Shown here: piece by piece, positions 1 to 41,421 of the stretch
Numbering within the stretch: position 1 is the stretch's first letter
Layout of the letters: the number at the start of each line of letters is the position of its first letter
Source: Helicobacteraceae bacterium
GTDB taxonomy: Bacteria; Campylobacterota; Campylobacteria; Campylobacterales; SZUA-545
DNA: 41,421 nucleotides
Reading direction: 5' to 3'
NCBI GenBank assembly: GCA_031286325.1
Contig: JAITUT010000020.1
Location: forward strand, 1 to 41,421
Position numbers and translations under genes: made by a program
Notes under the pieces: generated by a model
The model's input: only the letters and a program-made list of their open reading frames with translations
Told to the model about the DNA's origin: nothing
The model's database searches: none

Positions 1-144
1 CGCGACACATTCGGCTTCGGCGCGGAACAAAAGACGGCTCTAACCTACACTTTCACCCCCCTCTCGGATTCTGTGGCGAAGATGGAAGCGCAGATTGAAA
101 AGGATATTAGCAAGAAGAATGCGAAAAAGGCGAGCGATTTATAA
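1..144 (+). CDS. C-terminal end of an unidentified protein (partial)
   Basis: An open frame enters from the left edge and ends at TAA 142-144, giving 47 residues. They begin [16 protein letters not shown] and end in a lysine-rich tail ([10 protein letters not shown]). The alternating hydrophobic stretch [11 protein letters not shown] could be a last beta strand followed by a charged helix, but too little is present to name a family. There is no Phe terminus of the kind seen in the barrel proteins nearby. The reading frame is inferred only from its being open and using codons like the rest of the window. Confidence 0.45.
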
Positions 145-250
145 CTTTCTGTTTGTTTAACTTCGCAGACGAGCAAAGCTCGTCCTGCTCGTTTTACTTC
201 TTGCGAGAGGCAAAGCTCCCGCTTGCAACAAGGGTGATCGCCCTGATATT

Positions 251-365
251 GTAGGGGCGAACTGTGTTCGCCCGTTATCTATTTGGAAACCTCGCAAATT
301 GCCGTTCAGCCCTGCTGGGCAATTTGCGCTCGCTACGGAATCGGGCGAACGCAGTTCGCCCCTAC
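251..365. repeat. MITE-like element A with 24-bp terminal inverted repeats
   Basis: The left end (251-274) starts GTAGGGGCGAACTG and ends GTTCGCCCG. The reverse complement of the right end (342-365) is identical except for one base in 24. Each terminal repeat is itself nearly palindromic (GGGCGAAC..GTTCGCCC). There is no coding capacity inside. The interior (about 275-340, with ATCTATTTGGAAACCTCGC) is shared with element B at 15503-15657 and, inverted, with the partial copy at 1819-1939. No clear target-site duplication is visible. Confidence 0.7.
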
Positions 366-533
366 ATATACGTTGCCGTGATCGCGAGCGTAACGGGAAG
401 ATAAGGCTTTAGCTTTAAACTCCGTAATTCTTAAATGCCTTTCGCCGTTGATCGCCTTTTTGCCGCTTAAAGGCACTATCGTGTGAACGATTTACATTCC
501 GCAAAGGAAAGCGCCTCAACTTTGCGGTAACGG

Positions 534-558
534 AAAAATCCGCGACCAAGATCGCGGA
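534..558 (-). terminator. Rho-independent terminator of beta-barrel gene 1
   Basis: On the minus strand, 40-odd bases after the stop, TCCGCGA and TCGCGGA form a 7-bp stem with a 6-nt loop followed by TTTTT. The same structure follows the paralogue at 15829-15854. A second inverted repeat, CCGCAAAG/CTTTGCGG (499-527; 15794-15822), lies just beyond in both copies. Confidence 0.8.
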
Positions 559-600
559 CTAAATCGTGGTTTTGACAGAGGGACTTGCGCCGCGCTTTGA

Positions 601-1407
601 TCAAAACCTATACGTCAATTTTCCAAAAAGCCCGCTTGAAGATAAGTCGACTTTATCATTGCGTCGTCCGTAGTCGATTTTGACTGAGCCGTAGTTGCGG
701 TAGCCCCAACCTAATCCGAGCGCGACATTTTTGTTAAAAAAGTAGTCCGCGCCGAGCGCCAATTGGTAGGCTAAATTAGTGCCGGAAGCGTCTCCGAGAG
801 TGTCGCTGTCGCAGTCGTTGCCATAGTACGGATCGCTTTCGCAATAAGTATCGCTCAAGCTAGCTTTAATGGACGCTAGTCCCAACCCTGCCCCTAAATA
901 TGGCTTAAGTCCCGCAACCGACGGCACATTAAATTGATAATACATACTGGCGAATAACGCCATTGTCATCTTAACTTCGAGCGCTATGGAATAGGATTCG
1001 GAATAAGTGTCGCCCCAGTAGTCGGTATAGGCGTATGACTCCTTTAAGCTCCCCTCATACTTTTCGCCCGTCATTAACGAAAACTCCAAAAGCCAGTCGC
1101 CGCTGTTATTTTTACTGATCTCTTTGCCGATCGCGATCGAAAAGGGCGTATTGCTTTTCGAACCGCCAAAGGAATGGTCGAATGCATCGTCTAAGAGATC
1201 GGGCTCGGAGACTTTGAATTTGCTCATATGTATCCCCGCGCTGATTTGCCAGCCGTCAGAGCTCCCTGTGGTTGAGCTACTATTTGAGCTGGCGCTTGAG
1301 CTAGCGTTGCTATTTGAGCTAGCGCTCGAGCCGCTCAAACGGCTTTCGGCGGCTAAAGCCGCGTTAGCGAAAAACACGGCTAAAACTATTACCAACAACT
1401 TTTTCAT
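601..1407 (-). CDS. Outer membrane beta-barrel protein, paralogue 1
   Basis: This 268-residue protein is probably an outer membrane barrel of the OmpA/opacity-like beta-barrel type. It has a Sec signal peptide (MKKLLVIVLAVFFANAALA, cleavage likely after ALA-A), then a Ser/Asn-rich linker (about residues 23-55). Alternating barrel strands rich in Gly and Tyr follow, and it ends in SSGLFGKLTYRF, a typical BAM-recognised C-terminal Phe. The linker is encoded by a 30-bp imperfect tandem repeat (TATTTGAGCT at 1281 and 1311). Two Cys lie in a putative extracellular loop (YCESDPYYGNDCDSD). The ATG at 1405-1407 was chosen because AAAGGA lies just upstream; a TTG further upstream is also in frame. The paralogue at 15898-16611 shares the signal peptide and most strands but lacks the Ser/Asn expansion. 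The ligand or function is unknown. The gene is probably transcribed from the promoter at 1732-1737 through a leader of about 320 nt. Confidence 0.85.
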   Translation of the reverse strand: MKKLLVIVLAVFFANAALAAESRLSGSSASSNSNASSSASSNSSSTTGSSDGWQISAGIHMSKFKVSEPDLLDDAFDHSFGGSKSNTPFSIAIGKEISKNNSGDWLLEFSLMTGEKYEGSLKESYAYTDYWGDTYSESYSIALEVKMTMALFASMYYQFNVPSVAGLKPYLGAGLGLASIKASLSDTYCESDPYYGNDCDSDTLGDASGTNLAYQLALGADYFFNKNVALGLGWGYRNYGSVKIDYGRRNDKVDLSSSGLFGKLTYRF

Positions 1408-1504
1408 TTTTTTTCCTTTCAAAAACTTCTCGCCGAATGGCGAACGCTTGCTTTCGCAAAACTTGGAAACCTAGAGAAAATGGTGTGTGTTTTGTTGGGT
1501 TTAT

Positions 1505-1528
1505 CTCATATAAGCCCCCTTATACGAG
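1505..1528 (-). promoter_or_regulatory. Conserved leader hairpin upstream of beta-barrel gene 1
   Basis: On the transcript strand CUCGUAUAAG pairs with CUUAUAUGAG (10 bp, one G-U pair) around a GGGG loop. The other paralogue keeps the identical stem with a different loop (GAGU; 16808-16831). It sits about 100 nt before the start codon and looks like a cis-acting RNA element. There is no U-run immediately after it, so it is not an obvious terminator. Confidence 0.6.
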
Positions 1529-1652
1529 ATTGGGTTGAAGAGAGAAAAATTTACGGGTGTTAAAGTTAAAGAGCGGTTAGCGCGTCGTGTTACGTTGTGA
1601 AACAGGCAACGAAGATCGCCAAAAAAGCGTAAAGAACTACTGTCGCGCCGCG

Positions 1653-1700
1653 TTACGTTGTGCTGTGCTGTGCTGTGCTGTGCTGTGCTGTGCTTAACAT
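1653..1700 (-). CDS. Short upstream ORF through the pentanucleotide array (15 aa, off-like)
   Basis: The ATG at 1698-1700 lies about 25 nt after the predicted transcription start, with TAGG 7 nt upstream. The frame runs MLSTAQHSTAQHSTT and stops at TAA. The repeat array begins at codon 3, so each 5-bp unit gained or lost changes the frame. With two extra units the frame would stay open for about 70 codons, ending at the leader hairpin. The other copy encodes 42 residues. Translation is not proven. Confidence 0.35.
   Translation of the reverse strand: MLSTAQHSTAQHSTT
1661..1693. repeat. Pentanucleotide microsatellite (TGCTG)6 plus TGC
   Basis: There are six perfect TGCTG units and a partial seventh. 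The array lies between promoter and barrel gene, about 32-64 nt into the predicted transcript. The matching array at the paralogue has 11 units. Confidence 0.9.
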
Positions 1701-1731
1701 ACTAAAACCTAGTATTAAAATTTAAACGTTT

Positions 1732-1737
1732 ATTATA
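1732..1737 (-). promoter_or_regulatory. Predicted sigma70 promoter for beta-barrel locus 1
   Basis: The minus strand reads TTTTTGGTATAATA, a perfect TATAAT -10 preceded by a T-rich stretch, the usual Campylobacterota pattern without a strong -35. It is conserved at the second locus (17046-17051). Confidence 0.65.
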
Positions 1738-1818
1738 CCAAAAATTTCTTTACATTAGTTGCAAAAAACCTATTATTTCCGTTGCGCTTGCGATCGCGCA
1801 CGAAGCGAGTAGCGCAAC

Positions 1819-1939
1819 GGGCGCAAATTGCCCAGCAATGCCGAACGTCAATTTGCGAGGTTTCCAAATAGATAACGAGGGAACAATAGATAACTATCTG
1901 ACGTTATATTGCGATCGGGCGAACACAGTTCGCTCCTAC
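1819..1939 (-). repeat. Truncated, inverted MITE-like element
   Basis: Read on the minus strand it begins GTAGGAGCGAACTGTG and contains the same interior as the two complete elements (ATCTATTTGGAAACCTCGC, then GCTGGGCAATTTGCGC), but the second terminal repeat is missing. It therefore faces element A (251-365) across the barrel gene. Confidence 0.6.
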
Positions 1940-2010
1940 GGTTCGCCCAATTACACGAGAAGCGAAGCCCATTGCCGCGAGCGAGAGCTTTGTTCCCGCG
2001 AGAAGTTAAA

Positions 2011-2748
2011 TTAGTATTTCACGCGCGCGAGATACAAGCCTTGCGGCGGCGCGGGCGTTCTAAACCTGCACTTTTCGCCCGAAAATTGCGCGTCAATGTC
2101 GGCGGTTTCGGCTTTGCCGCCCGCGATCTTGATGATCGCGGCGCACATTAAACGCACCTGCGATCGCAAAAACGCGTCGCCCTCAAAGCGAATGACGAAG
2201 AGGTTTTTATATTCGTAAATTTTCGCCGAATAAATTTCGCGGATCGTGGTCTTTTCGTCGCCGCCGCGTTTGGAAAAATTGTAGAAATCTTTTTTGCCGA
2301 CGAACTTCTGGATTGCCCGCCGCGCGCGATCCAGATCAAACTCAGGCGCGAAAGCCGCGAAGTTCGCCTGAAAGATAAACGGGGGATCGCGCGAGATCAC
2401 ATACCTATAAATACGCGATTTGGCGCGAAATCGCGGGTGAAAATCGTCGCGGACGATCTCAACTTTTCTAATGTGGATTTTGGGGTAGAGTTTTTTTATC
2501 AGTTCGGCTTTGAGCAATGCTAGATCGCGCCAAAATTCGGGCAATTTGAAAGCGAAAACCTGCCCCGTCGCGTGCACATAGCGATCGGTGCGCCCCGCTT
2601 GCTCCGTTTTCGCAAAAATTCCCATAGACTTTAACGCGTCTTCAAAGACGGAAAGGACGCTAGGCAATGAGTTCGCGCCGCTCTCGCGCAAAAGTTGCGA
2701 TCCGTAGAATAACGCGCCGTCATAAGCGATCGTAACTTTGGCTTTCAT
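2011..2748 (-). CDS. truA: tRNA pseudouridine synthase A
   Basis: A 245-residue TruA homologue, which makes pseudouridine at positions 38-40 of the tRNA anticodon stem-loop. The N-terminal core AYDGALFYGSQ and the catalytic-loop motif QAGRTDRYVHATGQ are visible; Asp55 in GRTD is the expected catalytic residue, though the family's usual GRTDAGVHA is changed to GRTDRYVHA. The C-terminal half carries the family's FLRSQVRLM element. It lies 20 bp after the prepilin peptidase stop, so the two are probably cotranscribed. No good Shine-Dalgarno is seen; the upstream bases are mostly T and A. Confidence 0.92.
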   Translation of the reverse strand: MKAKVTIAYDGALFYGSQLLRESGANSLPSVLSVFEDALKSMGIFAKTEQAGRTDRYVHATGQVFAFKLPEFWRDLALLKAELIKKLYPKIHIRKVEIVRDDFHPRFRAKSRIYRYVISRDPPFIFQANFAAFAPEFDLDRARRAIQKFVGKKDFYNFSKRGGDEKTTIREIYSAKIYEYKNLFVIRFEGDAFLRSQVRLMCAAIIKIAGGKAETADIDAQFSGEKCRFRTPAPPQGLYLARVKY

Positions 2749-2768
2749 TTTTCGTTAAAAACCCCGCG

Positions 2769-3500
2769 CTAAAAGTTCCAGCCCAAAATCGCCGCAATCC
2801 GATCGCCAAATAGAAAGACTATCAGCGTCCCGATCGCGAGAAATGGGATAAACGGAGTTTGCGCATTGCCTTTTTTGCGATTTATGAGCGCGGGCGCGAT
2901 CGCGATCAACGCCGCGAAATACAAGGCGAGCAGCGCGCCCAAAAGCCCCAGCAACGCGCCCATCGCGCCGCCAACGATAATGTCCGCCTCGCCCATCGCT
3001 TCTTTTTGGATCGCGCTTGAGAGAGCCATTCTTAATAGGCACAAAGCGCCCGCCACGATCAGCGCGTTTTGCAAGTTCGCTAGCAAATCCGTCGTGGCGA
3101 ATAACGCGAGGGCGAGGGCGGCGAAATTCACGGAATCGGGCGCGTGGAGCGTCTGAAAATCAATTACCGAGAGGCATAATAGGCAGAATAAGGCGAGCGC
3201 GGCGAAGATCGCGTGATAATTCGCGCCCGTTTTGTAAAGGGCGGCGCAGAATAAGAGCGCGGTCGCGCACTCTACGATCGGGTAAATCAGCCCGATTTTT
3301 TCGCGGCAGAAAGCGCATTTGCCGCCCAAAAAAATGTATGAAAGCAGCGGAATGTTGTGAAACCACTTCAAACTTTTGCCGCATTTGGGACAGTGCGAGG
3401 CGGGAAAAACCACGCTTTCGCCCTTGCCGATACGCGAAATTACGACATTTCCAAAGCTGCCGAATACCAATCCGAACGAGATCGCGATAATATAATCCAT
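2769..3500 (-). CDS. pilD: Prepilin peptidase (A24 family)
   Basis: A 243-residue integral membrane aspartic peptidase that cleaves type IV prepilin or pseudopilin leaders and N-methylates the new end. The N-terminal methyltransferase region has the tetra-cysteine zinc site C37-P-K-C40 and C62-A-F-C65. The catalytic aspartates are D114 (SVIDFQT) and D173 in MGEAD, a variant of the usual GxGD box. About seven membrane segments are predicted. The ATG has AAAAGGAAAC upstream. Likely substrates in this window are GspG, the GspH-like protein and the pseudopilin at 37061-37531. Downstream is truA. Confidence 0.92.
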   Translation of the reverse strand: MDYIIAISFGLVFGSFGNVVISRIGKGESVVFPASHCPKCGKSLKWFHNIPLLSYIFLGGKCAFCREKIGLIYPIVECATALLFCAALYKTGANYHAIFAALALFCLLCLSVIDFQTLHAPDSVNFAALALALFATTDLLANLQNALIVAGALCLLRMALSSAIQKEAMGEADIIVGGAMGALLGLLGALLALYFAALIAIAPALINRKKGNAQTPFIPFLAIGTLIVFLFGDRIAAILGWNF

Positions 3501-3655
3501 CTGTTTCCTTTTAGCGCAATTATATTAAATCCGCGCCGCGCGGCAAGCGGCGATCTTTGGTTGCGCGATCGCGGCGAAGAGATTTCGGGGTTTCCAAAGA
3601 CTTAGAATCTTTGGTCAAAGCGGGAGCGAGCGCCTTGCGAGAAGTTAATTTAGGC

Positions 3656-3661
3656 TATCAT
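3656..3661 (+). promoter_or_regulatory. -10 box 7 nt before moaD (leaderless candidate)
   Basis: TAGGCTATCAT places a -10 (TATCAT) so close to the ATG at 3669 that transcription would start at or next to the start codon. There is no Shine-Dalgarno. Confidence 0.45.
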
Positions 3662-3668
3662 TTTCCTA

Positions 3669-3890
3669 ATGGTCAAAGTTGAATTTTTAGGTCCGATCGG
3701 CAAGGGCGCGGCGGAGTTTGATGTAAAAAACCTATCAGAGTTAGGCGCGATCTTGCGCGAGGACGCGGCGTTAAAAGAGTGGCTGGGCAAGAGCGCCGTG
3801 TCGGTCAACGGCGAGATCGTCCGCGATCCGAACGCGCCGCTTAAAGACGGCGATCAAGTCTCTATTTTGCCGCCTGTTTGCGGCGGTTAA
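3669..3890 (+). CDS. moaD: Molybdopterin synthase sulfur-carrier subunit (MoaD/ThiS fold)
   Basis: A 73-residue ubiquitin-like sulfur carrier. The C-terminal Gly-Gly (PPVCGG) is the thiocarboxylate-bearing tail, and the preceding DGDQVSILPP is the typical beta-grasp ending. MoaD works with MoaE to make molybdopterin; no moaE is in this window. A ThiS assignment is less likely because the DGDQVSILPPVCGG ending is MoaD-like. The M23 peptidase begins 1 bp after its stop, so the genes are cotranscribed. The start has no Shine-Dalgarno and a -10 box 7 nt upstream. Confidence 0.85.
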   Translation: MVKVEFLGPIGKGAAEFDVKNLSELGAILREDAALKEWLGKSAVSVNGEIVRDPNAPLKDGDQVSILPPVCGG

Positions 3891-3891
3891 T

Positions 3892-4791
3892 ATGCGGCTA
3901 ATCGCGCTTTTTTCGGTGTTTTTCGCGATTTTCCTGCTGATTATGAGCGGCAAGGGCGCGCCGTCTTTTAGCGCGTCCGATATGCGGGTTTTTATGGAGG
4001 ACACCGCCTATCCGGGCGGCGTCGCGCTTGTGAGAATCGGCGCCTCAAATGAAAATCCGCGCGTATTTACCAAGATCGGCGGCGCGCCGCGCGAGGTCAA
4101 AACTTTCATCAAAAACGGCTCGCGTTACGCGATCGCCGCTATCTCCTTAGATTACGAGCCGGGCGCCGAAATAACCCTTTGGCGCGAGGATACGAACGCG
4201 ACATTTCTCGTCCAAGTCGGCGATAAAGATCGCGTGGTTCAGGGTATTAGCGTGAGCCGCAAAATGGAGGCGCTCGACAAAAAAACGGTCAAACGCGTGG
4301 GCGAAGAACGCGTCATTTTGCGCAACGCGATCGCGCAGTTTAACGCGAACCGCCTCGCCGAAATGCGCTTTTCGCCGCCTACGAACGGGCGGCTCAGCGC
4401 GGAATTTGGCGTGCGCCGCGTGATCAACGGCAAACCGCGCAGACCGCACGGCGGCGCGGATATCGCCGCGCCAATCGGCACGATCGTCCGCGCGCCCGCG
4501 CCCGCCCGCGCCGCGCTTGTAGATCGCCACTTTTTCTGCGGCAAATTCGTCCTTTTGGACCACGGCGACGGGCTTTTCACCCTCTACTGCCACCTAGATC
4601 GCCACCTCGTTAAGCAAGGAGACGAATTAGAGGAGGGCGAAGCTTTCGCGCATGTCGGGCGCACGGGGCGCGTAACGGGACCGCACCTGCATTGGAGCGC
4701 GGCGTTAAACGGCGCGTGGTTTGACCCATTATTGCTAATGAGCGAGGATGGGGTAGCCGAAATGTTGAACTTGAATAAGAAAAGAGAATAA
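3892..4791 (+). CDS. Secreted M23 (LytM-type) zinc endopeptidase
   Basis: A 299-residue peptidoglycan endopeptidase. It has an N-terminal hydrophobic export segment (residues 2-18), a beta-rich middle domain (about 30-120), a helical linker, and the LytM domain from about 165. Zinc ligands are H186 and D190 (HGGAD) and H267 (HLHW), with H234 in YCHLD and H265 also conserved, so it should be active. M23 enzymes of this group set cell shape or help division by cutting peptide crosslinks, but which Campylobacterota paralogue this is cannot be decided here. It follows moaD by 1 bp and precedes eptA by 7 bp. Confidence 0.88.
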   Translation: MRLIALFSVFFAIFLLIMSGKGAPSFSASDMRVFMEDTAYPGGVALVRIGASNENPRVFTKIGGAPREVKTFIKNGSRYAIAAISLDYEPGAEITLWREDTNATFLVQVGDKDRVVQGISVSRKMEALDKKTVKRVGEERVILRNAIAQFNANRLAEMRFSPPTNGRLSAEFGVRRVINGKPRRPHGGADIAAPIGTIVRAPAPARAALVDRHFFCGKFVLLDHGDGLFTLYCHLDRHLVKQGDELEEGEAFAHVGRTGRVTGPHLHWSAALNGAWFDPLLLMSEDGVAEMLNLNKKRE

Positions 4792-4798
4792 ATTTTTG

Positions 4799-6550
4799 GT
4801 GAAAATTCGCTTTGAGAGGTTTCTGAAAACGCTCGCCAATGTGTTTGGCAAAACGCCGTCCGCGGGCAGTTATGTTTTTATTCTTTTGATCGCGCTTTGG
4901 AGCGCGACAGCGTTAAATATCCCGTTTTATGATTATGTTGCCGATAATTTCTCGATCAGGAGTCTAAAAGCTCTTGTGTTTGTGTGTACGCTTCCATTTT
5001 TCTTTTTCGCGGTATCATTGCTGATCGTTAATTTGTTGTTTTTGCCTTATATAGGCAAAGCGATCTTCGCGCTATTAACTATTATCTCCGCCGTTGCGGG
5101 ATATTATATGATGACATTCGGTATTTTGATAGACGCGGATATGATTCAAAATGTATTTGAAACATCTAAAAGAGAGGCGTTTGATCTAATTACTTTTCCT
5201 TTTGCGATCCGGGTTATGTTTCTTGGTGTAATTCCCGCTATTTTAATACTTGTTTTCAAAGTGAAATTTCTCCCGTTAAAATACGAATTGATATTGCGCG
5301 GAGTTTTCTTTATATCCTCGTTAATAATTATCGGGTTTTCCGCGCTTGTATCTTTTCGCAGTTACGCTGATTTCAGAAAAGAACATAAAGAGCAATTACC
5401 CAAAATTATTACCCCGATTAATTATGTATATCACACGGCAAAATATATTCAGCGGATTAGGTTGTTGAATAAAGAGCTACATATTTTAGACGCGGACGCG
5501 AAATTTAACGGCGAAAGAAATGTTAGCCAAGAACATAAAGTTTTGGTAATAATGATCGGCGAAACTTCGCGCGCGGCGAATTTTCAGTTAGGCGGATACG
5601 ATCGCGAGACTAATCCAAAGTTAACCGCTCTTTCCGATTTAGTTTATTTCAAAAATACCTCGTCGTGCGCCACCGCTACTGGGGTCTCCGTGCCTTGTAT
5701 GTTTTCGTATTTTGAGCGGAAAAACTTTGATATAACAGACGCGAAATTCACGGAAAATATAATAGATTTGGCAAATAAAACAGGCTATAAAGTAATATGG
5801 AAAAACAACAACGACGACTGCAAAGGAGTATGCGATCGCGTGATGGCGGGGGGGGGAATTATCAATGTAAAAGAATTGAATTTTTCGGCTGATTATTGCG
5901 ATAAAGATTATTGTTTTGACGGCATATTTTTGCGCGATTTCGCCGATGAATTGAAAGCTGTTGATCGCGATACGATTTTTGTCTTTCATACGATAGGATC
6001 GCACGGACCGAAATACTATAAAAGATACCCCGACAAATTTAGAGTTTTCAAACCCACTTGCGATACCGCGCAGATACACGATTGCGATCGTGAAAGTTTA
6101 ATAAACACTTACGATAATACAATTTATTACGCCGATTTTGTAATTGAAAGCGTTATTGACGCGCTAGACGACGCGCAAAACTTGCAATCCGCGTTAATTT
6201 ACGCGAGCGATCACGGCGAAAGTTTAGGGGAAGCGGCAAGCTTCTATAAACGTCAGATCGCGGCGAGCATTAAAGGTCAAGCCAGCAGTAGCAAATCCAG
6301 CGGTATTTATCTGCACGGAATGCCGTATACAATCGCGCCGGAAGAGCAGATAAAAGTTCCTATGCTTTTGTGGTTAGACAACGATTTTCTTAACGCTGAA
6401 AAAATCGATCTAAATTGCCTGCAAACAAACGCTAAAACGGGCGAGTTTTCACACGATTTTCTATTTCATTCGCTATTGACATTGTTGGATATAGAAACCA
6501 AACTCTACAAAAGCGAACTGGATTTCATCGCGCCTTGCAAAAAGAGATAA
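4799..6550 (+). CDS. eptA: Phosphoethanolamine transferase (EptA/EptC type), contains a G9 tract
   Basis: An inner-membrane enzyme of about 583 residues that moves phosphoethanolamine from phosphatidylethanolamine to lipid A or other surface targets. Five N-terminal membrane segments (about 25-190) precede a periplasmic sulfatase-fold domain. GETSRA carries the nucleophilic Thr (about residue 256), followed by GGYDRETNP, SCATATGVSVPCM, NNNDDCKGVCDRV, HTIGSHGPKYYKRYP and SDHGESLGE with the metal ligands. The ending (H-G-P then IKVPMLLWL) is intact. The start is GTG at 4799, with a TTG one codon earlier. A run of nine G (5848-5856) encodes MAGGG inside the domain and is in frame here; slippage would abolish the product. 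In Campylobacter the homologue also modifies the flagellar rod. A second paralogue lies at 28669-30418. Confidence 0.93.
   Translation: MKIRFERFLKTLANVFGKTPSAGSYVFILLIALWSATALNIPFYDYVADNFSIRSLKALVFVCTLPFFFFAVSLLIVNLLFLPYIGKAIFALLTIISAVAGYYMMTFGILIDADMIQNVFETSKREAFDLITFPFAIRVMFLGVIPAILILVFKVKFLPLKYELILRGVFFISSLIIIGFSALVSFRSYADFRKEHKEQLPKIITPINYVYHTAKYIQRIRLLNKELHILDADAKFNGERNVSQEHKVLVIMIGETSRAANFQLGGYDRETNPKLTALSDLVYFKNTSSCATATGVSVPCMFSYFERKNFDITDAKFTENIIDLANKTGYKVIWKNNNDDCKGVCDRVMAGGGIINVKELNFSADYCDKDYCFDGIFLRDFADELKAVDRDTIFVFHTIGSHGPKYYKRYPDKFRVFKPTCDTAQIHDCDRESLINTYDNTIYYADFVIESVIDALDDAQNLQSALIYASDHGESLGEAASFYKRQIAASIKGQASSSKSSGIYLHGMPYTIAPEEQIKVPMLLWLDNDFLNAEKIDLNCLQTNAKTGEFSHDFLFHSLLTLLDIETKLYKSELDFIAPCKKR
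5848..5856 (+). repeat. Homopolymeric G9 tract within eptA
   Basis: Nine consecutive G, in frame as assembled. Poly-G tracts of this length are typical phase-variation sites in Campylobacter and Helicobacter. Confidence 0.75.
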
Positions 6551-6559
6551 TGAAACGCG

Positions 6560-8029
6560 CTAATTTTTCCGCGTCCTTTCCGCTTGCGCCAGCCCAAGCT
6601 CTACGCTCAAACCATCGCGCATTACGATAAATTTCGCCAGCCGCGTCTTGCCCAACAACTCTTGAAACTGCGAAAGGCTAGCGATATCAATCCCCTCCGC
6701 TTGCACGATCACGTCTGCGGGCATAAAGCCGCTCTGCGCCGCGAGCGAATCGGCGTCAACATTCGTGATCACAACCCCCGCGGAAACTTCGCCGATCTTC
6801 AAGCGTTCTTTTAATGTCGGCGTCAATGTCTCTAGAGCCATTCCGTAGTGGTAGAGCGACTTTGAGGCGGCGCGCTCAACGCCCTCCATTCGCCCGACGC
6901 GCATCGCCGTTTCGCCGAGTCTGCGATCTCTGATATACATAATCACGATCTCTTTGCCTGCAGGCATCGCCGAGACGATTCGCTCAAAATCCGCCACGCT
7001 CGCAATGATCAAACTATCCGCCAGCAGCAACAGATCGCCGCGCTTGATTCCCGCGATCTCAGAGGGCGAGTACGCCTCCACCGCCGTAACGATCACCCCC
7101 TCCTCGCGCGAGTAATAGCTCTTCATCTCTTGCGTCAAATCCGCGACCGCTACGCCCAGCCACGCCTCTCTCGCGTTGCCGTATCTCTCAATGCGCTCCG
7201 CCACCGACTTCACGCGGTCAATCGGCAGGAAAAATCCGCCCTGCGGCTCGCGCGCGCTCATTCCGCGCAGGCGCACGGGCACGCCCAGCACTTCGCCCGC
7301 GCTGTTAATAATCGCGCCGCCGATGTTGCCGCCGTGGATAAATAGGTCGCTTTGCACTATTTTTTCATCATCGTTTTGTTTGCCGACGTTTGAGATCACG
7401 CCCATTGAGACGACAGGCTCGAGTCCTAATGGATTGCCGATCGCGAATACCAGATCGCCCGCCTCTAACCTCGACGGATCGCCGAATTTAGGCTCTTGCA
7501 AATGTTTTGCGACCACGCGCAAAACGGCGAGTCCAGTAGCGTGATCCTCGCCCAAAATTTCGGCGTCCAGCGGTTCGGGGTAATTTGGCGCCACGACTTT
7601 GATCGCGGTGCGATTTTCAATAAAGCGCGCGCTCGTTACGATGAGTCCCGTATCCGAAACGATCGTGCCGCTGCCTAGTGATCGGCGCAGTTTTTGGCTC
7701 GTCAAGCCCAGTTGCGGGTATAAAAAATAGGGGCGAAACCACGAATCTTCGGCGAATGGCGTGCCAATTCTGCTTTGGGTGTCGGTCGCGGTCATAATAT
7801 AGACCACGCTTTTTGAAGCGATCTCAATTATGGGGGCGAAACTCGCGGGTACATTTGATTGCGGTTGCCCGAATAGCATTTGGTTCGCCGTCGGCGGCTT
7901 CAAAGACTCGCCGTCAATCTCCATAGGTTTTACGGCTCTCGCCTCCGCCGACTCTTCCGCCGCGTTCGCCGCCGCTCCTAAAACCGCCGCTATGATAAAA
8001 ATTGCGCAAAAAAATATGAAATTTTTCAT
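6560..8029 (-). CDS. Catalytically dead HtrA/DegQ homologue (pseudoprotease) with two PDZ domains
   Basis: A 489-residue periplasmic protein with a signal peptide (MKNFIFFCAIFIIAAVLGAAANA) and the complete DegP/HtrA plan: trypsin-like domain (about 65-285), PDZ1 (about 290-380) and PDZ2 (about 395-485). The alignment to HtrA is clear (GSGTIVSD, GDLVFAIGNPLG, GFFLPIDRVK), but the whole triad is replaced. His of TNNHV is R135 (TSARF), Asp of SDLAV is G166 (TGLAV), and Ser of GNSGGA is I236 (GNIGGA). There is no stop or frameshift, so the fold appears to be kept. It may act as a chaperone or scaffold, since HtrA proteins have protease-independent chaperone activity. The stop lies 9 bp from that of eptA (convergent). 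No active HtrA is present in this window. Confidence 0.9.
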   Translation of the reverse strand: MKNFIFFCAIFIIAAVLGAAANAAEESAEARAVKPMEIDGESLKPPTANQMLFGQPQSNVPASFAPIIEIASKSVVYIMTATDTQSRIGTPFAEDSWFRPYFLYPQLGLTSQKLRRSLGSGTIVSDTGLIVTSARFIENRTAIKVVAPNYPEPLDAEILGEDHATGLAVLRVVAKHLQEPKFGDPSRLEAGDLVFAIGNPLGLEPVVSMGVISNVGKQNDDEKIVQSDLFIHGGNIGGAIINSAGEVLGVPVRLRGMSAREPQGGFFLPIDRVKSVAERIERYGNAREAWLGVAVADLTQEMKSYYSREEGVIVTAVEAYSPSEIAGIKRGDLLLLADSLIIASVADFERIVSAMPAGKEIVIMYIRDRRLGETAMRVGRMEGVERAASKSLYHYGMALETLTPTLKERLKIGEVSAGVVITNVDADSLAAQSGFMPADVIVQAEGIDIASLSQFQELLGKTRLAKFIVMRDGLSVELGLAQAERTRKN

Positions 8030-8209
8030 TACCCTGCCCTTTACTCGTTTAGATCGGCGTTTTTACGGCTTTGTTTAACGTATTAGCGCGATCGGCGGGA
8101 GTTAAAAAGCGCGGCGAGGGGGTTTAGGAAACGCCGCCTAAGACGTATTTCATACGCCCTCTAAGCTTGAAGCGGCGGATCGCGGCGATGGCGAGTTGGA
8201 TATTGAAAA

Positions 8210-8923
8210 CTACAATACCCCTTGAATTCGGCGCAAGACCTCTTCGTAAGCGACTTTCACGCCGCCCAAATCTTGGCGGAAGCGATCTTTGTCAAGTTTT
8301 TCGCCGCTTTTGGCGTCCCAAAAACGGCACGAATCGGGGCTGATCTCGTCCGCTAGCAGGAGTTTGCCCCCCGCGTTATGATCGCGCCCGAACTCCACTT
8401 TGAAGTCAATTAAATTCAACCCGACTTTCGCGAAAAACGGCAATAGAATCTCGTTAATTTTCCGCGCTTTTTGCTTCAAAATCTCTATCTCTTTCGCGTT
8501 GCAAAGTTTCATTAAGAGCGCGTGATCGTCATTTAATATCGGATCGCCCAAATCGTCATTTTTGTAGTAAAACTCTACGAGGGTGAAGTCCAGTTTCGTT
8601 CCCTCGGCGATGCCAAGCCGCTTAGTGAGACTGCCAGTGGCGACATTTCGCACTACAACCTCAATCGGCACGATCTCAACTTTTTTGACCAAATGGCGCG
8701 TTTCGTCAAGCGGTTTAATAAGGTGCGTTTCGACGCCGTTTTCGGCGAGCAAGCCGAAAAGTTTCGCGCTGATCGCGGCGTTTAACGCGCCTTTGCCCGC
8801 TTCTTGCGACTTTTTCTGCGCGTTAAACGCCGTCAAATCGTCCTTAAATTCGGCGACGAGCTCGCTCGCGTTCTCGGTCGCGAAGAGTTTTTTGCCTTTG
8901 CCCTCATAGATCAACTCATTCAT
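8210..8923 (-). CDS. purC: Phosphoribosylaminoimidazole-succinocarboxamide synthase
   Basis: A 237-residue SAICAR synthetase, which joins aspartate to CAIR in purine synthesis using ATP. Family motifs are visible: YEGKGKKLF at the N-terminus (ATP site), [27 protein letters not shown] and [21 protein letters not shown] lies upstream of the ATG. It is downstream of ctpA on the same strand, separated by about 170 bp, an order also known in Campylobacter. Confidence 0.95.
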
Positions 8924-9095
8924 TTTTGTATCCTTTTTGTTTATTCGCTTTTTCGTAATTGCGCGGAATAGAGGCGCCGCTTTTTATGCGCGGCGCTTTT
9001 AATTTTTCTCGCGATTATTATCGCCGTCAATTCCCGCAAAGAATTTTTGCCCTCTTTGCCCAGATCGGGCAAGGAGTTACGGTTTTGCGGCAGCC

Positions 9096-10394
9096 CTAAT
9101 TCTTTAGCGCGATCAAACCGCGCAAAATCCCGAACGCGCTCTTTAATTGATAGTCGTTGCTGAGCTGCTCCTCCGTGATCGTGTTCGCGGCGACTTTTTC
9201 TTCTTTAGGCGGCTTGTTTTCAAGTTCGCCAAGCTTCGCTTGCAAATGATCTTTTAACTGCGACTCTTTGATCTCAAAGTCGTCATTGACCTCTTTGACG
9301 GCGACGCGCTTAATTTCAACATCGGGCGTTACGCCAGTAGCTTGGATTGATCGCCCGCTGGGCAGATAATAGCGCGCCACGGTGAGTTTGATCGCGTCTC
9401 CCTCTTCGCCCTCAAGGCGCATTACGATCTGGACGCTGCCTTTGCCGAATGTTTTTTCGCCCACGATCACGGCGCGGTGGTGATCTTGCAACGCGCCGCT
9501 GACGATTTCGCTCGCGCTCGCGCTGCCGCCGTTTACGAGAACCACAAGCGGAATGTCTAGGATCGTGCCGCTTTTCGTGGCGTTGAATACCTCGTTTTCG
9601 TCCTCTACGCGCCCTTTTTGCGAGACGATCACGCCTTTATCCACGAAGAGATCAACAGTTCCGACAGCCTCGCTCAGAAGTCCGCCCGGATTGTTGCGCA
9701 GATCGAGCGCGATGCCGCGCGCTTTGCCTTTTTGCAAGTTAATTTCGCGCCGCAAAGAATCTACGACATTTTTGTCAAAAGTCGCGATCCGCAAATACAA
9801 AATATCGTCTTTATAAATTTTGGCATAAACCGATTGGACTTTGATAATATCGCGCACGATCGGCGTTTCAAAGGGCTTTTCTTTGCCTTTTCTAACGATC
9901 GTGAGGCGCACGCTGGTTTTCGGTTTGCCGCGCATTAGCTCAACGGCTTCGTCAATGCTCATTCCGATCGTGCTTTTGTCGTCGATTTTCAGAATTATGT
10001 CGCCGCTCTCAATCCCCGCTTTGTCCGCAGGAGTGCCCTCCATAGGCGCTATTACGGTCAAAGCGCCGTCTCGCATACCTACGGTAATTCCAAGCCCGCC
10101 AAACTCGCCCTTGGTCTTGATCTCCATCTCTTTGTTTTGCTTTGCGTCCAAATACGCCGAGTGCGAGTCAAGGTTGGTGAGCATTCCGTCCAGCGCTTTT
10201 CTAATTATTTCGTCGATTTTCACGGGATCAACATAGTAATTTTCCACCGCGTTTACGACTTTCGTAAATTTCTTAAACGCCGCGATCCGCGTAGCTTCGT
10301 TGCTCGCGCTCTTTGCCTCCAATGTGGAGTAGAGCGTGAGCGACGCCACTCCCGCGATCAAAAATGACGCCAAAATAACCGGGTATCTCTTCAT
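9096..10394 (-). CDS. ctpA: Carboxyl-terminal processing protease (S41)
   Basis: A 432-residue periplasmic serine protease. An N-terminal signal or anchor (residues 5-28) is followed by a helical region, a PDZ domain (about 95-170; GGLGITVGMRDGALTV) and the S41 domain. The Ser/Lys dyad is S293 in GGSASASE and K318 in TFGKG, so the enzyme should be active. Substrates are usually C-termini of envelope proteins or muropeptide-hydrolase partners. The ATG follows TGGAG, and a TACAAT -10 lies in the 90-bp gap shared with the divergent glgB. Confidence 0.93.
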   Translation of the reverse strand: MKRYPVILASFLIAGVASLTLYSTLEAKSASNEATRIAAFKKFTKVVNAVENYYVDPVKIDEIIRKALDGMLTNLDSHSAYLDAKQNKEMEIKTKGEFGGLGITVGMRDGALTVIAPMEGTPADKAGIESGDIILKIDDKSTIGMSIDEAVELMRGKPKTSVRLTIVRKGKEKPFETPIVRDIIKVQSVYAKIYKDDILYLRIATFDKNVVDSLRREINLQKGKARGIALDLRNNPGGLLSEAVGTVDLFVDKGVIVSQKGRVEDENEVFNATKSGTILDIPLVVLVNGGSASASEIVSGALQDHHRAVIVGEKTFGKGSVQIVMRLEGEEGDAIKLTVARYYLPSGRSIQATGVTPDVEIKRVAVKEVNDDFEIKESQLKDHLQAKLGELENKPPKEEKVAANTITEEQLSNDYQLKSAFGILRGLIALKN

Positions 10395-10484
10395 AACGAC
10401 TCCAATTTGCTAAGAAAAATTGCGTATTGTAGCAAACGCGAGTAAAAGCAAAATGGTAAGATATGGAAAGACGAGGAGAAGATT

Positions 10485-12404
10485 ATGAAAGAGTTGCCAA
10501 TCCACCACGATTTCTCCCTTTGGGGCGAGCAAGATTCCTACTATTTCAAAGACGGTTCGCATTACCGCGCTTTTGACAAAATGGGAGCGCACTTAGCGGA
10601 GCATAAAGGCAAGAGCGGCGTTTATTTCGCCGTGTGGGCGCCGAACGCGAAATATGTGAGCGTTATCGGCGACTTCAACAACTACGAGATCGGCAAACAC
10701 GCTTTGAAGCTGCGCGGAGACGGCAGCGGCGTGTGGGAGGGTTTCGTAGAGGGCGTCAAGGAGGGCGACTCCTACAAATACGACATTGAGGCGCAAAACG
10801 GCAAACGCGAGCAAAAGTCCGATCCGTACGGATTTTGGTGGGAAGCGCCGCCCGCGTCGGCGACGCGCGTAGCGAAAATCGAGGGCTACAAGTGGGGCGA
10901 TGAGAAGTGGGTAAAGGCGCGCGCGAATAGAAATTCGCTCGCCGCGCCGATTAGCATTTACGAGGCGCATTTAGGATCGTGGCGTTACAACGCCGAAGAG
11001 AGCCGTCCGCTGACTTATCGCGAGCTCGCCGAACAACTTCCCGCGTATCTTACGGAAATGGGCTACACGCACATTGAGGTTTTGCCGCCCACCGAATATC
11101 CCTTTGACGGCAGCTGGGGCTATCAGTGCATAGGCTATTTCGCGCCGACCGCTAGGTTCGGCTCGCCGCACGACTTTATGTATTTAATTGATCAGCTTCA
11201 CCAAGCCGAAATCGGCGTGATTATCGACTGGGTGCCGTCGCACTTCGCGGTAGATATGCACGGGCTTGCGTGTTTTGACGGCACGAACCTTTACGAACAC
11301 GCCGATCCGCGTCAGGGATTTCACCCCGAATGGGGCAGCGCGATCTTTAACCACGGGCGCAACGAGGTCAAAGCCTTTTTAATTTCGTCCGCTCTCTTTT
11401 GGCTGGAGTTCTATCACATTGACGGAATCCGCGTAGACGCGGTGGCGAGTATGTTGTATCTTGACTACGCCAGAAAAGAGGGCGAGTGGATTACCAACGA
11501 ATACGGCGGCAAAGAAAACTTAAAAGCCGTGCAATTTTTGCAGACATTAAACGCCGTGGTTTATGAGAAATTCGGTAGCTCCGTGATGATCGCGGAGGAA
11601 TCTACCGCGTGGTATGGCGTAACGAAACCGACTTTTATGGGCGGCTTGGGCTTCGGGCTCAAATGGAATATGGGTTGGATGCACGACACTTTGAAATACC
11701 TCGCGCGCGATCCCTTTTACCGCCGCTATCACCACGATCAGATTACATTCTCGATCTGGTACGCTTTCCACGAAAACTTTATGCTTTCGCTCTCGCACGA
11801 CGAGGTCGTGCATATGAAAGGTTCTTTGATCGGAAAAATGCCGGGCGACGAGTGGCAGCGGTTTGCGAATTTGCGGCTTTTGTTCGCCTATATGTTCGCG
11901 CACCCTGGCAAAAAACTGATGTTTATGGGTATGGAGTTCGGGCAATACTCCGAGTGGAATTACAAACAGAGCCTTGATTGGCATCTATTGCAATATCCAA
12001 CGCACGAACATCTGAAAAATTTTATCGCCGCGCTGAATAAGTTCTACCGATCGGAGCCTGCGCTCTATGAGTGGGATTTTGAGCAAAACGGCTTTGATTG
12101 GATAGATATGAAAGATTCGGCGCAGAGCGTTTTAACGTTTCTGCGGCGCGACAAGCACGGCGGCGAGATTTTGGTGGCGTGCAACTTTACGCCCGTGCCG
12201 CGCTTTAACTATCGGGTCGGCGCGCCGAAAGCGGGCGAGTGGCGCGAAGTCTTTAACTCTGACGCGGGGGTTTACGGCGGCTCAAATCTGGGCAACTACG
12301 GCCAAGTCTATGTGGACGAAAATTGGGAGTCGCACGGGAGACCGCATAGCGTTTCTATTACGATACCGCCGTTAGGCGTGGTGATCTTTAAGCCCAGCGG
12401 CTGA
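10485..12404 (+). CDS. glgB: 1,4-alpha-glucan branching enzyme
   Basis: A 639-residue GH13 enzyme that makes alpha-1,6 branches in glycogen. The CBM48 domain (about 40-130; VYFAVWAPNAKYVSVIGDFN) precedes the catalytic barrel: WGYQCIGYFAPTARFG, IIDWVPSHF, the nucleophile Asp in GIRVDAVASM, the acid Glu in IAEEST, and LSHDEVVH. The beta-sandwich C-terminus ends IPPLGVVIFKP. The length is normal. AGGAG precedes the ATG. No other glycogen gene (glgA, glgC, glgP, glgX) is nearby, and glycogen genes are not typical of Campylobacterota, so it may have been acquired separately. Confidence 0.95.
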   Translation: MKELPIHHDFSLWGEQDSYYFKDGSHYRAFDKMGAHLAEHKGKSGVYFAVWAPNAKYVSVIGDFNNYEIGKHALKLRGDGSGVWEGFVEGVKEGDSYKYDIEAQNGKREQKSDPYGFWWEAPPASATRVAKIEGYKWGDEKWVKARANRNSLAAPISIYEAHLGSWRYNAEESRPLTYRELAEQLPAYLTEMGYTHIEVLPPTEYPFDGSWGYQCIGYFAPTARFGSPHDFMYLIDQLHQAEIGVIIDWVPSHFAVDMHGLACFDGTNLYEHADPRQGFHPEWGSAIFNHGRNEVKAFLISSALFWLEFYHIDGIRVDAVASMLYLDYARKEGEWITNEYGGKENLKAVQFLQTLNAVVYEKFGSSVMIAEESTAWYGVTKPTFMGGLGFGLKWNMGWMHDTLKYLARDPFYRRYHHDQITFSIWYAFHENFMLSLSHDEVVHMKGSLIGKMPGDEWQRFANLRLLFAYMFAHPGKKLMFMGMEFGQYSEWNYKQSLDWHLLQYPTHEHLKNFIAALNKFYRSEPALYEWDFEQNGFDWIDMKDSAQSVLTFLRRDKHGGEILVACNFTPVPRFNYRVGAPKAGEWREVFNSDAGVYGGSNLGNYGQVYVDENWESHGRPHSVSITIPPLGVVIFKPSG

Positions 12405-12425
12405 TTTTTGCGTTTAGACGAGCAA

Positions 12426-12464
12426 GCGGCGAGGGATAAGACTAAAAGTCTATCCCAAAGCCGC
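12426..12464. terminator. Nested hairpin between convergent glgB and gspF
   Basis: An outer arm pair GCGGC/GCCGC encloses GGGATAAGACT/AGTCTATCCC (10 bp with one bulged A) and an AAA loop. Neither side has a U-run, so it could be a bidirectional 3'-end stabiliser rather than a classic terminator. Confidence 0.4.
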
Positions 12465-12516
12465 GCCGCGAAAACCAACGAAGCGTCAATGAAAAGCTCC
12501 AAAAAGACCAAGCCGA

Positions 12517-13728
12517 CTACGTCCCGATACTCATTGAAAAAATAGGAAGAAGCATCGCCGCGATTATAAAGCCGACTGCTCCGCCTACTACGAGCATTAA
12601 AACAGGCTCTAAAAGCGATAAGAAAATAGAAATCCGATCGCGGTTTTCCTCAAAATAGAGCGACGACAAATTTGACAAAATCGATTCAAGCTCGCTCGTC
12701 TCTTCGCCGAGGGCGATCGCGCGTATAAACGCCTCGTCAACGCGGAATGCCGCCTGCGCCAGCGCGACTGAAAATCGCCCGCCCTCCACCACGCGATCGG
12801 CGCACTTCAAAAATAGCGAGGATAGCACCGAGTTGTTCTGTACCTGCGCCGCGAGGCGGATTCCCTGCACAAACGGCACGCCGCTGCGCATTAAAACCGA
12901 GCACATATAACAAAACCGCGCGAGTTCGGTCGTCATTGCGATCCTGCCCAAAAGCGGCAGGCGTAAAATAAACGAATGAACGGCGTAACGATAGGCTTCG
13001 CGCGTGTTAAACAAAAACGAATGGGCGATCGCGGCGAACAAAATCAGCAGAATAATTACCAGCCAATAAGCGGTGAAAAAGTCGCTGGCGGCAATCACAA
13101 AGCGCGTCAGCGGCGGCAACTCTTGTCCTAGCTGCTCAAACATTCCTGTAATTTGCGGCACGACCACAACCATCATAAACGCCACCATCGCGATCGAAAC
13201 CGCCACGATAAAGAGCGGGTAAAAGAGCGCGGAGCGCGCCTGCTTTTTAATGCCTTCCAAATCCTTAATAAAGCGCGAAAGCTCCAGCAAAACATCGGGC
13301 AAAACACCGCCGTCCTCGGAAATTTTGATAGATTGGCGGAAAAAAGACGGCACATTAAAGACGCTCTGCGACTCTAAGGCTTGCGAAAAACTTTTGCCCT
13401 CGTCGAGCAAAGTCGCGATCGCCGTTAAAAAGGCGTTTATTTTGCGATCGTTCGCGTATTGGGACGAGGCGAGGCGGATCGCGTTTACGATCGAGACGCC
13501 GGCTTTGAGATAGATCGCCAGATCGCGGGCGAGGCGCGAAAGCAACGTTTGCGGGATATTTTCTTTGCGCGCGAAGAAAGCGGCGCGGGCGGATTTAGTG
13601 GGTTTGATTGAGTCAAAGAGAAGTCCCGCCGCGCGCAGTTTCGCCGCCGCTTCGGACTCGCTCGCGGCTTCGATCATTCCCTTTTGGGTCTCGCCGTTTT
13701 TGTCGATTGCGCGGTATTTGTAGAGCAT
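12517..13728 (-). CDS. gspF: Type II secretion system inner membrane protein GspF
   Basis: A 403-residue platform protein of a type II secretion or type IV pilus-like machine. It starts LYKYRAIDKNGETQKG and contains two T2SSF domains (about 70-190 and 270-395), each followed by membrane segments (VAFMMVVVVPQITGMF; PVLMLVVGGAVGFIIAAML). It is translationally coupled: its ATG overlaps the TAA of the GspH-like gene by one base. The secretion ATPase and secretin are not in this window. Confidence 0.92.
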   Translation of the reverse strand: MLYKYRAIDKNGETQKGMIEAASESEAAAKLRAAGLLFDSIKPTKSARAAFFARKENIPQTLLSRLARDLAIYLKAGVSIVNAIRLASSQYANDRKINAFLTAIATLLDEGKSFSQALESQSVFNVPSFFRQSIKISEDGGVLPDVLLELSRFIKDLEGIKKQARSALFYPLFIVAVSIAMVAFMMVVVVPQITGMFEQLGQELPPLTRFVIAASDFFTAYWLVIILLILFAAIAHSFLFNTREAYRYAVHSFILRLPLLGRIAMTTELARFCYMCSVLMRSGVPFVQGIRLAAQVQNNSVLSSLFLKCADRVVEGGRFSVALAQAAFRVDEAFIRAIALGEETSELESILSNLSSLYFEENRDRISIFLSLLEPVLMLVVGGAVGFIIAAMLLPIFSMSIGT

Positions 13729-14255
13729 TAGTCGGTATCGCTGTAAAAATCCGCGCTGGATTCTGGCACGAAAAGGCGAGCGTCAATTGACTTCATTGCC
13801 GTATCCAGCGTCTCGTGAATTTCCGCGCGGCGCACCGCGGGAAAGTAGCGGTAAAACTTACCGCCGTATTCGAGCAAAAGCTCGCTGATCGCGCCGCTGT
13901 CGTATCGCTCCATTTCAAAGCACCTTTCGCCGAAAAATTGCCTCTCCGTCAAAACGCCCGTCTCATCGTAATAACGCGCGATCGGGCGGCTCTCAAAGAG
14001 CAGCAGATTCTCTACGATCGCGACTCCTTTCGCGTCTATCACGCGGCAATTTTCGCAATTTTCGCCCTCGCAGTAGAGTTGTAGCCACCCGCTGCCGCTT
14101 TCTTTCAACGCCAAATCCAGCCGCTCCAAACGCCACCTCTCAGGCGATTCTTCCGGCTTTTTAGCGCGTATACTCACGACCGCCAATGCGTAGATCGCGC
14201 CGATTATCACGATCACGATCAGCAGCTCAATGAGGGTAAAAGCTACTTTTCGCAC
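13728..14255 (-). CDS. GspH-like pseudopilin
   Basis: A 175-residue protein with a class III leader and N-methylation site, MRKVA then FTLIELLIVIVIIGA, with Glu at +5 of the mature protein. The rest is a globular pseudopilin head with a CEGENCENC cysteine cluster that could form disulfides. The start is GTG, overlapping gspG by 13 bp. GspH/I-type minor pseudopilins cap the pseudopilus, but the exact class cannot be assigned from sequence alone. Confidence 0.8.
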   Translation of the reverse strand: MRKVAFTLIELLIVIVIIGAIYALAVVSIRAKKPEESPERWRLERLDLALKESGSGWLQLYCEGENCENCRVIDAKGVAIVENLLLFESRPIARYYDETGVLTERQFFGERCFEMERYDSGAISELLLEYGGKFYRYFPAVRRAEIHETLDTAMKSIDARLFVPESSADFYSDTD

Positions 14256-14662
14256 TCCGAAAGCCGCAGGTCTTTATTGGTCTCCGCGCCTCCCTCTTTG
14301 CCGTCCCCGCCCAGAGAAATCATCTCAAATTCATCGCCCTCAAAAAGATAGATATAAGGCTTATTCCAAGGGTCTTTCGGCGAGGTTTTCGCGCTCAAAT
14401 AGCCGCCGCTTTGGAAGTTTTTGAAACGCTCGGGATCGGGGTTCTTAACGAGCGCGTCCAAACCTTGCTCGGTTGTGGGATAAACGCCGTTGTCCATTTT
14501 GAACATTTCTAACGACTGCGCTAGGTTTCGCATCTGTACGCACGCGAGTTTTGCTTTCGCCTGCTCGCCGCGCCCCAAGACATTCGGCGCGACAAGAGCC
14601 GTCAAAATGCCCAAAATTATTATCACAACCATCAATTCAATAAGCGAAAACGCCCGTTTCAC
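14243..14662 (-). CDS. gspG: Major pseudopilin GspG
   Basis: A 139-residue GspG. The leader MKRA precedes FSLIELMVVIIILGILTALV, then the family signature region VLGRGEQAKAKLACVQMRNLAQSL, YPTTEQGLDALV and SAKTSPKDPWNKPYIY (calcium-loop region) in normal order. I chose the GTG at 14660-14662 because GGAGG lies 5 nt upstream; a TTG four codons earlier is less likely. It is first in the gspG-gspH-gspF operon, transcribed away from proC. Confidence 0.9.
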   Translation of the reverse strand: MKRAFSLIELMVVIIILGILTALVAPNVLGRGEQAKAKLACVQMRNLAQSLEMFKMDNGVYPTTEQGLDALVKNPDPERFKNFQSGGYLSAKTSPKDPWNKPYIYLFEGDEFEMISLGGDGKEGGAETNKDLRLSECEK

Positions 14663-14692
14663 ACGCGCCTCCAATCAAAAATTTCGGCATTG

Positions 14693-14698
14693 TATAAT
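14693..14698 (+). promoter_or_regulatory. Promoter of proC
   Basis: TTGTATAATAAG is a perfect TATAAT with a preceding TG, 26 nt before the ATG; GAGGTGG serves as Shine-Dalgarno. The reverse strand of the same spot (TATACAAT) could serve gspG. Confidence 0.6.
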
Positions 14699-14724
14699 AA
14701 GTTTTATCAATTGCGAGGTGGCAA

Positions 14725-15474
14725 ATGGAGATACTTCTAATCGGCGCGGGCAATATGGGCGGCGCGCTTTTAGCGGGCTGGGGTAGCGAACACGATGTTT
14801 TGGTGATAGAGAGCAACGCCGCGAGGCGCGAGGCGCTCGCTCTTAAAGGCGCGAAATTCGCCGATAATATGAACGCCGCGAAGAATCGCGTGGTGGTGCT
14901 GGCGGTGAAACCGCAATCGCTTGATTCCGTGCGGATAAACGTGAAAGCGGAGGCGATCGTCTCAATTATGGCGGGCGTGCCTTTGCAAACTCTGCGCGAA
15001 CGTTTCGACGCCAATCATTTCGCGCGCGTTATGCCAAATCTTGCGGCGATGAATATGGCGTCCGCTACGGCGGTTACGGGCGATCGGGCGTTTAAAGAGC
15101 GCGCGCTGGAGCTCTTTAATGTTGTGGGCAAGAGCGTTTGGCTTGAAAACGAGAAAGACCTAGCGATCGCCACTGCGCTCAGCGGTAGCGGTCCTGGTTA
15201 TCTCGCCGTGATCGCGGAGGCGATGGCGAACGCGGCGGTGCGGCTTGGAATGCAGAATAAAGACGCGCACAATTTGACGAAAGCGCTCTTTGCTGGTATG
15301 CCCTATTTGCTCGAAGCCGAACACCCCGCGCTTTTGAAAGAGCGCGTTTGCTCCCCAGGCGGCACGACCGCCGCTGGGATCGCCGCGCTGGAAAAGAACG
15401 GCGTCCGCCACGCGATCAACGAAGCGATCAAAGCCGCTTTTGAGCAATCCGAAAAGATGATGAAGAAATTGTAG
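14725..15474 (+). CDS. proC: Pyrroline-5-carboxylate reductase
   Basis: A 249-residue enzyme for the last step of proline synthesis. The Rossmann motif LIGAGNMGGALLAGW is at the start, then VVLAVKPQ, VRVMPN-like ARVMPNLAA, and the C-terminal signature SGSGPGYLAVIAEAMANAAVRLGM with SPGGTTAAGI. It is monocistronic, with repeats directly downstream. Normal length. Confidence 0.95.
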   Translation: MEILLIGAGNMGGALLAGWGSEHDVLVIESNAARREALALKGAKFADNMNAAKNRVVVLAVKPQSLDSVRINVKAEAIVSIMAGVPLQTLRERFDANHFARVMPNLAAMNMASATAVTGDRAFKERALELFNVVGKSVWLENEKDLAIATALSGSGPGYLAVIAEAMANAAVRLGMQNKDAHNLTKALFAGMPYLLEAEHPALLKERVCSPGGTTAAGIAALEKNGVRHAINEAIKAAFEQSEKMMKKL

Positions 15475-15502
15475 TTATTTATTTCGCGGAATCGGGCGAA
15501 CC

Positions 15503-15657
15503 GTAGGGGCGAACCGCGTTCGCCTGATCGCAATACAATGTCAGCCAGTTATCTATTGTTCGCCCGTTATCTATTTGGAAACCTCGCAAATTGGCGTTCA
15601 GCATTGACGGGCAATTTTCACCCGTTGCGGAATCGGGCGAACGCGGTTCGCCCCTAC
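15503..15657. repeat. MITE-like element B
   Basis: The ends begin GTAGGGGCGAACCGCG and finish with its inverse; about 22 bp match perfectly. The two ends share a base combination (CCGCG) that differs from element A (CTGTG/CTGCG), so the two ends of one element match each other better than they match the other element. It is about 40 bp longer inside than element A, and the partial copy at 1819-1939 has that extra piece too. Confidence 0.7.
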
Positions 15658-15828
15658 ATATACGCTTGCGGCGATCGCGGCGGGAACATAAGGCTTTAGC
15701 TTTAAGCTCCGTAATTCTTAAATGCCGCCCAACTTCGTTTTGCCGCGCTCGCCTCTTTGCGGATTAAGAGCTCTCATAGAAACGATTTACGTTCCGCAAA
15801 GGAAAGTGCTTCAACTTTGCGGTAACGG

Positions 15829-15854
15829 AAAAATCCGCGACTTAAGATCGCGGA
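15829..15854 (-). terminator. Rho-independent terminator of beta-barrel gene 2
   Basis: On the minus strand ATCCGCGA/TCGCGGAT with a short loop is followed by TTTTT, the counterpart of 534-558. The loop sequence differs while the stem is kept. Confidence 0.8.
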
Positions 15855-15897
15855 TTTAATTCGCGCTTTTGACAGAGGGACTTGCGCCGCGCTTTGA

Positions 15898-16611
15898 TCA
15901 AAACCTATATGTTAGCTTCCCAAAAAGCCCGCTTGATTTCATTTTAACCTTTTCCCCATACCAATCAAGCGAACCGTAGTCGCGGTAGCCCCAACCTAAT
16001 CCCGCGGCGATATTTTTGCTAAAAAAATAGTTTGCGCCGAGCCCCAACTGATAGGCGAAGGAGTTTGCGGTTTCGGAGATACTAACGCTACCGCTGTCGC
16101 TACCGAACAAGGGGTCGTATTCGTCCCAGCTCCCGCTCAGACTGAGTTTAAGGGACGCCAACCCCAGCCCTGCTCCGATGTATGGCTTAAGCCCCGTAAC
16201 TGCTGTATTAAATTGATAATACAAACTGGCGAAAAGCGCCATTTGCATCTTCATCTCAATCTCAGCTTTGACGCCGGCTGAGCCGTCTGAATACTCCTCG
16301 CTATCCTCATACTTTTCGCCAGTCATTAACGAGAGCTCGAAAAGTACGCCGCCGCTGTTACTTGTACTGATTTCTTTGGCGATCGCAAGCGAAAAGGGCG
16401 TATTATTTTTCGAATCGCTGGTGTCGCCGGCAGAGACTTTGAATTTGCTCATATGTATTCCCGCGTTTATTTGCCACCCCTCAGAGCTATTAACCACCGA
16501 TGAATTTTCGGCGGAGACCCCCGCGCTACCGGAGGACTTTAAGCGCGATTCGGCGGCTAGAGCCGCATTAGCGAAAAACACGACTAAAATTACTACCAAC
16601 AACTTTTTCAT
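15898..16611 (-). CDS. Outer membrane beta-barrel protein, paralogue 2
   Basis: A 237-residue paralogue of the protein at 601-1407. Signal peptide MKKLLVVILVVFFANAALA, short linker (SSGSAGVSAENSSVVNS), then the same barrel strands (GWQINAGIHMSKFKVS, LMTGEKYEDS, ALFASLYYQFN, YIGAGLGLASLKLSLSG) and C-terminus SSGLFGKLTYRF. It lacks the Cys pair and the Ser/Asn repeat of paralogue 1, and the predicted surface loops differ most, as expected for surface-exposed variation. The ATG at 16609-16611 follows AAAGGAA; the frame stays open about 58 codons further upstream, but that part is repeat sequence. The leader is about 430 nt. Confidence 0.85.
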   Translation of the reverse strand: MKKLLVVILVVFFANAALAAESRLKSSGSAGVSAENSSVVNSSEGWQINAGIHMSKFKVSAGDTSDSKNNTPFSLAIAKEISTSNSGGVLFELSLMTGEKYEDSEEYSDGSAGVKAEIEMKMQMALFASLYYQFNTAVTGLKPYIGAGLGLASLKLSLSGSWDEYDPLFGSDSGSVSISETANSFAYQLGLGANYFFSKNIAAGLGWGYRDYGSLDWYGEKVKMKSSGLFGKLTYRF

Positions 16612-16746
16612 TTTTTTCCTTTCAAAAACTTCTCGCGGGAGCAAAGCTCTCGCTTGCGACAATGGGCGTCGCCCATTGATCTCACGAAAATCGCGGTTAC
16701 TTTTTTCGCTCGCGCTTAAAAAGCCGCGATTTTCCTCCGTTGCGGA

Positions 16747-16771
16747 AGCGGGCGAACGCAGTTCGCCCCTA
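16747..16771 (+). repeat. Solitary MITE-type terminal repeat in the leader
   Basis: The sequence reads CGGGCGAACGCAGTTCGCCC followed by CTAC, the right end of element A, inserted between hairpin and start codon of paralogue 2. The leader of paralogue 1 lacks it. Confidence 0.6.
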
Positions 16772-16807
16772 CAAAGCCTAAACAAAACGACGTGGTTTGA
16801 GGTTTAT

Positions 16808-16831
16808 CTCATATAAGACTCCTTATACGAG
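16808..16831 (-). promoter_or_regulatory. Conserved leader hairpin upstream of beta-barrel gene 2
   Basis: The same 10-bp stem as at 1505-1528 (CUCGUAUAAG/CUUAUAUGAG) with loop GAGU in place of GGGG. Confidence 0.6.
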
Positions 16832-16885
16832 ATTGGGTTGAAGAGAGAAAAAACTTCGAGTGTAAAGAGCGGCTAGCGTGTAGTG

Positions 16886-17014
16886 TTACGTTGTGAAAAG
16901 GGCAATGAAGATCGTCAAAAAAGCGTAAAGAACTACTACCGCGCCGCGTTGCCGTGCCGTGCCGTGCTGTGCTGTGCTGTGCTGTGCTGTGCTGTGCTGT
17001 GCTGTGCTTAACAT
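16886..17014 (-). CDS. Short upstream ORF through the pentanucleotide array (42 aa, hydrophobic tail)
   Basis: The ATG at 17012-17014 lies about 25 nt after the predicted transcription start and has TTAGG 7 nt upstream. The 42-residue frame has an STAQH repeat encoded by the array, then GTARQRGA and a hydrophobic end, VVVLYAFLTIFIALFTT, long enough to cross a membrane. The corresponding DNA of copy 1 would encode VVLYAFLAIFVACFTT, but a stop interrupts that frame after the array. Array-length change would give three alternative frames. It may be a phase-variable small protein, a leader peptide, or an accidental ORF. Confidence 0.4.
   Translation of the reverse strand: MLSTAQHSTAQHSTAQHGTARQRGAVVVLYAFLTIFIALFTT
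16951..17005. repeat. Pentanucleotide microsatellite (GCCGT)3(GCTGT)8
   Basis: Eleven 5-bp units, three with a C/T variant. It holds the same position relative to promoter and barrel gene as the six-unit array at 1661-1693. Confidence 0.9.
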
Positions 17015-17045
17015 ACTAAAACCTAACATTAAAATTTAAACGTTT

Positions 17046-17051
17046 ATTATA
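17046..17051 (-). promoter_or_regulatory. Predicted sigma70 promoter for beta-barrel locus 2
   Basis: The minus strand reads TTATGGTATAATAAACG, the same -10 context as at locus 1. Predicted start is near 17039. Confidence 0.65.
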
Positions 17052-17435
17052 CCATAATTCCTATTAAATTAGTTGCCGATCTTCGCGTTTATTAGAAAAA
17101 CAAACGCGCGCTATTAGATTTACAAAAATCAGCGCGGCATTTATAGTTTCAATGGCGGTTTCCCGATCGCCGCTGGCGCAAATAACGACAATTTCAGCGG
17201 CGCAACGGCGATCATGCAGGCGGGCGGCAATGCGCGTTCTTGTTTCCTTAACTTCTCGCGGCGGGCTTGTTTAATTTCGCGGACGAGCAAAGCCCGTCCT
17301 TGCAACAAGGGATTTCGCCTTTCGCGGAATTGGGCGAACGCGGTTCGCCGCTACATATACGCTTGCGGCGATCACGGCGATCGCGCTTTGCATAGGAAAT
17401 AAAAATTATTGCCAATCGCGCAAAACGAAATAGGC

Positions 17436-17441
17436 TAAAAT
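17436..17441 (+). promoter_or_regulatory. -10 box 6 nt before the siroheme synthase gene (leaderless candidate)
   Basis: TAGGCTAAAATCGCGCG immediately precedes the ATG at 17448; no Shine-Dalgarno is visible. Confidence 0.5.
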
Positions 17442-17447
17442 CGCGCG

Positions 17448-18680
17448 ATGAAAATTCTGCCCATTGCGCTCACCCCCAAAAAAATTCTTTTGATCGGCGC
17501 GGGTCAAGCCGCCGCTTTGAAAGCGAGAGGAATCCTTGAAAGCGACTGCGATCTTACGATTATCGCGCGCGAAATTAAAGACGATTTTTTCGCGGATAAA
17601 AATGTAACGATCGCGCCTTTCGCGCCTGAAAATTTGGCGGGTTTTGAGATCGTGATTAACGCTACGGGCGACTTCGCGCTCTCTGAAAAACTTTGGAATT
17701 TACGCAAAGAGTTCGGCTTCATATTAAACTCTGTGGACACCCCTGATTTTTGCGACTTTTACTTCACCGCGAACCACCGCGAAGGCGATCTGTGCGTATC
17801 GGTGAGCACAGGCGGCGCGAGCCCCGCTTTCGCGCGGAAAACGCGCGATCTGATTAAAGCCGTTTTGCCCGCGCGAGACGAAAATTTCTACGCCTCGTTG
17901 CGCGAAAAACGCGCCGAACCGCGATCCGCCGACACAATTTATTTGATCAGCTGCGGCGCGGGCAAAAAAGAAAATCTCACGATCAAAGCCTTAAACGCGA
18001 TCAAAAATCTTGAAGCCGCGTTGATAGACGCTTTGATTGGCGATGAAATTACGCGGCTTTTGCCCGAAAGTTGCGAAAAAATTTATGTAGGCAAACAAAA
18101 GGGCGCGCACTCGTTTTCGCAAGACGAGATCAACGAGATCGCGTTAAATCGCGCGAGGAGCGGCAAGGTAACGGGCAGACTCAAAGGCGGCGATTTGGCT
18201 CTTTTTGGCAGATTTTACGAGGAGGCGGCAACTTTTGCGGCGGCGGGCTTCAAAGCGGAGGCGATAAACGGCGTGAGCTCGGCGTTCGCGGCAAGCGCGG
18301 CAAGCGGCGTGCCGATCACGTTGCGCGGCGTTTCGGCGGGCGCTTTGATAGTTTCGGCGCATCTTAAAGAGAGCCTTTTTAACGGCGATTGGATTGAGTT
18401 TTTGCGCGGCGATTTCAAATACACGATCGTGGTTCTAATGGCGCATAGTTTCGCGGGTAAAATCACGGCGAAAGCCTATGAAATAGGCGTTGATTTGACT
18501 ATTCCAGCGGCGTTTGTATCGGCGATTGACGGCGCGGAGCAAACCGCGATCGTGGGCGATTTGGCTAGGCTTGAAATTATGGCGGCGCGGTGTGGGAAAC
18601 CCGCGATCTTGATCATCGGCAAAGCGGTAGCGGCGGCGGCGGATTTGCCGCGCGGCGGCGAACGCGAATTTTTGCCCTAA
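17448..18680 (+). CDS. cysG: Siroheme synthase: precorrin-2 dehydrogenase/ferrochelatase fused to uroporphyrinogen-III methyltransferase
   Basis: A 410-residue two-domain protein. The N-terminal Met8/CysG-like half (1-150) has a Rossmann motif KKILLIGAGQAAALKARGIL, a TGDFALSE loop and VSTGGASPAFARKTRD. The C-terminal SUMT half (about 165-400) has RLKGGDLALFGR, INGVSSAFAASAASGVPITLRGVSAG and ILIIGKAV. The usual SUMT opening GAGPGDPELLT is altered to CGAGKKENLT, so methyltransferase activity may be weakened or changed. Together the domains would turn uroporphyrinogen III into siroheme for sulfite or nitrite reductases. No linked sulfur- or nitrite-reduction gene is in the window. Confidence 0.85.
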   Translation: MKILPIALTPKKILLIGAGQAAALKARGILESDCDLTIIAREIKDDFFADKNVTIAPFAPENLAGFEIVINATGDFALSEKLWNLRKEFGFILNSVDTPDFCDFYFTANHREGDLCVSVSTGGASPAFARKTRDLIKAVLPARDENFYASLREKRAEPRSADTIYLISCGAGKKENLTIKALNAIKNLEAALIDALIGDEITRLLPESCEKIYVGKQKGAHSFSQDEINEIALNRARSGKVTGRLKGGDLALFGRFYEEAATFAAAGFKAEAINGVSSAFAASAASGVPITLRGVSAGALIVSAHLKESLFNGDWIEFLRGDFKYTIVVLMAHSFAGKITAKAYEIGVDLTIPAAFVSAIDGAEQTAIVGDLARLEIMAARCGKPAILIIGKAVAAAADLPRGGEREFLP

Positions 18681-18696
18681 CGCGATCTAGCCCGCG

Positions 18697-19668
18697 CTAA
18701 AATTTATAAGCAAGCGCGAGGTTAAGCCGCCAGAGCGAATCTTCCCAAACCTCTTTACCGTAATTGTGCGGGATCGCCAGCCACTCGCTTCGCGTGTAAT
18801 CCGCGTCGTATTCCAGCCGCCAATGGCGCGCGTCGCCTAAATAGTTGTATCCGCCGAAACCGACTTTGAAGCCCAGCGACGAGGGCGAACGTTTTTCGCT
18901 GTCTGAGTAGCCGATCTCCGCGCCGATCTTGAAAAACAAAATCGTATTCCCGATCGGCATTGACGGCGCGGTGATAGCGAACGTGAGGTCAAAGGCGCGC
19001 AGCTCGCCCTCGCGCGCGTATTCGGCGTACCAGAAGTTGCCGTCGTCTTTGAATTGGTAGCCCGCGCCGCCGAAAAACCTGAGGCGCGACTCGCGATCGC
19101 GGTATGTAAGATCGCCGCCGTCTGTGAGCCCGATTAGATCGCCGTTTGGTTTGTAATAAACGGGAACGTCGTTTGCGTTCGCGGTTTTGACGCGCACGCG
19201 GCGGTTTAGGCGGCTGTAACCCGCGCCGCCGCGCGCTAGAAAGTTGCCGCCTAAGTCAAAGTGCCCGTGCGGGGCGGCGGTACGCGCGATCAAACGGTTT
19301 TGCGGCGGGTTAAACGGAGCTCTAGCGGGGCTTTGAGCCGCCGCGTTTTGACGGTTTTGCGACTCGACGGGGGAAATTCCAATCACACGCGGAGCTTCAT
19401 TTTGCGGGTTTTGCCGCGCGCTTTGTTGATTTTGCGTCTCTACCGGAGAAATTCCGATCACGCGCGGAGCCTCATTTTGCTGATTTCGCGGCGCAAAAGG
19501 CGGGCGCGTAATTTGCGCGGGCTGGTTTTGTTGCGGGGGCGTCGTTTGGTTTGGGGAGGCGTTGTTCGCGCCGCCGTAATAAGTTTCAAAGATCGCCGCG
19601 TCCATATCCATACCCGCGAGGGCGAAAAGCAGCGCGGCGACAGCGGCAAACCCACGCGATCTCGGCAT
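18697..19668 (-). CDS. Exported protein with Pro/Gln-rich repeats and C-terminal beta-barrel
   Basis: A 323-residue protein not recognised by name. A signal peptide (FAAVAALLFALAGMDMDAA) is followed by a disordered, Asn/Gln/Pro-rich region (about 25-120). That region holds two 25-residue tandem repeats starting NEAPRVIGISPVE, with matching DNA repeats 75 bp apart around 19373 and 19448. The C-terminal half has alternating strands (FFGGAGYQFKDDGNFWYAEYAREGE, SSLGFKVGFGGYNYL, WRLNLALAYKF) and ends in Phe, consistent with an outer-membrane barrel. I chose the ATG at 19666-19668 because AAAGGGGTGA precedes it. A TACAAT -10 lies at 19692-19697. The plug or passenger role of the repeat region is unknown. 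Confidence 0.7.
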   Translation of the reverse strand: MPRSRGFAAVAALLFALAGMDMDAAIFETYYGGANNASPNQTTPPQQNQPAQITRPPFAPRNQQNEAPRVIGISPVETQNQQSARQNPQNEAPRVIGISPVESQNRQNAAAQSPARAPFNPPQNRLIARTAAPHGHFDLGGNFLARGGAGYSRLNRRVRVKTANANDVPVYYKPNGDLIGLTDGGDLTYRDRESRLRFFGGAGYQFKDDGNFWYAEYAREGELRAFDLTFAITAPSMPIGNTILFFKIGAEIGYSDSEKRSPSSLGFKVGFGGYNYLGDARHWRLEYDADYTRSEWLAIPHNYGKEVWEDSLWRLNLALAYKF

Positions 19669-19738
19669 TTCACCCCTTTCGTTTTTCGCGAATTGTATCA
19701 CTTTGCGGCAAATTGCTTTGACGCGCCGCGATCGCGCG

Positions 19739-20776
19739 TTAAACGATCATATCTTCGCGCAGAGCCGCGCCGCGCGGAATGTCCGTCGCCGCGCGCGAAT
19801 TTAAGACGCGATCAATGTGTTTGGGGGCGAGCCCAAAACCGGGTCGGATCGAGCGGACGTTTTCGCGCGTGAAAATTTCATTTTTTTTAATATCTTTCAC
19901 AGCGTATAACGATCTTCTGAACGCCTTTGATTTTTGCTCGCTTTCAGCGCGGAAAATTCCATTTTTACCTAATGTTTTCCATACGGAGATCGCATCATTT
20001 TTTAATTTTATAAATTCATTTGGCGTAATAGAAAAATTTGAGTCGGGCGAAGGCAAATTTTTATCAATTGTAAAGTGCTTTTCTATCATCACAGCTCCAA
20101 GCGAAATTGCCGAAATCGCCGCATAATTTTCTAATGTGTGATCTGATAAGCCGATCGGCAAATTAAATCTCTTTTGCATAAAAGGGATCGATTTTGTGTT
20201 TGCCGTCTCTAACGGCGCGGGATATTCGCTAACGCAATGCAATAAAATTATATCTTTAACGCCGCCCTTTTGCGCGGCGTTTATCGCCTCGTCTATCTCG
20301 CTTTCGCTCGCCATTCCCGTTGAAATTATCATAGGTTTTTTCGCCTCCGCCGCAGCTTTTATTAACTCTAAATCCACAATTTCAAACGAAGCGATTTTAT
20401 ATGCGGGAGCGTCAAACTTTTTTAGTAGCTCCACGCCTTCAGTATCAAACGGGGTTGAAAAAATTGTTATATCTATTTTTTTAGCAAATTCAAACAACTC
20501 TTTATGCCACGCGAAAGGCGTATATGCTTCTTTATACAATTCGTATAATTTTTTGCCTTTCCACAAGCCGTCTTTGATTAAAAAATCGTCCAGATCGCAG
20601 TCTATCGTTAAAGATCGCGGCTCGTAAGTTTGTATTTTCACCGCGTCCGCGCCGCATTTTTTAGCCGCCTCGATCGTCAAAAGCGCGTTTTCTATTTTGC
20701 CCGCGTGGTTCGCCGAAACTTCCGCGACTAAATAGGGAGGATTTTCGCTATTTATCTCTCTTGTTTCTATACGCAT
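19739..20776 (-). CDS. pseI: Pseudaminic acid synthase
   Basis: A 345-residue NeuB-family enzyme that condenses phosphoenolpyruvate with the 2,4-diacetamido-altrose sugar to give pseudaminic acid. Visible features are LVAEVSANHAGKIENALLTI, ADAVKIQTYEP, IFSTPFD, YKIASFEI, IISTGMAS, GLSDHT and the EKHFT active-site block, then a SAF antifreeze-like domain (about 285-345; ENVRSIRPGFGL). It is last in the pseF-pseG-pseI operon, overlapping pseG by 29 bp, and has AAAGGG before the ATG. Pseudaminic acid normally decorates flagellin in Campylobacterota. Confidence 0.92.
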   Translation of the reverse strand: MRIETREINSENPPYLVAEVSANHAGKIENALLTIEAAKKCGADAVKIQTYEPRSLTIDCDLDDFLIKDGLWKGKKLYELYKEAYTPFAWHKELFEFAKKIDITIFSTPFDTEGVELLKKFDAPAYKIASFEIVDLELIKAAAEAKKPMIISTGMASESEIDEAINAAQKGGVKDIILLHCVSEYPAPLETANTKSIPFMQKRFNLPIGLSDHTLENYAAISAISLGAVMIEKHFTIDKNLPSPDSNFSITPNEFIKLKNDAISVWKTLGKNGIFRAESEQKSKAFRRSLYAVKDIKKNEIFTRENVRSIRPGFGLAPKHIDRVLNSRAATDIPRGAALREDMIV

Positions 20777-21842
20777 TTTTTACCCTTTCGTAAATTCTTT
20801 TCACCCCCGAAGCGTCGCACGCATTAAACGCCGCGATCTCGCAACTTCTAAACTCGCTTTCGCTTAAAATTTCTATGGTTTTTTCAAGCCCTTGATCGCT
20901 TATAGGTATTATCGCGTTTTTAGCCACAAAAGCGTTAAAATTACCGCATTGATTTTCGGCGACTGCCCACGAAATTGTAGCCAAACCCAAACTTGCCCTT
21001 TCATAAGAGCTAACCCCCATTGCTCCGATCGCAAGATCGCTCTCTAAAATTAACTTCGGCATATCTATTTCGTTTATTCGCCACTCTATATTCAAATCTA
21101 GCTCTCGCGCGGCTTTTTTGCGATCTGCTATATTAGGCGCGGCGGCGCTCAAAACTACATATATTTTTTCATCTTTGAGTTTGCTTTTCGCAAGAGCTTT
21201 TAACGCCTCTCCAGTAAAATCCCCCGTGTCAATTCCACCCATAGAGATCAAAATAGATCGCGGAGGAAAACGGCGCGGCAAGGCAACTGGGCGGAATGTC
21301 GCGAAAACGGATCGCAAAGGCTGATAATTCGCGCCAAGCAATAATTCGCAACTTTCATCAACCAAATTTTTATAATCGTCAATGTTTCGCCCAAGCGTGG
21401 CGTCTATTAAAATATCAGCGTTATGGCGGCGATCATAGAGATCGTCTATAACCACAATTTGTTTAGCGAAATTTCTCGCAAAACTCTCTAATCTAAAATC
21501 CATCGCGTATGAGTCAAAAAATAAAATATCAAAAGTTTTATCGCGGATTGCGGTTTTAAGATCGTTTTTCTCGCTTTCTATATCTACTCCAAGCCAGCTA
21601 ATATATTTTAGATCGTTAGAATAATAAACATATTCTTTTTTAGGGCGATCCAAAGAAATTATATTAAATCCGCGATCTTTAATCATACAAAATGCGTTAT
21701 TTTCAAAATCTCTGCAAATAAAAACTACATTATCGCCGTTTTTTTTAAACTCCTCCGCGATATTCAAACAACGCGAAATATGCCCAAAACCAATCTGTAA
21801 AGAACTATCGGCGCGAAACCCAATATGTAAAGGTTTTTTCAT
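20748..21842 (-). CDS. pseG: UDP-2,4-diacetamido-2,4,6-trideoxy-beta-L-altropyranose hydrolase
   Basis: A 364-residue GT-B-like nucleotidase that removes UDP to give the free altrose sugar for PseI. The signature FRADSSLQIGFGHISRCLNI opens the protein; VVIDDLYDR, SMGGIDTGDFT and the nucleotide-binding stretch AIGAMGVSSYERASLGLATI follow. It overlaps pseF by 4 bp and pseI by 29 bp. Codon use is slightly more AT-rich than in the neighbours. Confidence 0.9.
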   Translation of the reverse strand: MKKPLHIGFRADSSLQIGFGHISRCLNIAEEFKKNGDNVVFICRDFENNAFCMIKDRGFNIISLDRPKKEYVYYSNDLKYISWLGVDIESEKNDLKTAIRDKTFDILFFDSYAMDFRLESFARNFAKQIVVIDDLYDRRHNADILIDATLGRNIDDYKNLVDESCELLLGANYQPLRSVFATFRPVALPRRFPPRSILISMGGIDTGDFTGEALKALAKSKLKDEKIYVVLSAAAPNIADRKKAARELDLNIEWRINEIDMPKLILESDLAIGAMGVSSYERASLGLATISWAVAENQCGNFNAFVAKNAIIPISDQGLEKTIEILSESEFRSCEIAAFNACDASGVKRIYERVKNAYRNKRDK

Positions 21843-22531
21843 AGCCCTGAAAACGCTTTATACATCAGCTCCGCGCGCTCAAAATCCTCGATCGTGTCAA
21901 TGTCCTGCGCGCGCGATTTTTCTATCAAAAAGCCGATCGTCTTTGAGTTAAAGACCGATTTGCCCGCCAAAAACGCCTCTGCGCGACCGAAAACGAAGTG
22001 CGCCGCGTCGTGAAAGGCGCGCGGCAAATCCTGCGATCGCGCCTGTTCTTTATCCGCCCAAATTGACGAGACGCGACTAGAATCGTCCATTTTCAGGGCG
22101 CGGTAAATCGGCGCGGTAAATTCAGCGATTGAGAGCGCGTAGTCGGCGTCGTTCGCGCGCAAAATTTCATAGGCGTTGCGTAAATCGGCGACGGCTACAA
22201 AGGGCGCAGTCGCGTAAATCAGGCAGACGAAATCCGCCGCGAAACCGCTTGACAAAAGGCTTTGTATCGCGTGCGCCGCTACGGGCACGACTCCTATGAA
22301 GTCGTCCGCTAATTTAGCGGGACGGAGCAAAAATTCCGCGCCGCGCGCCGCCGCGACCTCGCCGATTTCAGGATCGTCTGTTGAGACGATCACGCGCTCA
22401 AAAATCCCGCTCTCCAAAGCGGCGGCGATCGGATAGGCGATCATCGGTTTGCCGCAAAAATCTCTGATATTTTTGCGCGGGACTCGTTTGCTGCCGCCGC
22501 GCGCGGGGATAACCGCAATCACTCTGCTCAT
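21839..22531 (-). CDS. pseF: Pseudaminic acid cytidylyltransferase
   Basis: A 230-residue CMP-sugar synthetase that activates pseudaminic acid with CTP. The P-loop-like IPARGGSKRVPRKNI, STDDPEIGEVA, YATAPF, RSQDLPRAFHDAAHFVFG and the ending SRAQDIDTIEDFERAE are all typical. It is first in the operon. The ATG has a TAAAAT box 7 nt upstream and no Shine-Dalgarno. PseB, PseC and PseH are not in the window. Confidence 0.92.
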   Translation of the reverse strand: MSRVIAVIPARGGSKRVPRKNIRDFCGKPMIAYPIAAALESGIFERVIVSTDDPEIGEVAAARGAEFLLRPAKLADDFIGVVPVAAHAIQSLLSSGFAADFVCLIYATAPFVAVADLRNAYEILRANDADYALSIAEFTAPIYRALKMDDSSRVSSIWADKEQARSQDLPRAFHDAAHFVFGRAEAFLAGKSVFNSKTIGFLIEKSRAQDIDTIEDFERAELMYKAFSGL

Positions 22532-22538
22532 ACGCGCG

Positions 22539-22544
22539 ATTTTA
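22539..22544 (-). promoter_or_regulatory. -10 box 7 nt before pseF (leaderless candidate)
   Basis: On the minus strand GCGCTAAAATCGCGCGT runs into the ATG, nearly identical to the sequence before the siroheme synthase gene. Confidence 0.5.
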
Positions 22545-22800
22545 GCGCAAGGGGCTTTACAAGAGCTTTCGCCGTTTTGTTTTATCCAGAGAAATTCGCC
22601 TCGAATTTCCTAACGGAAGCCGTCTTCCATATTCATTTTCGGCGAGGGCAACGCTTTTGAGCGTTTTTCGCCGCTTAAATGTTTGGCGGAGATCGGGATT
22701 TTTGCGCGCGATCACAGGCGATCGGCAAAACGAACGTTCGCTTTTCTAGGATAATAGGGCGTTTCGCTTGTCGTCTCGCGCTCCTTGCGCCCCCAAATTT

Positions 22801-23859
22801 TTAGTATCGGAGAGATTTTTGCGCCCACCGCAAGACTTCATCATGCAGCGCGAGAGCCTCCTCAATTGTGGCGGGCGGCGCGGAAAACCGCTCAAACGCC
22901 GCCAAGATCGTCAGCGCGATCGCGCCGAAAGGCGCTTTACGCGCCAAAAACGCCTCGACAGCCGCCTCGTTCGCCGCGTTCAAAATCGCGCCGAGTTCGG
23001 GTTTTTCAAGCAACAAATTTTTCAGCCGCCACACGGGATAACGCGCCTCGTCAATTTCCTCAAAACGCCCCGCGCCAAGCGCCGTGAGATCAACGCGCCC
23101 CGCAAACGGCTCGGCGACATCGCCCAAAATCGCGAACGCGATCGTAAGGCGCATATCATTTGGCGCGAACTGCGCGGCGATTGAGCCGTCCCGAAACTCG
23201 ACGAGGGCGTGAATCGCGGAGTTGCGCTCCAAAAACGCGTCAATCTGAGACGCGCCAAAGAGGTGCCGCGCTTCTAAAATCTCAAAGAGTTTATTTACCA
23301 TAGTCGCGCTGTCCGTAGTGATCTTCGCGCCCATTTGCCAATTCGGGTGGCGCAAAACGGCTTTTAGCGGAGCGTTCGCGATCTCGCTAATCGCGTAGTC
23401 GCGGAGCGCGCCGCCGCTGGCGGTGATAACGAGACGTTTAACGCTCGCTAGATCGCGTCCGCGCAGTAAATACCACAAGCCGAAGTGTTCGCTGTCGATC
23501 GGGCGGATTTGGCGCGCGGCGGGCATTTCGGCGATGAATTTGCCCGCGATTACGAGGGATTCTTTATTGGCAATGGCGAGTTTTTTGCTGCATTCAAGGG
23601 CTTTTAATGTGGGTTTGAGTCCCGGCGATCCTACGATCGCGTTGATTACAAGATCGCTTTTCGCGTCGGCGATCACGTCTAAAATCGCGCTTTCGCCGTC
23701 TGTAGCGGCGAGGACTTTTGTCGGCTTAAACTCCGCCGCCTGCGCTCTCAAAAGCTCAACATTTTTGCCCGCGACTAACACCTCAACAGGCAAAGCGTAA
23801 CGCCGCGCCACATCTAAAACCGCTCTGCCGATTGAACCTGTGCTGCCTAAAACTACCAT
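22801..23859 (-). CDS. dxr: 1-deoxy-D-xylulose 5-phosphate reductoisomerase
   Basis: A 352-residue enzyme of the MEP isoprenoid pathway. It has the NADPH motif VLGSTGSIGRAVLDV, NKESLVIAGK, the metal/substrate region IRPIDSEHFGLWYLL, SGGALRDY and HPNWQMGAKITTDSATMVNK. The length is a little short of the usual 380-400 residues but typical for Campylobacterota. The TATGAT box ends 6 nt before the ATG and no Shine-Dalgarno is present. About 270 bp without a gene separates it from pseF. Confidence 0.93.
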   Translation of the reverse strand: MVVLGSTGSIGRAVLDVARRYALPVEVLVAGKNVELLRAQAAEFKPTKVLAATDGESAILDVIADAKSDLVINAIVGSPGLKPTLKALECSKKLAIANKESLVIAGKFIAEMPAARQIRPIDSEHFGLWYLLRGRDLASVKRLVITASGGALRDYAISEIANAPLKAVLRHPNWQMGAKITTDSATMVNKLFEILEARHLFGASQIDAFLERNSAIHALVEFRDGSIAAQFAPNDMRLTIAFAILGDVAEPFAGRVDLTALGAGRFEEIDEARYPVWRLKNLLLEKPELGAILNAANEAAVEAFLARKAPFGAIALTILAAFERFSAPPATIEEALALHDEVLRWAQKSLRY

Positions 23860-23865
23860 TAAAAG

Positions 23866-23871
23866 ATCATA
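23866..23871 (-). promoter_or_regulatory. -10 box 6 nt before dxr (leaderless candidate)
   Basis: The minus strand reads TTCGCTATGATCTTTTA directly before the ATG. Confidence 0.5.
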
Positions 23872-23884
23872 GCGAAGTTAGTAG

Positions 23885-23911
23885 AAAACGCCCCCTTGAT
23901 TTAAGGGGGCG
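23885..23911 (-). terminator. Rho-independent terminator of the petABC operon
   Basis: On the minus strand CGCCCCCTT and AAGGGGGCG make a 9-bp stem with a 5-nt loop, followed by TTTT. It lies 16 bp past the petC stop. Confidence 0.85.
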
Positions 23912-23926
23912 CAAGCGCGGGAAAAA

Positions 23927-24961
23927 TTAGGAGTCGTCGTCTTCCATTTCCTCAAACTCATTGTGTTTCCAAGCGTAGGCGATCGCAGCCATCAGCAGGA
24001 AATACCCCACAAAGAATACGCCCAAAAGGGCGCGATCGTCTTTCTTGGGATCGCCGACTCTCTCAAGGTAAGCGATTACCTTTTCTTGGGATTCTTCCGT
24101 CAAACCCACGCGCGGCATTGTTGTGCCTAAAAGGTGTTTTTGCGGCTCGTTGACGAAAGTCGAGAGGTAATCTTTGCCTTTGGACTTGATCATCACCGAC
24201 AAATCGGGCGGTACCGAGCCCAAATAAGTTTTGAGCTTCGCAACGTCGGCTTTTACATCAATTTTGTCGTATTTGACGGAGTGGCAACGCGCGCACGCGT
24301 TCAAAACAAGCTCTTTGTATGTTGGTTTGCCGCCTTTGGTTGCCGCGACTTCGCGCAAATACGCCATTAAATTCGCCGCGCTCTCCTCGTCCGCGATGAA
24401 ACCTATCATCAGGCTTAATTGCATATCGATCTTTTCGTCAAAGTCAATGATAGACTTCGCGGTCGTCTCGTCGATCTTCGCGGCTTCTTTCGGGCGGCTC
24501 TTTTTTTCTTTCTCGGAGAGCTCTTTTTGCAGCTCGGTATGAGCCGCCTTATACGCCGCGTGGTTTGGATTCATAATGTATTTGAACAAGAACGGTTCGT
24601 CGTAGATCAAAGTCGCGTATGAGAGATCGGGCGGCACCAAGCCGTAAGACTCCACAAGCATTTTTGGGTCTAAAGTATGCGGCGGTGTTGCGGCTTGCAA
24701 AGTGTGGCAGCCCATACATACATTAAACTGCGCCTCGCCGTCCGCGGCGTCGCCGCCAGCAATCAAACCCATAATGCGCGCGCGTTCGGCTTTCGCCGCG
24801 TTTTTGTCGGGTTTCGCGCCGTCGGGGGTGAAAATCTCAGTGAAATCATAATCCACAGGACTTACGTACGGGTTAAATACGCTGTGCGCCAAAGGCTCAA
24901 TACCCCAATAGGTAAAACCCGTAAATACCACTAAAACCAGCAGGATTTTCAAGTTTTTCAT
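23927..24961 (-). CDS. petC: Diheme cytochrome c1 of the bc1 complex
   Basis: A 344-residue membrane-anchored c-type cytochrome with two haem sites, C82-M-G-C-H86 and C223-A-R-C-H227. This diheme layout is characteristic of Campylobacterota bc1 complexes and replaces the monoheme c1 of other proteobacteria. An N-terminal signal/anchor (5-22) and a C-terminal membrane helix (about 310-330; VFFVGYFLLMAAIAYAW) fix it in the inner membrane; TTMPRVGL offers a Met ligand. Its start overlaps the petB stop by 4 bp. Confidence 0.93.
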   Translation of the reverse strand: MKNLKILLVLVVFTGFTYWGIEPLAHSVFNPYVSPVDYDFTEIFTPDGAKPDKNAAKAERARIMGLIAGGDAADGEAQFNVCMGCHTLQAATPPHTLDPKMLVESYGLVPPDLSYATLIYDEPFLFKYIMNPNHAAYKAAHTELQKELSEKEKKSRPKEAAKIDETTAKSIIDFDEKIDMQLSLMIGFIADEESAANLMAYLREVAATKGGKPTYKELVLNACARCHSVKYDKIDVKADVAKLKTYLGSVPPDLSVMIKSKGKDYLSTFVNEPQKHLLGTTMPRVGLTEESQEKVIAYLERVGDPKKDDRALLGVFFVGYFLLMAAIAYAWKHNEFEEMEDDDS

Positions 24962-26187
24962 TTGCGCGCCTCTCTTTCCTTAATGCTAAGAAGCGGTAAA
25001 GCGACCAGCGTCAGGAATAAAAACAAAACCGAAAAGACAAAGCCGACATAGGCGTTAATGCCATCCGGCGGCAGTTTGCCGTAGATCGTGAGTCCTACTA
25101 GCGTAACCATAAGCGTCCAGAACCAGTATTTCATCAGCGGGCGATCGTGCATCGGGCGCGCTGCGGGGTCGCGATCGAGCCAAGGCAGTAAGAAGAATAC
25201 GATCTGCGCGATCCCAAACGCCGCCAAACCCATACCAGAGGAGAAGAAAAATCCGCGCAAAACCTCATAGGACCAGAGGAAATACCACTCAGGGTAAATG
25301 TGCGGCGGAGTCTTCATATGATCCGCGGGCAAGAAGTTAATCGGATCCATCGCGAAGTTAAAGCTGTAGAAGCACAGATAAGAAAAGAGCGCGAATACAA
25401 GGCAAACGATAAAAATGTCCTCCGCCATAAATTTAGGCCAAAACGGCATTACTTTTGACGAGCCTTTTCTGCCGTGCAAGTATTTGTGGGCTTCAATCTC
25501 AAAGTCGATCTCTTCGCTCTCCTCGTTATTTACGTGCGGCGCGCGCAACGCGTACATGTGCAGGCACAAAATACCGATAATTACAAGCGGCAGAAGGAGT
25601 ACGTGCAACATAAAGAAGCGCGTCAAAGTCGCGTCGCTCACAGCGTAATCGCCGCGAATCCAGATCACAAGATCGGGACCGATCAATGGAATTTCGCCGA
25701 AGAGGTTTGTGATCACCTGCGCCGCCCAGAAGCTCATCTGTCCCCAGGGGAGCATATAGCCGCTGAAACCCGCCGCGCTGAAGCTCACAAAGAGCAAAAC
25801 GCCGCTAAGCCAGATTATCTCGCGCCCCGCTTTATACGATCCGTAATAAATTCCAGTAAACATATGAATATATATAAAGAGGAATATCATACTCGCCGCG
25901 ACCGCGTGCATATGGCGGAAAATCCAGCCGCAAGCGACCTCTTGCATTATCGTGTAATTTACGCTGTCAAACGCCAGATTCGTGTCGGGCTTGTAATACA
26001 TCAGCAAAACGATGCCCGTAACCACCAGCACCGTAAAGAGCGATGCCAGCACCATACCAAAGCTCCATAAAAAGTTAATTTTTTTAGGAACCCAATACTC
26101 GGTCAAAAGGACTTTAAGCGCCGCTTTGCCCCAGAGACGCTGATCTAGCCATTCGCCGATGGAATTTGCCTTTTCAAAATGAGCCAT
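24958..26187 (-). CDS. petB: Cytochrome b of the bc1 complex
   Basis: A 409-residue quinol-oxidising membrane subunit in one chain. Haem ligands are in FRHMHAVAAS, FIYIHMFTG and FMLHVLLLPLVIIGILCLHMY. The Qo motif PEWYFLWSYEVLRGF and GYMLPWGQMSFWAAQVITN are present. Eight to nine membrane helices are predicted. It lies between petA and petC in one operon. Confidence 0.95.
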   Translation of the reverse strand: MAHFEKANSIGEWLDQRLWGKAALKVLLTEYWVPKKINFLWSFGMVLASLFTVLVVTGIVLLMYYKPDTNLAFDSVNYTIMQEVACGWIFRHMHAVAASMIFLFIYIHMFTGIYYGSYKAGREIIWLSGVLLFVSFSAAGFSGYMLPWGQMSFWAAQVITNLFGEIPLIGPDLVIWIRGDYAVSDATLTRFFMLHVLLLPLVIIGILCLHMYALRAPHVNNEESEEIDFEIEAHKYLHGRKGSSKVMPFWPKFMAEDIFIVCLVFALFSYLCFYSFNFAMDPINFLPADHMKTPPHIYPEWYFLWSYEVLRGFFFSSGMGLAAFGIAQIVFFLLPWLDRDPAARPMHDRPLMKYWFWTLMVTLVGLTIYGKLPPDGINAYVGFVFSVLFLFLTLVALPLLSIKEREARK

Positions 26188-26197
26188 CTATCGCCTC

Positions 26198-26710
26198 CTA
26201 CGCCGTTTTCGCGAGTTTTTTATACTCATCGCTCTCTTCGCCGAGGGTGAGCATTGTGCCGTTTATTTTAAAGGGCGGAATTTCAAGCGCGCGCGGCGGC
26301 GGACCGAAGACATTCGCGCCGGAAGCGTCAAACTCGCCGCCGTGGCAAGCGCACTTAAATTTCGCCTCAGCCGAATACCACTGCGGGATACACCCTAAAT
26401 GCGTGCAAATACCGACCGCGATCATATAGCGATCAGAACCAATCATAATGTCGCGTTTGGCGTTTGGCGTCATCGCGTCTGTTTTTTTGAGGATAAAGAC
26501 TGGCTTGCGTCTGAATTCTACCGTGCGAACTTCGCCCGGTTGCATTCCATCTAAATTTACCTCCGTAATGCCCGCCGTAACCGCGCTGGGCAACGGATCC
26601 CAAGTGCGCTTCATTCCGTAGAGAGCCGCGGCCGCCCCAGCGGCAGCGGCTACGCCTAACGCGGTTCCCGCGCCTTTGATGAAGCCGCGCCTATTGGCGT
26701 TGAACTCCAT
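26198..26710 (-). CDS. petA: Rieske iron-sulfur protein of the bc1 complex
   Basis: A 170-residue protein with a Tat-type N-terminus (NRRGFIKGAGTALGVAAAAG) and the [2Fe-2S] binding boxes C102-T-H-L-G-C107 and C120-A-C-H-G-G. TGGAGGCG precedes the ATG. It is first in petA-petB-petC; the complex passes electrons from quinol to periplasmic cytochromes and pumps protons. Confidence 0.94.
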   Translation of the reverse strand: MEFNANRRGFIKGAGTALGVAAAAGAAAALYGMKRTWDPLPSAVTAGITEVNLDGMQPGEVRTVEFRRKPVFILKKTDAMTPNAKRDIMIGSDRYMIAVGICTHLGCIPQWYSAEAKFKCACHGGEFDASGANVFGPPPRALEIPPFKINGTMLTLGEESDEYKKLAKTA

Positions 26711-26746
26711 ATTCGCCTCCAGTTTAAAAATTTGGGCTAATTGTAG

Positions 26747-27928
26747 TTAAACTTTCTTTAATAGATTTTGATCCGTTTCTTCCTCGTCCAAAATTTTAAT
26801 CATTACCATTATTAAAACAGCTTCCAACATACTCGCCAAAATAAACGCCGAGTATTGATCGCGCCCTATCAATTCGCCTTTGTATCCAATTGTGGCGATC
26901 GCGACTAAAAATGTGAGCGGCATAGATTCGACAAGCGCGAGTTTTAAGCGATCTTCCGCGCCGAATACGCCGTGAAAAGCTATAAAGGCGGCGAGAATCC
27001 TCACCAAAACCATTCCGAGCACAATCAAGATCGCGCCTACTAAGATCGTAGGCTGGATTAAAAGCCTCAAATCTAACGTGGAGCCGACGTAAACAAAAAA
27101 TATCGGCACTAAAAATCCGAAGCCGAGCGAGCTTAGTTTATGCGGCAACTCTTCTTTGTGTTTGAAGTAGTTTGAGATGAACATTCCCGCTACGAACGCG
27201 CCCAGCACCAGCTCCAAATCCAAAATTAACGCGGCGGAGATCAGCGCGAAAAAGAGCGCTATTGAAATCCGCACATCTTCGTCAAGGGCGGCGTGATCGG
27301 GCATAATGAGCTTTTTAAGGCGCGGAAACCACCAAAAAAATGTAGTTACGAGGCTGAAAATCAGCCAGATTGCCAGCAAAACCGCGCCCAAAATCGCCAT
27401 TGTGTGAAAGAATTTCACAGTGAAGCCGCCGAATAGCACCAAACCGCTCAAAATCGTAAGCGCGCAAATGCTGAGAAGTTCGCCGATAATGCCGAGCGTG
27501 AGGGCGAAAGAAAGCCACTCTTTCGCTTTCGCGCCGCCGCTCGCGCGCGCTAACGCCATTATCATTCCGACCGAGATCGTAGGCAACGCGGCGATGTAAA
27601 TCGGCGAAAGTTTCAACGTAATCGTCAAAAATAGCGAAACCGAATAAATCAGCGCGAAAAATAGCGCGATCCTGCGGATTAGCGGCGCTTTGAGCGAGGC
27701 GAACTCTTTTAGATCCACCTCCATTCCCGCGAGGAACATTAAATACAAAAAGCCTACTTGCGAGATCGTGTAGAAAAGCGCGTTGTCTTTGGCGACAAAG
27801 CCCAAAAACGCCGCGATCGAGCCCAAAATAATCTCCGCAACCGAGACGGGAAAGCCCAAAACGCGCGAGAAAAACGGCGAGAGCACAATGAGCAGCGACA
27901 GCGAAGCGATTAACGAGATATTTTCCAT
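26747..27928 (-). CDS. CPA2-family cation:proton antiporter
   Basis: A 393-residue protein with about 12 membrane helices of the Na+/H+ exchanger (KefB/NapA-type) fold. It has LYLMFLAGMEVDLKEF and VLGAFVAGMFISNYF, the motifs around the ion-binding helices. The C-terminal TrkA-N/RCK regulatory domain of full-length KefB/KefC is absent, so substrate (Na+, K+) and gating cannot be assigned. It is monocistronic, divergent from the LPP20-domain gene. The ATG has a TAAGAT box 6 nt upstream. Confidence 0.85.
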   Translation of the reverse strand: MENISLIASLSLLIVLSPFFSRVLGFPVSVAEIILGSIAAFLGFVAKDNALFYTISQVGFLYLMFLAGMEVDLKEFASLKAPLIRRIALFFALIYSVSLFLTITLKLSPIYIAALPTISVGMIMALARASGGAKAKEWLSFALTLGIIGELLSICALTILSGLVLFGGFTVKFFHTMAILGAVLLAIWLIFSLVTTFFWWFPRLKKLIMPDHAALDEDVRISIALFFALISAALILDLELVLGAFVAGMFISNYFKHKEELPHKLSSLGFGFLVPIFFVYVGSTLDLRLLIQPTILVGAILIVLGMVLVRILAAFIAFHGVFGAEDRLKLALVESMPLTFLVAIATIGYKGELIGRDQYSAFILASMLEAVLIMVMIKILDEEETDQNLLKKV

Positions 27929-27934
27929 TGCGCA

Positions 27935-27940
27935 ATCTTA
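27935..27940 (-). promoter_or_regulatory. -10 box 6 nt before the antiporter gene (leaderless candidate)
   Basis: On the minus strand TTGTAAGATTGCGCA precedes the ATG; there is no Shine-Dalgarno. Confidence 0.4.
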
Positions 27941-28002
27941 CAACAACTTAAAAAAGGCGTGAAAATGCCGATAATGCCGTAAATCATCATTAAGGAATCG
28001 CA

Positions 28003-28461
28003 ATGAGATCGGTTTTGCGCGCGATTATGGTTGTTTTTGCGTTGGCGGCGGCAGTGATAGCCGCTGCGGAGGAGGGCGCGGCGGCGAAGGGCGAAGACGA
28101 GTACATAATACCCAACGCCCCGATTTTGAAGCCTACGAATATCATTACGATCCGCGCTATCGGGCTCGGCGTGGGCGACGAAAGCCGCGCGAACAGGGCG
28201 CAAGTGATGGCTATGGCAAAGCGCGCCGCGATCGTAGACGCTTACCGACAACTCGGCGAAAAATTGCACGGGGTGCGCATAAATTCGCGCGATATGGTCA
28301 AAGATTCAATGTTGCAACGCACCGAAGTACGCACGGCGGTTTATAGTATCGTGCGCGGCGCGGAGATCGTAGAGACGATTTGGGAGGATAACCTCTGCCA
28401 AGTGGAGATGGAAGTCAAACTTGACGGTCGCCGCTGGTATCGCGTCTTGTCTGGATCGTAA
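28003..28461 (+). CDS. Exported LPP20-domain protein
   Basis: A 152-residue protein with a signal peptide (residues 1-21) and no lipobox cysteine. The core AKRAAIVDAYRQLGEKLHGVRINSRDMVKD and the ending CQVEMEVKLDG match the LPP20 family found in Campylobacterota, which includes the flagellar protein FlgP and Helicobacter Lpp20. Because the lipid-attachment cysteine is missing it would be a soluble periplasmic protein. AAGGA lies 7 nt before the ATG. Confidence 0.75.
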   Translation: MRSVLRAIMVVFALAAAVIAAAEEGAAAKGEDEYIIPNAPILKPTNIITIRAIGLGVGDESRANRAQVMAMAKRAAIVDAYRQLGEKLHGVRINSRDMVKDSMLQRTEVRTAVYSIVRGAEIVETIWEDNLCQVEMEVKLDGRRWYRVLSGS

Positions 28462-28668
28462 CCTTTATTCGCGGTCGTTTTGCCTAAACCCGCGATCTAG
28501 CCGTTGCGGGAGATACGACCCATAGTCTCATAAACGCGAGATTTAGCTTACGGAAAGAGTGGAATATAGGTTTCTTGAAAAGTCTAATGACGAAAAAGGG
28601 CGTAAAAGGGCGTAAACGTAAACAAATTTTCGTAATAATTCGCTAAACCTCGGCGATCAGAGCTTTTA

Positions 28669-30418
28669 ATGCGGTTTGGCGGATTTTTTCACTTTGATCT
28701 TCAGGGTTCGCCGCGCGAAACATTGAAATATACCGCCTTTGTTTTCGGCGTCTCTTTTTTATACACTTTAGTTTTTAATTTACCGTATTACAACATAATT
28801 TTTGCCAAACTTGACGACGTTTTTATGTTAGTGGCGATCACCGTATCTTTTTGCGCGGTTTTTCCGCTTATATTTTTAATTGGTTTGCGCAGAAAAGTTT
28901 TCGCCTTTTTTATCTGCTTTTTGCTGATTACTTCCGCGGTAATGATCTACTATACGATCGCGACCGGAATTTTGCACAATCGAGAGACATTTTTCTTGTT
29001 TTACGAGACAAACATTCACGAAGTTAAAGATGTAATTAGCGCGTATTTGATCGCGGGAATAATTATTGCCGCGATCGCCGCCTTTTTGCTATGCGAATTT
29101 AAGCCTGATTTCTCTTTCAAAAACAAATATAATTTAATTGCGCTTACAATCGTAATAATTGTAACGATCGCGATGAATTTATCTATGAATTTTACTGCCG
29201 TAAAAAGATTAAACGACGGCGTTTTCAAAGGCAAAAGACCTATGCCATATCAATACGTTTCGCACTTTTATCAAACCACGCGCGAAGTGATCAAAATTAA
29301 AAAATACCGCAAAACCAGAAAACCTTATGAGGGCAACGTTATGATCGCGCCTCAAAACGAGCCCGTTTATGTGATTTTCGCCTTGGGCGAATCGGTGCGC
29401 GCCGATCATCTAAAAGCGTTGGGCTATGATCGCGACACAACGCCTAATTTATCCGCGTTAAAAAATGAGGGCGGGGGGGGGGGGGGGCGATATTTATTGC
29501 TTTCCGCCCGCTTTTAGTTTCGCGACAAGCACGCGCGAATCCGCGCCAGGGATTTTAACAGCCGCTACGATCGCAAATTCCGATACGAAAGAATCCGTCG
29601 TCTTTTTGAGCATATTCAAAAAAGCAGGATTTTTTGTCGCGCGGCTCACAAATCAAGGCGTTGGAATGACGGGCGAAAGCCCGATCGCGGCGATCTTTAA
29701 AGAGAATGCCGATTACTACGAAATTCACGAGAATTTATATAAAGCGAACGCGAGATTGCAAGATAGAGATATGTTGTCGCTTTTGGATAATTTATTAGCG
29801 CGAAACGAACCGAAAAATTCGCTAATTGTTTTACATACTTACGGATCGCACACGACATTTGAGGATCGCTATGACGAACCTACGTTTTCGCCCACTTGCA
29901 AAGATATTCAATTTGATTGCGGAGGCGAACACTATAAAAACTCTTATGATAATACGATCGCAGCGACCGATTATTATTTAAGCGAAGTGATGAAAAAATT
30001 CCGCGATAAAAACGCCGTTTTGATCTATACTAGCGATCACGGAACAAGGTTAAGCGGCTTTAAAATGCACGCGCCGAATCAAATGGACGATCCCGATCTG
30101 AGATTTGTGCCGATTTTCGTGTGGTTTTCACCGAAATTTGAGCGCAAAGAGCTCATTGCCAAAATGCGCCAAAATCTTGACAAAAATATCAGCCGCGATA
30201 TTATTTTTCATTCGCTTCTTAGCGCGGGCGGGATTGACGCCGAGATCAAAGACGAGAATTTAGACATTTTTTCGCCGAAGTTAAAACCGCATAGCGACCC
30301 TTATTTGCGCCGATCTTGCGCGAATTTTGCGCGAACCCAAATGATTTTTTACGATTTTCGGCGAGATTCGCGCGAAGAGAAAGCGTTTTTTGTCGCGCTC
30401 GCGCTCGCTTTAAGATAA
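28669..30418 (+). CDS. Phase-variable phosphoethanolamine-transferase-like gene, off by frameshift in a G15 tract
   Basis: One gene is split into two frames. The 5' part (28669 to the tract) encodes five membrane segments and GESVRADHLKALGYDRDTTPNLSALKN. The frame then fails in a run of 15 G (29473-29487) and ends at 29517. The 3' part, in the +1 frame from the tract to 30418, continues with FSFATSTRESAPG, HTYGSHTTFEDRYD and YTSDHGTRLSGF. With 14 G (or 11 or 17) the two would join into a 582-residue protein, the same size as eptA at 4799. The nucleophile position has Ser (GES) where eptA has Thr (GET), so substrate or chemistry may differ. No strong Shine-Dalgarno is seen. Confidence 0.9.
29473..29487 (+). 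repeat. Homopolymeric G15 tract (phase-variation site)
   Basis: Fifteen consecutive G inside a coding region conserved on both sides; the present length is out of frame. Confidence 0.9.
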
Positions 30419-30424
30419 TTTTGC

Positions 30425-30430
30425 TATAAT
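30425..30430 (+). promoter_or_regulatory. Promoter of the tRNA cluster
   Basis: TTTTGCTATAAT has a perfect -10 ending 30 bp before tRNA-Gly, just after the stop of the transferase gene. Confidence 0.6.
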
Positions 30431-30460
30431 CCCGCCCGTTTTTCGCGTTACGCGAAAGGC

Positions 30461-30535
30461 GCGGGAATAGCTCAGGGGTAGAGCACAACCTTGCCAAGGT
30501 TGGGGTCGCGAGTTCGAATCTCGTTTCCCGCTCCA
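30461..30535 (+). tRNA. tRNA-Gly (GCC)
   Basis: Full cloverleaf: acceptor GCGGGAA/TTCCCGC, anticodon arm CAACC TT-GCC-AA GGTTG, T-loop GTTCGAATC. CCA is encoded. Confidence 0.97.
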
Positions 30536-30568
30536 CTTCAATCGGCGCGGACGCGCTAGAAATTCCAC

Positions 30569-30652
30569 GCCCGAGTGATGAAATGGTAGACATACAGGAC
30601 TTAAAATCCTGGGGAGGAATACTCCGTGTCGGTTCGAGTCCGACCTCGGGCA
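30569..30652 (+). tRNA. tRNA-Leu (UAA)
   Basis: Acceptor GCCCGAG/CTCGGGC, anticodon loop CT-TAA-AA, long variable arm typical of Leu. CCA is not encoded. Confidence 0.96.
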
Positions 30653-30656
30653 TTTT

Positions 30657-30727
30657 GGCGGCGTAGCCAAGTGGTAAGGCATGAGCCTGCAAAGCTCTGA
30701 TCCCCGGTTCGAATCCGGGCGCCGCCT
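30657..30727 (+). tRNA. tRNA-Cys (GCA)
   Basis: Acceptor GGCGGCG with its complement CGCCGCC, anticodon loop CT-GCA-AA. CCA is not encoded. Confidence 0.96.
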
Positions 30728-30916
30728 TTTAACTTTTCGCGCGAGCAAAGCCCGCGCCTTTGGAAGCCTTGAAATTTGCCTTTGCGCTAGCCTCCGCAGT
30801 AATGCCGCAAGTTGCCGCGCGCAAATTTCGTCCGCTACTTGTCGCTCCGCGATAACGCGCGATCAGGGTCGCGTCGGGTTTTAAGAGTTTGTTTCTAAAA
30901 ACTTTTTTATCGGTTT

Positions 30917-31001
30917 GGGTAGGTGGCTGAGTGGTTGAAAGCACCGGTCTTGAAAACCGACGAGGGTAAAACCTCCGTGGGTTCGAATCCCACCCTGCCC
31001 G
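30917..31001 (+). tRNA. tRNA-Ser (UGA)
   Basis: Acceptor GGGTAGG/CCTGCCC with discriminator G, anticodon loop CT-TGA-AA, long variable arm. It lies 189 bp after tRNA-Cys; CCA is not encoded. Confidence 0.95.
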
Positions 31002-31016
31002 TTCTCTTAATTTTCA

Positions 31017-31038
31017 GCCGCGACTCTGCGGCGTTTTT
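31017..31038 (+). terminator. Terminator after tRNA-Ser
   Basis: GCCGC, loop GACTCT, GCGGC, then G and TTTTT. Confidence 0.75.
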
Positions 31039-31050
31039 CTAATATAAATA

Positions 31051-31056
31051 TATAAT
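31051..31056 (+). promoter_or_regulatory. Promoter of the small exported protein gene
   Basis: A TATAAT box in an AT-rich stretch (AATATAAATATATAATC), 35 nt before the ATG. Confidence 0.55.
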
Positions 31057-31091
31057 CTCTGCCGCGATTACAAACTAAAAAAAGGGCTCAA

Positions 31092-31382
31092 ATGAAGAAA
31101 TTCGCGCTAATTTCCTGCGCGGCAATCGCGCTTGTCGGCGATCCTGATCAAACAAGCCTCTGCGTGGTGGATACGTGGAACCGCGATGCGGTCGCGGAAG
31201 CCTGCAAAGAGGGGCAAAAAGTTGCATTTTTGCCCGGTTATCGGGGCGGCAACGAGAACGGGCAATTGTCCGCTCAGTTCGCGGCTATAAATTGCGACCA
31301 CCGCTACGTGATCGCGCTTACCAATGGCGGCGTAAGCTGTATCTACAAGCCGATCAAGCCAAAACCCGCTAAATCGGAGTAG
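31092..31382 (+). CDS. Small exported protein of unknown function
   Basis: A 96-residue protein I do not recognise. A short export signal (MKKFALISCAAIALVG) precedes a compact domain with four Cys overall (CVVDTW, EACKEG, INCDHRY, VSCIYKP), probably two disulfides outside the cytoplasm, and a Lys/Pro-rich tail. AAAGGG is 5 nt before the ATG and a good -10 box precedes it, so the gene looks real. Confidence 0.65.
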   Translation: MKKFALISCAAIALVGDPDQTSLCVVDTWNRDAVAEACKEGQKVAFLPGYRGGNENGQLSAQFAAINCDHRYVIALTNGGVSCIYKPIKPKPAKSE

Positions 31383-31677
31383 CGCGCCGCGCCAGTAGCG
31401 TAATTATTAGAATGATCGCATATTTCTTAATCCGCGATCCGCGCGTTTCTTCGCCACGACGGCAAATCGCCCCGCTTTGCTTCTTTGTTTGTTCAAAAAA
31501 GTAGGGCGCGAAAGCGGTAAACACATAGTTCTGTCATTTCGCGCTTTTGCCGCAACGACCAGGGAACTATTGCGGCGTATTCCAGATCGCGGCGCGGCGC
31601 AATCCGTTTGTAATTGTCTATGAAAGCGCGGCGATAATTAGAACCCAATTCAACAAGAGGGTCGCAAAACAAGACGG
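31383..31677. other. Intergenic stretch between the small exported protein gene and nifU
   Basis: About 295 bp with no supported gene. An 80-codon open frame (31547-31789) exists on the plus strand, but its second half is the complement of the nifU 3' end. Confidence 0.5.
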
Positions 31678-32643
31678 TTACACCGGCAAAACGCGTATAT
31701 TTGAGCTCAGCTTTTCGCGCAACACGGATTCGATCGCGTATAAAGTGCCCGTCGATCCCGCCGCGCACCCCGAACACGCGCCCAAATAGCGAATATAAAT
31801 ATCTATATTTTCGCCCGAATCTTTAATTTCTAAAAGCTCCATATTGCCGCCGTCTACCACGAGCATTGGGCGAATGTCGGCGTCTAAAATCGCTTCCACG
31901 CGCTTAATTTTATTCACGAGGCTCATCGCCGCGAAGTCCTGCGCCGCCGCCGAGTCTAAAATCCGCTCACGCTCCATTTCGGCGAGCGTGTCGCGCAGAA
32001 TATCCGCTAGGTAGAAGTGTCGCCGCTCGTGTCCGCCCGGGCGGACGCAAGATTTGCAAAACGCGCCGGCTTTCGTGTAAGCCGTGATCTCCTCAACGCT
32101 TTTTAAGCGGTTGAGGCGAATTACCTCTTTGATCGCGGAGAGCGTTACGCGCGCGCACTCGCAAACAATGTCTTCGTCCTCATACGCGCTCATATCCACG
32201 CCGTTGTAGATCGCGGCGGCGCGTTTAATCACATCGTAAGCCATTACCGAGCAGTGCATCTTTTGCGGCGGCACAGCGGGCTGATCGGGGGTGTCGCGCA
32301 GCGCGAACTCCACATCAATATTCGTGATTTTTACGGCTTCGTCAACTTTTTTGCCGACGCAAAGCTCCGCCATTATATCGCTTGAGGCGATCGCGGTGCC
32401 GCAGCCGAAACTCTTAAACCGCGCGAGTTTGATTACGTTCGTAGCGGGATCGACCGCCCAAAAGAGGCGCACCGCGTCTCCGCAGCTCTCCGCGCCAAAG
32501 TCCGCTACGACTAATTCGCAACCGAGCGATTTCGCCTCGTCTTCGGTGATTTCGCCGCGATTTTTCGGGTTGTCCATTCTTTCGGAAACTTTGTGCGAGT
32601 ACTCCTCCCACAAAGCGCCGCCGATCAGGTTTTCTTTTGCCAT
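31678..32643 (-). CDS. nifU: NifU-type Fe-S cluster scaffold
   Basis: A 321-residue modular scaffold. The IscU-like domain has cluster cysteines C54, C81 and C131. A central BFD-like [2Fe-2S] domain has C161, C163, C196 and C199 (CECAR, FCKSC). The C-terminal Nfu domain has a CxxC (GACSGCA). It assembles clusters with sulfur from NifS and hands them to apoproteins. In Campylobacterota this NIF pair is the general Fe-S machine, not a nitrogen-fixation marker. AAAGG lies 9 nt before the ATG and nifS ends 11 bp upstream. Confidence 0.95.
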   Translation of the reverse strand: MAKENLIGGALWEEYSHKVSERMDNPKNRGEITEDEAKSLGCELVVADFGAESCGDAVRLFWAVDPATNVIKLARFKSFGCGTAIASSDIMAELCVGKKVDEAVKITNIDVEFALRDTPDQPAVPPQKMHCSVMAYDVIKRAAAIYNGVDMSAYEDEDIVCECARVTLSAIKEVIRLNRLKSVEEITAYTKAGAFCKSCVRPGGHERRHFYLADILRDTLAEMERERILDSAAAQDFAAMSLVNKIKRVEAILDADIRPMLVVDGGNMELLEIKDSGENIDIYIRYLGACSGCAAGSTGTLYAIESVLREKLSSNIRVLPV

Positions 32644-32654
32644 AAAATTTGCCT

Positions 32655-33842
<1,188 letters not shown>

Positions 33843-33872
33843 TCATAGCCAAATGAGACAAAATTGCGGCAA

Positions 33873-34865
33873 TTAACCCGCGCTTTTCGCGATAAACTCT
33901 CTTATACGCTCAAATTCCGCGCCGATGTCAATTGAATCCATTGACTTTTTTTCCATATCTTTCGCGCTGATCGCGAGGTGTTTTTTGGGATCGTTAATCG
34001 GTTGCCAGCGCACATTTGATTCCACGCGCGACGCTGGAAAAAAGCCGATCGTAGGTTTGTTAAACGCCGCCGCCAAATGCAAAGGTCCCGACGAAACGCA
34101 GATCATCAGATCGCAAAGCGCGACCGATCGGGCAAAATCAACCAAGCCGTCGTTTTCCGCGTAAATAAATATCTTTTCTTTTTGATCGCATAATTCGCGA
34201 ATTTCGCTCGCGATAGGTTTTTCTGATGGGGCGGCGGTGAGGACGATCTCAAAGTCAAATTCCGCGTTAATTTTATTGATCAAATCCGCCGCCTGATTTG
34301 AGGACAATCTATTCACGCTCCCGCCGCTCGCCGCGTGAAAAAACAGCCGCTTTTTAGCGGCGTTTAACCGCAAATTACGCGCTAACTTTTCGCGCTGGTT
34401 TCGCAAAGTTTTTTCGTCAATTTCAAGAAGCGGGATTTTAGCTTTGAAATCGCCTTTCAAAAAATAATTCGTCAAATCAATGTTATATTCGCTTTCGCTT
34501 TTAACCGATCGCGACCTGCGTTGTTTTAGGCGATCTTTGTAGAGAAATTGCGCGATCTTCGTAGCGGGCGCGAGCGTGCGCTTCACTTTCGCTTTGCGCA
34601 AAATTAACGCGGTGCGCATTGTGGAAAAATAGGCGATCGCCGCGTCAAATTCGCGCGATTTGATCTCCGCTATGACCGCCGCGTCGTCAGCGCGATCTAC
34701 GATCACGTCGTCAATAAACGGGCAAATTTCGGCGATCGGCGCGGTGTATTCAGGCAAAAGCGCGGTGATTCGCGCCTCTGGGATCGCGCGTTTGATGATC
34801 TCAAAAGAGGGCAAAGCGTTAATTAGATCGCCTAATTTGTCGTTTCTGATCACAAGAATTTTCAT
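33873..34865 (-). CDS. Glycosyltransferase family 9 (ADP-heptose transferase-like)
   Basis: A 330-residue GT9 enzyme that probably adds a heptose or related sugar to the lipooligosaccharide core. It opens MKILVIRNDKLGDLINALP; the donor domain has LFFHAASGGSVNRL and the C-terminal binding motif CVSSGPLHLAAAFNKPTIGFFP. The ATG at 34863-34865 has AAGGAG upstream. It is divergent from the MotE-like gene. WaaC, WaaF and WaaQ types cannot be separated with confidence. Confidence 0.85.
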   Translation of the reverse strand: MKILVIRNDKLGDLINALPSFEIIKRAIPEARITALLPEYTAPIAEICPFIDDVIVDRADDAAVIAEIKSREFDAAIAYFSTMRTALILRKAKVKRTLAPATKIAQFLYKDRLKQRRSRSVKSESEYNIDLTNYFLKGDFKAKIPLLEIDEKTLRNQREKLARNLRLNAAKKRLFFHAASGGSVNRLSSNQAADLINKINAEFDFEIVLTAAPSEKPIASEIRELCDQKEKIFIYAENDGLVDFARSVALCDLMICVSSGPLHLAAAFNKPTIGFFPASRVESNVRWQPINDPKKHLAISAKDMEKKSMDSIDIGAEFERIREFIAKSAG

Positions 34866-34916
34866 CGCCGCTCCTTGAAAAGTTATCATACAAAATTTCC
34901 GCGATCGCCAAATTGC

Positions 34917-34922
34917 TAAAAT
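34917..34922 (+). promoter_or_regulatory. -10 box 6 nt before the MotE-like gene (leaderless candidate)
   Basis: TTGCTAAAATACCAAA lies directly before the ATG; there is no Shine-Dalgarno. Confidence 0.5.
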
Positions 34923-34928
34923 ACCAAA

Positions 34929-35744
34929 ATGTTAAAAACAGTCGCCAAAACCCCCGCTGTTTTCGCCGCTTTCGCCGCGATCGCCGCGAACGTTTTCGCC
35001 GCGAGCGACGCCGAGTGCCACGCGATCTTTGACGCGCGAAAAGCCGAAATTTTGTTTGAGGTGGATCGCTTAGATCGCGCTAAAAGCGAACTCGACGCTT
35101 TGCAGGAAGCGACCGCGCATGTGATCGTGGAGAAGGACGAGACGTTGAAAAAACGCGAGGCGGCGGCTGAGGCGAAACTCAAAGAGGCGGAGAAAGAGCG
35201 CGAAAAAGCGGCGGAGATTTTGCGGCAAAACGAGCGCGTCCTCGCGCAGATTAGCGAGCTCAAAGGCGGCAAACTCACCACGCTTTACACGGGAATGAAA
35301 GCGGGCAACGCGGGCGAGATTATGAACGCCCTTGATCCGTATTTGGCGGCGGAGATTTTGAGCCAATTGGAGCCTAAGATCGCGGCGCAAGTCTTATCGC
35401 GCGTGGATCCCGCTACGGCGGCGAATATCACGGCGATCTTGCATAAGGGACCTCCTTATGTAAAACCGACGGAACAACCCGCGAAGCGCGAAGCTCCGAC
35501 GCAATCTTCGCAAACTCAGACTGCTCAGGCAACGCAAAATCAGTCCGCGCCGAGTCCCGCCGCGCAAAATCCGCAAACGCCCGCAAATTCCGCTTCGGCG
35601 GCGCAAAGTCCGCAAAACTCTAGCGCGATCCCAACTCCCGCCGCCCCAAGCGCGTTAACGGAGCAAATTCCAGATCGCAACTTAGCGATCGGCTCAACTC
35701 CTACAAACCCAGCCGCTTTGGATCGTAACGCGAGCGGAAATTAA
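34929..35744 (+). CDS. MotE-like exported protein with coiled coil
   Basis: A 271-residue protein: signal peptide (to about ANVFA), a long coiled coil (about 40-110; KSELDALQEA.., KREAAAEAKLKEAEKEREK), a MgtE-N-like helical domain (LYTGMKAGNAGEIMNALDPYLAAEIL, VDPATAANITAILHK), and a disordered Pro/Gln/Ala-rich tail (about 180-271). This matches the MotE family, a periplasmic chaperone for the flagellar motor protein MotC in some bacteria. The tail is longer than usual. It is convergent with the exonuclease gene, with overlapping stop codons. Confidence 0.75.
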   Translation: MLKTVAKTPAVFAAFAAIAANVFAASDAECHAIFDARKAEILFEVDRLDRAKSELDALQEATAHVIVEKDETLKKREAAAEAKLKEAEKEREKAAEILRQNERVLAQISELKGGKLTTLYTGMKAGNAGEIMNALDPYLAAEILSQLEPKIAAQVLSRVDPATAANITAILHKGPPYVKPTEQPAKREAPTQSSQTQTAQATQNQSAPSPAAQNPQTPANSASAAQSPQNSSAIPTPAAPSALTEQIPDRNLAIGSTPTNPAALDRNASGN

Positions 35745-36484
35745 CTTTCTAAAACCAGACGGATCGTATAGACGAGGTCGGCGTCCGGATTCTCTTTCAT
35801 AGCTTCGGATTCCGCGAGCCAGCGCAAATAGCCGATGTCGCTCTCTTTGACTTCGCGAAAACTCTTGCCGCGATATTTGCCAAATCGCAGAGTTTTTAAC
35901 TCAAGCGGCTCGTTTGTAAAACGCAAAAGCTCCATTACCGCCTCGCCCTTGCCGCCGCCGATCTTCTTCAATAAATGTTGGGTTAGCAGGTAAAGCGTCT
36001 GCGCGTCTCCCGCCGCGTTATGCGCTACGACTTTCGCGCCGAGTTCGCTTGCAAGCGCCTCTTCCTCGCGGTAGAGCCCCAGCGCGTAACGTAGATATTG
36101 AAGCGAGTGGCTAGGCGTATCCAAAACGCGCCGCGCGACCCGCAAAGTGTCGATCACGCCGCCTTGCCAATTCACCCCCTCGCGGCGCAACATCTCAAGG
36201 TCAAACGGCGCGTTGTGAATTACCGCGATCGAATCGGGTTTGTTAACTGCCGTTAACTCTTTCGCCGCTTGAGTTTCCGCGAATGGCGGCTCATTCGCGA
36301 GCGTCTCGGGGGTAATGTGGTGAGTCGCCATAGCGAAAAAGTCAATCGGCACGGGCGGTTTGCAGAGCGAACTCGCCAAGAGCGGCTTTTCGCCCGCGCG
36401 GCGCGCGATGAACGCGAGCTGCAAAACGCGATCGTTTTCGCCGTTGCCTGTCGTCTCGGTATCCAAAAAAACAAACGTCGCCAT
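35741..36484 (-). CDS. DEDDh 3'-5' exonuclease (DnaQ-like) with C-terminal DUF3820-type segment
   Basis: A 247-residue protein. The exonuclease domain has FLDTETTG (D8, E10), HNAPFDLEML and HNAAGDAQTLY, giving the DEDDh metal ligands. After about residue 190, TLRFGKYRGKSFREVKESDIGYLRWLAE resembles DUF3820, a small domain often attached to such exonucleases. The substrate is probably single-stranded DNA or RNA ends. The ATG overlaps the hslV stop (TGATG), so the two are translationally coupled. Confidence 0.85.
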   Translation of the reverse strand: MATFVFLDTETTGNGENDRVLQLAFIARRAGEKPLLASSLCKPPVPIDFFAMATHHITPETLANEPPFAETQAAKELTAVNKPDSIAVIHNAPFDLEMLRREGVNWQGGVIDTLRVARRVLDTPSHSLQYLRYALGLYREEEALASELGAKVVAHNAAGDAQTLYLLTQHLLKKIGGGKGEAVMELLRFTNEPLELKTLRFGKYRGKSFREVKESDIGYLRWLAESEAMKENPDADLVYTIRLVLES

Positions 36485-37032
36485 CAGCCGCCGATCGTTA
36501 ATGTTTTGATGTTTTGGTTCGTGTAAATGCAAATTTCGCCGGCGATTTTTAGCGACTCTTTCACCAGCTCTTCTGGCGCGAGTTTCGCGTGCGTTTTCAG
36601 AGCGCGCGCCGCCGCCAAAGCGTATGCGCCGCCGCTGCCGATCGCCGCGATCTGTGCGTCTTCGGGCTCAATCACATCTCCGTTTCCGCTCAAAACAAAG
36701 AGACGCCGCGCGTTAAGGACGATCATCATCGCCTCCAAACGCCGCAGCATTTTGTCTTTGCGCCAAGTTTTGGCAAATGCGATCGCGGCTTTCAAGAGAT
36801 CGCCCTTTTGCTCGTTCAAGACGCCCTCAAAGAGGTCAAAGAGCATAAACGCGTCCGCCGTGGAACCAGCGAAACCCGTCAAAACTTTGCCGCCGCTTTT
36901 CACGGCGATCTCGCGGATTTTCACGGCGTTGCCTTTCATAATCGTATTCGCGAATGTAACTTGCCCGTCTCCGCCGATGACCGCGAGATCGTCCGTGCGG
37001 TAGGCGAGGATTGTGGTGGCTTCAAAGTGCAT
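36484..37032 (-). CDS. hslV: HslV protease subunit
   Basis: A 182-residue proteasome-like threonine protease. Processing before T6 in [11 protein letters not shown] exposes the catalytic Thr; [16 protein letters not shown] and [10 protein letters not shown] are conserved. The ATG at 37030-37032 has AAAGGA upstream. HslV needs the HslU ATPase, whose gene normally follows; here the next gene is an exonuclease and no hslU is in the window. Confidence 0.93.
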
Positions 37033-37060
37033 TTTAATCCTTTGCGGCGATTTTAGTAAA

Positions 37061-37531
37061 ATGCCGCTAATGCGAGGTTTTACTTTAATTGAGATCATTG
37101 TCGCCGTGCTCATTTCCACACTCGCGGCGATGGCGGTTTTGAGCGTGGGGATTCAGAGCGCCAAAGTCAGCGACCGCCTTAAAAAACGCGCGGCGATCAG
37201 CGCGCCTTTGTCGATCGCCGCGTTGCACGGCAAATTGGAGTTCAGCGGCACGGAGCGCACTTTGGAGTCGTTTTTGATGAATGCCTACGCGATTGATTAC
37301 GATCCGCTGAAAGAATACTTAAATTCGCGGCAAATTTACTATAAAGAAGAGATAACGGGGCGGTGGAGTTTGCTAGGCGAGAGCGCGGACGAAACTTTGG
37401 CGGAGTTTGGCGGCGCTACATCGCACCCCGATCTAAATCAAATTAGAATGCCGCGCTTTGAGATCGTAGAGAGATCGGTCGCGGCGGGCGGGATCGAAGC
37501 GCGCGTTTATGTTTTGCGGAGGGAAAACTAG
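37061..37531 (+). CDS. Pseudopilin-like protein
   Basis: A 156-residue protein with a prepilin leader: MPLMRG then [20 protein letters not shown], with Glu at +5. A second ATG three codons later is equally possible. The head domain is not recognised; it is acidic with few cysteines. It is divergent from hslV, whose start lies 28 bp away. It may belong to the same pseudopilus as the gspG operon as a GspI/J-type minor subunit. Confidence 0.75.
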
Positions 37532-37565
37532 CAGAAAGGTTATTCGCAAGGGACGGCAAAAGACG

Positions 37566-37594
37566 AACAATAATTTCTTGTTATTATTGTTTTT
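37566..37594 (+). terminator. AT-rich hairpin after the pseudopilin gene
   Basis: AACAATAAT and ATTATTGTT form a 9-bp stem with an 8-nt loop, followed by TTT. The low GC content makes it weak. Confidence 0.4.
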
Positions 37595-37605
37595 CCATAA
37601 AATAA

Positions 37606-37611
37606 TATAAT
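37606..37611 (+). promoter_or_regulatory. Promoter of the accessory cluster
   Basis: TATAAT in AT-rich DNA, 41 nt before the ATG at 37653. Confidence 0.5.
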
Positions 37612-37652
37612 TTGCGGATATAGAATAAATGACCCGAGCTGGAGAAGACCGT

Positions 37653-38252
37653 ATGGAAACCAAAATTTTTGAACAAATAAAGGAAAAATGCCAAAAGAAA
37701 AAAGCAGTCAGCCTTTGCAATAAGCTTTTGAAAAAATGTTCGTTCAAAAGCGGCGCGGATTGTGAAAACCTTTGCCACCTCGCGTATTGGCTTTATATTT
37801 ACGGAGAAAAAGAACTTGCTATGGGTTGCGTTGCGCTAACGCATAACGCGCCCTTTGAAGCAAACTATAATGTCTGGGATTTTATTCATTTTATGTGGGG
37901 TTTACAAATGCGGCTGCTGCGCGAGCAAGGCAAAGAGGGCGAGGCGCAAAGAATAGCTGACGCGATTAACGCTCATCTGCTTACGCCAAGCAAGATAATG
38001 ACGCCCGATCAAATGCCCGCAAGAGAAGAAAAACGTCGCTCAAGATTTACATACGAAGATATTATTGTAAAAGAAAAGGTTGAACGCGCTTTGCGGGAAA
38101 ATGATTTGACAGGGGCAAATGAGTGGCGTTTTATCGCTTTGCTTGGTATGATTGGCAATACGGAAACAGGATTCTATCCTAAATTAAACGAGCATAAACG
38201 GCAGATTGAAGAGAAAATTATTGAATATATATCTGAATTGTCAAAATCATAA
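37653..38252 (+). CDS. Uncharacterised protein of the accessory cluster, gene 1
   Basis: A 199-residue soluble, mostly helical protein without a recognised fold. It has a basic N-terminus with several Cys (SLCNKLLKKCSF, CENLCHLAYW) and a helical C-terminus rich in Glu/Lys. It tentatively resembles the small DUF6707-type proteins seen next to polymorphic toxin immunity genes; this is from memory of the family. GGAG sits 8 nt before the chosen ATG; an ATG 8 codons earlier is less likely. The next gene follows 12 bp later. Confidence 0.65.
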   Translation: METKIFEQIKEKCQKKKAVSLCNKLLKKCSFKSGADCENLCHLAYWLYIYGEKELAMGCVALTHNAPFEANYNVWDFIHFMWGLQMRLLREQGKEGEAQRIADAINAHLLTPSKIMTPDQMPAREEKRRSRFTYEDIIVKEKVERALRENDLTGANEWRFIALLGMIGNTETGFYPKLNEHKRQIEEKIIEYISELSKS

Positions 38253-38264
38253 AGGAGAACGTCT

Positions 38265-39245
38265 ATGTTTTCAGACGAAAAATTTACCGCGTTAAAGAAG
38301 CGATTTGCGGAGGTAAAAAAACACTACCTGTCTATGATTGACGAGAAGCGCAACGTTGCCGCAAAAACCGTCATAAGTAAAGGTTGTATGTACAACGTGT
38401 TGCCTTTTGAAAACGAGCAACACGGCTATAAAGTCAATGGCAAAATTATTCCCGCGCCGATTATGCGCGACGATTGCTATATATACCGCCTTGACGAAAA
38501 CGGACGAGTGATTCTTATGGAAAATATGTCGGAGTTTTTGAAAATTCCAACGTACTTTTCGCTGTATACATACTTTGAGGACTATATTGAGCATATTTAC
38601 GGCGACAACTCGGCGCCGTACCGTGCGGAATGGGCGTATCGCGAGTCGGGAACGGTCAAAAAAATCCTCTGTTGCGCCGCCAAGTCCTGTAGCGTCAATT
38701 TGCTTGAATACGAAGATTCCGTTTTGATGGGGATACGCTTTTTTACGGACTCTGGACAGCCTTTCAATCTGCAATTTTTGTATGACGCGAACGGCGCGTT
38801 GCAGGCGATTTTCCGTATATGGCCGAAAGGTCAAAAGGCTACGATTTACTCTACGGCAAAGATCAATTACAAGGCGTTGGGACTGCGCCTGTTTGCCGAA
38901 ACGGAACAGGCGGTTTCCGCGTTTCTAAAGGAACACGACGGCGAACATTTTACGCGCTTCGCGCTGGACTGCTACACAGGACACGGCTATGTAAGCCTGT
39001 GTTTTGATACAGACCTAAGCGAGCAATACAAAGACAGCCCTGCGGATTGGGCACACTGCGACTTTGCGAGCCTGCCCCTGGTAGAGTTTCCGCTTGACGA
39101 CGAGCAGATCGCGAAAGTAAAAAAAACGGCGATTAAAGTCGCTGGAGATTTGTTGAAGTCGGAAGCTTTTCGTACTTTGGCGCAAGATGGCGCGTTTAGA
39201 ATTTTGGTGTTTGACCACAACGAACTACTGTGTGAAAAGCCGTAA
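38265..39245 (+). CDS. Uncharacterised protein of the accessory cluster, gene 2
   Basis: A 326-residue soluble protein. Its C-terminal part (about 215-325; LCFDTDLSEQYKDSPADWAHCDF) is tentatively like DUF4303, a family linked to immunity proteins of polymorphic toxins. The N-terminal half (KGCMYNVLPFENEQHGYKVNGK) is unassigned. AAGGAG lies upstream of the ATG. No signal peptide or membrane segment is seen. Confidence 0.7.
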   Translation: MFSDEKFTALKKRFAEVKKHYLSMIDEKRNVAAKTVISKGCMYNVLPFENEQHGYKVNGKIIPAPIMRDDCYIYRLDENGRVILMENMSEFLKIPTYFSLYTYFEDYIEHIYGDNSAPYRAEWAYRESGTVKKILCCAAKSCSVNLLEYEDSVLMGIRFFTDSGQPFNLQFLYDANGALQAIFRIWPKGQKATIYSTAKINYKALGLRLFAETEQAVSAFLKEHDGEHFTRFALDCYTGHGYVSLCFDTDLSEQYKDSPADWAHCDFASLPLVEFPLDDEQIAKVKKTAIKVAGDLLKSEAFRTLAQDGAFRILVFDHNELLCEKP

Positions 39246-39286
39246 AATTCATAAGTTGCGTTACCGCGTTTAATAAGGAGCAAACA

Positions 39287-39640
39287 GTGAGCCATTTATT
39301 ATTAAAAGCCGCCGAAAAAGGCGACATAAAAAAACTAGAAGAGCGTTTAGCGGCGGGCGACGATATGGAATACCGCGACAAGGGAACGGGACGAACCGCG
39401 CTGCTTTACGCGGTTATTGAAGGACATAAAGAAGCCGTACTGTATTTGCTTGACAAAGGCGCGGACATAAACGCCTATTGCAGAGCGGTCGGACATAACA
39501 GCCTCGAATGGGCTGTTGAGGAGGAGAATCACGAACTTGCGAAGCTCTTGACTAACAAAGGCGCAGATCCAAATTTCCGCTCGGAGAATTCTTTTCTTGG
39601 CAGATCGCCTCTTATTATCCGCGATTCATACAAGATGTAA
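39287..39640 (+). CDS. Ankyrin-repeat protein
   Basis: A 117-residue protein of three ankyrin repeats (LLKAAEKGDIKKLEERLAAG, GRTALLYAVIEGHKEAVLYLLDKGADI, NSLEWAVEEENHELAKLLTNKGADPN) with a short unstructured end. The start is GTG with AAGGAG 8 nt upstream. Ankyrin proteins bind partners and have no activity of their own; here the neighbours suggest an accessory or immunity role. The end (FLGRSPLIIRDSYKM) departs from the repeat, which may reflect a truncation. Confidence 0.75.
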   Translation: MSHLLLKAAEKGDIKKLEERLAAGDDMEYRDKGTGRTALLYAVIEGHKEAVLYLLDKGADINAYCRAVGHNSLEWAVEEENHELAKLLTNKGADPNFRSENSFLGRSPLIIRDSYKM

Positions 39641-39680
39641 TTTATATTATTGACTTGGAACGGCGGACTATATCCCTAAT

Positions 39681-39839
39681 ATGATAAGCGCGTTGAAAAA
39701 CATTAAGGCTGATAATGAAGCGAATGTTTTACAGAAAATTTATGAAAAATATAAAACCGATCCGAGCGATGAAACTATTGATGAATTGCGCAAAAACCTT
39801 TATTTATATACCGACTTTGATATAAAAAAACGCGAATAG
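39681..39839 (+). pseudogene. Remnant of a DMP19 (DUF4375)-like gene
   Basis: A 52-codon frame (MISALKNIKADNEANVLQKIYEKY..., ending TDFDIKKRE). Upstream codons in the same frame, back to a stop at 39651-39653, read GTADYIPNM. The stretch DYIPNMISALKNI is like the C-terminal part of DMP19-family proteins, so this looks like the end of a gene that has lost its beginning. No Shine-Dalgarno is visible. The family match is by eye. Confidence 0.35.
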
Positions 39840-40071
39840 CGCGAACGTAATTTGCGCTTGACGAAAAAGCAGAACGCGGAGTAGTTAATCTAACCCCCCG
39901 CGCTCTAAATTTTTACAAGCCATTTCCACTTTAGCGAAAAAGCGAAAAGGGTTTTAATCCGTATAACCGCCGAGCTTTGCGCGCGAAATACTCTGCGGAA
40001 TAAAGCGCGTTAAATGAAAATTAAATAAGAGGGGCGCGTAAGCTCCCCCTCTTATAGAGGGGGGGCGAGAA
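39840..40071. other. Intergenic stretch with no recognised gene
   Basis: About 230 bp, AT-richer than average, containing a C6 run near 39894 and the terminator hairpin at 40030-40066. Nothing else is seen. Confidence 0.5.
40030..40066 (-). terminator. Terminator of the FecR-domain gene
   Basis: On the minus strand GAGGGG pairs with CCCCTC across AGCTTACGCG and is followed by TTATTTAATTTT. An alternative hairpin CCCCCTCT/AGAGGGGG shares an arm, so two mutually exclusive structures are possible. Confidence 0.55.
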
Positions 40072-41421
40072 TTAACGGTTTTTATTGCCTTTGACCAGTA
40101 ATTGGACGAATGCGTTACATCTTATGTCATTGCTGCATCCGAGAAAGCGTTCGTATTCAACCAATCCGGCTACAGATTCTGCATTAGGTCCAAAAAAATT
40201 CATCTGCCAAAATCCCTTTTCGCTTGGGGTCGCGCCAGCTACCGGAGCCAAACCGCTTAAACTTGGATCCAGATTGTTGGTAAGTTTGGGAGGTGGTGAG
40301 GTTGGAAGTGATGAACCTTGAGTGCTTGCTTCGAGTCCGTACATCATATCTACTAGGCTAAGCCTAAATCTCTCGCCTGTGAGCTCGGCTGTAAAATCTG
40401 CCCAAAAAGAATACTTTCCCGTATGGAAATTAACCTCCATTCTAAAAGTATTGTTGTTTTGTTGACCGAGAGAGTTGGGCATTATAGACGAGGCTTGCGT
40501 GGGATCGTTTGCGTTTATTCCATACACTATCCTGCCCGTTACTTCTCCGCCATATTTTGTTATTTTATCGGGGGCGGCGGCACCGTAGTTGGCGAATAGG
40601 ATTATACTCGGATCGGTCTTTGTTCCGTAAAACCCTGCTGTTTGACCCATCGTCATAGCGAGAGGATTGTCGGCTATGTAAAAAGCCCAATCCACGTACG
40701 GGTCAACATAATAAAAGTTAGGCATATATACGAAATCTGCATCTACCGCCGACCCTGTAAACCACCAGCTATTAAACAAGCCGGAGGGTGCTGAATTAAA
40801 ACCAACATTCGGCTTAGGCACGCTCATACCCGCGCTTTGCAGATCGTATAATCCCAAACTAACGGTTGTAACTTGCTTCGCCGCGTCGCTTAGGTCTTGA
40901 ACGGGATTGAAGCTTACGTCGTTTCCTCTCGCGTTATCCGCGATCGTTCCCGCGCCGCTGGACGAGAGATCGTTTGTGATCGCGCTATCCGCGTCCATTA
41001 CGAATGTGTTCGGATTGACTACGATCGGAGCTCCGTCTATTTTCTCGATTATCTTGAGAACTTCTTCGGGTTTGAAATTCCTAGGCCGCGAGATCGCGCC
41101 GCTCTCTACAGTCGCTATCTCGCCCTCTCTCAATGTCGCAACCCCTCCCCCGCTATTAAGAGTGAGAGTGATCTCCCCTTGCGCGCACGCGAATCGTTCC
41201 GCTATGTCCGTGATCTCCGCTATGATTTGCGTGCCTCTGACTCCGATCGTGGTGGTTCTGGTTTTTAGCTTAAAGGTCTCGGGGGCGATCTTGCCGATCT
41301 GACCCGTGATCGTTCTAAACGCGCCTTTAGAGAGGCTGATCTCAGCTTCGTTCTTCGCGTTCTTTTCGTCAAATAGAAACTTCTCTATCTCTAACGCCGA
41401 GTTCTTGCCGATCGTTACGAT
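40072..41421 (-). CDS. FecR-domain protein (partial, start outside the window)
   Basis: The frame is open from the right edge to the stop at 40072, giving 449 residues. The first part has a FecR-type beta-rich domain (SLSKGAFRTITGQIGKI, FKLKTRTTTIGVRGTQI). The rest is a large Asn/Gly/Ser/aromatic-rich region (VDADFVYMPNFYYVDPYVDW, FRMEVNFHTGKYSFWADF) that could be a secreted beta-structure, and a short end with two Cys (FLGCSNDIRCNAF). An internal TTG at 41133 is not the true start. FecR-like domains in this setting often occur in secreted proteins rather than iron regulators. The function is unknown. Confidence 0.75.
   Translation of the reverse strand: MVTIGKNSALEIEKFLFDEKNAKNEAEISLSKGAFRTITGQIGKIAPETFKLKTRTTTIGVRGTQIIAEITDIAERFACAQGEITLTLNSGGGVATLREGEIATVESGAISRPRNFKPEEVLKIIEKIDGAPIVVNPNTFVMDADSAITNDLSSSGAGTIADNARGNDVSFNPVQDLSDAAKQVTTVSLGLYDLQSAGMSVPKPNVGFNSAPSGLFNSWWFTGSAVDADFVYMPNFYYVDPYVDWAFYIADNPLAMTMGQTAGFYGTKTDPSIILFANYGAAAPDKITKYGGEVTGRIVYGINANDPTQASSIMPNSLGQQNNNTFRMEVNFHTGKYSFWADFTAELTGERFRLSLVDMMYGLEASTQGSSLPTSPPPKLTNNLDPSLSGLAPVAGATPSEKGFWQMNFFGPNAESVAGLVEYERFLGCSNDIRCNAFVQLLVKGNKNR

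Follow-up and report, generated by a model that had tools for sequence, protein, structure and literature searches.

Proteins of the HtrA family can act as chaperone or as protease and change from one role to the other. The locus described here raises the question of what such a protein is kept for when all three catalytic residues have been replaced. It lies in the window, i.e., the whole stretch of 41,421 nucleotides that was analysed, which is one contig from the draft genome of a Helicobacteraceae bacterium (2.05 Mb, 98% complete). We call the product pseudo-HtrA. The gene, its domains and its neighbours are as follows:

6560..8029, minus strand: pseudo-HtrA gene, 489 aa, ATG start (ORF, Pfam and NCBIfam)
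7961..8029, minus strand: residues 1-23, predicted to be a signal peptide from the hydrophobic core and ANA/AE site seen by inspection
7685..7759, minus strand: LA-loop region, residues 91-115 (PFAEDSWFRPYFLYPQLGLTSQKLR), several residues invariant only within the pseudo-HtrA clade
7280..7675, minus strand: Trypsin_2 domain, residues 119-250, catalytically dead (Pfam and model)
7625..7627, minus strand: catalytic His replaced by Arg (codon 135, CGC)
7532..7534, minus strand: catalytic Asp replaced by Gly (codon 166, GGA)
7322..7324, minus strand: nucleophile Ser replaced by Ile (codon 236, ATC)
6917..7159, minus strand: PDZ1, residues 291-371 (Pfam), adjoining AWLG carboxylate-binding motif kept
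6653..6772, minus strand: PDZ2 core, residues 420-459 (Pfam)
8210..8923, minus strand: purC (SAICAR synthetase), upstream of pseudo-HtrA on the same strand
9096..10394, minus strand: ctpA-type S41 PDZ protease, farther upstream on the same strand
4796..6550, plus strand: EptA-type phosphoethanolamine transferase, convergent with pseudo-HtrA

The pseudo-HtrA frame lies on the minus strand and, as an earlier note on this DNA had read it, is intact over 489 codons, with no internal stop; reading the plus strand at 6560-8029 gives stops. The signal peptide, protease fold and two PDZ domains claimed in that note were likewise recovered, the first by inspection and the others from Pfam and a structure model. 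The AlphaFold2 monomer model, built from 22 sequences, reached a mean pLDDT of 80 and superseded a model from nine sequences (pLDDT 62). It has the HtrA fold, with an N-terminal helix in the predicted signal-peptide region. DegQ and DegP were its best Foldseek matches, DegS and HtrA were also matched, and TM-scores were about 0.7 (target length) for DegS and MucD, each compared over its protease-PDZ1 part. By sequence, the best PDB match was 6z05 (Campylobacter jejuni HtrA), and the best NCBIfam match was TIGR02037 (Do/DegP/HtrA), at 256.5 bits, under the curated cut-off of 416.2. Automatic naming could label the protein a serine endoprotease, a point of caution for annotators. A promoter and terminator scan gave no signal above shuffles. 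The EptA-type ORF carries a TTG start in the mechanical listing and directly follows an M23 peptidase gene.

Pseudo-HtrA thus shares the signal peptide, trypsin-like domain and two PDZ domains of the Do/DegP/HtrA family (TIGR02037; MEROPS S1C; e.g., 6z05 and Helicobacter pylori 7xs0), but lacks the Ser nucleophile, the His and, in the window copy, the Asp. Alignment showed that the catalytic motifs TNNH, KSDLAV and GNSGG have become TSAR, ATGLAV and GNIGG in the window copy, which bears out the reading of R135, G166 and I236 at the His, Asp and Ser positions. The His (CAC) to Arg and Ser (AGC) to Ile changes each take one base, again as proposed; Asp to GGA takes two. The pocket loops differ from the family as well (NPGNSGG to HGGNIGG and GINSAI to GVPVRL).

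Are these replacements peculiar to one genome? We found nine orthologues, 45-56% identical overall, in genera g1, g2 and g4 of a single Campylobacterales family (f1). They scored 726-815 bits against the pseudo-HtrA profile, compared with at most 346 bits for all other HtrAs in 299 Campylobacterales genomes. As scores above 700 bits occurred in f1 genomes only, a widespread Campylobacterales family was rejected, and a profile search of 347 added genomes of the phylum yielded no further orthologues. A plasmid origin was also rejected, the matches being DegQ proteins at about 30% identity only. The f1 genomes are fragmented drafts, and nine orthologues are a small set. The bacteria that carry pseudo-HtrA are taken to come from termite guts, the sample code Kf353 elsewhere denoting the termite Kalotermes flavicollis. 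In one further genome (G005), a 49-residue remnant lies at a contig edge (L015:3-149) without homology upstream, a truncated gene or a misassembly.

The orthologues share the loss of the triad in part. Ile occupies the Ser position in all nine, and Arg or Lys the His position in eight (His is present in G007). The Asp, however, is kept in seven of nine, with Gly in the window copy and G010, and the full R/G/I combination is limited to two orthologues, the window copy and L016. The note had asked whether R/G/I is shared; the orthologues share the loss of the nucleophile and largely that of the His, but not that of the Asp. In the control set of HtrAs from Campylobacterales, which includes the active copy of the window genome, H-D-S and the oxyanion Gly were intact in all 68 fetched sequences (54 distinct cores). 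Because all controls are intact and the Ser-to-Ile change is common to nine orthologues, the loss of the triad goes beyond chance. Isolated decay or a sequencing error was rejected, since Ile236 and a basic residue at position 135 recur among the orthologues. On an economical reading of the alignment, the nucleophile would have been lost first and then the His, with the Asp drifting last; the root of the clade is poorly resolved in the tree.

The changes extend beyond the triad. Nine residues that do not vary among 32 aligned active HtrAs have been lost in pseudo-HtrA (Y129, N133, H135, T227, A229, N232, P233, S236 and N251), and they cluster around the active site and the substrate pocket. 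Retained are the oxyanion Gly234 and the W-L-G of PDZ1. New invariants specific to the clade have appeared in the LA-loop region (W97, P100, Y101, P105, L107, K113 and R115).

To quantify selection, we compared the closest pair of orthologues, G004 and G003. Over the whole gene, dS was 0.20, dN 0.026 and omega 0.13 (Fisher p ~1e-19), so that neutrality is refuted. In the dead protease part alone omega was 0.07, with 7.5 nonsynonymous against 30.5 synonymous differences (Fisher p ~1e-12). For the same pair, neighbouring genes gave omega values of 0.06 to 0.29. More distant g1 pairs gave 0.21-0.27 for pseudo-HtrA versus 0.11-0.15 for active HtrA, values that are approximate because dS is near or above 1. 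Across the same eight species, mean amino acid identity of the protease domain was 0.60 in pseudo-HtrA versus 0.82 in active HtrA, that of PDZ1 was 0.63 in both, and that of PDZ2 was 0.47 versus 0.57. A codon model (MG+F3X4, kappa fixed at 1; omegas approximate owing to deep divergences) gave 0.19 versus 0.07 for the protease domain and 0.10 versus 0.15 for PDZ1. Pseudo-HtrA has lost the constraint specific to catalysis, but its fold and PDZ1 are still constrained; the protease domain is relaxed but far from neutral.

Such relaxation, together with the truncated G005 remnant and an eroded copy in G014 (see below), is what one would expect if a redundant HtrA copy were slowly decaying under residual constraint. 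A pseudogene should show a neutral rate or a broken frame, and we observed neither: omega is 0.13 for the closest pair and far below 1 in every domain, the frames are intact in nine genomes, and the clade has invariants of its own, including Ile236. We therefore consider decay very improbable. That pseudo-HtrA is non-proteolytic and under selection, as the earlier note had suspected, is well supported by the shared Ile and the low dN/dS.

The note had also recommended a search for an active HtrA in the genome. The sole other HtrA match lies at C1:3425-4810 and is 33% identical to pseudo-HtrA. It has intact TNNH, SDLAV and GNSGG motifs and scores 465 bits, above the family cut-off, indicating that the cell also owns an ordinary HtrA. 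Active and dead copies coexist in eight of the nine genomes with pseudo-HtrA; G003, a fragmented MAG, has no visible active copy.

This coexistence is compatible with pseudo-HtrA being a regulatory partner that forms mixed oligomers with the cell's own active HtrA or tunes it allosterically. The two paralogues are only about 33% identical, however, and W97, P100, Y101, K113 and R115 have diverged as a block in the LA loop. These residues lie near the subunit contacts of DegP, which argues for self-assembly of pseudo-HtrA. The functional model for a regulatory partner is MamO, which acts in this way for MamE: active/inactive HtrA pairing arose repeatedly in magnetotactic bacteria, and MamE-dependent proteolysis needs MamO (PMC4794232). 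Yet activation of MamE by MamO requires the TauE transporter domain (PMC4794232), which pseudo-HtrA lacks. Other genera of f1 likewise have an active HtrA together with a second copy that is compromised. We regard a regulatory partner as the main rival reading, though on balance an unlikely one.

MamO and the inactive MamE copies are nonetheless the nearest described case, being likewise HtrA-derived pseudoproteases with a degenerate triad that arose by duplication and stand beside an active HtrA (PMC4794232). Pseudo-HtrA differs in that it carries PDZ2 at its C-terminus instead of a TauE domain, keeps the oxyanion Gly, lacks the conserved His pair that forms the di-histidine metal site of MamO, and is of independent origin in Campylobacterales. 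A metal-binding pseudoprotease of the MamO type might be suggested by the broadly similar history of the two proteins, each an HtrA whose triad has degenerated. This proposal is largely refuted and is the least probable of all those considered: none of the nine orthologues' His or Cys residues is invariant, TauE is missing, and MamP, the only magnetosome gene looked for, had no match above the cut-off in the window genome, which to that extent gives no sign of magnetotaxis. A suspected degenerate HtrA in family f7 (G176) proved to have an intact triad.

The gene neighbourhood offers a different clue. Neighbouring genes were named by eye from translations, and GGDEF/EAL domains were taken from Pfam. 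In G007 and G009 the order is folD-(lepB)-M50 protease-rsmH-(ftsL-like)-GGDEF/EAL, followed by pseudo-HtrA. Pseudo-HtrA follows ftsL-like-EAL in G002, EAL in G006 and a decayed EAL gene in G001. The EAL gene is therefore directly upstream, adjacent or overlapping, in four genomes and decayed in a fifth (five of nine). In the window genome it lies behind rsmH-ftsL on contig C92, and pseudo-HtrA is on another contig, downstream of ctpA-purC. Within f1, a GGDEF/EAL protein is inserted after rsmH-ftsL at L129:6747-8081, L130:7984-9300, L131:8219-9553, L132:2795-4099 and L135:3892-5214; in other f1 genomes the gene is decayed or lost. An ancestral, order-wide slot after rsmH-ftsL was rejected, because outside f1 an RND transporter gene is most often found there.

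Relocation in G002 and G006 has not separated the EAL gene from pseudo-HtrA, as might be expected if both belonged to one pathway, e.g., a periplasmic module tied to c-di-GMP or to envelope or division control. Nevertheless, the EAL protein looks cytoplasmic from its sequence, Pfam showing only GGDEF and EAL. A close EAL orthologue at E <= 1e-60 was not found in G001, G003, G004 or G005, and G010 has a weak, paralogue-level match only. Since the orthologue is missing from G001, G003 and G004, pseudo-HtrA can persist without the EAL gene; it is intact in these three genomes and in G010, and the two genes are on separate contigs in the window genome. A joint pathway is thus improbable in our estimation.

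Other genera of f1 also carry a second HtrA. In G008 and G012 it adjoins kdsA (L022:1444-2766 and L028:554-1873). These copies belong to the same family, and the tree joins them to the pseudo-HtrAs (94/84), although the branches are long and, according to a warning from the program, may have been joined falsely. They differ by a different neighbourhood and by keeping H-D-S. Because their oxyanion Gly is replaced by Leu or Ala (HPLTSGG, HPATSGG), they may also be inactive. An origin from a general kdsA-linked gene was rejected, unrelated genes being found upstream of kdsA in other families with a readable upstream ORF. In G014, the gene after folD-lepB-M50-rsmH-ftsL-like (L137:4853-6028) encodes a protein that has two PDZ domains and an N-terminal half in which a protease can no longer be recognised; this protein is probably an eroded HtrA. 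In other families, G098 (L186, L187) and G225 (L188, L189) have two HtrA copies each with all triads intact, hence duplication alone does not imply loss of the triad.

Second HtrA copies across f1 thus appear repeatedly compromised at the active site, be it after one duplication or several. Tentatively, and with more doubt than confidence, we suggest that f1 keeps a standing active/inactive HtrA pair, the second copy having been disabled in at least three ways that differ between genera: loss of the triad, replacement of the oxyanion Gly, and erosion of the protease domain. If true, selection for an HtrA dedicated to non-proteolytic work would have occurred here independently, outside the magnetosome context, and this HtrA might serve the active one as a regulatory subunit.

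What, then, is pseudo-HtrA kept for? The earlier note had named a chaperone, a substrate adaptor or a decoy regulator. The sequence does not decide among these; we rank a chaperone or scaffold first. A duplicated HtrA would have lost proteolysis and been retained for its non-catalytic half. The protein would be exported to the periplasm and, like HtrA proteins, would probably be trimeric. PDZ1 would bind exposed or C-terminal peptides of periplasmic clients, and pseudo-HtrA would act as a chaperone or scaffold in cooperation with the active HtrA. The shared loss of the triad, purifying selection, the retained PDZ1 motif, the lost pocket residues and the fold model all support this reading. Furthermore, protease-dead HtrA retains biological function as a chaperone in two members of the same order, C. 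jejuni (PMC3260087) and H. pylori (PMC6892219). These are laboratory point mutants of the same scaffold, whereas pseudo-HtrA occurs naturally as a second gene and carries many changes besides. Counted against a chaperone or scaffold are the EAL neighbour conserved in five of nine genomes, which hints at a more specific pathway role, the fast-evolving PDZ2 and the G005 remnant, which indicates that pseudo-HtrA may not be indispensable. Taking both sides together, we give a dedicated non-proteolytic PDZ chaperone or scaffold, working beside the active HtrA, about an even chance of being correct.

HtrA pseudoproteases are already known as a kind. In a survey from 2008 that covered 966 prokaryotic serine proteases of five families, 42 were inactive homologues (PMC2605481). 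In the open-licence literature, we found no bacterial HtrA pseudoprotease outside the magnetosome system. Pseudo-HtrA thus extends the pairing of active and inactive HtrA from magnetotactic bacteria, the sole case in that literature, to another lineage and habitat. Whether cells gain from splitting the chaperone and protease jobs is usually studied with mutants engineered at the active site; with a protease-dead HtrA that occurs naturally, is under selection and stands next to an active copy, this division of labour can be tested.
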